The notes under the pieces were generated by a model, which made no database searches, was not told where the DNA came from, and saw only the letters and a program-made list of their open reading frames with translations. Below are positions 1-64,000 of a DNA stretch of 64,000 nucleotides, piece by piece. Every line of letters begins with the position of its first letter. Position 1 is the stretch's first letter. The stretch is from Acinetobacter portensis (GTDB lineage Bacteria; Pseudomonadota; Gammaproteobacteria; Pseudomonadales; Moraxellaceae), in assembly GCF_023158935.1 (NCBI RefSeq), contig NZ_CP096120.1, positions 1,736,001 through 1,800,000 on the forward strand, in the 5' to 3' direction. The position numbers and the translations under genes were made by a program.

Positions 1-25
1 TAGAAATAGTGTCTAAATATAATGC

Positions 26-964
26 TTACTCGGCTGCGAAACCTAAGTTCACCATATTAATACGCTTACTGCCTTCTTCCTCACCTTCAGTAGAACAGCT
101 TTCTTTGAAGTCAAATTCACGTTCTGAATCTAGCTTTTCAAAGTCAAACAAGTCACGGTCAGCAAGTTGTGAAGGAGATACGTTTTGCAATGCACCAAAA
201 ATACTATGTAAACGTTTTGGATATTCTTTATCCCAAGTGCGTAACATGTCATTTAAAATTGCACGTTGTAAGTTTTCTTGAGAACCACATAAGTTACACG
301 GAATAATTGGGAACTTACGCATTTCTGCATATTTGATAATGTCTTTTTCTTCGACATAAGCCAAAGGACGAATCAAAATATTCTTTTTGTCCGATGACAA
401 CAGTTTTGGCGGCATCGCTTTTAAGCTACCACCATGGAATAAGTTTAAGAAGAACGTCGCCAAAATATCATCGCGGTGGTGACCCAACGCCACTTTAGTT
501 GCACCAATCTCTTGTGCAAAACCATAAAGTGAACCACGACGTAAACGAGAGCACACAGCACAATACGTTTTACCTTCAGGTGTTAAACGTTTCGTAATGC
601 TGTACGTGTCTTTTTCAAGAATATAATAAGGAATATTATTTTCTTCTAAATAACGTGGCAAAACATCTTCAGGAAAGCCCGGTTGTTTTTGATCTAGGTT
701 TACAGCAACCACATCAAAATTAATTGGTGCAATACGTTTAAACTGCAACAATATATCTAACAAGGTATAACTGTCTTTACCACCAGAAATACACACCATG
801 ACTTTGTCACCTTCTTCGATCATTTTAAAATCACGAATAGCATGACCGACTTGACGGCGAAGTTTTTTCAACAAACGATAATATGCCGAACTTGTTGGCA
901 ATTCAGGTTTGAAATTAAATCCTTGTTCGGACTCAACTGGTGAGAACATAGACAGATTAACCAT
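26..964 (-). CDS. ttcA: tRNA 2-thiocytidine biosynthesis protein TtcA
   Basis: TtcA thiolates cytidine 32 of certain tRNAs in the cytoplasm, using ATP activation and an iron-sulfur cluster. The protein has the PP-loop motif SGGKDS at residues 60-65, a CxxC pair in CAVC (C135, C138) and a second pair in PCNLCG (C223, C226), which are the cluster cysteines of the family. An upstream TTG at 1003 would add 13 residues that do not look conserved. I take the ATG at 964; the ATG at 949 (MFSPVES) is also possible and fits how I remember related proteins. No clear ribosome binding site separates these choices. The gene is divergent from the transglycosylase. Function is secure, the exact start is not. 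Confidence 0.93.
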
Positions 965-1120
965 AATAAAAATACTGCGCAATTTTAGCGGAAATAGTGC
1001 CAAATCGCACCAAAAGAATGTAATAAAAAAATTATTGCTTTTGTCATAAAAATGTCTTCAAAAATTTGTAAATTTGAACGTTAGCGTTCACTTTTTATGC
1101 AAGATGCTTATGTTTTAGAC

Positions 1121-1165
1121 TTTTCCACAGTTGTCCACAAAAGCTGTGGATAACTTTGTGGATTT
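1121..1165. promoter_or_regulatory. Cluster of DnaA-box-like sites
   Basis: Four 9-mers related to the DnaA box TTATNCACA lie within 45 bp. TTTTCCACA (1121-1129) and TTGTCCACA (1131-1139) are on the plus strand. TGTGGATAA (1145-1153, reading TTATCCACA on the minus strand, a perfect box) and TGTGGATTT (1157-1165) are on the minus strand. They form inverted pairs (CCACAG facing CTGTGG). An AT-rich tract follows at about 1200-1400. The sites are directly visible; DnaA binding is inferred. The 465-bp gap between ttcA and the transglycosylase gene holds nothing else I can name. Confidence 0.5.
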
Positions 1166-1429
1166 AAAACTACTTGACAAGGTTATGCACCCTGAAGTTA
1201 AGGCTTTTATTTAAATTGGTTGTTTTTTGATCAATTTATTTAATATTAAATATCAATGACTTAAGCATGTCAAGCAATGCTCATTAAAAAAAAATAAATA
1301 TTTTTTTTGATTACTGAATCAACAAAGTGACTTGATTTTTGCAAATAAGTAATCCAAAAAAACGACTTTAGTGCTTCTATTTATATTTTTATTTGTTAAA
1401 CTTGATTGTATTAATGTTGCTGTATAAAA

Positions 1430-2278
1430 ATGTTCATACTGCTAATGATTAAAAATTTAAGATTTGTTTCACTTTTTCTAATGGGGTCTACTACTGCTAT
1501 TTCTTTAATGGCATTGTCTACGCATGCCGGTCAAGTCTATATGTATAAAGATAGCCAAGGTAGCACTCTTCTTACCAATAAAAAAAGTTCAGATAGATCT
1601 TTGCAGCGTGTCAAAATTACCTATTACCCAGATAGTAATATTCATCGTTATTCCAATTGGGGTGCTACCGAAGCATCTGTAAGACCAAGTTTTAATAAGA
1701 ATAAAGATGCTTTTGACCATATCATTAAACAAGCTTCATCTACACACGGTGTATCTGAAGGTTTAATTAAAGCAGTAATGCACACAGAATCTGGCTTTAA
1801 TGTAAATGCTCGCTCCCCTGTTGGCGCACAAGGTCTTATGCAGCTTATGCCTGCAACAGCGCGACGCTTTAATGTTTCAAATGCCTATGATCCTCAGCAA
1901 AATATTATGGCTGGTGCAAAATATTTAGCTTGGTTGTTAAAAAGATTTAATGGTGATCAATCTTTAGCACTTGCAGGCTACAACGCAGGTGAAGGTAACG
2001 TAAGTAAATATGGTGGTATTCCACCTTTTCGCGAAACTCAGGATTATGTTCATCGCGTAAATAGTCGCTATCAAAATTTATATTCAAATGGCGTGCCACT
2101 TTCTGCAGGTTCATCTGCATCTATACAGCCATCTGCTGAAATTTCAGCACAATCAGGTCAAAGTAGTTCTCAATCATCTTCTAATTTAAGTTTGTCACAA
2201 GCATCTGCTAAACAACAAAGACAAATCATTCAATTAAGCGATGGAACATTTACATACGCCAATGCCGTAGCACAGTAA
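1430..2278 (+). CDS. Lytic transglycosylase, SLT-domain, exported
   Basis: Predicted soluble or periplasmic lytic transglycosylase that cleaves the MurNAc-GlcNAc bond of peptidoglycan with 1,6-anhydro product formation. Residues 1-33 are a signal peptide ending near STHAG. Residues 34-70 resemble the short DUF4124-type segment (VYMYKDSQGSTLLTN). The SLT fold covers about 92-200, with catalytic Glu120 in the HTESGF motif, GLMQLMPATA, and ALAGYNAGEGNV. The C-terminal 60 residues are Ser/Gln-rich and low complexity. A second ATG at 1445 is an alternative start; neither has a good ribosome binding site. It stands alone, divergent from ttcA and upstream of htpX. The family is clear, the subfamily name is not. 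Confidence 0.88.
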   Translation: MFILLMIKNLRFVSLFLMGSTTAISLMALSTHAGQVYMYKDSQGSTLLTNKKSSDRSLQRVKITYYPDSNIHRYSNWGATEASVRPSFNKNKDAFDHIIKQASSTHGVSEGLIKAVMHTESGFNVNARSPVGAQGLMQLMPATARRFNVSNAYDPQQNIMAGAKYLAWLLKRFNGDQSLALAGYNAGEGNVSKYGGIPPFRETQDYVHRVNSRYQNLYSNGVPLSAGSSASIQPSAEISAQSGQSSSQSSSNLSLSQASAKQQRQIIQLSDGTFTYANAVAQ

Positions 2279-2424
2279 TCTTGTAATTCAGTCTTAACTG
2301 AATAAGCTATTATTTTTAATATATTTATATTTTATTCTTGAATTTTTGCTATAGACACCGCATATTTAAGAATAGATTTTCTGTTCTAAATCTTACCTAA
2401 TTTATTTTTAAGAGGATTCTCTCA

Positions 2425-3330
2425 ATGATGCGGATTGGTTTGTTCTTGCTTACCAACCTCGCGGTACTGGTTGTAGCTGGCATTATTTTGTCACTCTTCG
2501 GTGTCGGTAGTTACCATGGCGCGGGTGGCTTAAATCTAGGCAACCTTTTAGTGATCTGTTTTGTCTTTGGTATGGTTGGTTCTTTAATTTCATTGTTCAT
2601 GTCTAAATGGATGGCGAAAAAAACCACGGGTACCGAGCTAATTGATCCTAATGCCCCTCGCAACCAAGCAGAAGCATGGTTATTACAAGAAGTTGCTCAA
2701 TTGTCGCAACGTGCTGGTATTAACATGCCTGAAGTTGGTATTTTCCCATCTTATCAATCAAATGCCTTCGCAACTGGTTGGAACAAAAACGATTCTCTCG
2801 TTGCTGTTTCTACAGGTTTACTTGAGCGCATGAACAAAGATGAACTACGTGCTGTACTTGCTCACGAAATTGGTCACGTTGCCAATGGTGACATGGTGAC
2901 ACTTGCCCTTATTCAAGGTGTAGTGAACGCATTTGTTATGTTCTTTGCGCGTGTAGTTGGTGATTTTATTGACCGTAATGTTTTCGGTCGTCAAGATGGT
3001 GAAGCTCCAGGCTTAGGCTATTTTGCAATTACCATCGTACTTGATATTGTATTTGGTATTTTAGCATCTTCTATTGTTATGTGGTTCTCTCGTCAACGTG
3101 AATACCGTGCAGATGAAGCTGGTGCTCGCCTTGCAGGTAAACAAGCAATGATTTCTGCTTTATTACGTTTACAAGCAGAATCTGAAATGCCAGATGCTAT
3201 GCCAAAAGAAATGAAAGCTTTCGCTATTTCGGCAGGTAAAGAAGAAGGTTTCAGCTTAGCTGCCCTCTTCCAAACTCACCCATCTATTGAACAGCGTGTT
3301 GCTGCTTTACAACAATTAAATGTGCCTTAA
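2425..3330 (+). CDS. htpX: Protease HtpX (inner-membrane zinc metallopeptidase)
   Basis: HtpX is an M48-family inner-membrane zinc protease that helps FtsH remove misfolded membrane proteins. Two N-terminal membrane segments (about 4-26 and 38-60) precede the zinc motif HEIGH at 147-151, followed by two more hydrophobic segments (about 158-178 and 195-215) and the third ligand region [14 protein letters not shown]. The 301-residue length is usual for the family. AGAGGATTCTCTC sits just before the ATG and gives a fair ribosome binding site. It ends at a strong terminator shared with the convergent DUF4112 gene. ftsH, its functional partner, lies 42 kb away in this window. Confidence 0.96.
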
Positions 3331-3347
3331 TTTAAACAATTAAATTA

Positions 3348-3386
3348 AGCATTAAAAAAGCCTCCAATGGAGGCTTTTTTAATGCT
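3348..3386. terminator. Bidirectional terminator between htpX and the DUF4112 gene
   Basis: A perfect 18-bp stem with a 3-nt loop (AAT). A6 on one side and T6 on the other let it stop transcription from both convergent genes. Confidence 0.93.
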
Positions 3387-3395
3387 TCGAATAAC

Positions 3396-3977
3396 TTATG
3401 TAGATAAATTCTGTAGCCATTGAATAGCCAAGCTACCACCTATCCATAATGCATAGAAAAATACAGCAAGAAACAATAAGCCTAAAATATCTGGAATATG
3501 CAGCCATAACCACGCAACAATAGGATTTCGCCAAAATGCAGAATTGCGTTGTTTCTTTTCTAAATTTTCATGTAAAAAAGGATGAACAACATGATGATCC
3601 GATTCGACCTGATATTCGACACGAATATGCTCATGAACAACATCTAAAGCCTTTCTGCTAGGACGAATAAAAATATCGAAAATTGTACCTGCAATTGGAA
3701 TTAAACCAACAACAGCATCCATTACTGCAATTTTCATTACAGGCGTTAATTTGTGCTGAGGCACACCAATTTGCTTTGCCTTATAAATAGCATAACAGGT
3801 CAGCACAAAACCTGCTGCATCACCTGCAATTGGAATTGTGCCTAAGGCAGCATCTGCACCTATACCTTGCTTTGTAAATGGAATACGCACAACCGAATCC
3901 ATCATATTTGCATATTTAGCCAAATCACGTTCAAGCTGAATGACTTCTTGCTGACTTATTTTTTTTTGTTTTTGCAT
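3396..3977 (-). CDS. DUF4112 family membrane protein
   Basis: Membrane protein of unknown function. The DUF4112 core (about residues 20-115) holds the repeated phrases LGTIPIAGDAAGF and VGLIPIAGTIFDIF, which form two Gly/Pro-containing hydrophobic hairpins. A charged linker and one more membrane segment near the C-terminus (about 158-180) follow. I chose the ATG at 3977 because AAGG lies six bases before it; the ATG at 4028 would add 17 residues without a ribosome binding site. It follows mgtE on the same strand with about 80 bp between them, so cotranscription is possible. No function can be read from sequence. Confidence 0.78.
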   Translation of the reverse strand: MQKQKKISQQEVIQLERDLAKYANMMDSVVRIPFTKQGIGADAALGTIPIAGDAAGFVLTCYAIYKAKQIGVPQHKLTPVMKIAVMDAVVGLIPIAGTIFDIFIRPSRKALDVVHEHIRVEYQVESDHHVVHPFLHENLEKKQRNSAFWRNPIVAWLWLHIPDILGLLFLAVFFYALWIGGSLAIQWLQNLST

Positions 3978-4056
3978 ATCAACCTTGTATTGAAGCAATG
4001 TACACACTTGAGCATATACGATATTCATCTAAATTTTGTAGCAATATTACAATAAC

Positions 4057-5394
4057 TTAAAACAAAATAACCGATGCAATAGATAAATACACAAGCACGC
4101 CTGTCGCATCACATATAGAAGTGACTAATGGCGCAGATGCACTAGCTGGGTCAAAACCAAATTTATTTAATATAAATGGCAAGCTCATACCAATTAAACA
4201 ACCTAGTAAAACAATACCAATCATACTAATAGCAAGCACTAAAGCAACATATTCATCTCCACGGTAAAAACCTAAAAATGAAACAGCCACTGCCATTGTT
4301 ATACCCAAACACAGTGCAACTAAACTTTCACGACCCAATAAAGAAAACCAATCTTTAAACTGAACATCGCCAGTTGCCAAAGCACGAACCATTAAAGTAG
4401 ATGATTGTGAACCAGCGTTACCGCCACTGCCTACAAGTAATGGTAAGAAGAATACCAATACAATATTTTGCGCAATAATATCCTCAAAATGTGCAATTCC
4501 AATACCTGAAAGTAAACTTCCAAATACTAAAAAGACAAGCCAAAACACGCGGTTTTTATAAAGATGTAAAATAGGTGTAGATTTCAAACTGAGCTTAGAT
4601 GTTGCATTCACCGCACCAACTTTTAAGAAATCTTCAGTTGCTTCTTCACGTGCAACATCCATCGCATCATCATGAGTAACAATACCCACCATAATGCCTT
4701 GTTCATCTACAATTGGCAGTGCTAATAAATCATAACGTGCAATGGTTTTAGCAACATCATCTTGGTCTGCATCTACTTTTGCAAATAGAACATTGGTAAC
4801 CATCAACTCATTAATATTTTGATCTTCTTGCGCCAAAATAAGTTGCTTTAATGAAATTACCCCAAGCAATTTACGTGCTTCATCTAAAACATAAGCAAAA
4901 TAAATCGTTTCTGTGTCTGGAGCTTCTGAACGTAACATTTTAATTGCATCTGCAACGCTCATATTTGGAAGTAAGGTTGCATATTCAGAGCTCATAATTG
5001 CCCCTGCCGTACCTTCCATATAAGAAGAAAGCAAACGAATATCTTCTCGTTCTGCTTGAGCTAAAGCAGGAAGCAATGCATTTTGCTGATGTTCATCTAA
5101 ACGTTTAAATACATCTGCACGCTTATCTGAAGACATTTCTCCAATAATATCTGCTAAAACTTGACGTGGTAAAACCTTAGCAAGTTCAACTTGAATTTCA
5201 GGAGATAAATAAGAAAATACGTATGAACGATCTGGCAAGTTCAGAACTAAAGTCTGACGAGTTTCGATAGGAAGTTGAGCAATAATGTCTGCAAGATCGG
5301 CAGCGCGAAATGTTTTTAATGACTCAAGTGCCAGTTCGATATGATTGTTTTTTAATGCATCATTAATTAGATACAAAAAGTTGTTATAGCTCAT
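4057..5394 (-). CDS. mgtE: Magnesium transporter MgtE
   Basis: MgtE is a homodimeric Mg2+ (and Co2+) channel gated by cytosolic Mg2+. The order of parts is typical: an N-terminal superhelical N domain (about 1-125), tandem CBS domains (about 130-255; LPIVDEQGIMVGIVTHDDAMD marks the second), a plug helix, then five membrane segments (about 285-445) containing GSGGNAGSQSSTLMVRALATGD, which lines the pore. At 445 residues it is full length. GAGGGG lies just before the ATG and supports the start. No riboswitch-like structure was recognised in the roughly 290 bp upstream. Confidence 0.94.
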   Translation of the reverse strand: MSYNNFLYLINDALKNNHIELALESLKTFRAADLADIIAQLPIETRQTLVLNLPDRSYVFSYLSPEIQVELAKVLPRQVLADIIGEMSSDKRADVFKRLDEHQQNALLPALAQAEREDIRLLSSYMEGTAGAIMSSEYATLLPNMSVADAIKMLRSEAPDTETIYFAYVLDEARKLLGVISLKQLILAQEDQNINELMVTNVLFAKVDADQDDVAKTIARYDLLALPIVDEQGIMVGIVTHDDAMDVAREEATEDFLKVGAVNATSKLSLKSTPILHLYKNRVFWLVFLVFGSLLSGIGIAHFEDIIAQNIVLVFFLPLLVGSGGNAGSQSSTLMVRALATGDVQFKDWFSLLGRESLVALCLGITMAVAVSFLGFYRGDEYVALVLAISMIGIVLLGCLIGMSLPFILNKFGFDPASASAPLVTSICDATGVLVYLSIASVILF

Positions 5395-5637
5395 GTAAGC
5401 CCCTCATTGCTCTCACGCAGCAACAAAGGCAACATGGCAAGTTAATTCATTGCCAACCGAAAACCTTCATCCTGTATGAGATGAATATAATGTTTTGAAA
5501 AATAAGTTAAGTGACAACAATGCCTGTCCATTTAAGAACGTAATCCTCTATAAACCGTTTATACGGCGTGCAAATACTACAAATAAGTGATGTATTACTC
5601 AACTTTTGCAACAAAAAGTGTACAATTCAAGTAATTA

Positions 5638-5671
5638 AAATTTAGATGCCTATAACTAGACATCTAAATTT
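5638..5671 (-). terminator. Likely terminator of the RND permease gene
   Basis: An 11-bp perfect stem (AAATTTAGATG with CATCTAAATTT) with a 12-nt loop. On the minus strand it is followed by a T-rich stretch. The stem is AT-rich, so this is a weaker terminator than others in the window. Confidence 0.6.
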
Positions 5672-5687
5672 GAGTTAAGCTTTAACT

Positions 5688-8600
5688 TTAGTGTTGTTCT
5701 TGCTTTTTCATAAAAATACTTCGTATTAATACATACATAAATGGAATAAATATAAGTACAAGTACTGTACCAAATATAACGCCACCTAAAACACTTACCC
5801 CAATTTCCTGACGACTTGCAGCACCTGCGCCAAATGCAAAAACCAATGGCAAAATGCCTGCGCCAAATGCTAAAGATGTCATAAGAATTGGACGTAAACG
5901 TAAACCTGCGGCACTCAATGCAGCATCAACAGCTGATTTACCTTGTTGTTGTGCCATTGAAGCAAACTCGACAATCAAAATGGCATTTTTACAGGACAAA
6001 CCAATGGTGGTTAATAATGCAATTTGGAAATAAATATCGTTTGGAAAGCCTGCAAAATAACTAAATAAAATATTACCGCCAATACCTAATGGAATGGCTG
6101 TCATTACGGCAGCAGGAATAGACCAGCTTTCATATAAAGCAGCTAAACATAAGAAGATAAAACCAATAGAAACTAAATAAAGTAATAAGGCTTGATTGCT
6201 CGATTTTTTCTCTTCATAAGACATACCACTCCAAGCCAAATCTACACCAGACTGTTTATCTACCAGTTTTTGTAAATCTTGCATGGCTTGACCTGAACTA
6301 ACACTAGCAGCTTTGTCTGCTTCTAGCTCAAGTGCAGAGTAACCATTAAAACGGTTCACAATTTCAGGGCCACCCGACCAACTTACTTCTGAGAAGCTTG
6401 TAAATGACACCATTTCATTTTGGTTATTTCGTACCGACCAAAATTGTAAATCATCAGGTTTAGATCTAAATAATGAATCACTTTGCATCATGACTTTTTT
6501 AATACGTCCACGATCAATAAAGTCATTAATATACTTCCCACCCAAAGCTGCAGATAAAGTACTGTTAATATCTGCTGGAGATAATCCTGCTGCCATTGCT
6601 GCTTTTTGATTAATTTGAACAATAAGTTTTGCTCGATCTGGCACCGCTTTTTGCTCTAAATTTTCAAATGTTGTATAGGCTTTTGCCTCTTCTTTCATTT
6701 GCTTAAACTTTTCATGTAAAGCTGTACGCCCTTCACCTTCAATATCTCGAAGCCAAAGATTCACACCATTAGTATCACCCAAACCGTTTACAACTGGCGG
6801 CATCATCACCATAACTGTGGCATTTTTATTGTCTTTAAAATATTTCATTGCACGATCTTTTACCGCATTTGCGCTATTTACTTGACCGCTTCGCTCATCC
6901 CAATGTTTTAATTTTACAAAACCTTGCGCTAAGTTCTGCCCCGTTCCACCACGGCTTCTACCATAACGTAGCATCACTAAATCTACATTGGCTGTTTCAT
7001 GTTCTAAAAAGTAGCGACGTACATTTTCACCCATTTCAATGGTTTTCGACATTGGCGCATTATCTTGTAGTGCCACTTGTAACATAAGTGCACCCTGATC
7101 TTCATTGGGTAAGAAACTCGTAGGCAATACACGATAAAATAATGCAAAAGCAAGGACTAAAGCAAAAGCGACAACAAGCGTAATTAAACGATTTTCTAAG
7201 GTTTTAAATGACAGAGAAATGTACTTTGTTTTAAGCTTTTCAAGAAAATTATTGAAGCGATTTGCCCACTTATACGGTTGATGATTCGGCTTCAAAATAA
7301 GTGCGCATAATGCAGGTGTAAGCACCAATGCAACAGCTAAAGAAATTGCCATTGCTGTTACAAGCGTAATAGAAAACTGACGATAAATAACGCCTGTTGA
7401 GCCACCAAAAAATGCCATTGGAATAAAGACAGCAGTTAAAACCAGTGTAATACCCACTAAAGCACCACTAATTTCTTGCATAGATTCTATTGATGCTTGT
7501 TTCGCACTTAAACCTTTTTCATGCATTAAGCGCTCAACGTTTTCTACTACCACAATTGCATCATCTACAAGTAAGCCAATGGCTAAAACTAATGCAAATA
7601 AAGTAAGTGTATTTACGCTCATTCCCGCGGCAAATAAAACCGCCATTGTTCCTAATACAACAACAGGAACAGTTATGGTTGGAATAAGCGTTGCGCGCCA
7701 ATTTTGCAAAAATAGGAAAATAACAACAATAACCAATAAAATAGCTTCAAAGAGTGTTTTTACAACTTCTTTAATCGATTCTTGAACAAAAGGCGTGTTA
7801 TCTCTTGGATAAACCAACTTATAACCATCAGGTAATTTCTTAGAAATATTGGCAACCGCTTCATCAATCAGTTTTGATGTTTCAATCGCATTTGCACCTG
7901 AAGCTAATGAAACCGCCATCCCTGCGGATGGAAAACCATTAATGGTATTATATGACTGATAATTTTCTGCGCCAATTTCAACACGTGCAACATCTTTTAA
8001 ATAAACATAACTGCCATCTTGCGTGGCTTTAATAATAATATTGTTAAATTCTTCTACTGTTTTTAAACGTGTACCTGAAGTGACTTTTGCATTTAAATAT
8101 TGCTCTTGCGCTACAGGTAATTCACCTACACCGCCTGCTGCAACTTGTGTATTTTGTGCTTCAACAGCCTTTTGAATATCACTTGGAATAAGTTTGTAAT
8201 CTTTTAATTTATTTGGATTTAACCAAATGCGCATGGCAAATTGGGAGCCGAATACATCAACTTCGCCAACGCCTTCCACACGCGCAATTTCAGACTCTAA
8301 ATGTGTTTGTAAATAATCAGATAATGCAATGTTGCTGCTTTTTTTAGATTCATCATACAAGCCAATAACCATATGTGTATCGCCCAAAGACTTTACAACA
8401 TTTACGCCTTGTCGTTGAACATCTTCAGGTAAACGGCTTAAAGCACTATTAATGGCATTTTGAACTTGAACTTGCGCTGTGTCTGGGTCTGTTCCATTTT
8501 CAAAGCTAATTTGAATACGACTTCTGCCTGTCGAATCACTATTAGAACTGAAATATAAAAGATGATCTAAACCTTTAATTTGCTCCTCTAAAATTTGAGT

Positions 8601-8786
8601 AACACTTTCTTCTACAGTTTCAGCATCTGCGCCTGAATAACTTGTATTTATTGAAATTTTTGGCGGTGCAATATCTGGATATCTTTCTACGGGTAAATTT
8701 AAAATTGAAAAAATACCCAAAGCCATGACAAAAATAGCCAAGACACCAGCAAAAATTGGACGCTCAATAAAATACTTAGACATCAT
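5688..8786 (-). CDS. RND (HAE1-type) multidrug efflux permease, no adaptor gene nearby
   Basis: Inner-membrane proton/drug antiporter subunit of a tripartite pump. It has the AcrB/AdeJ layout: a first membrane helix, two large periplasmic loops, and membrane clusters around residues 330-500 and 850-1030. Proton-relay residues are visible: the DD pair in LAIGLLVDDAIVVVENV and the lysine in LSCKNAILIVEFA. The sequence resembles AdeJ/AcrB-type pumps but, from memory, is neither AdeB nor AdeJ, so I give no symbol. I start it at the ATG pair at 8786/8783 (MMSKYFIERP); the GTG at 8825 would add an atypical basic leader. No membrane-fusion or outer-membrane partner gene adjoins it (neighbours are mgtE and dgkA). 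Confidence 0.9.
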   Translation of the reverse strand: MMSKYFIERPIFAGVLAIFVMALGIFSILNLPVERYPDIAPPKISINTSYSGADAETVEESVTQILEEQIKGLDHLLYFSSNSDSTGRSRIQISFENGTDPDTAQVQVQNAINSALSRLPEDVQRQGVNVVKSLGDTHMVIGLYDESKKSSNIALSDYLQTHLESEIARVEGVGEVDVFGSQFAMRIWLNPNKLKDYKLIPSDIQKAVEAQNTQVAAGGVGELPVAQEQYLNAKVTSGTRLKTVEEFNNIIIKATQDGSYVYLKDVARVEIGAENYQSYNTINGFPSAGMAVSLASGANAIETSKLIDEAVANISKKLPDGYKLVYPRDNTPFVQESIKEVVKTLFEAILLVIVVIFLFLQNWRATLIPTITVPVVVLGTMAVLFAAGMSVNTLTLFALVLAIGLLVDDAIVVVENVERLMHEKGLSAKQASIESMQEISGALVGITLVLTAVFIPMAFFGGSTGVIYRQFSITLVTAMAISLAVALVLTPALCALILKPNHQPYKWANRFNNFLEKLKTKYISLSFKTLENRLITLVVAFALVLAFALFYRVLPTSFLPNEDQGALMLQVALQDNAPMSKTIEMGENVRRYFLEHETANVDLVMLRYGRSRGGTGQNLAQGFVKLKHWDERSGQVNSANAVKDRAMKYFKDNKNATVMVMMPPVVNGLGDTNGVNLWLRDIEGEGRTALHEKFKQMKEEAKAYTTFENLEQKAVPDRAKLIVQINQKAAMAAGLSPADINSTLSAALGGKYINDFIDRGRIKKVMMQSDSLFRSKPDDLQFWSVRNNQNEMVSFTSFSEVSWSGGPEIVNRFNGYSALELEADKAASVSSGQAMQDLQKLVDKQSGVDLAWSGMSYEEKKSSNQALLLYLVSIGFIFLCLAALYESWSIPAAVMTAIPLGIGGNILFSYFAGFPNDIYFQIALLTTIGLSCKNAILIVEFASMAQQQGKSAVDAALSAAGLRLRPILMTSLAFGAGILPLVFAFGAGAASRQEIGVSVLGGVIFGTVLVLIFIPFMYVLIRSIFMKKQEQH

Positions 8787-9112
8787 TGTCTTTTTACACT
8801 TCCGATTTGGAGCTAATTTCACCACGAATAGGTGACATTAACGTTAAAATTTGGGTTGCGATATTCTACGCATGACACATAAAACACAAGAATAGATTAC
8901 AGAAAAAAATCTTAATTTTTGAATTGTGTAGAAACTATGTAGAGCTTTTGTTCCTTGCCTCTTATTTTTACAAATATCTATAAACTCTTATATTTTTTCA
9001 TGTTAAAGCTAAAAAATATTTATTAGAAATAAACGCCATTTTATATAAAGTAATTAATAATTTATTAAGGCTTGTGTATTATTGTGCCTGAAAGTATTGG
9101 ATTTTTTAAATT
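8787..9112. other. Intergenic region between RND permease and dgkA
   Basis: 326 bp of AT-rich divergent promoter space. It should hold the promoters of both genes, but I see no convincing operator, RNA structure or small gene. Confidence 0.5.
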
Positions 9113-9487
9113 ATGAATCAAAATTCTCCTTTTAAAGGAAAAACTGGTGTGAAGCGAGTTTTTAACGCAGCACAATATTCTGTAGATGGTTTTAAATCTG
9201 CTTTCAAAAAAGAAGCTGCTTTTAGACAAATTATTTTAATTAATATTATTTTAGTACCAACCACATTTTTTTTAAATGTTAGTGCTGCCGAACAAGCAAT
9301 TATGATAACTGTCTGTTTACTTTCAATTATTGTAGAGCTATTTAATTCTGCAATTGAAGCTGTTGTAGACCGAATTTCTTTAGATAAACATGAACTTTCT
9401 AAAGATGCAAAAGATATGGGAAGCGCTGCACAATTTGTTTCTTTAGCCATTATTTTTGTAAGTTGGGCAATTATTTTATTCAAGTAA
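9113..9487 (+). CDS. dgkA: Diacylglycerol kinase DgkA
   Basis: Small trimeric inner-membrane kinase that phosphorylates diacylglycerol to phosphatidate, recycling lipid from envelope glycan synthesis. It has the signature ELFNSAIEAVVDRISL, including the catalytic Glu, and KDMGSAAQF, with three membrane segments (about 38-55, 63-80 and 102-122). At 124 residues it matches the family (about 120). A long antisense open frame over the same DNA is a coding shadow. It is a single gene ending at a good terminator. Confidence 0.95.
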   Translation: MNQNSPFKGKTGVKRVFNAAQYSVDGFKSAFKKEAAFRQIILINIILVPTTFFLNVSAAEQAIMITVCLLSIIVELFNSAIEAVVDRISLDKHELSKDAKDMGSAAQFVSLAIIFVSWAIILFK

Positions 9488-9502
9488 TTATCTATAAATA
9501 TT

Positions 9503-9530
9503 AAAGGGCAAAATTCTGCCCTTTTCTTTT
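9503..9530 (+). terminator. dgkA terminator
   Basis: AAAGGGCA and TGCCCTTT form a stem around a 6-nt loop, followed by TTCTTTT. Confidence 0.85.
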
Positions 9531-9616
9531 GCGTATGTTTTTGTAAGTTGTCATGTAGATGTCAATTGTGACAATAATACTTCTGCGCATCGTAATATTA
9601 AAGATGCCTACGAATC

Positions 9617-10759
9617 ATGCAAAAAACATTAATCACACTTTTAAGCCTTGCGTCACTCACCGCTTGTAGCCAACTTCCAAAATCGGAACAAAAAGCACAA
9701 CCTTTGGTTCAATCACAACAAGAATATCAAGAACCCAAACTAATTATTATCGGACATCGTGGAGCGAGTGCATTACGCCCTGAACATACTTTGGCGTCTT
9801 ATCAAAAAGCCATAGATGATGGTGCAGATTTTATTGAACCAGACTTAGTTCCAACCAAAGATGGTTATTTGGTTGCTCGCCATGAAAATGACATTACAAC
9901 CACCACCAATGTGAGTGAACTTTCACAGTTTAAAGATCGTAAAACAACGAAGATAATTGATGGAGAAAGTCATACAGGTTGGTTTACTGAAGACTTTAAT
10001 TTAAGCGAACTTAAACAATTAAAAGCACGCGAACGAATTCCTGATGTACGTCCAGATAATGCTAAATTTAACGATAAATTCGAAATTCCAACTCTAGAAG
10101 AAATTATTGCTTTAGCGCAAAAGCATTATGAAAAAACAGGAAAATTAGTCGGTTTATATATTGAAACAAAGCACCCAACTTACTTTCAAAATATTAATCT
10201 CCCATTAGAAGATCGCTTGCTTAAAATCTTATCTGCACATGAATTTACACGTGATATCGCACCAATTTATTTACAATCTTTTGAAGTAAGCAATCTAAAG
10301 TATATACATGATCAGTTACAACAAAAACCAGTATTAAAGCATGCTCAACTTATTCAACTTTATAGTGATGTTGACGAATCTCCTGCCGACTTTATTGCTC
10401 AAGGCATTCACAAAACCTATGGCGATTTAGCAACAAAAGAAGGTTTAAAAAATGTGGCGACTTATGCCCAAGGTATTGGCCCAAGTAAAAACTATATTGT
10501 AAATAATGCAGGTGAAGTTACGCATTTTATTCAAGATGTTCATGCACAGGGTTTAAAAATTCATCCTTATAGTTTACGACCTGAAAATAAGTTTCTAATT
10601 GATACATTAGATTGCAATAAAAATGCGAATGAACGATGTATTCAAGGTGCTATGGCTGAATATCAAATATTCTTTAATGCAGGTGTAGATGGTGTATTTA
10701 CCGATGATCCTGGTTTAGCTCGTAAAGCTGCAACTCAATATTTAAAACAACCTCGCTAA
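9617..10759 (+). CDS. glpQ: Glycerophosphodiester phosphodiesterase lipoprotein (GlpQ-like)
   Basis: Predicted periplasmic enzyme that hydrolyses glycerophosphodiesters (deacylated phospholipids) to glycerol-3-phosphate and an alcohol. A lipobox (SLTACS) puts the lipidated cysteine near residue 17. The GDPD domain starts with GHRGASALRPEHT (catalytic His and Arg), then the metal ligands in DFIEPDLVPTKDGYLVARHE, and ends near GVDGVFTDDPGLA. At 380 residues it is close to E. coli GlpQ (358), with a longer N-terminal linker. E. coli GlpQ is a soluble periplasmic protein, so the lipobox is a difference. It is a single gene between dgkA and groESL. Confidence 0.9.
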   Translation: MQKTLITLLSLASLTACSQLPKSEQKAQPLVQSQQEYQEPKLIIIGHRGASALRPEHTLASYQKAIDDGADFIEPDLVPTKDGYLVARHENDITTTTNVSELSQFKDRKTTKIIDGESHTGWFTEDFNLSELKQLKARERIPDVRPDNAKFNDKFEIPTLEEIIALAQKHYEKTGKLVGLYIETKHPTYFQNINLPLEDRLLKILSAHEFTRDIAPIYLQSFEVSNLKYIHDQLQQKPVLKHAQLIQLYSDVDESPADFIAQGIHKTYGDLATKEGLKNVATYAQGIGPSKNYIVNNAGEVTHFIQDVHAQGLKIHPYSLRPENKFLIDTLDCNKNANERCIQGAMAEYQIFFNAGVDGVFTDDPGLARKAATQYLKQPR

Positions 10760-10779
10760 TAAAATTGTTTTCTAGTTAT

Positions 10780-10811
10780 AAAAAATCCCTGCATATAGCA
10801 GGGATTTTTTT
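10780..10811. terminator. Bidirectional terminator between glpQ and groEL
   Basis: AAAAATCCCTGC and GCAGGGATTTTT pair around ATATA, with T-runs on both strands; it serves convergent glpQ and groEL. Confidence 0.92.
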
Positions 10812-10833
10812 GATCTTATGATCGGTTGATGAA

Positions 10834-12477
<1,644 letters not shown>

Positions 12478-12535
12478 CTAATTTTTTTAAATTATTACAA
12501 AATCTGATTAAAAAATTTGACACTGGGTTAAAGGA

Positions 12536-12826
12536 TTAACCTTCTAATACCGCTAAAATGTCAGACTCTTTCATAATAAGAAGCTCTTCACCGTCAACTT
12601 TTACTTTTGTACCAGCATAAGTACCAAACAATACATTGTCGCCTACTTTAACATCTAAAGCGCGAACGCCATTATCAGTTACTTTACCATTGCCAACTGC
12701 AATGATTTCACCTTGCGCTGGTTGCTCAGCTGCTGAAGTACTTAAAATAAGACCACCAGCAGTTTTTGTTTCCTTTTCAACACGGCGAATAACAACGTTG
12801 TCATGTAAAGGACGAATATTGCTCAT
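12536..12826 (-). CDS. groES: Co-chaperonin GroES (Hsp10)
   Basis: Seven-subunit lid of the GroEL folding chamber. I use the ATG at 12826 ([15 protein letters not shown]), which gives 96 residues, the family norm, and is preceded by GGAG. The frame is open further upstream but that adds nothing conserved. The mobile loop ([15 protein letters not shown]) that contacts GroEL is intact. First gene of groESL. Confidence 0.98.
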
Positions 12827-12923
12827 AGTAAACTCCATCAGACTTAGTCTTTTTTGGTAAAAGATGATGACTTTGTTATTCCTTAGGTCACCATCAAATT
12901 AAATCATTTTCGATGACTCTGTT

Positions 12924-12949
12924 GTGGGGATGGAAAAAATCGCTTCAAG
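12924..12949 (-). promoter_or_regulatory. Heat-shock (sigma-32, RpoH) promoter of groESL
   Basis: On the minus strand CTTGAA (12944-12949) and CCCCAC (12924-12929) are separated by 14 bp. This fits the sigma-32 consensus (CTTGAA then CCCCAT). It lies about 100 bp before the groES start codon. The match is visible; use by RpoH is inferred from the known regulation of groESL. Confidence 0.85.
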
Positions 12950-13720
12950 GGCTAATGCTAAAAAAAATAGGTTTTTTTGTATTTTTTTTATCCAAAATGA
13001 TTTTTTAGCAATTTTTTAACGTTTTATTGAGTTAAATCCAAAAATAAAAGCTAATGAAGATAATTCAGAATTAGAGCCATTTGTACATTTAACTTATATA
13101 TCAAACAGTATATGTAAGTGTTAAACCCTAAATAATAAAAGGTTATTCTGAAGAATAATTTACCCTCAATAATACATCAGTTAATGGATAACTTTTTTTC
13201 AACTCAAAGCATATGAATATTTCTTTAAAAAATATTTAAAATCCCTTTCATTTACGTACATTACGTAGAAATATATATAAAAAAATAGTTATGTTTTATA
13301 AGCGATTAACATAAATTTTGGATGTCTTTATAATTTATTGTGATTTTAGTAGTTTAGATATTAATCAATCCACCCTTTATGCGGATTTGGAATTACGACC
13401 ATTTATTAAATCAATAACAAAATGTCAAAAAATCACCCACGTAAATAACTGATTTTAATAACTATAATTAAAATAAATACTACACATTAAAGTAGGAAAT
13501 AAATTTTAATTTTATTTATTTTAAATTAAAATATTGTTTTTTATAGATAATTTTAAAAATTAACACAATACCCCTTCTAATATCGCCCTATGCTTAAGTC
13601 TTATTTTTTTTGTCATTTTATGCTTTAATAACGCCACTTTTTATACTTCATCTTTGTAATGTACCCCATTACATCGATTTATACTTGTACAGCTTGTACA
13701 CATTTGAGATAGGCCTCATC
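12950..13720. other. Long AT-rich gap between the groESL promoter and pckG
   Basis: About 770 bp of very AT-rich DNA with many A and T runs and no supported gene. Several TATA-like hexamers occur before pckG (for example TATACT at 13680), but none has a well-spaced -35 partner, so I do not call the pckG promoter. The open frame extending upstream of pckG to 13610 looks fortuitous. Confidence 0.5.
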
Positions 13721-15553
13721 ATGACCCAAGTGAACGCACCAGAATTCGTTCGTCACCCTAAGCTTATTGCTTGGGTAGAAGAAATTGCAAAATTAACGAA
13801 ACCAGCGAAAATTGAATGGTGTGACGGTAGCCCTGAAGAATATCAACGTTATATCGACTTGATGATCGCTAACGGCACTATGCAAGAGCTTAGCCAAGAA
13901 AAACATCCTGGTTCTTACCTTGCTAATTCAGATCCTTCTGACGTTGCTCGTGTTGAAGGTCGTACTTATATTTGTTCAGAAAACAAAGAAGATGCTGGTG
14001 CTACAAATAACTGGGAAGCGCCTGCTGAAATGCGTACTCGCTTAAACGGTTTATTTGATGGTTCTATGAAAGGTCGTACATTGTACGTTGTTCCTTTCTC
14101 TATGGGTCCTTTAGGTTCTCATATTGCTCATATCGGTATTGAATTAACTGACTCTCCTTATGTAGCAGTTAGCATGTCTAAAATGGCACGCATGGGTAAA
14201 GCTGTTTATGACGTTTTAGGTACTGATGGTGAATACGTTCCTTGCGTACACACTGTAGGTGCTCCACTTGCTGAAGGCGAGAAAGACGTTGCATGGCCTT
14301 GCAACCCTGAAAAATGGATTGTTCATTACCCAGAAACACGTGAAATCTGGTCTTACGGTTCTGGTTACGGCGGTAACGCATTGCTTGGTAAAAAATGCCT
14401 AGCTTTACGTATTGCATCTTACATGGGTCGTCAACAAGGTTGGTTAGCTGAACACATGCTAATTCTTGGCGTGACAAACCCTAAAGGCGAAAAACACTAC
14501 ATCGCAGCTGCATTCCCTTCTGCTTGTGGTAAAACAAACTTCGCTATGTTAATTCCACCAGCAGGTTACGAAGGTTGGAAAATTGAAACTGTAGGTGACG
14601 ATATTGCTTGGATCAAACCAGGTGAAGATGGTCGCTTATACGCAATTAACCCTGAAGCTGGTTTCTTCGGTGTAGCTCCTGGTACAAATACTAAGACTAA
14701 CCCGAACTGTATGGCTACTCTTCATAAAGATGTTATCTATACAAACGTTGCTGTTACTGACAACGGTGAAGTTTGGTGGGAAGGTCTTACTAAAGAAGCG
14801 CCTGCTAACCTTACAAACTGGAAAGGTCAACCACACACTGGCGAAGAAAAAGCTGCGCATCCAAATGCTCGCTTCACAGTTGCTGCTGGTCAATGCCCGT
14901 CTATTGACGCTGACTGGGAAAATCCAGCAGGTGTTCCAATCTCTGCCTTCATCTTTGGTGGTCGTCGTGCAGACACAGTGCCTCTAATTTCTGAAGCAAC
15001 TGATTGGGTTGATGGCGTTTATAAAGCTGCAACTATGGGTTCTGAAACAACTGCTGCTGCTGTTGGTCAACAAGGTGTTGTTCGTCGCGATCCATTTGCG
15101 ATGCTTCCATTTGCTGGTTACAACATGGCTGACTACTTCTCTCATTGGTTAGAAATGGGCGAGCAAGTTGCTGCTAAAGCTGAAGCTGCTGGTAACAAAC
15201 TTCCTGGTATCTACAACGTAAACTGGTTCCGTCGTGATGCTGAAGGCAACTTCGTATGGCCTGGTTTTGGTCAAAACATGCGTGTTCTTGAGTGGATCAT
15301 TGACCGTTGTGAAGGTCGTGCTTCTGCAGTTGAAACTCCAATTGGTTATGTTCCAACTTACGAACAACTAAACTGGACTGGTTCAGACTTCACTAAAGAA
15401 CAGTTTGACCTTGTTACTTCTCAAGACAAAGATCAATGGATCAAAGAACTTGAAAGCCACACAGAATTGTTCGACAAATTAGGCGAACGTCTTCCGGCTG
15501 CATTAAAAGCTCGTCAAAACGAACTTTTAGAAGCTGTTAAGAAATCTGCTTAA
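13721..15553 (+). CDS. pckG: Phosphoenolpyruvate carboxykinase (GTP)
   Basis: Makes phosphoenolpyruvate from oxaloacetate and GTP, the entry step of gluconeogenesis; this suits an organism living on organic acids. The 610-residue length and [11 protein letters not shown] (kinase P-loop with the catalytic Cys) identify the GTP-dependent type rather than the ATP type. The metal-binding and [10 protein letters not shown] segments are present. I start at MTQVNAPEF (13721); the frame is open to 13610 but that extra 37-residue leader is hydrophobic and unlike the family. Codon use is biased (GCT, CGT, AAC), as in highly expressed genes. Confidence 0.97.
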
Positions 15554-15568
15554 TAAAAAATTAAATAA

Positions 15569-15594
15569 AAAGGTCGCGTAAGCGGCCTTTTTAT
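15569..15594 (+). terminator. pckG terminator
   Basis: AAGGTCGC-GTAA-GCGGCCTT followed by TTT. The stem-loop is almost the same as the terminator of the next gene at 16083. Confidence 0.88.
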
Positions 15595-15648
15595 TAACCA
15601 AATATTCACTTTATTTTTTACTATTTTTACAAAGGGGTTAAATATCTA

Positions 15649-16077
15649 ATGAATACACAAAAAATACTTATTGCTAGTTTCACTAGCCTTTTTATTGCAA
15701 CATCTGCATATGCAGAATTAACGACAACAGTTACACCAACTCAAGCCACTACCCCAAGTACAAATACAGCGGAAATTCCAACTCCCACAACTGAATCAAA
15801 TAAAATTTGTTTAATTAAAGGAACACCTGAAAGCACAAATTACAAAGTAATTAGACGTATTAAAGCGGGTAAAGGCACATACGGATCTGTTGTCGATCTT
15901 TATCCAACAATTTCAAAAATTGCACACCGCTATAAAGCAGATGCTGTTATTAATTACAACGGTAGCCAACGTTTTGGTTTCTGGCCTTGGCGCGTTGTAC
16001 GCCCTGTAATTACAGGTACAGCTGTTAAATTTAACTCACCAGTAGATTGTAATAAGCTAAATGGTCAATTAATTTAA
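15649..16077 (+). CDS. Exported protein of unknown function
   Basis: I do not recognise this gene. It encodes 142 residues with a signal peptide (about 1-22, cleaved near AYAE), then a Thr/Pro-rich segment (about 23-50) that looks like a flexible linker. A small domain follows with two cysteines (in NKICLIKG and PVDCNKLNG) that could form a disulfide. The second half (SVVDLYPTISKIAHRYKADAVINYNGSQRFGFWPWRVVRPVITGTAVKF) reads like a compact secreted domain that might bind something in the envelope, but no function is known to me. AAGGGG precedes the ATG. It has its own terminator. Confidence 0.75.
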   Translation: MNTQKILIASFTSLFIATSAYAELTTTVTPTQATTPSTNTAEIPTPTTESNKICLIKGTPESTNYKVIRRIKAGKGTYGSVVDLYPTISKIAHRYKADAVINYNGSQRFGFWPWRVVRPVITGTAVKFNSPVDCNKLNGQLI

Positions 16078-16082
16078 ATAGA

Positions 16083-16107
16083 AAGGTCGCGTAAGCGACC
16101 TTTTTTA
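16083..16107 (+). terminator. Terminator of the 142-residue exported protein gene
   Basis: AAGGTCGC-GTAA-GCGACCTT followed by TTTT; near copy of the pckG terminator. Confidence 0.9.
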
Positions 16108-16497
16108 TTTTTTATAAAATAATTCCGATAAATGGTGCACCAATAAATAACAGTTATAAAATTTAAAGAAGGATTTTTAATCAATTTAACTTACTGATTC
16201 ATATCATCATAAAGAAACATAAATCTACATTATAATTTTTTGCACCATTTTCTCACTTATTTAATTGAAATCGCACTAAAAACCACCAACACATACCTCT
16301 CAAAACCTTATGTTTAAATATTCAGCAACTTTACACTTAAATAATTAAAAATTATTCTATTTATTTGAATAATCACATGATGATTTTTTCAATAATACTA
16401 CCAATATATTTGAAGTTATTTATTTAAACTATGGCAGTGTAAACATCACTCGCCCCTTAGCACAAAAATAAAGACTCCATTTTAAACGGAGAAAAAT
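16108..16497. other. Intergenic region before the MFS symporter
   Basis: About 390 bp, AT-rich. It contains a widely spaced inverted pair (AATGGTGCA near 16131 and TGCACCATT near 16242), but no gene, clear promoter or RNA that I can support. Confidence 0.45.
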
Positions 16498-17820
16498 ATG
16501 AGCAATGAAGCTCAGGTTCAAGTAGAACAGCCTACAATCGATCGTAAAACACGTGTTAAATCTATCATTGGTGGTTCAGCAGGCAACTTAGTTGAATGGT
16601 ATGACTGGTATGTTTATGCCGCATTTACTTTATATTTTGCACCCAAATTTTTCCCTGAAGGCGATAGCACAGTAAAACTTCTCCAAGCTGCTGCAGTTTT
16701 TGCACTTGGTTTCCTTATGCGCCCAATTGGCGCTTGGATTATGGGAGTTTATGCCGATCGTCACGGCCGTAAGGCAGGTTTATCTTTATCTGTTTCATTA
16801 ATGTGTGTGGGCTCTTTAATTATTGCCTGCACACCAACCTACGAAACAATAGGCATGTTGGCTCCTGCAATGCTGTTATTTGCACGTTTATTACAAGGTT
16901 TAAGCGTAGGTGGTGAATATGGCTCAAGCGCAACATACTTAAGTGAAATGGCAGGTAAAAATCATCGTGGATTTTTCTCAAGTTTCCAATATGTAACGCT
17001 TATATCAGGTCAACTTTTAGCACTTTGTACACTCCTCGTATTACAACGTACAATGTCTGAACAAGCACTTGGCGACTGGGGATGGCGTATTCCTTTCTTT
17101 ATTGGCGCTATTTTAGCCATTGTTGTTTTTTGGATTCGTCGCGGTCTTGTTGAAAGTGAATCATCTAAACAAGCTCAAAAAATGGCAAAAGAAGGTGGCC
17201 CTAAATCAGGATTTATCGAGCTTTTTACCAAACATCCAAAAGCTGCATTTACCGTAATTATGCTTACAGCAGGCGGTACTTTAGCATTCAATACATTTAC
17301 CACTTATTTGCAAAAATATCTTGTAAATACATCAGGTTTTGAAAAGACAACCGCTACAGAAATTACCACAGCTGCCATTTTCATTTTTATGCTTATTCAA
17401 CCTGCAATTGGCGCACTTTCAGATAAAATTGGTCGTAAACCAATTATGATCGCCTTTGGTATTTTAGGTGTTGTTTTCACTATTCCTATTTTCAACCATA
17501 TTGGTGCAACCAACAATGCAATGACTGCATTTATGCTCTGTATGAGTGGCATGATTATTGTTTCTGGCTACACAGCGATTAATGCGGTTGTAAAAGCCGA
17601 ATTATTCCCTGCTCATATTCGTGCATTAGGTGTTGCTTTGCCTTATGCAATTGCCAATACATTATTTGGCGGTACAGCAGAATTAGTTGCTCTTAGCTTT
17701 AAAAATGCAGGCTATGAACACTACTTCTTCTACTACATTACATTCATGATTGGTCTTTCTTTAATTACCTATATATTCATGAAAGACACAAAGAAACATT
17801 CAATGATTACAGATAACTAG
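16498..17820 (+). CDS. MFS transporter, metabolite:H+ symporter type (KgtP/ProP-like)
   Basis: Twelve-helix major facilitator of the metabolite:H+ symport family, which imports organic acids or osmolytes such as 2-oxoglutarate, citrate, shikimate or proline/betaine. Family markers are the N-terminal GNLVEWYDWYVYAAF, the loop 2-3 motif YADRHGRKAGLSLS, GLSVGGEYGSSATYL, and the repeat of the loop motif at LSDKIGRKPIM. At 440 residues it matches KgtP (432). GGAG lies eight bases before the ATG. Substrate cannot be fixed from sequence; 2-oxoglutarate or a related acid is my best guess. It stands alone. Confidence 0.9.
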   Translation: MSNEAQVQVEQPTIDRKTRVKSIIGGSAGNLVEWYDWYVYAAFTLYFAPKFFPEGDSTVKLLQAAAVFALGFLMRPIGAWIMGVYADRHGRKAGLSLSVSLMCVGSLIIACTPTYETIGMLAPAMLLFARLLQGLSVGGEYGSSATYLSEMAGKNHRGFFSSFQYVTLISGQLLALCTLLVLQRTMSEQALGDWGWRIPFFIGAILAIVVFWIRRGLVESESSKQAQKMAKEGGPKSGFIELFTKHPKAAFTVIMLTAGGTLAFNTFTTYLQKYLVNTSGFEKTTATEITTAAIFIFMLIQPAIGALSDKIGRKPIMIAFGILGVVFTIPIFNHIGATNNAMTAFMLCMSGMIIVSGYTAINAVVKAELFPAHIRALGVALPYAIANTLFGGTAELVALSFKNAGYEHYFFYYITFMIGLSLITYIFMKDTKKHSMITDN

Positions 17821-17841
17821 AACCCAGTTATTTTTGATATA

Positions 17842-17875
17842 AAACAAGCCCTCTGTCAGGGCTTGTTTCATTTTT
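17842..17875 (+). terminator. MFS gene terminator
   Basis: AAACAAGCCCT and AGGGCTTGTTT pair around CTGTC, followed by CATTTTTT. Confidence 0.88.
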
Positions 17876-17974
17876 TAATCATTATTCACAAGATAAATAA
17901 AATAAAAACTTTCATCGAGAAATCACTTTCCTTATGGCATACTCACTCATATAAAAATGTTTGGAACTTTGAAG

Positions 17975-18400
17975 ATGAATAACACTTATAAACTTTTAGG
18001 ATTAGGTTTTCTTGTTTTAGGTCTTGCTGCTTGTCAAAGTACACCACGCCAATTTAATGGCAATGTGGGCTATCAAATTGAATCTCAAACTGCAGATACT
18101 GCAACAATGGCTTATACACTTGCTGGTCGTCAAAACCAACAATTAGATGAAACTAAACTTCAACGTGCTTGCCAAAAAGTTTTTGGTACATCTAAGACTT
18201 ATAAACTTAGCATTTTAAGCGTTAATGAAATTGTGAACCCACAACAAGATGTTGAATTTGGTCGTCAAATTGGTCAAAGCCGTACAAGTGTGGGCTTATC
18301 TAACACTCAAGGTTTATATAGCGACCAAGACTATGCAACTCGTCAAGCTTTAGAAGCTCGCCCATCTACACTGCGTGTTGTTCGTTATACTTGTTCTTAA
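17975..18400 (+). CDS. Small lipoprotein of unknown function
   Basis: A 141-residue predicted lipoprotein. The signal peptide ends in a lipobox, LGLAACQS, placing the lipidated Cys near residue 20. The mature part is hydrophilic and has two further cysteines (in LQRACQKVF and the C-terminal RYTCS) that may pair. I chose the ATG at 17975; one at 17957 would put six extra residues before the basic n-region. No known domain is recognised. It is followed at once by a strong terminator. Confidence 0.78.
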   Translation: MNNTYKLLGLGFLVLGLAACQSTPRQFNGNVGYQIESQTADTATMAYTLAGRQNQQLDETKLQRACQKVFGTSKTYKLSILSVNEIVNPQQDVEFGRQIGQSRTSVGLSNTQGLYSDQDYATRQALEARPSTLRVVRYTCS

Positions 18401-18411
18401 TTTTGATACAT

Positions 18412-18441
18412 AAAAAAGGACATTTTATATGTCCTTTTTTT
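18412..18441. terminator. Bidirectional terminator
   Basis: AAAAAAGGACA and TGTCCTTTTTT pair around a short AT loop. It separates the convergent lipoprotein and methyltransferase genes. Confidence 0.92.
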
Positions 18442-18468
18442 GACTCTTAAACTCTAAAAAAAATTGAG

Positions 18469-19137
18469 CTATACAGTTTTATAAAAACTCACATTCCTAA
18501 ATTCTGGCGACTCATCCAAATCAGGCCAAGTTGTAGCACTTCGCTCATCTAATTTCTTATATTTCGGATGGCTAAAGTTTTTCACACGGCTATCTGCAAC
18601 CCAAACTTCATCTGAAAACTTTAAAAATTCATCTAAAAAGAAACGATTACACTGATCATAAAGTACATCTGCAGCAAGTAAAATATCGACTTGTTCTGCT
18701 TTATATAAGTCTTCTAAATATTCGAGTTCTACACCATTTAATTCTGCATTTGCACGACAAGCATCCAAACTCACTTGATCTATATCACAACAAATAACAC
18801 GTTTTGCACCGGCCATTTTTGCAGCAATCGCAACCACACCCGAACCTGCACCAAAATCTAATACGACTTTATCTTTCACATGATGCGGTTCTGCCAACAA
18901 CCACTGTGCCATTGCTAAACCAGATGCCCAACAAAAAATCCAATACGGCGTGTCATTCCAAATTCGACGAATGACCTCATCATCCAGTTTATCCGTAGGA
19001 AAAACAGGTGGAATGAGCCAAAGAGATATTGGTGTTTCAGGAAGTTGCTGTGCTTGAAGTTCACAATGCGGAATCACATCATGTAAAGCTTGTAGGAGAT
19101 GTTTAGGAGTTTGAGTAAGTTGAAAAGTGTCGCTCAT
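18469..19137 (-). CDS. Class I SAM-dependent methyltransferase (protein N-methyltransferase-like)
   Basis: Rossmann-fold methyltransferase of 222 residues. SAM motif I is VLDFGAGSGVVAIAAKMAGA, with the acidic motif II residue in VICCDID, and LLAADVLYD in the motif IV position. This pattern (COG3897-type, related to the ETFB lysine methyltransferase group) suggests a protein methyltransferase, but the substrate is unknown. It lies downstream of folD on the same strand, separated by the REP-like pair at 19169-19245, which may stop readthrough. Confidence 0.82.
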   Translation of the reverse strand: MSDTFQLTQTPKHLLQALHDVIPHCELQAQQLPETPISLWLIPPVFPTDKLDDEVIRRIWNDTPYWIFCWASGLAMAQWLLAEPHHVKDKVVLDFGAGSGVVAIAAKMAGAKRVICCDIDQVSLDACRANAELNGVELEYLEDLYKAEQVDILLAADVLYDQCNRFFLDEFLKFSDEVWVADSRVKNFSHPKYKKLDERSATTWPDLDESPEFRNVSFYKTV

Positions 19138-19168
19138 TTAAATTCTTTTAATTCGTCTATTTTCAAAT

Positions 19169-19245
19169 AATCTCCCCCAACCCCTCTTTAAAAAAGAGGG
19201 GAACCTAGAATCCCCTCCTTTTTCAAAGGAGGGTCAGGGAAGATT
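19169..19245. repeat. REP-like inverted pair (BIME-like)
   Basis: Two related units of about 33 nt face each other. Each begins AATCT and continues with a C-rich strand and a perfect 9-bp hairpin. Unit 1 has CCCCTCTTT/AAAGAGGGG with loop AAA (19181-19201). Unit 2, read on the minus strand, has CCCTCCTTT/AAAGGAGGG with a 3-nt loop (19213-19233). The outer ends AATCTCCC and GGGAAGATT are also complementary. The architecture matches bacterial interspersed palindromic elements. It lies between folD and the methyltransferase gene and may act as a transcription stop. Confidence 0.7.
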
Positions 19246-19248
19246 TAA

Positions 19249-20097
19249 TTAACCAAGTGCTTTTTCAGCAGCTTCAACAGTTTGACGAATTAACGTTGTA
19301 ATTGTCATTGGACCAACACCACCTGGAACTGGTGTATAAGCAGAAGCAACTTCTTCGATACCTACCAATTGGATGTCACCAACACCACCGCCATCACGTG
19401 GATGGAAGCCTGCATCAATAACAACCGCACCTTGCTTAATCCAATCTTTTTGAATAAGTTCTGCTTTACCGACAGCACCAACAATAATGTCTGCTTGTTT
19501 TACAAAGCTTGCTAAATCCTGAGTACGTGAATGACAAATTGTTACTGTCGCATTCGCTTCAAGTAACATTGCAGCCATTGGTTTACCCAAAATTGCAGAA
19601 CGACCAACAACAACTACATGTTTACCTGCAATTTCAATGTTGTTTTCTTTAAGGATTGTCATGATGCCTGCAGGTGTAGCAGAACCATAAGCAGCTTCAC
19701 CCATTGCCATACGGCCATAACCAAGGCAAGTTACACCATCTACGTCTTTTGCAAGAGAAATAGCATCAAAACATGCACGCTCATCAATTTGAGCAGGTAC
19801 AGGATGTTGTAACAAAATACCGTGAACATCTGGATTTGCATTTAATTTTTCAATTTCAGCAAGCAATTGTTCAGTCGTAGTTTCTTTTGAAAGTTCAACT
19901 TTCAAAGAATCCATGCCTACGCGACGGCAAGCATTTCCTTTCATACGAACATAAGTCGCAGATGCACCATCGTCACCTACTAAAATAGTCGCCAAAATTG
20001 GGGTACGACCTGTTTTCTCTTTCAGCGCTTCTACGCGAGTTAACAAGTCAGCTTCAATTTGCTTTGCTAATGCACGGCCATCTAAAACTAATGCCAC
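19249..20097 (-). CDS. folD: Bifunctional methylenetetrahydrofolate dehydrogenase/cyclohydrolase FolD
   Basis: Interconverts 5,10-methylene-THF, 5,10-methenyl-THF and 10-formyl-THF with NADP+, supplying one-carbon units. The 282-residue protein has the family patterns [15 protein letters not shown] (catalytic Tyr and Lys), [28 protein letters not shown] (nucleotide site) and the C-terminal [10 protein letters not shown]. The start is a GTG at 20097 (protein [15 protein letters not shown]) with GGAG well placed upstream; the longer ATG frame to 20127 adds a non-conserved leader. Confidence 0.96.
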
Positions 20098-20205
20098 GGC
20101 ACATCTCCAAGTGTTGATATGAATCAATTTTGCACATTCTACATCATTATTTTAATTATTTTTGCCAATATGATGTTTTTCTGCACATACAGCACACCTA
20201 TGCTA

Positions 20206-20233
20206 TTGTTTTTTTTTCAGAGCTTGCTAATAT
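20206..20233 (+). promoter_or_regulatory. Promoter of the tRNA-Cys/tRNA-Leu unit
   Basis: TTGTTT (20206-20211), a 16-bp spacer, then TAATAT (20228-20233), about 17 bp before tRNA-Cys. A T-run lies between the hexamers. Position and match are reasonable for sigma-70. Confidence 0.6.
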
Positions 20234-20250
20234 ACGCATCAACAAGACAT

Positions 20251-20324
20251 GGCGGGGTGGCAGAGTGGTCATGCAGCGGACTGCAACTCCGTGTACGCCG
20301 GTTCGATTCCGACCTCCGCCTCCA
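20251..20324 (+). tRNA. tRNA-Cys (GCA)
   Basis: A 74-nt cloverleaf with encoded CCA. The acceptor arm is GGCGGGG with CTCCGCC, the anticodon loop CTGCAAC gives anticodon GCA, and the T-arm contains GTTCGATTC. It is followed 12 bp later by tRNA-Leu. In E. coli the same two tRNAs form glyW-cysT-leuZ; no tRNA-Gly is seen here. Confidence 0.97.
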
Positions 20325-20336
20325 TCTTGTTAAAAT

Positions 20337-20422
20337 GCCCGAGTGGTGAAATCGGTAGACACAGGGGATTTAAAATCCCCCGCCCACAAAGCGTGCCAGT
20401 TCGAGTCTGGCCTCGGGCACCA
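20337..20422 (+). tRNA. tRNA-Leu (UAA), copy 1
   Basis: An 86-nt class II tRNA with encoded CCA. The acceptor is GCCCGAG with CTCGGGC, the anticodon stem GGGGA/TCCCC holds loop TTTAAAA (anticodon TAA in DNA), and a long variable arm follows. It is identical to the tRNA at 42777-42862. Confidence 0.97.
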
Positions 20423-20457
20423 TTCTTCTACTACAGAAAAATGGTGCAATAAAATTT

Positions 20458-20479
20458 CCAGCTATATGCTGGTTTTTTT
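20458..20479 (+). terminator. tRNA unit terminator
   Basis: CCAGC-TATAT-GCTGG followed by seven T. Confidence 0.9.
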
Positions 20480-20525
20480 ATGCCTGAAATTTATAAAAAT
20501 AATAAAAATATCTAAACGCAAAAAA

Positions 20526-20558
20526 ATAAGCCAAGTGCAAAACACTTGGCTTTCTTCA
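20526..20558 (-). terminator. Terminator of the small lipoprotein gene
   Basis: AGCCAAGTG-CAAAA-CACTTGGCT. On the minus strand it is followed by TTATTTTTTT. Confidence 0.85.
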
Positions 20559-20572
20559 TTTAACAAATGAAA

Positions 20573-20695
20573 TTAACCATTTTGTTTGTTATGCAACGCA
20601 TTGTCATACATACGTTGTTGCTCATATTGCACAGGATTATACGAACACGCAGATACCAATATCGAAAAAGCAGCAACCGCAATTACTTTAGTCAT
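20573..20695 (-). CDS. Very small lipoprotein
   Basis: A 40-residue predicted lipoprotein: a short signal peptide with lipobox LVSACS, then about 23 hydrophilic residues rich in Asn, Gln and Tyr. The open frame runs further upstream to 20812, but the basic n-region MTKVIAVAAF sets the start at 20695 (or 20704, MNVMTK). TTGGATGA upstream of 20695 is a weak ribosome binding site. Function is unknown. It has its own terminator, which supports it being a real gene. Confidence 0.65.
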   Translation of the reverse strand: MTKVIAVAAFSILVSACSYNPVQYEQQRMYDNALHNKQNG

Positions 20696-20846
20696 AACAT
20701 TCATCCAAATTAGTTTAGGGAGATAAACCACTTCCTTAAAATATAAGGTGGTCTTAATTTGTGTGATAAATATACTAAACAACATAAAATAGTTAAAACA
20801 GATTGTTCTCATTATTATGATTTGTTTTTTAGATTAAATAACCAAT

Positions 20847-20876
20847 AAAAAGCCCGAATAGATTTCGGGCTTTTTA
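20847..20876 (-). terminator. copA terminator
   Basis: AAAAAGCCCGAA and TTCGGGCTTTTT pair around a 5-nt loop, with a T-run on the minus strand. Confidence 0.9.
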
Positions 20877-20891
20877 TTCTTGCGATACAAC

Positions 20892-23564
20892 CTATTCAGA
20901 TTTTTGCAATCTTAAAGCATTAATTACAACCGATAATGAACTTAAAGACATGGCAACCGCTGCAAACATTGGTGTTAATAGCAAACCTGTTAATGGAAAA
21001 AATACACCCGCAGCCACAGGAACACCTAATCCGTTATATACGAATGAGAAAGCAAGGTTTTGCTTCATATTTTTCACACCCAGTTTTGCCATGTGAATTG
21101 CATCTGCAACACCACGAATATCACCTTTTACCAAAGTAATTTGTGCTGTTTGTTTCGCGATGTCTGTACCATTCCCCATTGCAATACCAATATGCGCTTG
21201 AGCCAATGCAGGCGCATCATTAATACCATCACCCGCCATTACCACAATACGACCTTGCGCTTGTAATTGCTTCACAATGTCGAGTTTCTCTTGCGGCGTA
21301 CAGTTTCCATAAACTTGCTGAATTCCAAGCTCATTTGCCACAATCTGCGCATTCTTTTCATGGTCACCTGTTGCCATCACCACTTCAACACCATCGGCAA
21401 TAAGTTGACGAATCACCTGATAAGCATTGTGTTTTAAAGCATCATGAATAGAAATGTACGCCAACAAAGTAGAATCTGTTGCTAAGAAACTAATGACCTG
21501 CCCTTGTTCACGTAAAACATCAAGTTCGTTTTGCAAGTCTGCTGAAATTTTTAAACCTAGTTGCTCAATGAGCTTTTGGCTACCAATATAAACTGCAAAA
21601 CCATCAATCTCACCCTTTACGCCAAAGCCCGCAACATCTTCATAATTTTGAACATTTACATAAGATGATGTTGGCACAATTTTAGATAATGTATGTGCAA
21701 TTGGATGCGTTGAGAATTGCTCAATTGAAGCAATCCAAGTTTCTATTTGTTGCTGATCTAACTCGGGTACCAATAACTTAATTTCTTTCAGACTTGGCTT
21801 GCCTTCGGTCAATGTTCCTGTTTTATCAATCACCAAAGTTGTGACTTTACTTAAGGCTTCAATGGCTTCAGCATCTTTAAATAAAACACCTTTTTGCGCT
21901 GCACGACCTGTTGTTGCCATAACAGACATTGGTGTTGCCAAGCCTAAAGCACAAGGACAAGCAATAATTAAAACAGCTACGGCACACATTAAAGCTAAAT
22001 CAAATTGTGCTTTTCCAAAAACCATCCATGCAATAAATGTAAGTACGCTAATTGCCAATACAGTCACTACAAAATATTTTGCAACAACATCGGCTAAACG
22101 TTGTAAAGGTGCTTTTGAACGCTGCGCATCTGCAACTGTTTGAATCATTTTAGCTAGCGTTGTATTTGCACCAACAGCAGCAACCTCTATACGAATACTC
22201 CCTTGCTGATTCACCGTTCCGCCAATCACCTGATCACCCAATTCCTTTTTCACAGGAACAGGCTCACCTGTCATCATCGACTCATCTACATAAGTTTTTC
22301 CATCTACAACCAAACCATCAAGTGGCACTTGCTCACCCGATGCAATTTGTAGAACATCCCCCTGCTTCACCATGGAAATATCAACTTCAATAATTTCGCC
22401 ATTTTGTACCAATGTTGCAGTATTGGCCTGTAAACGAAGCAATGATTTTAAAGCATCGGCTGTTTTTGCACGTGCTTTTAACTCCATAATTTGGCCAAGT
22501 AAACTGAGCGAAACAATCATACAAGCCGCTTCAAAATACACAGCAACGCCATGACCTGTTTTTGCTTCCATTGGAATAAGTGAAGGGAAAATGGTTGCAA
22601 CAATACTATATGCAAAGGCAGCAATTACACCCACACCAATTAAGCTCCACATATTCAAATTACGTGTTTTGTAAGATGAAATGCAACGTTCTAAAATTGG
22701 TTTACCTGCCCAAAGCACCACAGGAAGTGAAAGCACAAGCTCAATCCACGGCTGAATATGCTGAGGAATCATGGCATGAACATGCGAACCCATTGCCAAT
22801 ACAAATACCAGTAAAGTTAATGGCAAGGTTTTCCAAAAACGATGACTAAAATCGACCAATTCAGGGTTTGGACCATCGTCCAACGTGGGTTGCATTGGTT
22901 CTAAAGCCATACCACAAATAGGGCAAGTTCCTGGACCTTTTTGCACAATTTCAGGATCCATTGGGCAAGTAAAATCCATGTCCGCAGCACCTTCAGGTAC
23001 AGGTCGCTCATCAAAAGGAATTAAATAAAACTCAGGATCGGCTTTAAATTTTTCTACGCAAGATGCATTACAGAAGTAATAAGTCTTATCTTGATAATCT
23101 GTTTTTAAATCGGTTGATGTATCTACAGACATACCACAAACCAAGTCTATTTCTGTATTGGCATCTGCACTTGGTTTTGAGCCACCGCAACAACTTGATT
23201 TTTTGACTTCAACAACTGGTTCTTTATGTTTTGAACCACAGCATTGAGTTGTCTTTTCCTCAACGACTTCAGTTTTTGCTTGAGTACCACAACATGATTT
23301 TTTTTCAGGAGCAACTTGTTCTTTTTTAGAGCCACAGCATGAAGATTTTACGGGTGATACATCCGTTTTAGCCAAATACTTTTCTGGGTTTTCTGCAAAT
23401 TTTGTTTTACATCCATCACAGCAAAATAGATAGCGTTTCACTTCAAAATCGAAATATCGCTCAGAATCTTCTGCAACCGTCATACCGCAAATCGGATCTG
23501 TCGTTACAAGTTCTAGCTTTGCTTTAGACTGAGAACAACATGCAGATTTTTTAGCTTGTTCCAT
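20892..23564 (-). CDS. copA: Copper-type P1B ATPase with two YHS domains and a Cys-rich linker
   Basis: ATP-driven heavy-metal exporter, probably Cu(I). Residues 21-65 and 138-181 are YHS/TRASH metal-binding domains (DPICGM and DLVCGM starts). Between them is a Lys/Glu-rich linker with CC pairs at 76-77, 91-92, 108-109 and 125-126; another pair is at 9-10. Residues 198-221 form the MDPEI/CPICGM heavy-metal-binding motif found in many Cu-ATPases. The core has TGEP (432-435), the membrane CPC metal site (536-538), DKTGT phosphorylation site (580-584), an HP motif in STHPIAH and GDGINDAPAL. The start may instead be the GTG at 23573. It is divergent from a MerR regulator. Confidence 0.9.
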   Translation of the reverse strand: MEQAKKSACCSQSKAKLELVTTDPICGMTVAEDSERYFDFEVKRYLFCCDGCKTKFAENPEKYLAKTDVSPVKSSCCGSKKEQVAPEKKSCCGTQAKTEVVEEKTTQCCGSKHKEPVVEVKKSSCCGGSKPSADANTEIDLVCGMSVDTSTDLKTDYQDKTYYFCNASCVEKFKADPEFYLIPFDERPVPEGAADMDFTCPMDPEIVQKGPGTCPICGMALEPMQPTLDDGPNPELVDFSHRFWKTLPLTLLVFVLAMGSHVHAMIPQHIQPWIELVLSLPVVLWAGKPILERCISSYKTRNLNMWSLIGVGVIAAFAYSIVATIFPSLIPMEAKTGHGVAVYFEAACMIVSLSLLGQIMELKARAKTADALKSLLRLQANTATLVQNGEIIEVDISMVKQGDVLQIASGEQVPLDGLVVDGKTYVDESMMTGEPVPVKKELGDQVIGGTVNQQGSIRIEVAAVGANTTLAKMIQTVADAQRSKAPLQRLADVVAKYFVVTVLAISVLTFIAWMVFGKAQFDLALMCAVAVLIIACPCALGLATPMSVMATTGRAAQKGVLFKDAEAIEALSKVTTLVIDKTGTLTEGKPSLKEIKLLVPELDQQQIETWIASIEQFSTHPIAHTLSKIVPTSSYVNVQNYEDVAGFGVKGEIDGFAVYIGSQKLIEQLGLKISADLQNELDVLREQGQVISFLATDSTLLAYISIHDALKHNAYQVIRQLIADGVEVVMATGDHEKNAQIVANELGIQQVYGNCTPQEKLDIVKQLQAQGRIVVMAGDGINDAPALAQAHIGIAMGNGTDIAKQTAQITLVKGDIRGVADAIHMAKLGVKNMKQNLAFSFVYNGLGVPVAAGVFFPLTGLLLTPMFAAVAMSLSSLSVVINALRLQKSE

Positions 23565-23596
23565 CTTAGACACTCTTACATTTTTATGTTTATACT

Positions 23597-23628
23597 AGGA
23601 TAAAGTCTGTACCTAGGTACAGAGTCAA
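23597..23628 (-). promoter_or_regulatory. MerR-type copA promoter and operator
   Basis: On the minus strand -35 TTGACT (23623-23628) and -10 TATCCT (23597-23602) are 20 bp apart, the over-long spacing typical of MerR-family targets. The spacer contains the perfect 16-bp palindrome CTGTACCTAGGTACAG (23607-23622), the expected regulator site. The neighbouring divergent merR gene fits. Metal-dependent activation of copA is inferred. Confidence 0.88.
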
Positions 23629-23647
23629 GTATTTTAGGAGACAATAT

Positions 23648-24025
23648 ATGTTTACCATTGGCAAACTCGCTAAAATGACCGATTCATCTGTTGAAACCAT
23701 TCGTTATTATCAACGTATTGGCTTAATGCGCATTCCTGAACAGCAAGGAAATTATCGCTTTTATTCTAATCAAGATGTTGAAACCTTAAGCTTTATTCAA
23801 AAAGGTAAAGATGCAGGATTACAACTGAGTGAAATACACGAATTATTAAAATTACAAATAGATGATCGAGATCAAGTTCGAAAAGTGATTGAGCAACGTT
23901 TAGAAAAAATTGATTTACGCATTAAAGAATTAAAAGCCTTAAAAAAACGCCTGAGTTCTTGGGTAGATGAATGCAAATCTACAGATGAAAATTGCTGTCC
24001 TATTTTAAAAGAACTAAAGCAATAA
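23648..24025 (+). CDS. MerR-family metal-responsive regulator
   Basis: A 125-residue DNA-distorting activator. The N-terminal winged helix is FTIGKLAKMTDSSVETIRYYQRIGL (residues 2-26), followed by a long dimerisation helix (about 75-105). A C-terminal metal loop has C109, C116 and C117; C109 to C117 spaces as Cx7C, the pattern of the Cu(I) sensor CueR. There is no cysteine at the start of the dimerisation helix, which argues against Hg or Cd/Zn sensors. It is divergent from copA and presumably controls it. AGGAG precedes the ATG. Copper as the signal is an inference. Confidence 0.88.
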   Translation: MFTIGKLAKMTDSSVETIRYYQRIGLMRIPEQQGNYRFYSNQDVETLSFIQKGKDAGLQLSEIHELLKLQIDDRDQVRKVIEQRLEKIDLRIKELKALKKRLSSWVDECKSTDENCCPILKELKQ

Positions 24026-24137
24026 ATAATCTAAATCAATTTTAAAACGGCAAATGATTCATCACAAATAAACCTAGTTTATTTTAGCCTTCAAGCAGTA
24101 CAATCCTATTCAAATGTTGTTCTAATTTTTCAATATC

Positions 24138-24713
24138 ATGCAGACATTAAGACGCCAAATTCGTAAGCAACGTAGAAGCCTTTCTTCATATCAACAAGCA
24201 CAAGCTGAAACTCGCGCTTTGAATCAATTACGTCGTCTTAATCAATATCAAACTGCTCAACACATTGGTATTTATTTAGATGCATTTGGTGAAATAAGAA
24301 CAAAAAAAATCATTGAAATGGCATTCAAACATGGCAAACAAGTTTATTTACCTGTCGTTTGCAATATGAGTCAAAAACTCGTTTGGGTTGAAATTTCACA
24401 ACATCAATATAGAAGTAAACGTTTTGCCAACCATATTTTAGGTATGCAAGAACCTCGAAAAAGTCGTGGTTTTCATGTGGCTAAATTAGACTTACTCGTT
24501 ATGCCTTTATTGGCTTGTGATGAGTTTGGAACGCGTATAGGAATGGGAGGTGGATTTTATGATCGCACTTTAGCAAACTCGCCTCGCAAGCCGTATCGTT
24601 TAGGTTTAGCGCACGATTTTCAATTTCTAAATATACAACTTGAACGCCAAACATGGGATCAACCTTTAGATGCCCTACTTACACCAAGTAAATTGCATCG
24701 TTTTAAACGCTAA
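24138..24713 (+). CDS. 5-formyltetrahydrofolate cyclo-ligase
   Basis: Converts 5-formyl-THF to 5,10-methenyl-THF with ATP, returning stored folate to the active pool. The 191-residue protein has the basic start TLRRQIRKQRRSLS, the central LLVMPLLACDEFGTRIGMGGGFYDRTL motif, and AHDFQF near the end. In enterobacteria this gene (ygfA/fau) follows the 6S RNA gene; only 112 bp lie upstream here, so no 6S RNA fits. It precedes lon but probably has separate transcription. Confidence 0.93.
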   Translation: MQTLRRQIRKQRRSLSSYQQAQAETRALNQLRRLNQYQTAQHIGIYLDAFGEIRTKKIIEMAFKHGKQVYLPVVCNMSQKLVWVEISQHQYRSKRFANHILGMQEPRKSRGFHVAKLDLLVMPLLACDEFGTRIGMGGGFYDRTLANSPRKPYRLGLAHDFQFLNIQLERQTWDQPLDALLTPSKLHRFKR

Positions 24714-24858
24714 ATCACCATTTAAACTATAGCTATCACTTAAAAATCACATATTTAGTCAATTTTTAGACATTTTATTAAGCATTACCCTTGTAATTTT
24801 TTAAATACCCATCACTATAAAAACATGGCAACACCGTTGTTACTCATTAGGAGTGCCC

Positions 24859-27285
24859 ATGTCTGAAAATATTATGAATGAAGAAACCTTAGAACCTCAG
24901 GTTCCTAGCGTGTTACCGCTTTTAGCGTTACGTGACGTGGTCGTTTACCCTCACATGCAAATTGCCTTATTTGTGGGTCGTGAAAAATCGATCAAGGCTG
25001 TTGATGTCGCTCGTAACAATGACAACTTGGTATTTGTTGTTGCACAAAGAGATTCTCTTACAGAAGAAATTGATCACGAAAATCTATATCAATACGGTAC
25101 TGTCGCGAAGATTGTCCAAGTTGTGAATCATGAAAACGATGAAAACTGCATAAAAGTATTAATTGAAGGTTTACATCGTTCTAAACTCGTGAAAATTATC
25201 GACAACGATGATCACCTCACAGCAGAACACAGCTTAAGCGATATGACTGTTTCTGTGGATGCAGCAACTCAATCTAATCGTGTTGAAGAATTACGTGCTT
25301 TATTTGCGCAATATGCAGAAGCGAAATTACGTAATGCACGCGAACTTATTGCAGCGGCAAATAAAATTGAAGACTTACTTCAGTTATTGTTCTTTGTTGC
25401 AACACGCGTACCTTTGAATATTAATGTTAAACAAAAGTTCTTAGAACACGACGAATTTGAAGCACATTTACAAGAGCTCATGACTTATTTATTGCAACAA
25501 TCTGAAGAACAACAGATTGAGCAAACATTGCATGACTCTGTAAAACGCCAAATGGAAAAGAATCAACGCGAATACTTCTTAAATGAAAAAATGAAGGTCA
25601 TTCAGCGTGAACTTTCCGACATTAATGGCGGTGCTGAAGATGATGTTGCAGAAATTGAACGTCGTTTAGCTGAAGCAGATTTACCTGAACATGTACGTAA
25701 AAAAGCTGAATCTGAATTCCGTAAGCTAAAAGCAATGCAACCTGCATCAAGTGAAGCAGCTGTAGTTCGCAACTATATTGAGGCAATTTTAGATACGCCT
25801 TGGAACAAGGCGAGCAAAGTCAGCATCAATTTAACAAAAGCTCAAGACATTCTAGATGCAGACCATTATGGCTTAGATGAAGTTAAAGAGCGTATTGTTG
25901 AATATCTTGCTGTTCAATCACGCGTGAAAAAACTTCGCGGACCTATCCTTTGTTTAGTTGGTCCTCCTGGTGTCGGTAAAACATCACTGGGCGAATCTGT
26001 AGCAAAAGCAACAGGTCGTGAGTTTGTTCGTATGGCACTTGGTGGCGTACGTGACGAAGCGGAAATTCGTGGTCACCGTCGTACTTATATTGGGGCGATG
26101 CCGGGTAAAATTGTGCAGTCATTGACTAAAGTAGGCGTGAAGAACCCATTGTTCTTACTCGACGAAATTGACAAGATGGCGCAAGACTACCGCGGCGACC
26201 CTGCTTCTGCCCTGCTTGAAGTCCTTGATCCATCGCAAAACTCTAAGTTTAACGATCACTATTTAGATCTTGATTTAGACTTATCTGAAGTGATGTTCAT
26301 TTGTACTGCAAACAGCATGAATATTCCTGAAGCACTTCTTGACCGTATGGAAGTGATTCGTCTTCCAGGTTATACAGAAGATGAAAAAGTGAATATTGCA
26401 GACCGTTACCTTGTTCCTAAAGCAATTAAGAACAATGGTTTACGTGCCAAAGAATTGACTGTTCATGAAGAAGCGATTCGTGACATCGTACAGCGTTATA
26501 CACGTGAAGCAGGTGTTCGTAGCTTAGAACGTGAAGTGTCTAAAATTGCACGTAAAGTGGTTAAAGAAGCCGTAAGCAAGAAAGCGAAAAATCTTCAAGT
26601 TGAAGTGACATCAGCTAACTTACCAGATTACTTAGGCCCTCATAAGTTCGACTTCGGTATGGCTGAAGAAGAAGCACAAGTGGGTCGTGTAAATGGTCTT
26701 GCTTGGACTTCGGTTGGTGGTGAGCTTCTGAATATTGAAGTTGCTGCTGTACCAGGTAAAGGTAAGTTCATTACCACAGGTTCACTTGGCGATGTAATGA
26801 AAGAGTCAATTACAGCAGCAATGACTGTAGTTCGTACTCGTGCAGATGAGCTTGGTATTGAAGCTTCTCGTTTTGAAGAAACTGATGTTCACGTGCATTT
26901 ACCTGAAGGTGCGACGCCTAAAGATGGCCCATCTGCTGGTTTAGCGCTGACGCTAGCTTTAGTTTCTGCATTCACTAAAATTGCGATTCGCCCTGATATT
27001 GCAATGACAGGTGAAACGAGTTTAAGCGGTCGTGCTATGCGTATTGGTGGCTTAAAAGAGAAGTTACTTGCTGCGCACCGTGGCGGCATTAAACTTGTAT
27101 TTATTCCGCAAGAAAACGTTCGCGATTTAATTGAAATTCCTGACAATGTAAAAGAAGGTTTGGAAATTAAAGCGGTTAAATCTATTGATGAGATTTTAGC
27201 TTTAGGTCTTGTTTCTACGCCTAAACCTTTGGTGAAAGCGCCAATTGTTAAAGCTGTAGATGAAGGTAAAGCTGCCCGTCATTAA
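24859..27285 (+). CDS. lon: ATP-dependent protease Lon
   Basis: Cytosolic AAA+ serine protease that degrades damaged and regulatory proteins. The N-terminal substrate domain covers about 14-210, then a coiled-coil region, the AAA+ module with Walker A GPPGVGKT (368-375) and FLLDEIDKM, and the protease domain with catalytic Ser692 in PKDGPSAG and the lysine partner about 43 residues later. I use the ATG at 24859 (MSENIM) with GGAG nine bases upstream, giving 808 residues. No heat-shock promoter was recognised upstream. Confidence 0.98.
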   Translation: MSENIMNEETLEPQVPSVLPLLALRDVVVYPHMQIALFVGREKSIKAVDVARNNDNLVFVVAQRDSLTEEIDHENLYQYGTVAKIVQVVNHENDENCIKVLIEGLHRSKLVKIIDNDDHLTAEHSLSDMTVSVDAATQSNRVEELRALFAQYAEAKLRNARELIAAANKIEDLLQLLFFVATRVPLNINVKQKFLEHDEFEAHLQELMTYLLQQSEEQQIEQTLHDSVKRQMEKNQREYFLNEKMKVIQRELSDINGGAEDDVAEIERRLAEADLPEHVRKKAESEFRKLKAMQPASSEAAVVRNYIEAILDTPWNKASKVSINLTKAQDILDADHYGLDEVKERIVEYLAVQSRVKKLRGPILCLVGPPGVGKTSLGESVAKATGREFVRMALGGVRDEAEIRGHRRTYIGAMPGKIVQSLTKVGVKNPLFLLDEIDKMAQDYRGDPASALLEVLDPSQNSKFNDHYLDLDLDLSEVMFICTANSMNIPEALLDRMEVIRLPGYTEDEKVNIADRYLVPKAIKNNGLRAKELTVHEEAIRDIVQRYTREAGVRSLEREVSKIARKVVKEAVSKKAKNLQVEVTSANLPDYLGPHKFDFGMAEEEAQVGRVNGLAWTSVGGELLNIEVAAVPGKGKFITTGSLGDVMKESITAAMTVVRTRADELGIEASRFEETDVHVHLPEGATPKDGPSAGLALTLALVSAFTKIAIRPDIAMTGETSLSGRAMRIGGLKEKLLAAHRGGIKLVFIPQENVRDLIEIPDNVKEGLEIKAVKSIDEILALGLVSTPKPLVKAPIVKAVDEGKAARH

Positions 27286-27298
27286 TTGCATAAGCAAT

Positions 27299-27328
27299 AA
27301 AAAAAGCACACTTCGGTGTGCTTTTTTT
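27299..27328 (+). terminator. lon terminator
   Basis: AAAAAGCACAC-TTCG-GTGTGCTTTTT, a stable tetraloop hairpin with T-run. Confidence 0.95.
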
Positions 27329-27390
27329 ATTTCTATTAAATTTGAGAATAATATATTTTCATTTTTTACGTTTCGCATAAGAGATTTATG

Positions 27391-27816
27391 TTAAATATCT
27401 TTATGGAATTCTTCTAATTCAATCATTTCTTCTTTATAAGAATGACTTTCAATTCTTATAGCACCTAGCCAAAGATCAAAACTATCATATGAGAAATTAT
27501 CCCAAGGTGAGTTTTTAGAACTGCCAAAATCGTAAATTCTAACTTTTAAGTTATCTTTTAAGTCAAATAATGCAACAATAGGCCAAGAATCATTTATAAA
27601 ACCTGATGGATCATGAATATAAGCGAAGGGTATCAAATTTGATTTTGGAAAGTTGCTTTGAATAATTCGAAAAAAATTGTCTAATTTTTTATAATCATTT
27701 TCAAAAGTTTTCCATGGTTCAATGCATTCATTAGTATCTAACCAGAGTACAAAATTCTTTGGTAAACAAGAAATTATTTCACTGAATTGTTGTATATAAA
27801 TATCAAATATTTTCAC
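27391..27816 (-). CDS. SUKH-like (SMI1/KNR4) protein, possible orphan immunity protein
   Basis: A 141-residue acidic protein. The pattern LIPFAYIHDPSGF, then VALFD, then VRIYDFG and SYDSFDLWL matches the SMI1/KNR4 (SUKH) fold, used widely as immunity proteins against polymorphic toxins; this assignment is by eye. It starts at a GTG (27816) with GGG upstream. DNA is more AT-rich than the neighbouring lon gene. No toxin gene is adjacent: lon lies on one side and an IS1-family element on the other. It could be a relic of a lost toxin-immunity locus, or have an unrelated role. Confidence 0.6.
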   Translation of the reverse strand: MKIFDIYIQQFSEIISCLPKNFVLWLDTNECIEPWKTFENDYKKLDNFFRIIQSNFPKSNLIPFAYIHDPSGFINDSWPIVALFDLKDNLKVRIYDFGSSKNSPWDNFSYDSFDLWLGAIRIESHSYKEEMIELEEFHKDI

Positions 27817-27857
27817 TTAAAAACCCTTTTAAGAGCGTTAAAGAAGACAGTTTTTAA

Positions 27858-27886
27858 TGGTGAATAACAATCGATGTTATTCACCA
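27858..27886. repeat. Perfect 12-bp inverted repeat beside the IS1 element
   Basis: TGGTGAATAACA and TGTTATTCACCA with a 5-nt loop. No T-run follows on either strand, so it is not a clear terminator. It may be a relic of an element end or an operator. Confidence 0.5.
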
Positions 27887-27914
27887 ATTAAAATGTCTAT
27901 GCGATAAACCATTT

Positions 27915-28702
27915 GGTGGTGTTTCCAAAAGTATGCTGAAATTAAATGAAGCCATTATTGATATAAAAGAAGGTTAAGTCGAAGGCTTTAAAATGGTTTT
28001 CAAGCTTTTTCGAAAAATTACAACTTTTCCTAAAACTACGTCTAATTCGATGCCTTATTTTACAATTATTTCCTTCAATACCTACAGTAAAAAACTTACC
28101 AATACTTTGCTTACAGTTTTTAAAGGCAGTCACAAAACTATCCCAGTGATCACTTGAAATTCGGGTGTAGTGAACACCTAATTGCTTTAACTTTGCCTTC
28201 AATCGTTGGACTGTCGCCAGATCTCGTTTACCCCAAACATAAGCAACAATTTCACCTGTTTCTCTATGGTATGCGTAAATAAGCCATTGTTTATTCTTTT
28301 TATTTCCTACAAAAGTCCAAAACTCATCAACCTCAATAGATTCATAATAATTTTGCTTAGGGCGAATTTTATAAGTGGATTTACTTAATGTTCGTAAAAC
28401 CTTACCTATGCTGACACGCTCGGTTTCTGCAATATCTCTTATACCACCCCCTCTAACCATCAGGTGGAGTATTTTATTTGTTATACCAGAATGACAACCT
28501 CGGTAACTAAGAGCATGATCCCCAATAAACTGACGCTTGCAGTTTTTACATTGATAGTTTTGCTTACCATTTAGTTTGAAGCCATTTTTCTTTATACTGT
28601 CACTTCGACAGGTTGGACATTTGATTTCTAGTGTTATTTGCATCTCACTATTTTATCAAAAGCCAACCTGTTTTTTTTCAGCATACTTTTTGAAACACCA
28701 CC
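27915..28702 (-). mobile_element. IS1-family insertion sequence, complete
   Basis: A 788-bp element bounded by 27-bp terminal inverted repeats with one mismatch, both starting GGTGGTGTTTC (27915-27941, and 28676-28702 on the minus strand). It encodes a single intact transposase on the minus strand. The flanking 8-9 bp (AACCATTT on the left, TAAATTAC on the right) do not match, so the usual target duplication is absent. The right end abuts the truncated IS5-family gene. Confidence 0.9.
27942..28643 (-). CDS. IS1-family transposase (single frame)
   Basis: A 233-residue DDE transposase. An N-terminal zinc-ribbon (CPTCRSDSIKKNGF and CKNCKRQF, residues 9-40) is fused directly to the catalytic part: Asp in SIEVDEFWTF, Asp in SSDHWDSF and Glu in VGIEGNNCKIRHRIRR. 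The ending RKSCNFSKKLENH is typical of IS1. Classic IS1 needs a frameshift to join InsA and InsB, whereas this copy is one open frame, as in many other members. It appears intact. Confidence 0.92.
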   Translation of the reverse strand: MQITLEIKCPTCRSDSIKKNGFKLNGKQNYQCKNCKRQFIGDHALSYRGCHSGITNKILHLMVRGGGIRDIAETERVSIGKVLRTLSKSTYKIRPKQNYYESIEVDEFWTFVGNKKNKQWLIYAYHRETGEIVAYVWGKRDLATVQRLKAKLKQLGVHYTRISSDHWDSFVTAFKNCKQSIGKFFTVGIEGNNCKIRHRIRRSFRKSCNFSKKLENHFKAFDLTFFYINNGFI

Positions 28703-29344
28703 TAAATTACTTACGCTGTTATAGAACTCAAATTGAGTTATCCGCCGACTATAACCTAGCTGAAAGTAATGTGAATCGTACGATTCAGAAAGTTGAAAAT
28801 GCTCTGATTCAATCACGGATTTTCGCATTGCCTAAAAGGAGTCAAAAGTTTAGTGAGGAGGATTATGTAATCGTTGATGTCACTGAGTCACAGATTGAGC
28901 GTCCCAAAAAAACAAAGAAAATTCTATAGCGGTAAAAAGAAGAAACATACGCTAAAAACACAGGTCATTTTTAACCCAAAATTAAAGCAAATTGTAAGTA
29001 TACAGATTGAAGATGGCAGAAAACACGATCTGACGATTGCGCGTAAGTATTTGAAGGAGATGGTCATTTATCCTTGTATCATGGCAGATTTAGCCTATAA
29101 AGGATTTCATCAGATTAAGAGTAAGTTACTCATTCCAATCAAGAAACCTAAGAATTTATCATTACCCCAAATAGCAAAACAGATCAACCAAGAAATCAGT
29201 CGGCGTAGGATCACAATTGAACATATCAACGGCAAACTTAAACATTTTCGGATATTAACAGAACGCTATAGAAATAGACGGAAACGCTTTGGTCTAAGAA
29301 TGAATTTAATTGCTGGAATGGTGAATTGGATGCTCTTAAATTAA
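28703..29344 (+). pseudogene. IS5-family transposase, 5'-truncated and frameshifted
   Basis: Two overlapping frames together make the C-terminal two thirds of an IS5-type DDE transposase. The first reads YRTQIELSADYNLAESNV through VDVTESQIERPKK; the second continues with RKFYSGKKKKHTLKTQ, ADLAYKG and the ending HFRILTERYRNRRKRFGLR. The frames join at a run of seven A (28906-28912); one A fewer would restore the frame. Some IS5 subgroups use programmed frameshifting, so this may be a natural slippery site, but the missing first 70-80 residues already make the gene defective. Confidence 0.82.
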
Positions 29345-29360
29345 CTTTCGCAAGAGATCT
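28703..29360 (+). mobile_element. Remnant of an IS5-family element
   Basis: The 5' part is missing, cut exactly at the IS1 right end (28702/28703). The 3' part runs through the transposase stop codon to a likely right end near 29360 (CTTTCGCAAGAGATCT). The left end is not seen on the other side of the IS1 element. Confidence 0.7.
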
Positions 29361-29380
29361 AATATATTAGAACAAACATA

Positions 29381-29412
29381 AAACCCCAATCACTACGGAT
29401 TAGGGTTTTTTA
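29381..29412 (+). terminator. Terminator-like hairpin after the IS5 remnant
   Basis: AAACCC and GGGTTT plus AATC and GATT form an interrupted stem, followed by a T-run. No host gene on the plus strand is left upstream of it, so it may belong to a lost gene. Confidence 0.75.
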
Positions 29413-29618
29413 TTAATTACTCACATTCACGCTCAATAAAAAATCAATGTTTCACAATTTTAAATAGTTTTATTTAACGCTAAAGTATAAATCATTGTAA
29501 ATTTATCCCCCACTCCAAATAGATACTTCGTAAATCCCCTATCACTCCCAAATAACAATCTCAGCTAACCCCTCTATTTCAAGGTATAATTCAATTCTGT
29601 TTTAAAAATTTGCTTCTT

Positions 29619-30101
29619 ATGAAAATTCGTATTCTGACTATCGGTCAAAAAATGCCTGCTTGGGTACTTACAGGTTTTGAAGACTACTTCAAACGCATCC
29701 AACCCTTTGTGCAAACTCAAATAATAGAATTGCCAATGGCAAAGCGTGGCAAAAATGATTCCGAAGCAGATATTTTAAAATACCGAAATATTGAAGGTGA
29801 CAGCATTCTAAATGCCATGAAGCAAAATGAAGTACTTATTGCATTAGAAGTAGGCGGACGCGAATTTAGCACCGAAAAACTAGCAGAAACCATGAAAGGT
29901 TGGATGCTAGAAGGTAATGACATTGTACTAGCAATTGGTGGGCCAGACGGTCACTCAGAAGCGGTACGTAAAGCTGCAGCTTGGCATTGGTCACTATCTA
30001 AATTAACCCTGCCTCACCCTATGGTTCGTGTCATGCTCATTGAACAGCTTTATCGCGCTATGAGTATTAACAACAATCATCCTTATCATCGAGCAGGCTA
30101 A
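29619..30101 (+). CDS. rlmH: 23S rRNA pseudouridine-1915 N3-methyltransferase RlmH
   Basis: SPOUT methyltransferase acting on m3-pseudouridine 1915 in helix 69 of 23S rRNA. The trefoil-knot SAM site is seen in VLAIGGPDGHS and LTLPHPMVRVMLIEQLYRAMSI, ending NNNHPYHRAG as expected. I use the ATG at 29619 (MKIRILTIGQK), giving 160 residues (E. coli 155); the frame opens at a TTG nine bases earlier. TATAAT at 29585 is a possible -10 box. Confidence 0.96.
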   Translation: MKIRILTIGQKMPAWVLTGFEDYFKRIQPFVQTQIIELPMAKRGKNDSEADILKYRNIEGDSILNAMKQNEVLIALEVGGREFSTEKLAETMKGWMLEGNDIVLAIGGPDGHSEAVRKAAAWHWSLSKLTLPHPMVRVMLIEQLYRAMSINNNHPYHRAG

Positions 30102-30206
30102 TTTCAACCCGTTCCACTTTTAGAACGAATTGTTGAATATTTTAGGTTTATCTTATTTTTGTATTTTTAGATAATACTCATAGCGTATCTATTTAGGCAT
30201 ATCGTC

Positions 30207-30983
30207 ATGAATTTACAAACTTTACCAGGGCTATTCATTTCACATGGTTCACCCATGCTTGCTTTGAACCCTGAACAAGTTGGGCCAGCATTAGAAAGAT
30301 TAAGCCTTAATCTTCCCAAACCTACAGCCATTATTATTATGTCTGCACATTGGGAAAGTAATGCGCTTGAAGTAAGTTCTGCTGTACGTCCTGAAACATG
30401 GCATGACTTTCGTGGTTTTCCGCCAGCGCTTTATGACATTCGCTATCCTGCTCCCGGTGAACCTGAATTAGCTGAAGAAATTTTACAGCTCTTTGCACAA
30501 GCAGGCTTCTCTGCACATGCAAATAGTACGCGCCCACGCGATCATGGCGTGTGGATGCCTTTACTTCATATGTACCCTGAAGCAGATATTCCTGTGGTTG
30601 AAATTTCACTGCCTATGAATATGTCTGCTGAAGATATTTATAAAATTGGGCAAACGCTTGCACCACTGCGTGAAAAGCAAATTTTAATGATTGGTTCGGG
30701 CAGTATTACCCATAATTTACGAGAACTTTCTTGGAATGGAGATAATCAATCTGTTCCTGAATGGGCTTCAACATTCCGTAATTATGTGGTCAATAAGTTT
30801 CATCATAATGACTTTAATGCTGTTTTAGATTGGGAAAAAATTCCTCATGTAAACCGTAATCACCCAACTATTGAACACTTTGCACCTATTTTCTTTGCTA
30901 TGGGTACAGGTCATCGTTTTAGTATTGTACATAGTAGTTTTACAATGGGTTCGCTTGGAATGGATGTTTATCGCTTCGATTAA
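30207..30983 (+). CDS. ygiD: 4,5-DOPA-extradiol-dioxygenase-like protein (YgiD/LigB family)
   Basis: Class III extradiol ring-cleavage dioxygenase family protein of 258 residues. Visible metal ligand regions include FISHGSPML (His near residue 13), MSAHWES (His near 49) and RDHGVWMPLLHMYP; IGSGSITHNLREL carries a further conserved His. E. coli YgiD opens DOPA in vitro, but the physiological substrate is unsettled. Single gene after rlmH. Confidence 0.88.
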   Translation: MNLQTLPGLFISHGSPMLALNPEQVGPALERLSLNLPKPTAIIIMSAHWESNALEVSSAVRPETWHDFRGFPPALYDIRYPAPGEPELAEEILQLFAQAGFSAHANSTRPRDHGVWMPLLHMYPEADIPVVEISLPMNMSAEDIYKIGQTLAPLREKQILMIGSGSITHNLRELSWNGDNQSVPEWASTFRNYVVNKFHHNDFNAVLDWEKIPHVNRNHPTIEHFAPIFFAMGTGHRFSIVHSSFTMGSLGMDVYRFD

Positions 30984-31025
30984 TATTGCATTCAGCAATA
31001 AAAAAATAACAATCTGATATATTTG

Positions 31026-31067
31026 GGATACATTTTCCACTCAAAAGTTGGGAATGTATCCATTTTT
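31026..31067 (+). terminator. ygiD terminator
   Basis: GGATACATT and AATGTATCC pair around an 18-nt loop, followed by ATTTTTATTT. Confidence 0.7.
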
Positions 31068-31128
31068 ATTTCATTACTTTCAGTTATTCTACTTATTACT
31101 TAAATTATCAACAAAGAATACGCCGAAA

Positions 31129-31905
31129 ATGAAATTAAAATACTTAGCTATTGCCCTATTCCCTTTTGCGCTTGCTGCTTGTCAATCTAGCGATATTCAA
31201 AAAGTTGGAGATTTAGCTGTGTCAGTACTACAACAACAAAATGCCGATAAAACATTAACGTCTTCTACTTGGAGTGCAAGCACTGAAAATGCGAAGCGCC
31301 CTATCGTACTTACTTTTGCCGACAAAGGTCGTTTAAGTGTTTCTACAAGCTGTAATACGCTTGGAACATCTTGGAAAGTTGAAAACAATATTATTACGAC
31401 AACAAATATAATGTCTACAATGATGGCTTGTGATGAGGCATCTACAAAACAAGAAGGTTTTGCTTCAAGCTTATTCAGCACAGGTAAAACACCATTTGTA
31501 TTAAACCTTGATGATGCACAAAAACCAACACTGACTTTGGTTGCAGCGAATGGCGAAAAAGTTGTATTTACAGGAAAAATGACACCTGAAGTGAAATATC
31601 AAACTCAAGGTGAAACGATTTTCTTAGAAGTAAATCCTAAAACTGTTCAATGCCAAGGTGTAGCGCCACAAACTTGTTTGCAAGTACGTGAAATTAAATA
31701 CAACGATAAAGGCATTAAAACTCAAGCAGATCAAAACTGGTCAAATTTCTATGACTCAATTGAAGGCTATGAGCACAATCCAAATGAACGCCAAGTCATT
31801 CGCGTTAAACGTTATGAAATTAAAAATCCAGCAGCAGATCAATCTAAATATGCTTATGTTCACGATATGACAATTGAGCGTGAAGCTGTAAAAGGCGCAC
31901 TTTAA
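31129..31905 (+). CDS. META plus DUF4377 lipoprotein
   Basis: A 258-residue predicted lipoprotein. The lipobox LAACQS puts the lipidated Cys near residue 19. Residues about 45-150 look like a META domain (STWSASTENAKRPIVLTF, SCNTLGTSWKVENN, MSTMMACDEA), a fold shared with heat-shock lipoprotein HslJ. Residues about 165-240 (IFLEVNPKTVQCQGVAPQTCLQVRE, then NWSNFYDSIEGYEHNPNERQVIRVKRYEI) fit DUF4377. This pairing occurs in envelope lipoproteins of unknown role. The ATG at 31129 is chosen because it gives a proper signal peptide; the frame opens earlier at 31048. Confidence 0.82.
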   Translation: MKLKYLAIALFPFALAACQSSDIQKVGDLAVSVLQQQNADKTLTSSTWSASTENAKRPIVLTFADKGRLSVSTSCNTLGTSWKVENNIITTTNIMSTMMACDEASTKQEGFASSLFSTGKTPFVLNLDDAQKPTLTLVAANGEKVVFTGKMTPEVKYQTQGETIFLEVNPKTVQCQGVAPQTCLQVREIKYNDKGIKTQADQNWSNFYDSIEGYEHNPNERQVIRVKRYEIKNPAADQSKYAYVHDMTIEREAVKGAL

Positions 31906-31928
31906 GTCTAATTTGAAACTCAATATGT

Positions 31929-31960
31929 AAAAAAACCGAGGCAATTGCCTCGGTTTTTTT
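31929..31960. terminator. Bidirectional terminator
   Basis: AACCGAGGCAATTGCCTCGGTT flanked by A and T runs; it serves the convergent META lipoprotein and gdhA genes. Confidence 0.95.
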
Positions 31961-31979
31961 AGCTTATTCTAAGCAAAAC

Positions 31980-33654
<1,675 letters not shown>

Positions 33655-34446
33655 ATGAACTCGCAAATCGCACTCATTCAAAATATTGATGCTTTACTTC
33701 CACAAACTCAATGTGGTCTATGTGGACATCGAGATGGGTGTTTACCGTATGCAAAATCTATTGTTGCTGGCGAAGACGCAAATAAATGTGTTCCGGGTGG
33801 TCAACCTGTTGCCGATGCTTTAGCAGATCTTCTTGCTCGACCAAAATTAAAAGCCGAAGAAAGTGTATGGCCTATTCAAAGCGATGGTCGCCCACAACGC
33901 ATGAAAGCTATTATTCGTGAAGATGAATGTATTGGTTGTGCCAAATGTATTAGCGCTTGTCCTGTAGACGCCATTATTGGCTCAGGAAAACTGATGCATA
34001 GTATTTTGACTGACCTTTGCACAGGCTGTGAATTATGTATACCGCCTTGCCCTGTCGATTGCATTGATTTAGTTGAAGATACAAAAGAAATTCCAACTGA
34101 AATTATTCGTATACAAGAACAAAATGATTTAAGACAACGTTACTATTCACATATTCAACGTGAAGAAAAACGTAGTATTCATCGTAAAGGTCCTATTGTT
34201 CGCGCAGAAATTGACACTGAACTTTTTGCACAATTTTCAGCTCATACATCAAATGTACCTGAAATTAAGCGTATTGAAAAAGCCAAACCGACGGTTATTC
34301 AGCAAGATGCTAAAACAACAATTGAGTTGGCAAAGCTCAGAACGCAAATTAAAAAATTAGAAAAGCAGCTGAGCGTTCGTGAAGATGCCAATAAACGTAC
34401 ACAATTAGATGAGTTAAACAAGCAACTTACAGCTTTAGGAGCTTAA
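33655..34446 (+). CDS. rnfB: RnfB-like iron-sulfur protein, stand-alone
   Basis: Electron-transfer protein related to RnfB. An N-terminal [4Fe-4S] motif (C20, C23, C29, C45; [11 protein letters not shown]) is followed by two ferredoxin-type clusters (C92/95/98/102 and C122/125/128/132). Unlike enterobacterial RnfB (192 residues) it lacks the N-terminal membrane helix. It has a roughly 125-residue C-terminal extension ending in a predicted coiled coil ([16 protein letters not shown]). No other rnf genes are near. nth follows after 4 bp, as it ends the rnf operon in many gammaproteobacteria, so the pair looks like a reduced rnf operon. Confidence 0.88.
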
Positions 34447-34450
34447 ATAC

Positions 34451-35140
34451 ATGACCGTTAAAAATATGACCAAAAAACAAATTCAAACGTTTTTTGAACG
34501 GTTACGTGAACAGCGCCCTCATCCTCAAACTGAACTCAATTATTCAAATCCATTTGAGCTTTTAGTTGCTGTCACTTTATCTGCACAAGCAACAGATATA
34601 AGCGTAAACAAAGCAACAGATAAACTTTTTCCCGTTGCCAATACGCCTGAAGCGATTTATGCATTAGGTGTAGATGGGCTAAAAGAATATATAAAGACAA
34701 TTGGCTTATATAACTCTAAAGCCGAGAACGTAATTAAAGCCTGTAAAATGCTCATAGAGAAGCATAACAGCGTTGTTCCGAATAACCGTGCAGACTTAGA
34801 GGCATTACCTGGTGTAGGGCGTAAAACGGCAAATGTGGTGCTAAATACCGCATTTGGTCAGCCTACTATGGCAGTAGATACGCATATTTTCCGTTTAGGA
34901 AATAGAACAGGTTTAGCGGTTGGGAAAAATGTTCTAGAAGTAGAACATAGACTTGTAAAAGTTATTCCTAAAGAATTTATTATTGACTCGCATCATTGGC
35001 TTATTTTGCATGGTCGATATTGTTGTATTGCGCGTAAACCAAAATGCAATGAATGCATTGTGTCTGATGTTTGCAACTGGCCAGATCGTTTCGAATTTGG
35101 CGCAGAAAGAGCAATTAAACTTAAAAATATAGATGCTTAA
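34451..35140 (+). CDS. nth: Endonuclease III Nth
   Basis: Bifunctional DNA glycosylase/AP lyase that removes oxidised pyrimidines. The HhH motif LPGVGRKTANVVL carries the catalytic Lys, and the catalytic Asp is in FGQPTMAVDTHIFRLGNR. A C-terminal [4Fe-4S] cluster is formed by Cx6Cx2Cx5C in YCCIARKPKCNECIVSDVC. At 229 residues it is slightly longer than E. coli Nth (211). Probably cotranscribed and translationally coupled with rnfB. Its last codons double as the left arm of the terminator. Confidence 0.96.
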   Translation: MTVKNMTKKQIQTFFERLREQRPHPQTELNYSNPFELLVAVTLSAQATDISVNKATDKLFPVANTPEAIYALGVDGLKEYIKTIGLYNSKAENVIKACKMLIEKHNSVVPNNRADLEALPGVGRKTANVVLNTAFGQPTMAVDTHIFRLGNRTGLAVGKNVLEVEHRLVKVIPKEFIIDSHHWLILHGRYCCIARKPKCNECIVSDVCNWPDRFEFGAERAIKLKNIDA

Positions 35141-35156
35141 TGCATCTATATTTTTT
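35123..35156 (+). terminator. nth terminator overlapping the stop codon
   Basis: AAAAATATAGATGC and GCATCTATATTTTT form a 14-bp stem. The 5-nt loop TTAAT contains the nth stop codon TAA. Confidence 0.85.
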
Positions 35157-35158
35157 AA

Positions 35159-35353
35159 TCATTCTTCATTCTTTTTTTTCGCATCCAATTCTGCTTTTAG
35201 CTTTGGATGAATTTGATATTGTGTTGCTTGATCTTTTTTCAATAAAGCTTCTTTCTTTTGCGTTTCACGTAATATTTTAAAGCTCACATATAACAAGCCT
35301 AAAAGCATTGCCAAACATGCAATCACTAAGATGATTAAACCAACTTTTAGCAA
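35159..35353 (-). CDS. Small single-span membrane protein
   Basis: A 64-residue protein with one hydrophobic segment (about residues 4-27) followed by a Lys/Glu/Gln-rich cytosolic tail (about 28-64). The best start is a TTG at 35353, because GAGGA lies seven bases upstream; the longer frame to 35395 would run through the adk terminator. Function is unknown. It lies downstream of adk, convergent with nth. Confidence 0.68.
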   Translation of the reverse strand: MLKVGLIILVIACLAMLLGLLYVSFKILRETQKKEALLKKDQATQYQIHPKLKAELDAKKKNEE

Positions 35354-35382
35354 AATCGTGTCCTCAAAAGTTATAACAATAA

Positions 35383-35414
35383 AAAAGAGCCCCAATATGA
35401 CTTAGGACTCTTTT
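35383..35414 (-). terminator. adk terminator
   Basis: On the minus strand AAAAGAGTC pairs with GGCTCTTTT-type sequence around a 14-15 nt loop, followed by TT. One mismatch lies in the stem. Confidence 0.75.
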
Positions 35415-35448
35415 CTTGTCAAAACAATTAGAATTTTAAAAATCTAAA

Positions 35449-36123
<675 letters not shown>

Positions 36124-36189
36124 TTAACAATGAACATGATGCATTGCTTATAACAAACTCAACGTTTCGTTATATGGCTCAGCATCGAA

Positions 36190-37506
36190 TTATAAAAAAG
36201 CCACAAATAAATGTATTAAACCAGCAACAAATCCAGTTACACCACCCAATATAATCAAAATCCATTCGTCTTCCTGAAATGCAGGACGTAATAAATTTTG
36301 AAATTCTTTTGGTGTTAACTCTCGAATACGATCTCGAAACATTTGAAAGATTTTTTGTGCACGACTCGCATTGAATTCTGGGTCACTTATAGGAACCATC
36401 GTAATTTCAATTGAGCGATCTATCAAGTCAGTCTTGAGTCTTGCGTATTCTTTAGGCCCTAAAGAAATCTGTAAAGTCGTACGAACTAAAGGCGTTTCCA
36501 TAATTTCGTTAATATGTCGTTTCACAATACGGCGAGTTTTTTCTTTTTTCCCACCATACATCATTTCAGACATAATCGTTTTTAAGGTAATGAGCTCTTC
36601 TGTTACGACTTTTGCAAACACATCCGATACTTCATCTTGGCGCTTCATAAAAGCACCCTGAATATTATACGCCCCTATACGAGGAATGACAGGTTTAATC
36701 CAAGGAAATTTACGATTTTTAGTTCTTTCAAAAAATTGAGGGTAACGAACATAATGCGCTTCAAGTGGATTAAATACCATCCAAATTGCAATCCAATTCG
36801 TTAAAAAACCCCATACAGATGCCCAAAAAGGTACTGTCCAATGCCATGGTATCACGAACCATACAATCATTTGAAAAACACCAAAGACAATTCCAATTAA
36901 AGCACTGATATGCCAAATGAAATTAATTTCTTTTTGTCCAACTTTTAAAAACATGCGAACCATTAAATGGCGGTCATTTTCCATTTGACTTACGACCATT
37001 TCACGCATATCTACAAGTGACTCTACATTTAAAGTCAAATCGACAACTAAATCTTCTAAAACACCGGGTAATTGCTTATTGGCTTGAGCATAAATACGGC
37101 GCTTAATGGCATAAGGCATATTTTCCCAAAGTATGGCATTACGCTCCATCATGACTTCATCAATTAAGTATTCAAGTTCATGACCAACTTGCTGACCAAT
37201 AATGTGCGCCATATATTTAGGATCCATTGCATCTAAAAATTCCTGCAATGAACCTAATTTAGACAATGTGTTGTCTGTAATAATACCTGAAATACGCCCT
37301 GCTTTACGTGGCACAATTCCCTGCCAACCAACAGGAATAGAACCGACATGAAATCCCCAAAAATGAATGGGGAAAAACACCATTTTAAGTGCCATCCATA
37401 CATGCGCCCAAGTTACAAATGCTGTGACAGGAATAATACTAAGCACCGCCCAGAAATCTGAACGTTGCAAAAATGTTTGCCACAACTGATTGATGTACTC
37501 AAGCAT
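36190..37506 (-). CDS. DUF445 family membrane protein
   Basis: A 438-residue inner-membrane protein of the DUF445 family (function unknown). Hydrophobic segments lie at about 18-45 and at 195-250, with another at the extreme C-terminus (about 415-438). The repeated phrase GWQGIVPRKAGRISGIITDNTLSKLGS near residue 58 and FNPLEAHYVRYP near 250 mark the family. The stretch between is mostly helical and charged. Single gene, divergent from mrdA across a 532-bp gap. Confidence 0.82.
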   Translation of the reverse strand: MLEYINQLWQTFLQRSDFWAVLSIIPVTAFVTWAHVWMALKMVFFPIHFWGFHVGSIPVGWQGIVPRKAGRISGIITDNTLSKLGSLQEFLDAMDPKYMAHIIGQQVGHELEYLIDEVMMERNAILWENMPYAIKRRIYAQANKQLPGVLEDLVVDLTLNVESLVDMREMVVSQMENDRHLMVRMFLKVGQKEINFIWHISALIGIVFGVFQMIVWFVIPWHWTVPFWASVWGFLTNWIAIWMVFNPLEAHYVRYPQFFERTKNRKFPWIKPVIPRIGAYNIQGAFMKRQDEVSDVFAKVVTEELITLKTIMSEMMYGGKKEKTRRIVKRHINEIMETPLVRTTLQISLGPKEYARLKTDLIDRSIEITMVPISDPEFNASRAQKIFQMFRDRIRELTPKEFQNLLRPAFQEDEWILIILGGVTGFVAGLIHLFVAFL

Positions 37507-38038
37507 GCATGAATTCCATATATCTTTCTATTTGCAAGATTTTAAAGCTCTAGTAATTGTTCTATTTTGTCTATTTGCGTTCTAGAACAATATTAGAAAT
37601 TTGTATTTAAAATCTTTAACTGCACCCTTTTGCTAAGCAATTTAAAAATAAACTTATTATTCATTAAAACAAATTAACTCGAACCTCCGTAAGCTTTGCT
37701 TATTTAAGTGAGTTTTATATTTAAATGAGATAAAACTTATATAAGTATTGATATTATAGCTGTTTTTTCATTATTCAGCCAAAAGTTGTCACGCATATTT
37801 TCAACAACAACTTGCTTATGCTTGTTCTTTAAATAAAAACAGTAATATTTACATCAGAAATGTATCAGAATTACTCATAACTCTATAGACCTCATTTCTG
37901 TAAATTTGTGTCGCTTAAGTCAATTTCGTCGCTTCATATTTTTATTTTTAAATAGATCTGCTTCTTTCACAAATACACTTGAGTTGAGTTAGAATAAGCA
38001 TCAAAATCATTCAACCCACAAACCTAAGTACACTGCGT
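37507..38038. other. Divergent gap between the DUF445 gene and mrdA
   Basis: 532 bp of AT-rich DNA. I see several imperfect inverted repeats (such as around 37715-37745, AGTGAGTTTTAT / ATAAAACTTAT) but no supported gene, promoter or RNA. Confidence 0.45.
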
Positions 38039-40075
38039 ATGAAACAGAACTTTCCTTTAAAAAATGTTCAGCAAGAAAAGCGCATATTTCGCAATCGTGT
38101 TCTGGTTTCTGTAGGTGTTGTTACTTTTTTTCTTTTATTACTTATTTCTCGCTACGCATATTTACAAATTTTCAGCTTCGATGAGTTTGCAACAGCTTCT
38201 GATAAAAACCGTATTCGTCTTCAGCCTTTAGCACCTGCTCGTGGTTATATTTATGACCGTAATGGGGTGCTTTTAGCAGATAACTACCCTGTTTTTTCTG
38301 CAACTTTAAGCCGCGCCGATATTGATGATATTGACGATACAATTGAGCGTTTAACGCCAATTTTAGAACTTACTCAAGAAGATATCGACCGCTTCAAAAG
38401 CCGTATTAAAGTTTCTCGTAAAACTGAACGTGTCGTAATTAAACTCAATTTAAATGAGACAGATATTGCTCGCTTTAGTGAAGTTAAATTTCAATTTCCC
38501 GGTGTAAATATTGAAACCCAAATGACCCGTTATTACCCACATGGTGAGCTTTTTGCCCATGTAATTGGTTATGTCGGTCGTATTAACGATAAAGAATTAA
38601 AATCTATTGATAAAGATGCCTACGCAGGCACGAACTTAATTGGGAAAATTGGCGTAGAGAAATACTACGAAGACTTACTACATGGCTTACCCGGCAATGA
38701 ATCTATTGAAGCCGATGCGCATGGTAATGTCTTACGCCATTTAGGACGTAAAGACCCTATTCGTGGTAATGATTTATTCCTTTCTCTCGACTATGGCTTA
38801 CAAACAGTTGCAAGTGAACAACTCGCAGGTCGACGTGGTGCAATTGTTGCATTAGACCCAAATACAGGTGAAATTCTAGCTTTAGTTTCTAGCCCCAGTT
38901 TTAATCCTAATTTATTTGTTACAGGTATTAGCACAAAAGATTATTCAGAACTACGTGATAATTTAGATCAACCTTTATACAACCGTGCTGTTCAAGGTAC
39001 TTATCCACCCGGCTCTACAATTAAACCAATGTTTGGTTTAGGTGGCATTCACTACGGTCTAATCGATTGGCAAACTGCCATTCAAGATCATGGTTACTTT
39101 ACCCTTCCTGGCGACAGCCATCGATTCCGTGATCACAAGAAAACAGGTCATGGCGTTGTAAACATGCATACAGCACAAGTCGTTTCTTGCGATACATTCT
39201 TCTATGTCCTTTCGTACCGTATGGGTATTGAAAAAATGAATGAATGGATGCGTCAATTTGGCTTTGGCGAAAAAACAGGTATCGACTTACCAAGCGAAAG
39301 TTCAGGTTTATATCCCAGCCCAGAATGGAAACTTCGCACACGTAATAGCAAATGGTTACGCGGAGAAACCATCTCCGTAAGTATTGGTCAAGGTGCCTTT
39401 ACTGCAACACCATTACAACTTGCTATGGCAACAGCAATTACATCTAACAAAGGTGCTCACATTACGCCTCACGTACTTCGTGAAAGTAAAGGCGCAAAAG
39501 AGCATAAAGTTCACAATTCAACAGATGGCGTTATTCCATTCAATGGAAAACCTGAAGATTGGGTGAAAATGCGTGAAGCCATGGTAGATGTAATTAACAC
39601 AGGTACAGGTAGAGGTATTCGTACACCGTTTTATGATATTGCAGGTAAAACAGGTACAGCCCAAGTTAAAAGTATCGCACAAGGTAAAAAATACAACGAA
39701 GCCCTACTTACAGAACGCCAACTAGACCACGGCTTATTCGTAGGTTTTGCTCCTGCCGAAAACCCACAAATTGCGGTTGCTGTTGTTTGGGAAAATGGTC
39801 GTCATGGTGGTTCTGCTGCTCAGCTTGCAAAACCGTTATTCGACTATTGGATTCTAAGCCGTAAAAAGAACCCAATTAAGCCTGCCGCAACACAAATGAG
39901 TGGTGGTCTAATGACAGCAGGTATTAAACCAAGTGAATTACCAAGTGGTAATAACAACACAAATACTTCTGCAAGCAATGCTAATGTAAATATGCCTACA
40001 GCGACTACATTACCAGAACCCAATAATCGTCCAACCAATTCACAAGCAGCCTCACAAGTTGAAAGTGAAGAGTAA
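38039..40075 (+). CDS. mrdA: Penicillin-binding protein 2 (peptidoglycan transpeptidase)
   Basis: Elongasome D,D-transpeptidase that cross-links peptidoglycan for rod shape, working with RodA. One N-terminal membrane anchor (about 22-46), the non-catalytic dimerisation domain (about 60-235; RGYIYDRNG), then the transpeptidase with STIK (Ser326, Lys329), the SxD motif SCD (383-385) and KTGT (537-540). The 678 residues include a low-complexity Ser/Asn/Thr C-terminal tail of about 60 residues beyond the E. coli protein (633). rodA is not adjacent. rsmD follows after 9 bp, suggesting cotranscription. Confidence 0.96.
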   Translation: MKQNFPLKNVQQEKRIFRNRVLVSVGVVTFFLLLLISRYAYLQIFSFDEFATASDKNRIRLQPLAPARGYIYDRNGVLLADNYPVFSATLSRADIDDIDDTIERLTPILELTQEDIDRFKSRIKVSRKTERVVIKLNLNETDIARFSEVKFQFPGVNIETQMTRYYPHGELFAHVIGYVGRINDKELKSIDKDAYAGTNLIGKIGVEKYYEDLLHGLPGNESIEADAHGNVLRHLGRKDPIRGNDLFLSLDYGLQTVASEQLAGRRGAIVALDPNTGEILALVSSPSFNPNLFVTGISTKDYSELRDNLDQPLYNRAVQGTYPPGSTIKPMFGLGGIHYGLIDWQTAIQDHGYFTLPGDSHRFRDHKKTGHGVVNMHTAQVVSCDTFFYVLSYRMGIEKMNEWMRQFGFGEKTGIDLPSESSGLYPSPEWKLRTRNSKWLRGETISVSIGQGAFTATPLQLAMATAITSNKGAHITPHVLRESKGAKEHKVHNSTDGVIPFNGKPEDWVKMREAMVDVINTGTGRGIRTPFYDIAGKTGTAQVKSIAQGKKYNEALLTERQLDHGLFVGFAPAENPQIAVAVVWENGRHGGSAAQLAKPLFDYWILSRKKNPIKPAATQMSGGLMTAGIKPSELPSGNNNTNTSASNANVNMPTATTLPEPNNRPTNSQAASQVESEE

Positions 40076-40084
40076 CTCTAAGAT

Positions 40085-40636
40085 ATGAAAAACCAATTAC
40101 GTATTATTGGTGGCGAATGGAAACGTCGCCAACTCCCTTTTGCAAGTATTGAAGGCTTACGCCCTACACCCGACCGTGTTCGCGAAACCTTATTTAACTG
40201 GCTCATGTGGGACATTCAAAACACCAATGTTTTAGATATTTGTGCAGGTTCTGGCGCACTTGCTTTTGAAGCCTTATCACGTGGTGCAAGCCAAATAGTT
40301 ATGATTGAACCAAATGCTCAACAAGCTAAATTTTTAAAAGATAATTTAGAACTTTTGAAAGTAACCAATCAACGTGCAAAGCTTAAAATTGCAACTGCAC
40401 AGCAAACCTTACCAACATTAAAAGATCAATTTGATGTGGTTTTTTTAGATCCCCCATATAGCTTAGATTTATGGGAAGAATTAGCAGTACTTGCAGATCC
40501 TTTAATAAAAAATGATGGCTTTATTTATATTGAAGCTGACCGTGATTTATCACAGTTAAAAATTCCATCAAGCTGGATTCAAATTAAAAATACCAAAGCT
40601 GGTACCGTTCGTGCGGGCTTATATCAGAAGAAGTGA
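40085..40636 (+). CDS. rsmD: 16S rRNA guanine-966 N2-methyltransferase RsmD
   Basis: Methylates G966 of 16S rRNA in the assembled small subunit. Motif RIIGGEWKRRQLPF at the N-terminus, RPTPDRVRETLFNWL, SAM site VLDICAGSGALAFEALSRGA and catalytic VFLDPPYSL are all present. 183 residues, close to E. coli (198). Nine bp after mrdA on the same strand. Ends at a strong bidirectional terminator. Confidence 0.95.
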   Translation: MKNQLRIIGGEWKRRQLPFASIEGLRPTPDRVRETLFNWLMWDIQNTNVLDICAGSGALAFEALSRGASQIVMIEPNAQQAKFLKDNLELLKVTNQRAKLKIATAQQTLPTLKDQFDVVFLDPPYSLDLWEELAVLADPLIKNDGFIYIEADRDLSQLKIPSSWIQIKNTKAGTVRAGLYQKK

Positions 40637-40652
40637 TCATAAAAATTAAAAG

Positions 40653-40682
40653 AAAAAAGGATGCTTAAGCATCCTTTTTTTA
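40653..40682. terminator. Bidirectional terminator
   Basis: AAAAAAGGATGC-TTAA-GCATCCTTTTTT, perfect stem, between convergent rsmD and the lipoprotein gene. Confidence 0.95.
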
Positions 40683-41147
40683 TACCGATGGTCGAAGTGG
40701 TCTTTGCGCATTTGGTAAACCTTGCTGTCTAGGATAATTCGAATTCAAGCTTGGTTTATTTACACTTGGTTTTTGCCCTGAATGATTTGGTTTGTCATTT
40801 GGCTTATGATTTGGTTTGTGCTGCGATGGTTTTTGACCTTGGTGATTTGGCTTGTGTTCAGAAGGACGATTAAGCGATGGTCTATTCACAGGCGGACGAT
40901 ACACTGGCGGTTTGTTGCCCTGAAAATTAGGTTTGGTTTGATGAGGCTTAGGCTTCTGCTGATGAGGACGATCATTTGGTCGATAGTTCGGTCTATAATT
41001 AGGTCGATGAGTCGCACCATTATTCCAATGAGGTCGATCATAGGAGTTGTAACCACCTGAATAATGAGGGCGGTCATCATAAGGTGCCATTACACAGCCT
41101 GTTAAAGAAAACCCAAGTGCCGATAACAATATTATTTTTTTAATCAT
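40680..41147 (-). CDS. Pro/His/Asn/Lys-rich low-complexity lipoprotein
   Basis: A 155-residue predicted lipoprotein with lipobox LTGC (Cys18). The mature part has almost no globular sequence: it consists of degenerate short units such as RPNYRPN, KPHQTKPN, NRPSLNRPS and HKPNHK, rich in Pro, His, Asn, Lys and Arg. Such chains are extended and may bind metal through His or thread through peptidoglycan, but that is speculation. AGGG lies upstream of the ATG. The opposite strand has a long open frame that is a composition artefact. Confidence 0.75.
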   Translation of the reverse strand: MIKKIILLSALGFSLTGCVMAPYDDRPHYSGGYNSYDRPHWNNGATHRPNYRPNYRPNDRPHQQKPKPHQTKPNFQGNKPPVYRPPVNRPSLNRPSEHKPNHQGQKPSQHKPNHKPNDKPNHSGQKPSVNKPSLNSNYPRQQGLPNAQRPLRPSV

Positions 41148-41356
41148 GTGAAAAACCCTAAAATTCTATTTCCAAATTATGAAATACACACATGAATAGA
41201 TCGGGGATTGGTTGTTTTATTTATGTAGAAATTCATTCATATTTTGCTCATATTATGCAAAACATATCTTTAATAGAAATAACAAAATTCAATTTAAAAC
41301 TAATAATTTAAATAAGATGGATTAAAATTAAGCCAAATAATTATGCTGTTAATTTT

Positions 41357-42091
41357 ATGACTTGGCTTATTTTTATCATTGGTTCTGTAATTGCTGGCTT
41401 TGTACAAGGCTTAACAGGCTTCGCCTTTGGCTTAGTCGCCATGTCCTTCTGGGTTTGGGTATTAGCACCTCAACTCGCAGCACCATTAGTGGTCTTTGCT
41501 TCGTTGTGGAGTCATATGATTTCACTATCTAGCGAAAAGAAAATCTATAAATTTAATAAATCTTTAGTTCTACCTTATATTTTAGCAGGCTTAATTGGTG
41601 TTCCTATTGGTACATGGCTACTCGACTTAATACAACCTGAAATATTCAAACTTGTATTGGGTGTATTTTTAATTATTTGGAGTCCCTTAATGCTGTTTAA
41701 TCCTCAATTTTCCATCATAAAAAATGCAGGAAAATTAGCAGATAGCTGTATTGGCTTTATTGGTGGAGTTTTAGGAGGATTAGGCGGTTTTAGTGGTGCA
41801 GTGCCTTCTGCATGGGTCATGCTCAAAAATTTAAATAAAGATAAACAACGCTACATTATGCGTCACTTCAATTTCTCAATTCAGCTTTCTGCAATGACTG
41901 CTTATTTAATTAAAGGAAATATACAAAGCGAACATATCCCCTATCTTGCAATTCTTGTTTTTAGTGTCAGCATTCCTGCTATTTTTGGTGCTAAATTATT
42001 TTATAAAATTTCAGACACTCAATTCAAAAAAGTAGTACTTGGTTTGTTATTTACTTCAGGAATTTTCATGTGCTTAAGCCTTTTAATTTAA
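41357..42091 (+). CDS. TauE/SafE family sulfite/anion exporter-like permease
   Basis: A 244-residue inner-membrane protein with about eight hydrophobic segments. The opening GFVQGLTGFAFGLVAMSFW and the half-repeat GFIGGVLGGLGGFSGAVPSAW are the two inverted-repeat signatures of TauE/SafE permeases. Members move sulfite, sulfoacetate or other small anions; the substrate here is unknown. Single gene. Confidence 0.87.
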   Translation: MTWLIFIIGSVIAGFVQGLTGFAFGLVAMSFWVWVLAPQLAAPLVVFASLWSHMISLSSEKKIYKFNKSLVLPYILAGLIGVPIGTWLLDLIQPEIFKLVLGVFLIIWSPLMLFNPQFSIIKNAGKLADSCIGFIGGVLGGLGGFSGAVPSAWVMLKNLNKDKQRYIMRHFNFSIQLSAMTAYLIKGNIQSEHIPYLAILVFSVSIPAIFGAKLFYKISDTQFKKVVLGLLFTSGIFMCLSLLI

Positions 42092-42101
42092 AGCTAATAT
42101 A

Positions 42102-42521
42102 TTAAAACCGTTTAGACCAAAAAAAACGAACCATTTGTCCTCGATCATAAGGAAAGCTTGAAACATACTCATAGCCCACTTTATTAACTGGATCTAATTT
42201 AAATTCCATTCCATAACCAAAAGAAACAGCAAAATCATCTACTCCTACATCGTGTGTTTGCCCTGCCATAAATTTATTTTGGGCACCATCAAAACTATAT
42301 GCTGTATTGTTATATACACGCACAACCTCATCTTCGTAGAAATTATTATTTATAAAACTATAATCTCTTTGCTCTTCATCATATTTCTCTAAATTTTTTT
42401 TTTCCTTTTCTTGCACTTCAAATATCGTTTCTTTTGTTTCTTCTACTTTTATATTTTCTTCTGCTGCATTCAATACAAAGCTATAGCAACTCAATAAAAA
42501 TAAAATGAGATACTTTTTCAT
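42102..42521 (-). CDS. Exported protein of unknown function
   Basis: I do not recognise this gene. It encodes 139 residues with a clear signal peptide (about 1-20, cleaved near LNAAE). A very acidic Lys/Glu-rich stretch (21-50) looks helical or disordered. The remaining 85 residues alternate aromatic and polar residues (VSFGYGMEFKL, KVGYEYVSSFPYDRGQMVRFFWSKRF), which suggests beta structure ending in an aromatic residue, as outer-membrane or surface proteins often do. GAGG precedes the ATG. AT-rich codons. Confidence 0.7.
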   Translation of the reverse strand: MKKYLILFLLSCYSFVLNAAEENIKVEETKETIFEVQEKEKKNLEKYDEEQRDYSFINNNFYEDEVVRVYNNTAYSFDGAQNKFMAGQTHDVGVDDFAVSFGYGMEFKLDPVNKVGYEYVSSFPYDRGQMVRFFWSKRF

Positions 42522-42738
42522 ATTTTCCTCATTTAAAATTTATAGAAATTCAAACAACAACGCATGTAAACCTAGAGTTTATAAATTACCATTATAAAAG
42601 CGAGTATTTTACATCGACAATATAATCATAAAATTCTAACAATTACGTATAAAACGGGTTAAATCTTCTGTTATTTTATATTTTTCAACCATAACGCAAT
42701 TATTTGATTGAAAAGAAAGCAATTGATTAGAAATACAC

Positions 42739-42767
42739 TTGCCAAGTTTTATTTCGTCCTCTATTAT
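42739..42767 (+). promoter_or_regulatory. Own promoter of tRNA-Leu copy 2
   Basis: TTGCCA (42739-42744), a 17-bp spacer, TATTAT (42762-42767), ending only 9 bp before the mature tRNA. Transcription would begin with a leader of two or three bases. Confidence 0.68.
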
Positions 42768-42776
42768 TGCGCACAT

Positions 42777-42862
42777 GCCCGAGTGGTGAAATCGGTAGAC
42801 ACAGGGGATTTAAAATCCCCCGCCCACAAAGCGTGCCAGTTCGAGTCTGGCCTCGGGCACCA
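42777..42862 (+). tRNA. tRNA-Leu (UAA), copy 2
   Basis: An 86-nt tRNA with encoded CCA, identical to copy 1 at 20337-20422. It is alone here, with no tRNA-Cys upstream. Confidence 0.97.
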
Positions 42863-42897
42863 TTCTTCTACTATAGAAAAATGGTGCAATAAAATTT

Positions 42898-42919
42898 CCA
42901 GCTATATGCTGGTTTTTTT
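42898..42919 (+). terminator. tRNA-Leu copy 2 terminator
   Basis: CCAGC-TATAT-GCTGG followed by seven T, the same as in copy 1. Confidence 0.9.
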
Positions 42920-42951
42920 ATGTCTAAAATTTAGTGCTAGTATTAATTTTT

Positions 42952-43623
42952 ATGTCTAATCATTTTAATTTAAAAGAATTACAACAACGCCATCCTGAAG
43001 CTTTTTTTCAACCTTTGCATTTTGCCCAATTAAAACTTCCTTTTTACCACTCATTTCATATCATCAATTTTGCCATCATTTTTTTAACTGCAATTAGCAC
43101 AGTTATGCTTTGCTTAGGTTTTGCAATACTTATATCTGATACTTTTCGATTTGATATTCTCCAAGCACTTACGTTATCTACTATTTTATTTGCTTTTATT
43201 CAATTTCCATTTCAGTTTTGGATTCAACAACAAGCAAAACACTGTTCGAAATTTTACGCTCAAAGACTTCAAAATGCTTTATATATACAAATCCTTATCA
43301 TTATTCTCTTCGTATTAAACTACTTCATATTAGATAGTCCACACCTGTATTTTCCAAGCTTGGTATTATTCTCTTTTTTTGGTTATGTCGTTATTTTTAT
43401 TGAGCCTCTATATAAAAACACCCCACGTTTAGAAATAGTGCGCTTACACAAAATTCGTCAAATGGCATTTTGGGCTTTTCAACAAACTAAAAATAACTCA
43501 GCACAACCAACACACTATTATTTAGATTTATACAATAAATGTATGCTTGAAGAACAAAAGCTCTCAAAGCAAATACTTCACCCAAATTTTATATCTGCAA
43601 TTATTACACTTCTAAAAACATAA
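42952..43623 (+). CDS. Membrane protein of unknown function
   Basis: A 223-residue protein with four hydrophobic segments at about 36-63, 72-93, 115-132 and 138-154, and hydrophilic ends. The C-terminal 70 residues (RLHKIRQMAFWAFQQTKNN through QILHPNF) are probably cytosolic. No known family is recognised. I use the ATG at 42952 (MSNHFNLKEL), about 30 bp after the tRNA-Leu terminator; the frame is open slightly further upstream. Its promoter is not obvious, so it may depend on readthrough from the tRNA promoter. Confidence 0.68.
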   Translation: MSNHFNLKELQQRHPEAFFQPLHFAQLKLPFYHSFHIINFAIIFLTAISTVMLCLGFAILISDTFRFDILQALTLSTILFAFIQFPFQFWIQQQAKHCSKFYAQRLQNALYIQILIIILFVLNYFILDSPHLYFPSLVLFSFFGYVVIFIEPLYKNTPRLEIVRLHKIRQMAFWAFQQTKNNSAQPTHYYLDLYNKCMLEEQKLSKQILHPNFISAIITLLKT

Positions 43624-43650
43624 ACCCTGCAAATGCAGGGTTTATTTTTA
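43622..43650. terminator. Bidirectional terminator
   Basis: AACCCTGCA-AA-TGCAGGGTT followed by TATTTTTA; between convergent genes. Confidence 0.88.
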
Positions 43651-43651
43651 A

Positions 43652-43966
43652 TTACCATTCACGGGTGGCAACCAACTCTTCCATCTCAATATCCATATAG
43701 CCTTGATCTTGAACCACCATCATCATAGCCTCAGCTATATAATCTGCCGCAGTATCATCTAAAGATGAATCTAAATCTTCAAACTGAGGTTTCATTTTAT
43801 TAATTTCTGTAATGGTTTCTTGAGCAAAATGATAAATATCATTTTCACTTAAGTTTGACTTAGCAACTTTCTTCGCAAATTTTTTAATGCTTTCTCTCAC
43901 TTCAGCAACCAGTACATCTGGATAATATTCATCATCAAACATTGGGAGAAGTAAATCATTCAACAT
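43652..43966 (-). CDS. DUF5713-like acidic protein
   Basis: A 104-residue acidic, helical protein. The phrase FDDEYYPDVLVAEVRESIKKF near the start and EEMD-rich C-terminus fit the small DUF5713 family, whose function is unknown. The ATG at 43966 is preferred; one at 43978 would add four residues. Encoded between the tRNA-Leu region and folP. Confidence 0.7.
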   Translation of the reverse strand: MLNDLLLPMFDDEYYPDVLVAEVRESIKKFAKKVAKSNLSENDIYHFAQETITEINKMKPQFEDLDSSLDDTAADYIAEAMMMVVQDQGYMDIEMEELVATREW

Positions 43967-44066
43967 AATACAGCTCAAACTTATAGCATTTCAGAAAACC
44001 GAGCTTATATACCACATACTCGCCCGTTTAACCAAATCTAAATAAAAATACCACTATTATATCAAT

Positions 44067-44918
44067 TTAAACGACTTGCATCGCTTGCCAAACTTTTAAC
44101 GCATCACACGTTGCTTTTACATCATGTACACGCACCATAGATGCGCCCTGTTGCACAGAAATTAAATGTGCAGCCACAGAACCAACCACCCGTTTTTGTG
44201 CATCAAACTCACCTACCGCTTCACCAATAAAGCGTTTACGCGATAAAGCCGAAAGTATTGGATAACCCATTTCCTGTAATTTATAAAATTCATTTAAAAG
44301 CTTTAAATTTTGCTGAGCATTTTTTGCAAAGCCAAAGCCAGGATCAATCATAATATTTTCAGATCTAACACCTGCATTTAAAGCATCATTTACACGTTCC
44401 TTTAACTCTGAAATTACATCGAGTGTGACATCGTTATATTGATCTAAATTATTCATTGTGGTCGGTTCGCCACGCATATGCATAATAATGACAGGAATAT
44501 CTAAACTTGCCGCTGTTTCCAAAGCTTTTGGACGTGTAAGCGCACGTACATCATTCCAAATATGCGCACCCGCTCTTACTGCAGCTTTAATCACTTCGGG
44601 TTCTGATGTATCAATTGAAATCACAACATTATGTTTTGCGAGTTCTTTTACCACAGGCACAACACGTGCTACCTCTTCTTCCACAGCAACTACAGATGCG
44701 CCTGGACGTGTAGATTCACCACCAACATCAATAACGGTTGCACCTTCCGCAATCATTTGTAAAGCACGCGCTACAGCTTCATCTTTACCATTATGCAAAC
44801 CACCATCACTAAAAGAATCTGGTGTCACATTTAATATGCCCATTACATGTGGTTTTGATAAATCTAAACTTAAATTACCACACTGTAAAATATGTTCTGG
44901 CAAAGCAACGAGCTGCAT
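44067..44918 (-). CDS. folP: Dihydropteroate synthase FolP
   Basis: Condenses p-aminobenzoate with hydroxymethyl-dihydropterin diphosphate; the target of sulfonamides. The TIM-barrel protein of 283 residues has MGILNVTPDSFSDGG, DVGGESTRPGA, MHMRGEPTTMNN and the C-terminal RVHDV. AGGA lies upstream of the ATG. It is chromosomal and unlike the mobile sul genes. It lies downstream of ftsH on the same strand, but a terminator separates them. Confidence 0.97.
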   Translation of the reverse strand: MQLVALPEHILQCGNLSLDLSKPHVMGILNVTPDSFSDGGLHNGKDEAVARALQMIAEGATVIDVGGESTRPGASVVAVEEEVARVVPVVKELAKHNVVISIDTSEPEVIKAAVRAGAHIWNDVRALTRPKALETAASLDIPVIIMHMRGEPTTMNNLDQYNDVTLDVISELKERVNDALNAGVRSENIMIDPGFGFAKNAQQNLKLLNEFYKLQEMGYPILSALSRKRFIGEAVGEFDAQKRVVGSVAAHLISVQQGASMVRVHDVKATCDALKVWQAMQVV

Positions 44919-45000
44919 ACTTTTTTCCTAAATAAACGCTGAATACATTCTAACAAGTCTTAAATTATAGTTGCTAAATTCTTTTCAAAATAGCATGCAT

Positions 45001-45032
45001 AAAAAAAGAGCCTCAATTGAGACTCTTTTTTA
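45001..45032 (-). terminator. ftsH terminator
   Basis: AAAAAGAG and CTCTTTTT with CTCAATTGAG in the middle form a long hairpin with A and T runs; one mismatch. Confidence 0.9.
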
Positions 45033-45042
45033 AATAACTTAA

Positions 45043-46941
45043 TTAAGCATTTGGCAAAGTTGGTAATGGCGGAGGTGTCGCAGGACCATCTGTTGGAGTT
45101 ACGTCAACCACAGGGTTGTCTGCAACATAAACTTTTGGTGGCTGAGGTTCACGACCTTCCATAATGTCACGGATTTGATCACGATCAATCGTTTCCCATT
45201 CCATAAGCGCTTTAACCATTGCGTGTGCGATATCTTTGTTATTTTCCAAGATGTCACGCGCAACCTTATATTGCTCATCTAAAATACGACGAACTTCACG
45301 ATCAACTTCAAGTTGAGTTGTTTCAGAAATCGTACGACTACCAATACTACCCATGAATGATTGCTGAGAATCATCTTCGTAAACCATTACGCCCATTTTG
45401 TCTGACATGCCGTACTTCGTAACCATTGCACGTGCCATTTTTGTTGCACGCTCAAAGTCATTCGAAGCACCTGTCGACATTTGGTTAATGAATACTTCTT
45501 CAGCAATACGACCACCAAAAAGAATCGAAAGTTCATTCAACATCTTATCTTTGTAATGGCTTGTTTGATCATGTTCAGGTAACTGCCAAGTTACACCTAA
45601 AGCCCAACCGCGCGGCATAATTGTTACTTTATGAACAGGGTCTGTGCCCGGTAAAATTTCAGCAACAATTGCATGACCCGCTTCATGGTAAGCCGTAGCG
45701 CGACGTTCTTCTTCACGAATCACCATCGATTTACGTTCTGGCCCCATATAAAGCTTGTCTTTTGCATCTTCAAAGTCATGCATATCGACAGTATTCTTGT
45801 TACGACGTGCAGCAAATAATGCAGCTTCGTTTACAAGGTTTGCCAATTGCGCACCAGAGAAACCAGGCGTACCACGCGCAAGAACTTGAACATCTACACC
45901 AGCCGTTGAAGGTAGTTTTTTCAAGTGAACATTTAAAATTTGTTCACGACCTTTAATGTCTGGCAAGCTCACCATTACTTGACGGTCAAAACGACCCGGA
46001 CGAAGTAATGCTTTATCTAATACATCGGCACGGTTAGTTGCAGCAATAACAATAATACCTTCATTGCCTTCAAAACCGTCCATTTCTACAAGCATTTGGT
46101 TTAATGTTTGCTCACGCTCATCATTACCACCACCTGTACCTGAACCACGATGACGACCAACTGCATCAATCTCATCAATGAAGATGATACATGGCGCATG
46201 GCGTTTTGCTTGTTCGAACATGTCACGTACACGAGACGCACCCACACCAACAAACATTTCAACGAAGTCAGAACCAGAAATACTAAAGAATGGAACTTTC
46301 GCTTCACCAGCAATTGCTTTAGCAAGTAAAGTTTTACCCGTACCCGGAGGACCAACCATCAATACGCCTTTAGGAATTGTTGCACCTAAACGCTTGAATT
46401 TTGATGGGTCTTTTAAGAAATCTACAATTTCAACAACTTCTTGTTTAGCTTCATCACAACCAGCAACATCTGTAAATGTTACTTTGATTTGGTCTTCTGA
46501 AAGCATTTTCGCTTTAGATTTACCAAAACTCATTGGGCCGTTTTTACCACCTGCACCGCCACCCATGTTGCGCATAAAGAACATGAATAACAAAATGATT
46601 AAAAGTACAGGGAAACTCGCAATAAGAAGCTGCATCAACAAACCTTGACGCTGAGGTGCAGTACCTTCAACAGCAACGTTGTTTTTAATCAAGTTCGGCA
46701 TAAGTTCAGGATCTTGAACTGCCGGACGAATACTTTCGAATGATGAGCCATTTACTTTCTCACCATTAATTCTTTCGCCATCAATTGTAACTTGTTTAAT
46801 TTGACCAGCATTCACCGCCGCCACGAACTCTGAATAGTTCAATGATGTTGGTTTTTCATCGCCATTAATGTTACTGAAAATAAGAATCAGCACACCAAGT
46901 ATAATCAACCACAATACGGCATTCTTGAAAAGATCGCTCAA
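45043..46941 (-). CDS. ftsH: ATP-dependent zinc metalloprotease FtsH
   Basis: Membrane-bound AAA+ protease that degrades membrane and regulatory proteins. Two membrane helices (about 8-24 and 103-123) enclose a small periplasmic domain. AAA+ motifs are Walker A GPPGTGKT (197-204) and Walker B IIFIDEID (252-259), with the SRH region later. The zinc site is HEAGH (419-423). The tail is Pro-rich. The start is a TTG at 46941, with GGGA eight bases upstream. It sits next to rlmE on the same strand, the usual rlmE(ftsJ)-ftsH order, about 135 bp apart. Confidence 0.98.
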
Positions 46942-47076
46942 AGCTTTATTCCCATATCAATCTAATTTGATCATGCCCAATTGGGTGACCTTTTATTTCA
47001 AAACGCTGACAACCAGCTATATAAATCATTAAAAAGGTACAAAATGCACAATTTTTAAGGACTTGGCAAGTAAACT

Positions 47077-47727
47077 TTACTTAGATGCTTTTTTTAGCCC
47101 TTGTCCAATTAAGAAAACTTCTTTTGAACGAGCACGAGAAGCAGCAGGTTTCGATGTTTTTAACACTTTAAAACTATCGACAACTTGCTTACGGAATTCA
47201 TCAAAACCGATCCCTTGGAAAACTTTTACCACAAATTGACCTTTCGGTCCCAATACTTTATTGGCAAAATCTAGGGCTAGTTCACATAAGTAAATTTGAC
47301 GCGGTTGATCAACAGCCTTATTACCTGATGTATTGGGGGCCATATCCGAAATTACAACGTCTACTTGTCGCCCATCTAAAATTTTTAACAATTCTTCAAA
47401 GACAGCTTCTTCTCGGAAGTCACCTTGCAGGAAGGTTACGTCGGGTAATGCATCCATTTCTAAAATATCAGATGCAATTACAATACCCTTGCTTCCAACT
47501 AATTTACCTGCAATTTGCGACCAACTTCCTGGAGCAGCACCTAAATCGACAACCACCATACCTGGTTTTATGAGCTTATATTTTTCTTGCATTTCTAGAA
47601 GCTTATAAGCTGCACGAGCACGATAGCCTTCCTTTTGCGCTCTTTTCACAAATGGGTCGTCTAAATGCTCTCTCATCCAATCACGACTACTTTTAGATAA
47701 CTTTTGGTTGGTAATGCGTGTAGCCAT
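47077..47727 (-). CDS. rlmE: 23S rRNA 2'-O-methyltransferase RlmE (FtsJ)
   Basis: Methylates U2552 in the A-loop of 23S rRNA late in large-subunit assembly. 216 residues with RSRDWMREH-type start, RAAYKLLEMQEKY, SAM motif VVDLGAAPGSWSQ, catalytic Asp in VISDMAPNTSGN and Lys in GQFVVKVFQG. AGAGAG lies just upstream of the ATG. It heads an rlmE-ftsH pair and is divergent from yhbY, the gene order known in E. coli and many relatives. Confidence 0.97.
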   Translation of the reverse strand: MATRITNQKLSKSSRDWMREHLDDPFVKRAQKEGYRARAAYKLLEMQEKYKLIKPGMVVVDLGAAPGSWSQIAGKLVGSKGIVIASDILEMDALPDVTFLQGDFREEAVFEELLKILDGRQVDVVISDMAPNTSGNKAVDQPRQIYLCELALDFANKVLGPKGQFVVKVFQGIGFDEFRKQVVDSFKVLKTSKPAASRARSKEVFLIGQGLKKASK

Positions 47728-48076
47728 AACTCTCTAATAAATTAAATCTTCTTAATATTCATTGTACGTGAAAATAATCTGTCATGCAGTATTCATCTGT
47801 ATCTAAATATCGTCTTTATTTTTGTTTTTTTCAATCGTGTAGATCGCTTATTTGAAAGTTTATAACTTGATGATTATTTGAAACTTTAACAAATTTTAGA
47901 TGTAAAACTTTAACCAACTTAGACTAAATATATGATGCTTATTAAATTAAAAACCATTTTCCTCCTCTTTATAAGGAAAATTAGCTTCTGAATAAATGTG
48001 TATTCAACTTCAGAATTTTCAGCGATTGATTGTGCAATTTGTTATACTAAGGCGTTTTTTAATTTAGGTTATTTTT
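47728..48076. promoter_or_regulatory. Divergent promoter region between rlmE and yhbY
   Basis: 349 bp, AT-rich. An extended -10 sequence (TGT followed by TATACT, 48043-48048) lies about 30 bp before yhbY and is a fair promoter candidate. I see no heat-shock promoter for rlmE-ftsH and no gene. Confidence 0.5.
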
Positions 48077-48400
48077 ATGGCGGCTTTATCAATTCAGGAA
48101 CGTAAGCGTTTACGTCAAATTGGACATGCTTTAAACCCAGTTGTAATGATTGGTGATAAAGGCTTATCAGAAAGCGTAATTGAAGAGCTAAACCGTGCTT
48201 TAAATGATCATGAACTTATTAAAGTTAAAGTAGTTGCTGAAGATCGCGAAGCGCGTTCTGCTTTAATTACAGAACTTTCAGAAGTTTCAGGATCTGAAAT
48301 TGTACAAACTATTGGTAAAATTGCATTACTTTATAAAAAAGCTGCAAAACAAAACCAAAAGCTTTCTAATCTTGTTCGTCACGCACATTTAGGTAATTAA
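48077..48400 (+). CDS. yhbY: Ribosome assembly RNA-binding protein YhbY
   Basis: CRM-domain RNA-binding protein linked to 50S assembly. The 107 residues show the CRM pattern LRQIGHALNPVVMIGDKGLSESVIEEL with the GxxG-type loop, and HELIKVKVVAEDREAR. Slightly longer than E. coli YhbY (97). AGGTT precedes the ATG. Its position opposite rlmE-ftsH is conserved. Confidence 0.95.
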   Translation: MAALSIQERKRLRQIGHALNPVVMIGDKGLSESVIEELNRALNDHELIKVKVVAEDREARSALITELSEVSGSEIVQTIGKIALLYKKAAKQNQKLSNLVRHAHLGN

Positions 48401-48410
48401 TATTTAACTT

Positions 48411-48950
48411 ATGGCAAGTTATGACCTTAGTGCTTTTGATCGCCGCTTTCAGGCAATCGCCCTAGTTGGCGCAATTGAACAACAAAGTCCATTTGGCTTA
48501 AATGTTGGCTTTTGGTTACGTGATCCTAACCAATATGTTCAATGGCCAGAGCTAGTTTCTGCGAATCCTCGTGTTGATTTCCTTTGGGAAAATACATGCT
48601 ATGAGGTTTTTATAGGCGTTAAAGGTGAAGATTTCTATCGTGAAATTAACCTTTCCCCTTCTCAAGCATGGCAAGCTTATCAATTCGAAGAATATCGCTA
48701 TCCAGAGGATATGCCTCCTCAAGTTGCTGAAGACATCGAGCTTAATCAACTTAAACGCACCCATTATGGTTTAAATGTAAGTTTAGATCTGACTGAATTT
48801 ATGTTGAAACATAAACTGAAATGGGATGACTTGTTTATTGGTTTAACCGCTGTGTTAAATACAACTCAAGGTCATCAATATTATGCAATGCAGCATAGTA
48901 GCCCAAGTGCCGATTTCCACAATAAACGAGATTGGCTACATCAGTTTTAA
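48411..48950 (+). CDS. DOMON-like domain protein
   Basis: A 179-residue protein. The central phrase VDFLWENTCYEVFIGVKGEDFYREINLSPSQAWQAYQFEEYR is typical of bacterial DOMON-like proteins, a beta-sandwich fold that in other proteins binds haem or sugars. No signal peptide is seen, so it is probably cytosolic. Ligand and role are unknown. It begins 10 bp after yhbY and likely shares its transcript. Strong terminator after it. Confidence 0.72.
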   Translation: MASYDLSAFDRRFQAIALVGAIEQQSPFGLNVGFWLRDPNQYVQWPELVSANPRVDFLWENTCYEVFIGVKGEDFYREINLSPSQAWQAYQFEEYRYPEDMPPQVAEDIELNQLKRTHYGLNVSLDLTEFMLKHKLKWDDLFIGLTAVLNTTQGHQYYAMQHSSPSADFHNKRDWLHQF

Positions 48951-48955
48951 AAGTG

Positions 48956-48991
48956 AAAAAAGCAAAAGGCATTTACCTTTTGCTTTTTTTA
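48956..48991 (+). terminator. yhbY operon terminator
   Basis: AAAAAGCAAAAGG and CCTTTTGCTTTTT pair around CATTTA, with a T-run. Confidence 0.93.
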
Positions 48992-49494
48992 TATCTGAAA
49001 TTTCCCTTTTTAAAAGTTTCAACCTTTAAATTAACCCTACCCTCTTCTTACAATCATAAATAAAGAACGACTTATTAATTACATCAAAGTACTTTTTCTT
49101 AAAATCACTTCATCACTTTGCTCAATCATTTTCACAATTAAAAAAATTAGATTCATATTCAATTTTAACGTTTGGTTTAGTTAGGCTCATGTTTAATAAA
49201 ACATTAAACTAAATTGCTTATTTTTTATCTTAACCAAAAAACTTTCAAGCAGCCCAATATCACCCCAACCTGCGTTTTAAAGCTCATTTGAAGCAACCCC
49301 TTTCTGTTGCATTATGGTCAACAACATCACCCAAAGTTACATCTTATTTATTATGTGATTTTTCAAATTTGATAAAATTTAAGTTTTGATTTGTTTAACA
49401 ATTATTAATTGCTTAGTTTTTCAGTACAAGCTTAAGAAATAAACCAATACTCAAATTGCAAGTGATTTATCTTACTTATTCACAATAAATAGAA
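48992..49494. other. Gap upstream of the carAB promoter
   Basis: About 500 bp, AT-rich. It has a small hairpin (GCAAC/GTTGC at about 49293-49310) and TTTAGTT/AACTAAA repeats around 49175-49215. I find no gene in it. Confidence 0.45.
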
Positions 49495-49523
49495 TGGACT
49501 TTTGGCAGTGTTGTCCGTATAAT
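49495..49523 (+). promoter_or_regulatory. carAB promoter
   Basis: TGGACT (49495-49500), a 17-bp spacer, then a perfect TATAAT (49518-49523). Transcription would start near 49530, leaving a leader of about 100 nt before carA. Confidence 0.72.
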
Positions 49524-49537
49524 GCCGTGTTAAGTTC

Positions 49538-49605
49538 AAGCGAGCAGACATAGGAGGGTAGGTTTAAAAAATAGCCTTCCTTTTTTTTCGTCTTCTCGCT
49601 TTTTT
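49538..49605 (+). promoter_or_regulatory. Structured carAB leader, putative transcription attenuator
   Basis: Nested hairpins. An inner stem AGGAGGG (49552-49558) with CCTTCCT (49575-49581) is followed by a T-run (49581-49588). An outer stem AAGCGAG-C-AGAC (49538-49549) with GTCT-T-CTCGCTT (49590-49601) encloses it and is followed by TTTT. Both arms therefore look like intrinsic terminators placed between the promoter and carA. The hairpins and T-runs are visible; control by pyrimidines or arginine is inferred. Confidence 0.68.
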
Positions 49606-49631
49606 ACAGCCTAAATTTCAGGAGCTTTGGT

Positions 49632-50774
49632 TTGAGCACCCCAGCAATTTTAGCCCTTGCCGACGGAACTATCTTTAAAGGTACTTCTATTGGCGCATCG
49701 GGTAGTACGACTGGTGAAGTCGTTTTTAACACTGCCATGACTGGCTATCAAGAAATTTTGACTGACCCAAGTTATGCACAACAACTTGTGACTTTAACTT
49801 ATCCGCATATTGGTAACACTGGTTGCAATGATGAAGATGCTGAGTCAGGTCGAATTCATAAAGTATGGGCTAACGGTTTAATTATTCGTGACCTTCCTTT
49901 ATTGCACAGTAACTTCCGAGCTACACAATCTTTAGGTGAATACTTAGAACAACATAATGTTGTAGCAATTGCAGATATCGACACCCGTAAACTTACACGT
50001 ATTTTACGTGATAAAGGCGCGCAGAATGGTTGCATCCTTGCTGGCGAAAATATCACGGCAGAAGAAGCTTTAGAAAAAGCTCGTGCATTTGGTGGTTTAA
50101 ACGGTTTAGATCTTGCAAAAGAGTGCTGTGATCCTGAAGGTTTCGAATGGACTGAAGGTTCTTGGACACTTGGTCAAGGTTTCTCTCAGCCTGAAGCTAA
50201 ATTCCATGTTGTTGCATACGATTACGGTGTCAAAACCAACATCTTACGTATGCTTGCAGACCGCGGTTGTAAATTGACTGTTGTTCCTGCACAAACTCCT
50301 GCTGCTGACGTGCTTGCACTGAATCCAGATGGCGTGTTCTTATCGAACGGTCCTGGCGATCCTGCTGCATGTGACTACGCAATTGAAGCTGTAAAAACAA
50401 TTGTTGAAGATGCTCGTAACGTACCAGTTTTTGGTATTTGCTTGGGTCATCAAATTCTAGCTTTAGCATCTGGTGCTAAAACTGTAAAAATGCCTCATGG
50501 TCATCATGGTGCAAACCATCCTGTACAGAACATTGAAACTGGCACAGTGATGATTACTTCGCAAAACCATGGCTTCGCAGTTGATTTCGATACATTACCT
50601 GCAAACTTGAAAGCTACGCACAAGTCTTTGTTCGATCAAACTCTTCAAGGGATTCATCGTACAGACAAACCTGCGTTCAGTTTCCAAGGTCACCCTGAAG
50701 CAAGCCCTGGTCCACATGACTGCGCACCATTGTTCGATCATTTCATCGAACTTATCGAAGCATCTAAGAAGTAA
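49632..50774 (+). CDS. carA: Carbamoyl-phosphate synthase small subunit
   Basis: Glutamine amidotransferase subunit feeding ammonia to CarB for pyrimidine and arginine synthesis. The N-terminal half is the CPSase small-chain domain ([20 protein letters not shown]); the C-terminal class I GATase has the nucleophile Cys in FGICLGHQ and the His/Glu pair in [14 protein letters not shown]. 380 residues, as usual. The start is a TTG at 49632 with AGGAG seven bases upstream. carB follows after 13 bp. Confidence 0.98.
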
Positions 50775-50787
50775 TTAAGGAAGCATC

Positions 50788-53700
50788 ATGGCTAAACGTA
50801 CAGACATTAAAAGCATCTTAATTCTTGGTGCTGGTCCAATTGTTATTGGTCAAGCATGTGAGTTTGACTACTCAGGTGCACAAGCATGTAAAGCGCTTCG
50901 TGAAGAAGGTTACCGTGTAATTTTGGTAAACTCTAACCCTGCGACAATCATGACTGACCCGACAATGGCAGACGCAACTTACATCGAGCCAATCACTTGG
51001 CAGACTGTTGCAGCAATCATTGAAAAAGAGCGTCCAGATGCGGTTCTACCGACAATGGGTGGTCAAACAGCATTGAACTGTGCCCTTGCACTTGATGAGC
51101 ACGGCATTTTAGAAAAATACAATGTTGAATTGATTGGTGCTACGAAAGAAGCGATTGAAAAAGCTGAAGATCGTAAATTATTCGACCAAGCAATGCGTAA
51201 AATTGGTCTTGAATGTCCAAAAGCTGACATTGCAGAATCAATGGAAGAAGCTTTAGAAATTCAAGCACGCTTCGGCTTCCCTGTAATCATTCGTCCATCA
51301 TTCACGATGGGTGGTTCAGGTGGCGGTATCGCTTATAACAAAGAAGAATTCATTGAAATTTGTGAACGCGGTTTCGATCTTTCTCCAACTAAACAATTAT
51401 TGATTGATGAATCTTTAATTGGTTGGAAAGAGTACGAAATGGAAGTTGTTCGTGACAAAAACGACAACTGTATCATTGTATGTACAATTGAAAACTTCGA
51501 CCCAATGGGCGTGCACACGGGTGACTCAATCACTGTTGCGCCTGCTCAAACACTTACAGATAAAGAATTCCAATTACTACGTAATGCATCTTTAGCTGTA
51601 CTTCGTGAAATTGGTGTTGAAACTGGTGGTTCTAACGTTCAGTTCGGTATTTGCCCGAAAACTGGTCGTATGGTTGTTATTGAGATGAACCCTCGTGTAT
51701 CACGTTCATCTGCTTTAGCATCTAAAGCTACTGGCTTCCCTATTGCGAAAATTGCTGCGAAATTAGCTGTTGGTTACACGCTTGATGAATTGAAAAATGA
51801 CATCACTGGCGGTACAACTCCTGCTTCGTTCGAACCTGCAATTGACTACGTAGTAACGAAGATTCCTCGTTTCAACTTCGAGAAATTCCCACAAGCTGAC
51901 GCAACTTTAACAACACAGATGAAATCTGTGGGTGAAGTAATGGCAATTGGTCGTAACTTCCAAGAGTCTATGCAAAAAGCACTTCGTGGTCTTGAAGTGG
52001 GTGCTTGTGGCTTTGATGAAAAAATCGAAGTGGGCACTGAAGGCGCGAAAGAAAAAATTCTTCAAGAACTTAAAGTTCCAGGTCCTGAGCGTATTTGGTA
52101 CGTGGGTGATGCATTCCGTCACGGTTTCACACTAGACGAAGTATTTGCTGCAACAAACATCGACAAATGGTTCTTGATTCAAATTGAAGACATCATCAAA
52201 ACTGAAAATCAAATTAAGACTTTAGGTTTTGGCGATTTAAATGCAGACAATATCCGTTCGTTCAAACGCAAAGGTTTATCTGACCTTCGTATTGCGAACT
52301 TAATGGGTATTTCGCAAAAGCAATTCCGTAAACACCGTTGGAACTTGGGTGTAACTCCAGTTTACAAACGTGTTGATACATGTGCAGCTGAATTCGAATC
52401 TGATACAGCGTACATGTACTCTACTTACGATGATGAATGTGAAGCGAATCCGTCTAGCAAAGACAAAATCATGGTAATTGGCGGTGGTCCTAACCGTATT
52501 GGTCAAGGTATCGAATTCGATTACTGCTGTGTACACGCTGCCCTTGCAATGCGTGAAGATGGCTACGAAACAATTATGGTTAACTGTAACCCTGAAACTG
52601 TTTCTACAGACTACGACACATCAGATCGTTTGTACTTCGAACCAATTACGTTGGAAGATGTGCTTGAAATCGTACGTATTGAGAAGCCTAAAGGCATTAT
52701 CGTTCAGTACGGTGGTCAAACTCCTCTTAAATTGGCTCGTGCTTTAGAAGAAGCGGGTGCACCAATTATCGGTACATCACCTGACGCAATTGACCGTGCA
52801 GAAGACCGTGAACGTTTCCAACAAATGATTCAACGTCTACAACTTCGTCAACCAAACAACAGCATTGTAAAATCTGCTGAAGAAGGTATGGCTGAAGCAT
52901 CTAAAGTAGGCTACCCACTTGTTGTACGTCCATCTTACGTACTTGGTGGTCGCGCGATGGAAATCGTTTACAACGATGAAGAATTAAAACGCTACTTACG
53001 TGATGCTGTTCAAGCATCAAACGAAGCGCCTGTTCTTCTTGACCGTTTCTTAGATGACGCAATTGAAGTTGACGTAGACTGCGTATCTGACGGTAAAGAC
53101 GTTGTTATTGGCGGTATTATGCAGCACATCGAACAAGCAGGTATTCACTCTGGTGACTCTGCATGTTCAATTCCTCCTTACTCTTTATCTAAAGAAGTTC
53201 AGGATGAAATGCGTCGTCAAACTGTTGCTATGGCAAAAGAGCTTGGCGTAATTGGTTTAATGAACGTTCAGTTTGCAGTTAAAGGCGATGACGTTTATAT
53301 TCTTGAAGTGAACCCACGTGCATCTCGTACTGTTCCATTCGTATCGAAATGTATTGGCGAATCTTTAGCGAAAGTTGCTGCACGTTGTATGGCGGGTCAA
53401 TCTCTTGTGTCTCAAGGATTCACATCAGAGATTATTCCTGAACACTTCTCTGTAAAAGAAGCAGTGTTCCCATTCAACAAATTCCCTGGTGTTGACCCTA
53501 TTCTTGGGCCTGAAATGAAATCTACAGGCGAAGTAATGGGTGTTGGTAAATCTTTCGGCGAAGCATTCTATAAAGCTGTACTTGGTGCTAACGAACGTTT
53601 ACCAGGCTTACCAACTGAAGGCGAAGTGAAACATGCATTCATCTCTGTACGTGAATCTGATAAACCACGTGCTGTAGGTATTGCTAAACAACTTATCGCT

Positions 53701-54018
53701 TTAGGCTTCAAGATTCTTGCAACCGATGGTACATTTAAAGTAATCAGCGAAGCTGGTCTTGAGTGTGAACGCGTGAACAAGGTTACTGAAGGTCGTCCTA
53801 ACATTGTGGACCGTATTAAAAACGGCGAAATCCACCTTGTTATTAACACGACTGAAGGTAAAAAAGCGCAAGAAGATTCTTTCTCGATCCGTCGTTCAGC
53901 GCTTCAAGGTAAAGTGTATAACACAACTACTTTGAATGGTGCAGAAGCAGTATGCCAAGCTTTAGCAATCCAATTACCAATGGATGTTTACCGCTTGCAA
54001 GACCTTACTAAAGGTTAA
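50788..54018 (+). CDS. carB: Carbamoyl-phosphate synthase large subunit
   Basis: Makes carbamoyl phosphate from bicarbonate, ammonia and 2 ATP. The 1076-residue protein has the internal duplication expected: two ATP-grasp halves ([17 protein letters not shown] near residue 14 and [17 protein letters not shown] near 570), an oligomerisation region between, and a C-terminal MGS-like allosteric domain (about 940-1076). AAGGA lies just upstream of the ATG. Second gene of carAB. Confidence 0.98.
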
Positions 54019-54029
54019 TTAAGTTACCA

Positions 54030-54066
54030 AGAAGTCCCGCTACCTCTTGGTGGCGGGATTTTTTTC
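54030..54066 (+). terminator. carAB terminator
   Basis: TCCCGC and GCGGGA close a 12-nt loop, followed by TTTTTTT. An overlapping alternative stem (CCAAGA with TCTTGG) could compete. Confidence 0.9.
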
Positions 54067-54123
54067 ATTTGTAGATCAATGTTTTTATTGATCTAATTTT
54101 TCTTACGAACTTGAGGGACAACA

Positions 54124-54600
54124 ATGCAACGTTATCCTATGACTCCTGAAGGCAAAATTGCCCTAGAGAAAGAATTACAGCAACTTAAAAGTGTTGATCG
54201 TCCACGTATTATTGCAGCAATTGCTGAAGCACGTGAACATGGGGATTTAAAAGAAAATGCTGAATATCACGCTGCCCGTGAACAGCAAGGTTTCTGTGAA
54301 GGTCGTATTCAAGACATCGAAGGCAAATTAGGTGCAGCTCAAGAAATTGACGTAAAAACACTTGAGCAAAATGGCCGTGTTGTTTTTGGTGTGACTGTAA
54401 CTATTGAAAACTTAGATACTGAAGAGCAAAAAACTTACAAAATTGTAGGCGATGATGAAGCTGACTTCAAAATTAATAAGATTTCTGTGAACTCACCAAT
54501 TGCTCGTGGTCTTTTAGGTAAAAATGAAGGCGACGACGTAAAAATTGCAACTCCACAAGGTGAAGTTGAATACGAAATTGTAAAAGTTGAATATCTTTAA
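54124..54600 (+). CDS. greA: Transcript cleavage factor GreA
   Basis: Rescues backtracked RNA polymerase by stimulating transcript cleavage. The N-terminal coiled coil (about 1-75) has the acidic tip segment [20 protein letters not shown], and the C-terminal FKBP-like domain ends [11 protein letters not shown]. 158 residues, as in E. coli. GAGGG lies before the ATG. In Acinetobacter and pseudomonads greA commonly follows carAB; a terminator lies between them here. Confidence 0.98.
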
Positions 54601-54620
54601 TTTATAAAGCATTCATCTTA

Positions 54621-54647
54621 AAGCCCCTCTTTTGAGGGGTTTTTTAT
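54621..54647 (+). terminator. greA terminator
   Basis: AGCCCCTC-TTTT-GAGGGGTTTTTT. Confidence 0.93.
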
Positions 54648-54729
54648 TATTTTTTCTAGAAAGTTCACGGAAAAATCACAAGAAATGTATATGATTTAAG
54701 ACCTAATATTTCAAATTTTAAAATTAAAT

Positions 54730-56166
54730 ATGCAACTTATTTGGTTTAAACAAGATTTACGCATTCATGATCATGCTGCACTGTGGCAAGCGCATCAGGC
54801 AGGCTCATGTATTGCCCTTGTTGTTTTATCTCCAGAACAATGGAAACTGCATAACGATGCCGATATTAAAATTGATTTTTACCTTAGACAGTTACAACAA
54901 TTAAAAATTGCACTTCAGCAAAAAAATATTCCTCTTATTATTTTAACTATTCCATTATGGAAAGACATTCCAAATAAACTATTAAGCTTATGCCAACATC
55001 ATAATATTCAAGCTATTCATGCCAATATTGAGTTAGGTGTCAATGAACTTAAACGTGATGCTCAAATTCAAAATCTATTAGAAAAAAATAATATTCGTTT
55101 TGAGTTATATCATGACCGAACTATTTCCCCTGTTGGAAGCATTCGTAATAAAAGTGAATTGCCCTATCAAGTGTTTGGGGCATTTAAAAAGCAATGCTAC
55201 GAAAAACTCAGCATAAGTTTGCCACAGTGCTATCCCACTATTGAGGTTCAAAATGCAATTCCACAGCACAAAGACTTTGCAAAAGAAGTTCCAATATTTA
55301 GTGATATTTACCCAGATTCAGAAGAAAAAGTAATCAGCGAAAATACACAAAATCTTTGGCAAATTGGTGAGCATCATGCTTGGGAGCTTTTAGATGAGTT
55401 TATTGCAAACCAAGTTGAGCATTATCATACAGAACGAGATTTCCCGAATTTAAATAGCACAAGCAAACTTGCAGCTTATTTAAATATTGGCATTCTTTCT
55501 ATTCGCCAATGTTTACAAGCTTTGTTTCGCCACAGTCACGGCTATATGGAATTTGAAAACAATGGACAACAAATTTGGTTAGATGAATTACTTTGGCGTG
55601 AGTTTTATCAGCATATTTTATTCGACTACCCTCGCGTATCGAAAAACTTACCATTTAAATTAGACACTCAACGCATTGTATGGCGCAATGCTCCTGAAGA
55701 TTTACACGCTTGGCAACAGGGTCAAACAGGCATTCCAATTGTAGATGCAGGCATGCGACAACTGCTTGCCACAGGTTGGATGCATAATCGTGTTCGTATG
55801 ATTTGCGCGATGTTTTTAAGTAAAAATTTACTTATAGATTGGCGCTTAGGCGAGGCGTGGTTTATGCAGCATTTAATTGATGGTGATTTGGCTGCCAATA
55901 ATGGTGGATGGCAGTGGTGTGCATCTACAGGAACAGATGCTGCACCGTATTTCCGTATTTTCAACCCTGTAAGTCAGTCGCAAAAGTTTGACGAAAATGG
56001 AGATTATATTCGTTTATGGATACCTGAAATTTCACATTTAGATGCGAAACAAATTCATGAACCTTATGCGAAAAATCCACAACTAAAATTGGATTATCCA
56101 AAGCCGATTGTAGATTTAAAAAGCAGTCGTATGCGTGCAATTGAAGCCTTTAAGCATTTGAGTTAA
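54730..56166 (+). CDS. phrB: Deoxyribodipyrimidine photolyase
   Basis: Blue-light enzyme that splits cyclobutane pyrimidine dimers. The N-terminal antenna-binding domain (about 1-130) and the FAD domain (about 200-470) are present. The latter has the family's conserved phrases WLDELLWREFYQHIL, GIPIVDAGMRQLLATGWMHNRVRM and GDLAANNGGWQWCASTGTDAAPYFRIFNP. The ALAANNGGWQW-type ending is that of class I CPD photolyase. 478 residues (E. coli 472). Single gene. Confidence 0.95.
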   Translation: MQLIWFKQDLRIHDHAALWQAHQAGSCIALVVLSPEQWKLHNDADIKIDFYLRQLQQLKIALQQKNIPLIILTIPLWKDIPNKLLSLCQHHNIQAIHANIELGVNELKRDAQIQNLLEKNNIRFELYHDRTISPVGSIRNKSELPYQVFGAFKKQCYEKLSISLPQCYPTIEVQNAIPQHKDFAKEVPIFSDIYPDSEEKVISENTQNLWQIGEHHAWELLDEFIANQVEHYHTERDFPNLNSTSKLAAYLNIGILSIRQCLQALFRHSHGYMEFENNGQQIWLDELLWREFYQHILFDYPRVSKNLPFKLDTQRIVWRNAPEDLHAWQQGQTGIPIVDAGMRQLLATGWMHNRVRMICAMFLSKNLLIDWRLGEAWFMQHLIDGDLAANNGGWQWCASTGTDAAPYFRIFNPVSQSQKFDENGDYIRLWIPEISHLDAKQIHEPYAKNPQLKLDYPKPIVDLKSSRMRAIEAFKHLS

Positions 56167-56208
56167 CTTCGGCTATAATGGCGTTACGCTTGTTCTTTGA
56201 TTGCTCTT

Positions 56209-56832
56209 ATGGCTGAATCTTTAATTAATTCCCCTGTTAAGCATTGGTGTGAATTCGAATTTATTTCTAAAACTGTGAAAAACCCGAATATTCACATTAA
56301 GGGAAACTATTCTTATTATTCTGCTTATTGGGATCGGGGTTTTGAGCGTTGTGTTGTGCGTTATTTGCATGACAAGCCTTCTACGCCTGAGAAGCCAATT
56401 GATCAGCTTTATATTGGCAATTTCGTGTGTTTTGGGGCGGAATGCGTGATTATGATGGGCGGTAATCAGTTACACCGTACAGATTGGATTTCGGCTTTTC
56501 CCTTTGATACGCGTAGTTTTGTACCTGCGGGTGACACTGTTATTGGCGATGGTTGTTGGATTGGTTCTCGTGCCATGATTATGCAAGGTGTGAAACTTGG
56601 TGAAGGTGCTGTAGTTGCGACTGGTGCTGTAGTCACGAAGGATGTGCCTCCTTATGCCGTTGTAGGTGGCGTACCTGCGAAAGTTATTAAGTACCGTTTT
56701 CCTGAGGAAGATATAGAAAAACTGCTTTCTCTAAAGTTGTATGATTTAGATGAAAAGCAGTTTTTAAAGATACGTGAGCAATTGCAAACGGATGATGTAT
56801 CGGCTCTAATTCAATATATTGAGAAGTTATGA
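56209..56832 (+). CDS. CatB/Vat-like hexapeptide O-acetyltransferase
   Basis: A left-handed beta-helix acetyltransferase of 207 residues, in the xenobiotic group that includes CatB (chloramphenicol) and Vat (streptogramin) enzymes. [32 protein letters not shown] carries the catalytic His (His89); later hexapeptide turns include [54 protein letters not shown]. Homology to this family does not prove resistance; many chromosomal members have other acceptors. I use the ATG at 56209 because it gives the normal N-terminus, though no ribosome binding site is seen. Its 3' end overlaps the next gene by 6 bp, tail to tail. Confidence 0.85.
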
Positions 56833-57717
56833 TCTACTCAAGATATATTGTTCATATCCATTTAAAAAAGCTTGTCTTTGTGGACAATCACTCAGCATTG
56901 CTAATTGTATTGCCATATATAATGACCAATTAATTTCCTCTACCTTAGCTTCTTCAAACTTAGCTTCTTTGAAAACAATATGTCTAAAGTCACGTAACCT
57001 TATAATTTCTTTGTTCACAATTTCTGAAGCCAACTCTTCTTGAAAATACTTTTGACGTTTATTACCATTCATTTTCAAATTAGGCAGAGAATTAATAATT
57101 GCTTCAAAAGCAACCCACATTAAAATAAAACGTTCATCTGGAAATCTTTGTTGAAAAGCTTTATCTAATAAAATTAAAGCATCAACTGGTAATTCACGTA
57201 ATTGACAATATTCTATACTCTCATACAAATTTAAATCTTGAATATCAAATTTAGAAGCATAACCTAGCTCCGAATGATGACCCGCTACATCATAATTTTT
57301 TGAATCAAAATTACTTACTTGCATCAATTCACGAGCTATAGGGATTCCAAATATAATTCTTAAGCTATTAATTATATAAAGTGTCTTATCCTGACATTCT
57401 TGATTTTTTACTTCACCTTCTAACCCAATAGTTAGTTTTAAATTATTACTATTCTTTGGAACGGTGATTCCATAATTAGTACTAAAGCATTGACCATCTT
57501 CACTATAATGAGTTCTAAATTTCATCCTCTCTATTGAATCATCTTGTGGTCTAACAATACTAATATCAAAATACTTAAAATTATTAACTTTTAAAAAGTC
57601 TCGAACTCTAGGTAAATCAGAATGCATAATTGAAGAACTCCATATAGATTCTTCAAAATACGTAATTCCCTCAGCTCCCCACTCACTTATTAACTTCTTT
57701 CGAGTATCAACTATCAT
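56827..57717 (-). CDS. HEPN-like protein of unknown function
   Basis: A 296-residue protein I do not recognise by name. The N-terminal 160 residues are mixed alpha/beta and may form a sensor-like domain. The C-terminal part is helical: [16 protein letters not shown] (about 196-211), then [16 protein letters not shown] (about 236-251), containing Arg240-x5-His246. This helix pair with an Rx4-6H motif is the pattern of HEPN domains, seen in RNases of toxin-antitoxin and anti-phage systems (ApeA-like). This assignment is by eye. It is AT-rich, alone, and overlaps the acetyltransferase 3' end by 6 bp. Confidence 0.62.
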
Positions 57718-57896
57718 CTTTTTTATTCACTCATATAAAAACTTTAAGACCAATATACTTAAAAATTTCAAAGTAATAGGGACTTTTATCTAACAATATT
57801 AAAGAAAATCCACATCTATCAAGTTGAGTTTTTAGTTCCCTATTACCACAAGCAATTTCATATAATAAGCCATCATATTTTTAAAAGACTATGTTC

Positions 57897-58316
57897 ATGC
57901 ATGAATATATCATTTCATTTTTAGGTGGAACACTACTAGGCATATCTGCCGTGGGCTACTTATACGTGCATGGACGCATAGCAGGCATTAGCGGTTTACT
58001 CGCACAATCACTCAACATCAAAAACTTTATAAACTCCCCTGCATTTTGGTTCTTAACAGGCTTAATTGTTGTTCCATTTATCTATGCACTTTTCACACAA
58101 CCTGAAATCAATATACAAGCATCACCATTCAGCATGATTATTGCAGGCTTACTTGTAGGCTTTGGCACACGTTTAGGCTCAGGCTGTACAAGCGGACATG
58201 GCATTTGCGGTATAAGTCGATTATCTCCACGCTCATTAATTGCGACTGTTAGCTTTATGCTTGCAGGCTTTGTAACCGTATATATAGCGCGCCATTTATT
58301 AGGAGCGAATGCATGA
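57897..58316 (+). CDS. YeeE/YedE family protein, first of pair
   Basis: A 139-residue membrane protein with four hydrophobic segments. [12 protein letters not shown] and [25 protein letters not shown] carry the conserved cysteines of the YeeE/YedE (sulfur transport) fold. This is the N-terminal half of a two-gene transporter related to PmpA/PmpB and, as a single chain, to TsuA, which takes up thiosulfate. Start chosen at 57897 (AAAAGA eight bases upstream); an ATG at 57891 is in frame. Overlaps the second gene by 4 bp. Confidence 0.85.
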
Positions 58317-58735
58317 AAAACCTTCTCGCTTTTATATTTGGTGGCATTTTTTCGCTTGGTTTAATGATTTCAGGCATGGCAAATCCACAAAAGGTTTTAG
58401 ACTTTTTAGATTTATTTGGACAGTGGGATGCAAGCCTTGCCTTTGTGATGATGGGCGCAATATACGTTGCGTTTATTCCATTTCAAAAAGCAATAAAACA
58501 AAACTCACCCAAAACAGTATTTAAAGAAGCTATTCAACTTCCACAAAATACACAAATAGATCGCTCACTTATTTTAGGTAGCATAATTTTTGGTATTGGT
58601 TGGGGAGTTGCAGGAATATGCCCTGCACCAAGCTTAACTTTAATTGGTTTAGGTCATTATGAAGGGCTGTATTTTATTATTTCCATGATTTTAGGCTTTT
58701 ATATACATAAACTCATTTTTCAAAAGAATAGCTAA
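58313..58735 (+). CDS. YeeE/YedE family protein, second of pair
   Basis: A 140-residue membrane protein (DUF6691-like) that completes the YeeE/YedE pair. [31 protein letters not shown] and [22 protein letters not shown] hold the conserved residues, including the Cys in GICPAP. Its start overlaps the first gene's stop (ATGA), so translation is probably coupled. In many proteobacteria such pairs sit beside ArsR-type sulfide regulators or persulfide dioxygenases; none is seen here. Confidence 0.86.
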
Positions 58736-58751
58736 AACAAATTTTACATGG

Positions 58752-58785
58752 ATGAAAATGCCAATTCATACATTGGCATTTTCAT
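58752..58785. terminator. Perfect 14-bp hairpin after the YeeE/YedE pair
   Basis: ATGAAAATGCCAAT and ATTGGCATTTTCAT around a 6-nt loop. T-richness lies mostly within the stem, so termination is likely but not certain. Confidence 0.75.
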
Positions 58786-59004
58786 TAATCTAAGACTAAA
58801 GAATATATAGATGTTTACATTTTAATCTTTTTTGCCATTGTTCAATTCCTATAAATATTCATTAATAAATACATAAAGTTAGCTTTATATTCCAAGTGTT
58901 TTGGTGGGTTTTATTCTTTTATAAATCAATATATTATGAAGTTATAAAGAAGTATTCTTAACGTTTTAAGTAATTCAATTGTTTTAAAAATAAGGAGTAA
59001 TAAA

Positions 59005-59445
59005 ATGTCATTTAATAATATTTTAGTCCCTGTAGATGGTTCAGAAACATCTTATGCTGCAATTGAAAAAGCGGCAGATTTAGCAAAAGCATTTAATAGT
59101 AAAGTAACTGTTGTGCAAGTACTTACTTTAGACCCTTATATTGCTGCTGAATACATTACTGCATCTCATACAAACGAACTTATTGAGCGTGCGCGCACAT
59201 CTTTACTTAAAACTTTAGATGAAGCGAAAGCTAAATTCGCTGAATACGGCGTAACCGTTGAAACTCAACTGTTAGAAGGTCAAGTCATTCAACGTGAAAT
59301 CGTAAAAGCAGCTGAAGCAGCTAAAGCAGACATCATTGTGATTGGTTCGCATGGTCGTACAGGTTTCAAAAAATTAGTACTTGGTAGCGTTGCACAAAGC
59401 ATTCTTGCTGAAGGCGAAGTTCCTGTACTTATTGTTCGTAAATAA
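59005..59445 (+). CDS. Universal stress protein (UspA family)
   Basis: A 146-residue single-domain Usp. The start MSFNNILVPVDGSETS and the ATP-binding loop VIGSHGRTGFKKLVLGSVAQSI (Gx2Gx9GS/T pattern) mark the ATP-binding class. GGAG is well placed upstream. Neighbours do not reveal a specific role; Usp proteins usually respond to stasis or oxidative stress. Confidence 0.93.
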   Translation: MSFNNILVPVDGSETSYAAIEKAADLAKAFNSKVTVVQVLTLDPYIAAEYITASHTNELIERARTSLLKTLDEAKAKFAEYGVTVETQLLEGQVIQREIVKAAEAAKADIIVIGSHGRTGFKKLVLGSVAQSILAEGEVPVLIVRK

Positions 59446-59459
59446 GTCACTTCCCAATA

Positions 59460-59488
59460 AAAAAAGCTTCTTTTAAGAAGCTTTTTTT
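59460..59488. terminator. Bidirectional terminator
   Basis: AAAAAAGCTTC-TTTTA-GAAGCTTTTTT, between convergent usp and the alkyltransferase-like gene. Confidence 0.93.
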
Positions 59489-59490
59489 AT

Positions 59491-59799
59491 TTATAGAATC
59501 CATTGAAATAGCTTCAAATTCACCTTGCCATTAAGCACCACAACCCCTTCTGATTGTAGTTTTAAAATTTGAATATTTTCACCAAGACCATCTTCTTTGC
59601 TTAGGCTAATTTTCCCTTGAGAATTAATCACTCTATGCCAGGGTACAGCTGTATCATCCGCCATATTTTTTAAAGCAAAACCCACGTGTCGTGCATGTTT
59701 AGGCAAACCTGCAAGCTTTGCAATTTGCCCATAGGTTGCGACTTTTCCTTTTGGAATTAACTGAATAATTCCATAAAATTCACGTATATAATCTTGCAT
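59491..59799 (-). CDS. Alkyltransferase-like protein (ATL/MGMT family, no active Cys)
   Basis: A 102-residue DNA-binding domain of the O6-alkylguanine transferase family. The active-site motif PCHRV is replaced by PWHRV, the mark of alkyltransferase-like proteins, which bind bulky O6-alkylguanine and pass it to nucleotide excision repair rather than remove the alkyl group. It starts 6 bp after the antiporter gene, so both should share a transcript. Confidence 0.92.
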   Translation of the reverse strand: MQDYIREFYGIIQLIPKGKVATYGQIAKLAGLPKHARHVGFALKNMADDTAVPWHRVINSQGKISLSKEDGLGENIQILKLQSEGVVVLNGKVNLKLFQWIL

Positions 59800-59805
59800 T
59801 ATAGT

Positions 59806-61305
59806 TTAGAAATTCTCTGGACTTTCAAGGCGCTTAACTTCTTGTAATTTATCTGGATGATGAAGCTTCGCGACACCATCATCTGTTTTCTGATCGACAA
59901 TACTGTCTGGCTTATACACGCTAATAATTTCATTACCATGCTCGTCTTCTTCCACAACATATTGAAAACCTTTCTTATTCATTTTGTGGCACATACGCTG
60001 ATACCAACCTTTGAATCCTGTTTTCTCTTCATTCGGGTTGTAATAAAAAGCATTCATTACCGCAGGCAAACCTAAACCACAAACCAAACCTGACAACAAC
60101 ACAGAAATAAATGTGTAGCCAATTAAAATACTACTATATTCACTTAATTGTGGAATATTAGCGACCGCCAAAATTAACGCAAGCGAAATACCACCACGCA
60201 CCCCACCCCAAGATAAAATGACCAAACTACCGTTATAACTTTTATGTTTTAAACTTGGAAATAATGCAAATGATAAAAAATTCGCTGCAAAACGTGAAGC
60301 ATGAAGAATAATAAAGGCAACAATACCACCCAAAATTAAACTTACACTTAAATCTAGAATGAAAAGTTCTAAGCCAATTAAGGTAAATAAGAACGAATTA
60401 ATAATGCCTTCAACTGTATGCCAAAAATGGTTTACTTCACGAATTTCTCTATCTTGTAGAATCTCTTTCCATTTATTACCAACAATTAAACCACCAATAA
60501 CACATGCAATTGGTGCAGATGCATGTGCAAACAAAGCGACTAAATATGAACCACAAGCCAGTAACGCAGTTGTTAAAATTAAAGACTCCATTTCATGCTT
60601 ACCACGGAGTAAGCGTAAAATTCCTAAACCAAATGCCCAACCAATAATCACAGCAACAACAATTTCATAAAGTAGTGTTTCAAGTACACCCACAATTGTG
60701 AAATTTTCGCCTTGTAATACATTCAATAAAGTCATAAACAATGCAATACACATTGCATCGTTAAACAAAGACTCACCTTCAAGCTTCACCATAAGATGGT
60801 GCGGCGCACGAACAGAGCTTAAAACACCTTTAATTCCAATTGGGTCTGTTGCACCTAAAGCTGCACCAAGCAGTAAAAGCACCAATAAATTGACATGGTT
60901 ACCCACTAAAATTTGATAACCATAAAGTAAAACGCCAACAAATACGGCACATAAAACTAAGGCAATACTGGCAAGAATACTAATAGGTTTCCAATAACTT
61001 CTTAAATCTGAAACCTTAAATTTCAAGGCAGATGACGTCAAAATAAAGCAGATTACGCCATTAATTAAAAAGTCATAAAAATCGATATGTCGAACAGCAT
61101 TTTCAATGTTGTGAATATTAATAGTGATAAATTCATTACCACTCAATAAACTTGCACCCCATTGTAAAATAAAGACAAAAATTGCAGATACTAAGGGAAC
61201 GCCTATCGCTTGAGGAAAACCTAAAACACGTTTGTTAAAGATTGTCGTTGCGATTGAAAGTGCAAAAATAACCGTAAAAATCTGGAGAAAAAAATAATTA
61301 CCCAT
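59806..61305 (-). CDS. Na+/H+ antiporter (CPA1, NhaP type)
   Basis: A 499-residue cation:proton antiporter with about 12 membrane helices over residues 1-430 and a roughly 70-residue charged cytosolic tail. GAALGATDPIGIKGVL and EGESLFNDAMCIALF carry the conserved acidic residues of CPA1 exchangers, and SWGGVRGGISLALIL is the helix-10 motif. Likely exports Na+ (or K+/Li+) in exchange for H+. It is followed closely by the alkyltransferase-like gene. Confidence 0.92.
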   Translation of the reverse strand: MGNYFFLQIFTVIFALSIATTIFNKRVLGFPQAIGVPLVSAIFVFILQWGASLLSGNEFITINIHNIENAVRHIDFYDFLINGVICFILTSSALKFKVSDLRSYWKPISILASIALVLCAVFVGVLLYGYQILVGNHVNLLVLLLLGAALGATDPIGIKGVLSSVRAPHHLMVKLEGESLFNDAMCIALFMTLLNVLQGENFTIVGVLETLLYEIVVAVIIGWAFGLGILRLLRGKHEMESLILTTALLACGSYLVALFAHASAPIACVIGGLIVGNKWKEILQDREIREVNHFWHTVEGIINSFLFTLIGLELFILDLSVSLILGGIVAFIILHASRFAANFLSFALFPSLKHKSYNGSLVILSWGGVRGGISLALILAVANIPQLSEYSSILIGYTFISVLLSGLVCGLGLPAVMNAFYYNPNEEKTGFKGWYQRMCHKMNKKGFQYVVEEDEHGNEIISVYKPDSIVDQKTDDGVAKLHHPDKLQEVKRLESPENF

Positions 61306-61475
61306 CAGTATTCCATATATTGCAACAGTACGTGCCCTTAATATTTCTATATTAAATAGAAAGTCTTTCAGGATTTATTATTTTAATAGTGTAATATTTT
61401 TTTCTAATTGCTTTTTCATTTGTTAAAGTTTTTTAACATAAATTTTTACATTTAGAATTTTTATACTTTATAAAC

Positions 61476-61501
61476 AAAAAAAGGGAGCGAACTCCCTTTT
61501 A
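61476..61501 (-). terminator. Terminator of the metallopeptidase operon
   Basis: AAAAGGGAG-CGAA-CTCCCTTTT, with a T7 run on the minus strand. Confidence 0.85.
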
Positions 61502-61530
61502 TACATTTCTTTTAATCAAATCTTTAACCT

Positions 61531-62436
61531 TTAAATATTTTGATTAAACGTATCGCAATCGTTCATGTTTCCGCTTTTTAAACCCGTTTGAAACCACTTC
61601 ATACGCTGTGCACTTGTGCCATGTGTAAAGCTATCTGGAACAACTTGCCCTGTTGCACTTTTCTGTAAATAATCATCGCCAATTTTATGCGCAGCATCCA
61701 TAGCTTCTTCAATATCGCCCTGCTCTAAAAATTGAGTACGTTGTTGATTATGATGTGCCCAAATACCAGACAAACAATCTGCTTGTAATTCTTGTCGCAC
61801 AGAAAGCTCATTTCCCTGAACTTTTGTCGCTTGTGAACGTGCTTTATGAACTTGTTCTGAAATACCCAATAAAGTTTGAATATGGTGCCCTACTTCATGT
61901 GCAACCACATAAGCCTGTGCAAAATCACCTGCTTGATCCTTCCGTGATAACTCAGTTTGGTTTTGCTCACCCGTAATACCCATTTGTGACTTCATATCTT
62001 TAAAAAAAGAAGTATCTATATAAACTTTTCGATCACTTGGGCAATAAAATGGTCCCATTGCTGACTGAGCTGTACCACATCCAGATTTTACAACGCCATT
62101 GAACATCACAAGTTTTGGTGGCTGATATTCTGCATTAAGCTGATCACGAAACACTTGAGTCCAAGTATCTTCTGTATCTGCCAAAACAGTTCCAACAAAT
62201 TCCATTGCTTCTTGCTGATCTGGCGTTGGATTACTTAAGCCACTTGTTTCGGCAGGTTGAACTTGCGCTGTAACTTGTTTAGTCGCCTGATATGCTTGTT
62301 GAGGATCTACACCAAAAAACTTCCATGCAACAAAGGCTACAACTAAGCCAAGAATACTTATTCCGCCTGCTTTACCTGCACCGCCACCACGACGATCTTC
62401 AATATTATTACTTACCCGACGACCTTTCCAGCGCAT
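61531..62436 (-). CDS. ypfJ: Neutral zinc metallopeptidase (YpfJ family)
   Basis: A 301-residue membrane-anchored protein. The start MRWKGRRVSNNIEDRRGGG is typical of the family, one membrane helix spans about 24-40, and the zinc site HEVGHH lies near residue 180, with a downstream Glu in LQADCLSGIWAHH. The cysteines in KSGCGTAQSAMGPFYCP and DCDTF may pair. The family is periplasmic and of unknown physiological substrate. GGAT lies upstream. Possibly cotranscribed with the upstream DUF808 gene (48 bp). Confidence 0.9.
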   Translation of the reverse strand: MRWKGRRVSNNIEDRRGGGAGKAGGISILGLVVAFVAWKFFGVDPQQAYQATKQVTAQVQPAETSGLSNPTPDQQEAMEFVGTVLADTEDTWTQVFRDQLNAEYQPPKLVMFNGVVKSGCGTAQSAMGPFYCPSDRKVYIDTSFFKDMKSQMGITGEQNQTELSRKDQAGDFAQAYVVAHEVGHHIQTLLGISEQVHKARSQATKVQGNELSVRQELQADCLSGIWAHHNQQRTQFLEQGDIEEAMDAAHKIGDDYLQKSATGQVVPDSFTHGTSAQRMKWFQTGLKSGNMNDCDTFNQNI

Positions 62437-62484
62437 AGTCTTATCCTTTTTTATATATGCTTTATTTTAGCGTTCTCTATTTCA

Positions 62485-63408
62485 TTATGCTTGTTTTGCT
62501 TTTGAAAAAACTTTTTGTCCTAATGCAATAATCACTAATACAATTAATCCTGCAATAAAGCCTGTCACTAAATTAATCATGGTTGGTGTAACGGCACCCA
62601 CAATATTTCCAACACTTGGAATAAGCTCCATATAATCTACGGCATCTTCAGTCCAATGGTGAAATAGTGGAATTGCATGATTAATTATTCCTCCACCCAC
62701 TAAGAACATTGCAATAGTCCCTACAATAGTCAGTGTTTTCATCAGCTTTGGTGCAAAAGCAAGTAAAGCTCTACCCATACTTTGCTTTAGTGATGATGCT
62801 TGCTCTACCAAATACAAACCTAAATCATCAATTTTGACAATCATTGCGACCAAACCATAAACGCCTACTGTCATTCCTATTGCAATAACAGCCAATACAC
62901 TCAATTTAGTCATAAAAGTGGCAGCAGCTACCGTGCCCAATGAAATCACCACAATTTCCGCAGATAAAATAAAATCAGTTCGAATTGCACCTTTAATTTT
63001 ATCTTTTTCATACGCTGTTATATCAACATCTTCCAAAGACTTATTTTCAAGATGATTCTTTGAACCTGATTTCTTCTTATGTAAAGAGTGTAAAACCTTT
63101 TCCACACCTTCATAACACAAAAATAATCCACCAATCATAAGTAACGGATTAATAAGCCAAGGTGCAAATACGCTAATTAATAATGCAAGTGGAACTAAAA
63201 TCAGCTTATTTACAAATGAACCTTTTGCAACAGCCCAAACTACAGGAAGCTCTCGGTCTGCTTTTACTCCACTCACCTGCTGTGCATTTAAAGCTAAGTC
63301 GTCGCCCAAAACACCTGCGGTTTTTTTCGCCGCCATTTTACTCATAACAGCAACATCGTCAAGTACAGTGGCAATATCATCTAATAGTAATAATAAACTG
63401 CTCGCCAT
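62485..63408 (-). CDS. DUF808 family inner-membrane protein (YedI-like)
   Basis: A 307-residue membrane protein. [47 protein letters not shown] is the characteristic N-terminus of YedI/DUF808. About seven hydrophobic segments follow from residue 75. Function is unknown. GGATAAG lies upstream of the ATG. It is divergent from trpS and followed by ypfJ. Confidence 0.9.
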
Positions 63409-63602
63409 TTTTTCTTATCCTATGCGTTTTCTATATTCTATATTTAATAACTACGTTAAAAAAAGAAAAATCTATTTATATAAACAAAGAAACTAAATAA
63501 AAGTTCCACCTTAAGTCATGTTCCAATTTAAAAATAAGTTCTAGTGATATTCATTAATATGTAAAAAATCTCCCTATTTTTCCACTTCACTATTTAATCT
63601 TG

Positions 63603-63632
63603 CTGACAATAAAAAATAAATTACCGTACAAT
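63603..63632 (+). promoter_or_regulatory. trpS promoter
   Basis: CTGACA (63603-63608), an 18-bp spacer, then TACAAT (63627-63632), about 55 bp before the trpS start codon. Confidence 0.65.
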
Positions 63633-63655
63633 AACTGCATTCTTTGTATATTTAA

Positions 63656-64000
<345 letters not shown>

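Follow-up and report, generated by a model that had tools for sequence, protein, structure and literature searches.

The Acinetobacter genome analysed here carries two transcription units for tRNA-Leu(UAA), and comparison across the genus suggests that the second (copy 2) arose long ago by duplication of the 3' part, without promoter, of a tRNA-Cys/tRNA-Leu(UAA) operon. The duplicated module would comprise the tRNA, a hairpin that pairs its CCA end, an AU linker, a terminator and a post-terminator element. Copy 2 appears to have its own promoter of the stable-RNA type, so near that the transcript is probably pppAU-tRNA, and episodic recombination between the copies would homogenise the module. 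In most precursors the trailer is predicted to fold back on the acceptor end, forming a hairpin from A73 that pairs the CCA and may delay 5' cleavage by RNase P. We put the probability of this explanation as a whole (old duplicate, close promoter, episodic conversion and a CCA hairpin delaying RNase P) at roughly 0.55. The duplicate, its promoter spacing, the concerted evolution and the covarying hairpin emerge from comparing sequences, and the role in RNase P cleavage is what we infer. The unexpected part is the CCA-pairing trailer hairpin; an old duplicate homogenised by episodic gene conversion is nothing unusual.

The window, i.e. the whole stretch of 64,000 nucleotides that was analysed, holds the following features.

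20251..20324, + strand: tRNA-Cys(GCA), first gene of the copy 1 operon (ARAGORN)
20337..20422, + strand: copy 1, tRNA-Leu(UAA), CCA encoded (ARAGORN, BLAST)
20419..20445, + strand: copy 1 CCA-end hairpin, A73 and CCA paired with the trailer; possible GC extension 20417-20447
20458..20479, + strand: copy 1 intrinsic terminator, CCAGC..GCTGG followed by T7 (from the sequence)
20480..20493, + strand: copy 1 post-terminator element ATGCCTGAAATTTA, conserved in both units
42706..42720, + strand: copy 2 upstream element GATTGAAAAGAAAGC, a candidate Fis-like site (conservation in 96 genomes)
42739..42744, + strand: copy 2 -35 box TTGCCA (TTGCCA in 82/96 genomes)
42762..42767, + strand: copy 2 -10 box TATTAT (TATTAT in 77/96 genomes)
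42768..42776, + strand: copy 2 discriminator, rich in GC, and putative leader of 2 nt TGCGCACAT; transcript predicted to begin with A at 42775
42777..42862, + strand: copy 2, tRNA-Leu(UAA), CCA encoded (ARAGORN, BLAST)
42859..42885, + strand: copy 2 CCA-end hairpin, GC extension 42857-42887 (full-precursor fold, z, covariation)
42888..42897, + strand: copy 2 AU-rich linker, candidate RNase E site (from the sequence; RNase E role presumed)
42898..42919, + strand: copy 2 intrinsic terminator (from the sequence; folds in the precursor)
42920..42933, + strand: copy 2 post-terminator element ATGTCTAAAATTTA, conserved in both units
42952..43623, + strand: neighbour ORF without a Pfam match, of a family that recurs in relatives

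BLAST of 42775-42920 against its own genome (self-match 100%) returned 20335-20480 as a repeat of 146 nt with one mismatch (99%), as a sequence-only reading of this DNA had reported. That reading placed the left edge of the shared stretch two bases 5' of the tRNA and concluded that a gene minus its promoter had been copied, and both points hold. Its right edge, set at the terminator, has to be moved, since the likeness extends ~14 nt beyond (42920-42933, 12/14 identical). A third match (G000:C1:1568970; 76%, partial, 65 nt) falls inside a tRNA-Leu(UAG) gene. The post-terminator element, ATG[CT]CT[AG]AAATTT, stands right after the T-run in both units and genus-wide, and also after several other tRNA terminators here. 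E. coli leuZ carries the similar GTGCCTGCAACTT, and a like sequence follows the E. coli rrnB T1 terminator.

How old is the duplication? We examined 99 genomes of the genus, the window's own included. The unit was found in 98, and 33 were re-searched for unlisted places. From the 136 stretches extracted for comparison, both copies were recovered in 96 genomes; no pair came from G030 (second copy truncated where its contig stops), G063 (unit interrupted by contig ends) or G076 (no match). Both tRNA-Leu(UAA) copies are thus present in 96/99 genus genomes. One tRNA-Leu(UAA) lies at most 40 nt from tRNA-Cys in all 97 genomes with extracted units, folD is found upstream of copy 1 on the copy 1 stretch in 96/96, and the copy 2 stretch carries DUF5713, folP or ftsH in 62/96. 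Outside the genus the picture is different. The family sample held 119 genomes, 26 of them in the genus; among the other 93, 79 gave a match, and exactly one match was found in 73 of these 79. In the 18 of these 79 outgroups taken for locus comparison, tRNA-Leu(UAA) stands behind tRNA-Cys without exception (18/18). Since the match outside the genus is single, and lies behind tRNA-Cys in the outgroups, sequence comparison identifies copy 1 as ancestral and places the origin of copy 2 in the stem or early base of Acinetobacter.

The distance between the copies varies widely. All copies share one stretch in 58/96 genomes, with 0.4-8.3 kb from first to last, and occupy separate stretches in 38; in the window's genome they are 22.4 kb apart. 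In 11 genomes where a single contig carries both copies, these occupy opposite strands and are separated by ~0.9-1.9 Mb, and in many species the copies have been moved apart by rearrangement. Here the 22 kb separating them (window 20481-42738) hold lon, mrdA and transposase genes, with one transposase ORF of the IS1 family and another DDE transposase ORF at 27942-29344. The IS1 part matches an Acinetobacter plasmid with 99.8% identity over 53% of the query; of the plasmid records matching it, 197/201 are from Acinetobacter.

Exceptional genomes illustrate how the number of copies changes. The single match of G125 has an outgroup-like spacer, and represents either the pre-duplication state or a loss. 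G174 also has a single match, with the upstream side of copy 1 (tRNA-Cys) and the downstream side of copy 2 (DUF5713-folP-ftsH). Such hybrid flanks are expected from recombination between two direct repeats, which here probably deleted the interval together with one copy. Three copies of tRNA-Leu(UAA) are present in G001, G050 and G090, and in G001 and G090 the third lies ~155 nt behind copy 2.

The sequence-only reading had proposed that copy 2 is a recent copy, or a product of phage or island integration at a tRNA 3' end. The near identity of the copies in the window's genome (1 mismatch in 146) and the transposase genes between them (27942-29344) do point that way. Against a recent phage or island insertion, or a recent local copy, stand the presence of both copies in 96/99 genomes, the conservation of the copy 2 promoter in 96/96 and the conserved flanks described above (folD for copy 1; DUF5713, folP or ftsH for copy 2). 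Furthermore, no integrase domain was found among the window neighbours at 40085-43978 (RsmD, extensin-like, TauE, DUF5713 and two ORFs without a Pfam match) or among seven representatives of the neighbour and interval ORF families in relatives. The representatives scanned, all from common interval and neighbour families, match PhoD, glycerate kinase, WYL, CNNM, RDD or nothing. Copy 2 is a complete gene with a promoter, not an att-type 3' tRNA fragment. We consider a recent insertion or recent local copy extremely improbable and retain an old duplication.

We also considered an origin by tandem duplication of tRNA-Leu together with the downstream ORF at 42952. ORFs of this family lie between the copies, or 5' of copy 2, in many relatives, and in some genomes that have one between the copies another follows copy 2. 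We rejected this origin: deep lineages of the folD tree have two tRNAs, and the ORF is absent from the stretches seen. As these lineages carry two tRNAs without a 42952-family ORF, the tRNA was probably copied first.

Copy 2 was said to have a good promoter, and this proved correct: TTGCCA (42739-42744) and TATTAT (42762-42767) are 17 nt apart, with 9 nt left to the tRNA. Among the 96 genomes, the -10 box of the best copy 2 promoter ends exactly 9 nt 5' of the tRNA in every one (96/96), within the ~7-15 nt from the mature 5' end that we took to mark a near-leaderless tRNA, and the hexamer spacer is 17 nt in 95/96. The near-leaderless tRNA suggested earlier is thus implied by promoter position in 96/96 genomes. 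Just 5' of copy 2, conservation is 1.00 for C(-3), 1.00 for A(-2) and 0.98 for T(-1), and position -4 varies (0.62). Transcription of copy 2 probably starts at A(-2), which would give the leader AU and the primary transcript pppAU-tRNA. Farther upstream, between -73 and -55, 16 of 19 positions are 82-97% conserved (96 genomes). This element (42706-42720) resembles the Fis-site pattern and is a candidate Fis site; a Fis gene is present in this genome. Together with the discriminator, the candidate Fis-like element and the Fis gene make copy 2 look like a gene with a stable-RNA promoter.

Is such a short spacing peculiar to copy 2? Of 33 tRNA transcription units in this genome, 15 have a good promoter with 7-15 nt between its -10 box and the tRNA; among 200 shuffled versions of the upstream sequences, the mean was 1.1 and the maximum 5. 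By this count, a short distance from promoter to tRNA is typical of the genome and no oddity of copy 2, and near-leaderless tRNAs may be common in it. For RNase P, A(-2)U(-1) is described as the optimal end of a leader, and a two-nt leader lowered kcat 4.6-fold (PMC9433436).

The trailers of the two copies evolve in concert. In these comparisons, G001 and G090 are represented by the promoter-bearing second copy, whose trailer runs into the third copy and so raises the own distance, and G050 by its last copy. Mean trailer distance between copies 1 and 2 is 0.187 when both come from one genome and 0.316 when they come from different genomes; none of 10,000 permutations reached so low a value. 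For a given copy 1, the median number of other genomes whose copy 2 is nearer than its own is 4.5, where ~47.5 would be expected. Without conversion, a genome's own copy 2 should be as distant as any other, in contrast to the 0.187 vs 0.316 observed. The effect is seen in close pairs (own 0.140, between 0.308) and in far pairs (0.258 and 0.321), each with 0/10,000 permutations as low. The own distance differs between close and far copies by the Mann-Whitney test (p 2.8e-5; 58 close, 38 far), although independent pairs on the folD tree give no significant difference. In the window's genome the own distance is 0.018, compared with 0.207 and 0.220 to the nearest folD relative, indicating recent homogenisation. 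Mature tRNA bodies are identical between copies in 91/96 genomes (the last copy was used in G001, G050 and G090 here, and the first behind copy 1 in the promoter survey).

Homogenisation is not universal. In only 23/96 genomes is no other trailer nearer to copy 1 than the own copy 2, and only 28/96 (19/58 close, 9/38 far) have an own distance below both orthologue distances to the nearest relative. No conversion is visible in G009, G023, G025, G043, G058 and G060, which are mutually close relatives (own 0.29-0.31; orthologues at most 0.02), nor in G068/G075 (own 0.31; orthologues 0.00 and 0.05), nor among some close-lying copies, e.g. G029/G089 and G004/G062. Homogenised trailers in some lineages and no visible conversion in others fit a gene conversion that comes in episodes. 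The earlier suggestion of ongoing conversion is borne out with this qualification. Two old copies with independently evolving trailers was the pattern that the sequence-only reading set against its own proposal: the copies are indeed old, and independent evolution of the trailers is not seen in most genomes.

Could the trailers be alike through shared constraint on hairpin and terminator, with no gene conversion at all? The hairpin, terminator and post-terminator element are kept in both copies, as such constraint would have it. Constraint alone, however, predicts that the own copy 2 is no nearer than those of other genomes, and 0/10,000 permutations reached the observed difference; moreover, copies without visible conversion differ by ~30% and still keep the hairpin (G009). 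We therefore hold this explanation to be very unlikely and favour episodic gene conversion.

Folding of the precursor yields the cloverleaf followed by a hairpin that starts at A73 and encloses the CCA end (z -4.65, 1/200 shuffles as stable); for the last six tRNA bases plus the trailer, z is -7.65. The hairpin is AU-rich and its stability modest, at -7.2 to -8.6 kcal/mol. A stem that includes the CCA has at least 7 pairs in 160/195 units of the 96 genomes and at least 6 in 184/195 (shuffled, for at least 7 pairs: mean 4.8, max 12). It has fewer than 6 pairs in 11/195 units (both of G032 and of G077, all three of G050, and copy 2 of G004, G014, G081 and G095), indicating that the hairpin is not essential to the genus.

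The distal pairs covary. Pair 5 is canonical in 107/120 distinct trailers (shuffle mean 54.6, max 72) and pair 6 in 95/118 (shuffle mean 51.6, max 63), each with several pair types; pairs 1 and 4 are barely above shuffles because they are almost invariant. These shuffles ignore relatedness, but the slid control does not: 86.3% of cells are paired in register vs 47.6-63.2% when slid by one to three. On the folD tree the state of a pair changed 15-24 times per pair and copy, with unpaired counted as a state. The covariation count left out 11/192 trailers that have no TGGT at the expected place; two of these (G031) form a shorter hairpin, in which TGGT lies closer to the CCA. Comparison among genomes thus leaves the hairpin structure well supported.

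The hairpin is confined to few tRNAs. In this genome only 6/62 tRNA trailers, both copies included, have a stem of at least 7 pairs (shuffled mean 0.75, max 5), and we rejected the idea that all tRNAs carry a CCA hairpin. The stem was found in tRNA-Leu(GAG) at 30/30 best-matching loci of 60 genomes and at 11/20 less similar loci (9 without a 7-pair stem; shuffled 0.9, max 3), i.e. 41/50, and in tRNA-Pro(UGG) in 16/61 trailers (30 best-matching loci of 60 genomes; shuffled 1.7, max 7); the best matches of both are biased to window-like trailers because the query included the trailer. No stem of at least 5 pairs was found in the tRNA-Leu(UAA) trailers of the 18 family outgroups, and no CCA hairpin in the leuZ trailer of one E. 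coli strain. G125 has a stem of 6 pairs and G174 one of 11, so the hairpin possibly predates the duplication. In our survey of open-access papers, no title or abstract opening described a CCA-pairing trailer hairpin.

What would such a hairpin do? RNase P RNA of this genome is of class A and has CGGGUAGG in an aligned conserved stretch, which we take to be the GGU of P15. In bacteria the GGU of RNase P RNA pairs with A73, C74 and C75 of the substrate, and PMC11143913 describes this pairing as essential in cells of E. coli and B. subtilis. In the Acinetobacter precursor, UGGU of the trailer would occupy RCCA, the same bases that this GGU targets, and 5' cleavage would be delayed. The delay is proposed by analogy: RCCA paired with the leader inhibits RNase P, and the discussion of the same paper counts inhibition by 3' trailer sequences among the likely causes of directional processing (PMC9433436). 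Exonucleases (RNase T and PH, whose genes are both present here) would likewise be hindered until the AU linker is cut by an endonuclease, probably RNase E, upon which an exonuclease could open the hairpin. AU-rich trailers have been discussed as targets of RNase E (PMC3985628). The outcome would favour 3'-before-5' maturation.

A bolder version, which we think unlikely, goes further. In tRNA-Leu(UAA), and in tRNA-Leu(GAG) of most species examined, the trailer would act as a cis-acting mimic of the RNase P RNA GGU loop and capture A73-CCA in a hairpin that stacks on the acceptor stem, so that 5' maturation and the supply of leucine tRNA depend on trailer removal, as at a checkpoint. Against the proposed delay as well as such a checkpoint, two substrates with two-nt leaders showed a 3.8- and 7.9-fold higher kcat/Km in vitro once their 3' RCCA was deleted, and one of them was mis-cleaved (PMC9433436); hiding RCCA need not slow RNase P. 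The modest stability of the hairpin also counts against the mechanism. The effect of the hairpin may be a delay, or its role may lie in stability or in a trailer RNA instead.

A serious possibility is that the hairpin plays no part in RNase P timing, its function being to protect the precursor or to serve a trailer-derived small RNA like 3'ETS-leuZ. E. coli has the same tRNA in the same Cys-Leu order, in the homologous glyW-cysT-leuZ operon, and 3'ETS-leuZ, which derives from the trailer of that operon, binds Hfq and PNPase (PMC8294330). The Acinetobacter trailer ends in a terminator with a U-tail, and the finding that loss of RCCA did not slow RNase P (PMC9433436) speaks for this alternative as well. 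It fits less well that the one E. coli leuZ trailer examined has no CCA hairpin, that the stem in Acinetobacter extends into the tRNA itself, and that a similar hairpin occurs in tRNA-Leu(GAG), where the next feature in this genome is tRNA-Met, 47 nt downstream, rather than a terminator. It also fits less well that the main text of the A. baumannii RNA interactome mentions neither tRNA nor leuZ (PMC11472050). We still prefer a hairpin that delays RNase P. If the hairpin gates maturation, the precursor itself would determine which tRNA end, 5' or 3', is processed first, in a genus to which a major hospital pathogen belongs. The two-copy locus is, furthermore, a natural experiment in gene conversion, with copies 0.4-8 kb, 22 kb or about a megabase apart in ~100 species.

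Repeated stable-RNA genes of bacteria are known to evolve in concert through gene conversion, and the Acinetobacter copies follow this pattern in being alike within a genome, different between species, and recombining. They depart from the usual case in that most genomes have only two single-gene units with different promoters, in that trailer and terminator are included, and in that some lineages show no visible conversion. With respect to the leader, Bowden and colleagues reportedly described in 2017 E. coli precursor tRNAs with very short leaders. Copy 2 resembles these precursors and the leaderless tRNAs of Nanoarchaeum equitans (PMC10100707) in that a promoter sets the start a few nt from the tRNA; unlike in N. 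equitans, RNase P RNA is present here, and the Acinetobacter start is predicted from the promoter.

The Acinetobacter trailer itself has two relatives among described systems. Like 3'ETS-leuZ (PMC8294330), it is the terminator-ended trailer of a tRNA-Leu(UAA) behind tRNA-Cys, whereas the E. coli trailer has no CCA hairpin. Like the RNase P anti-determinant in which the leader pairs with RCCA (PMC9433436), it would occupy RCCA by base pairing; unlike there, the partner is the 3' trailer, and the predicted pairing is conserved, with compensatory changes.
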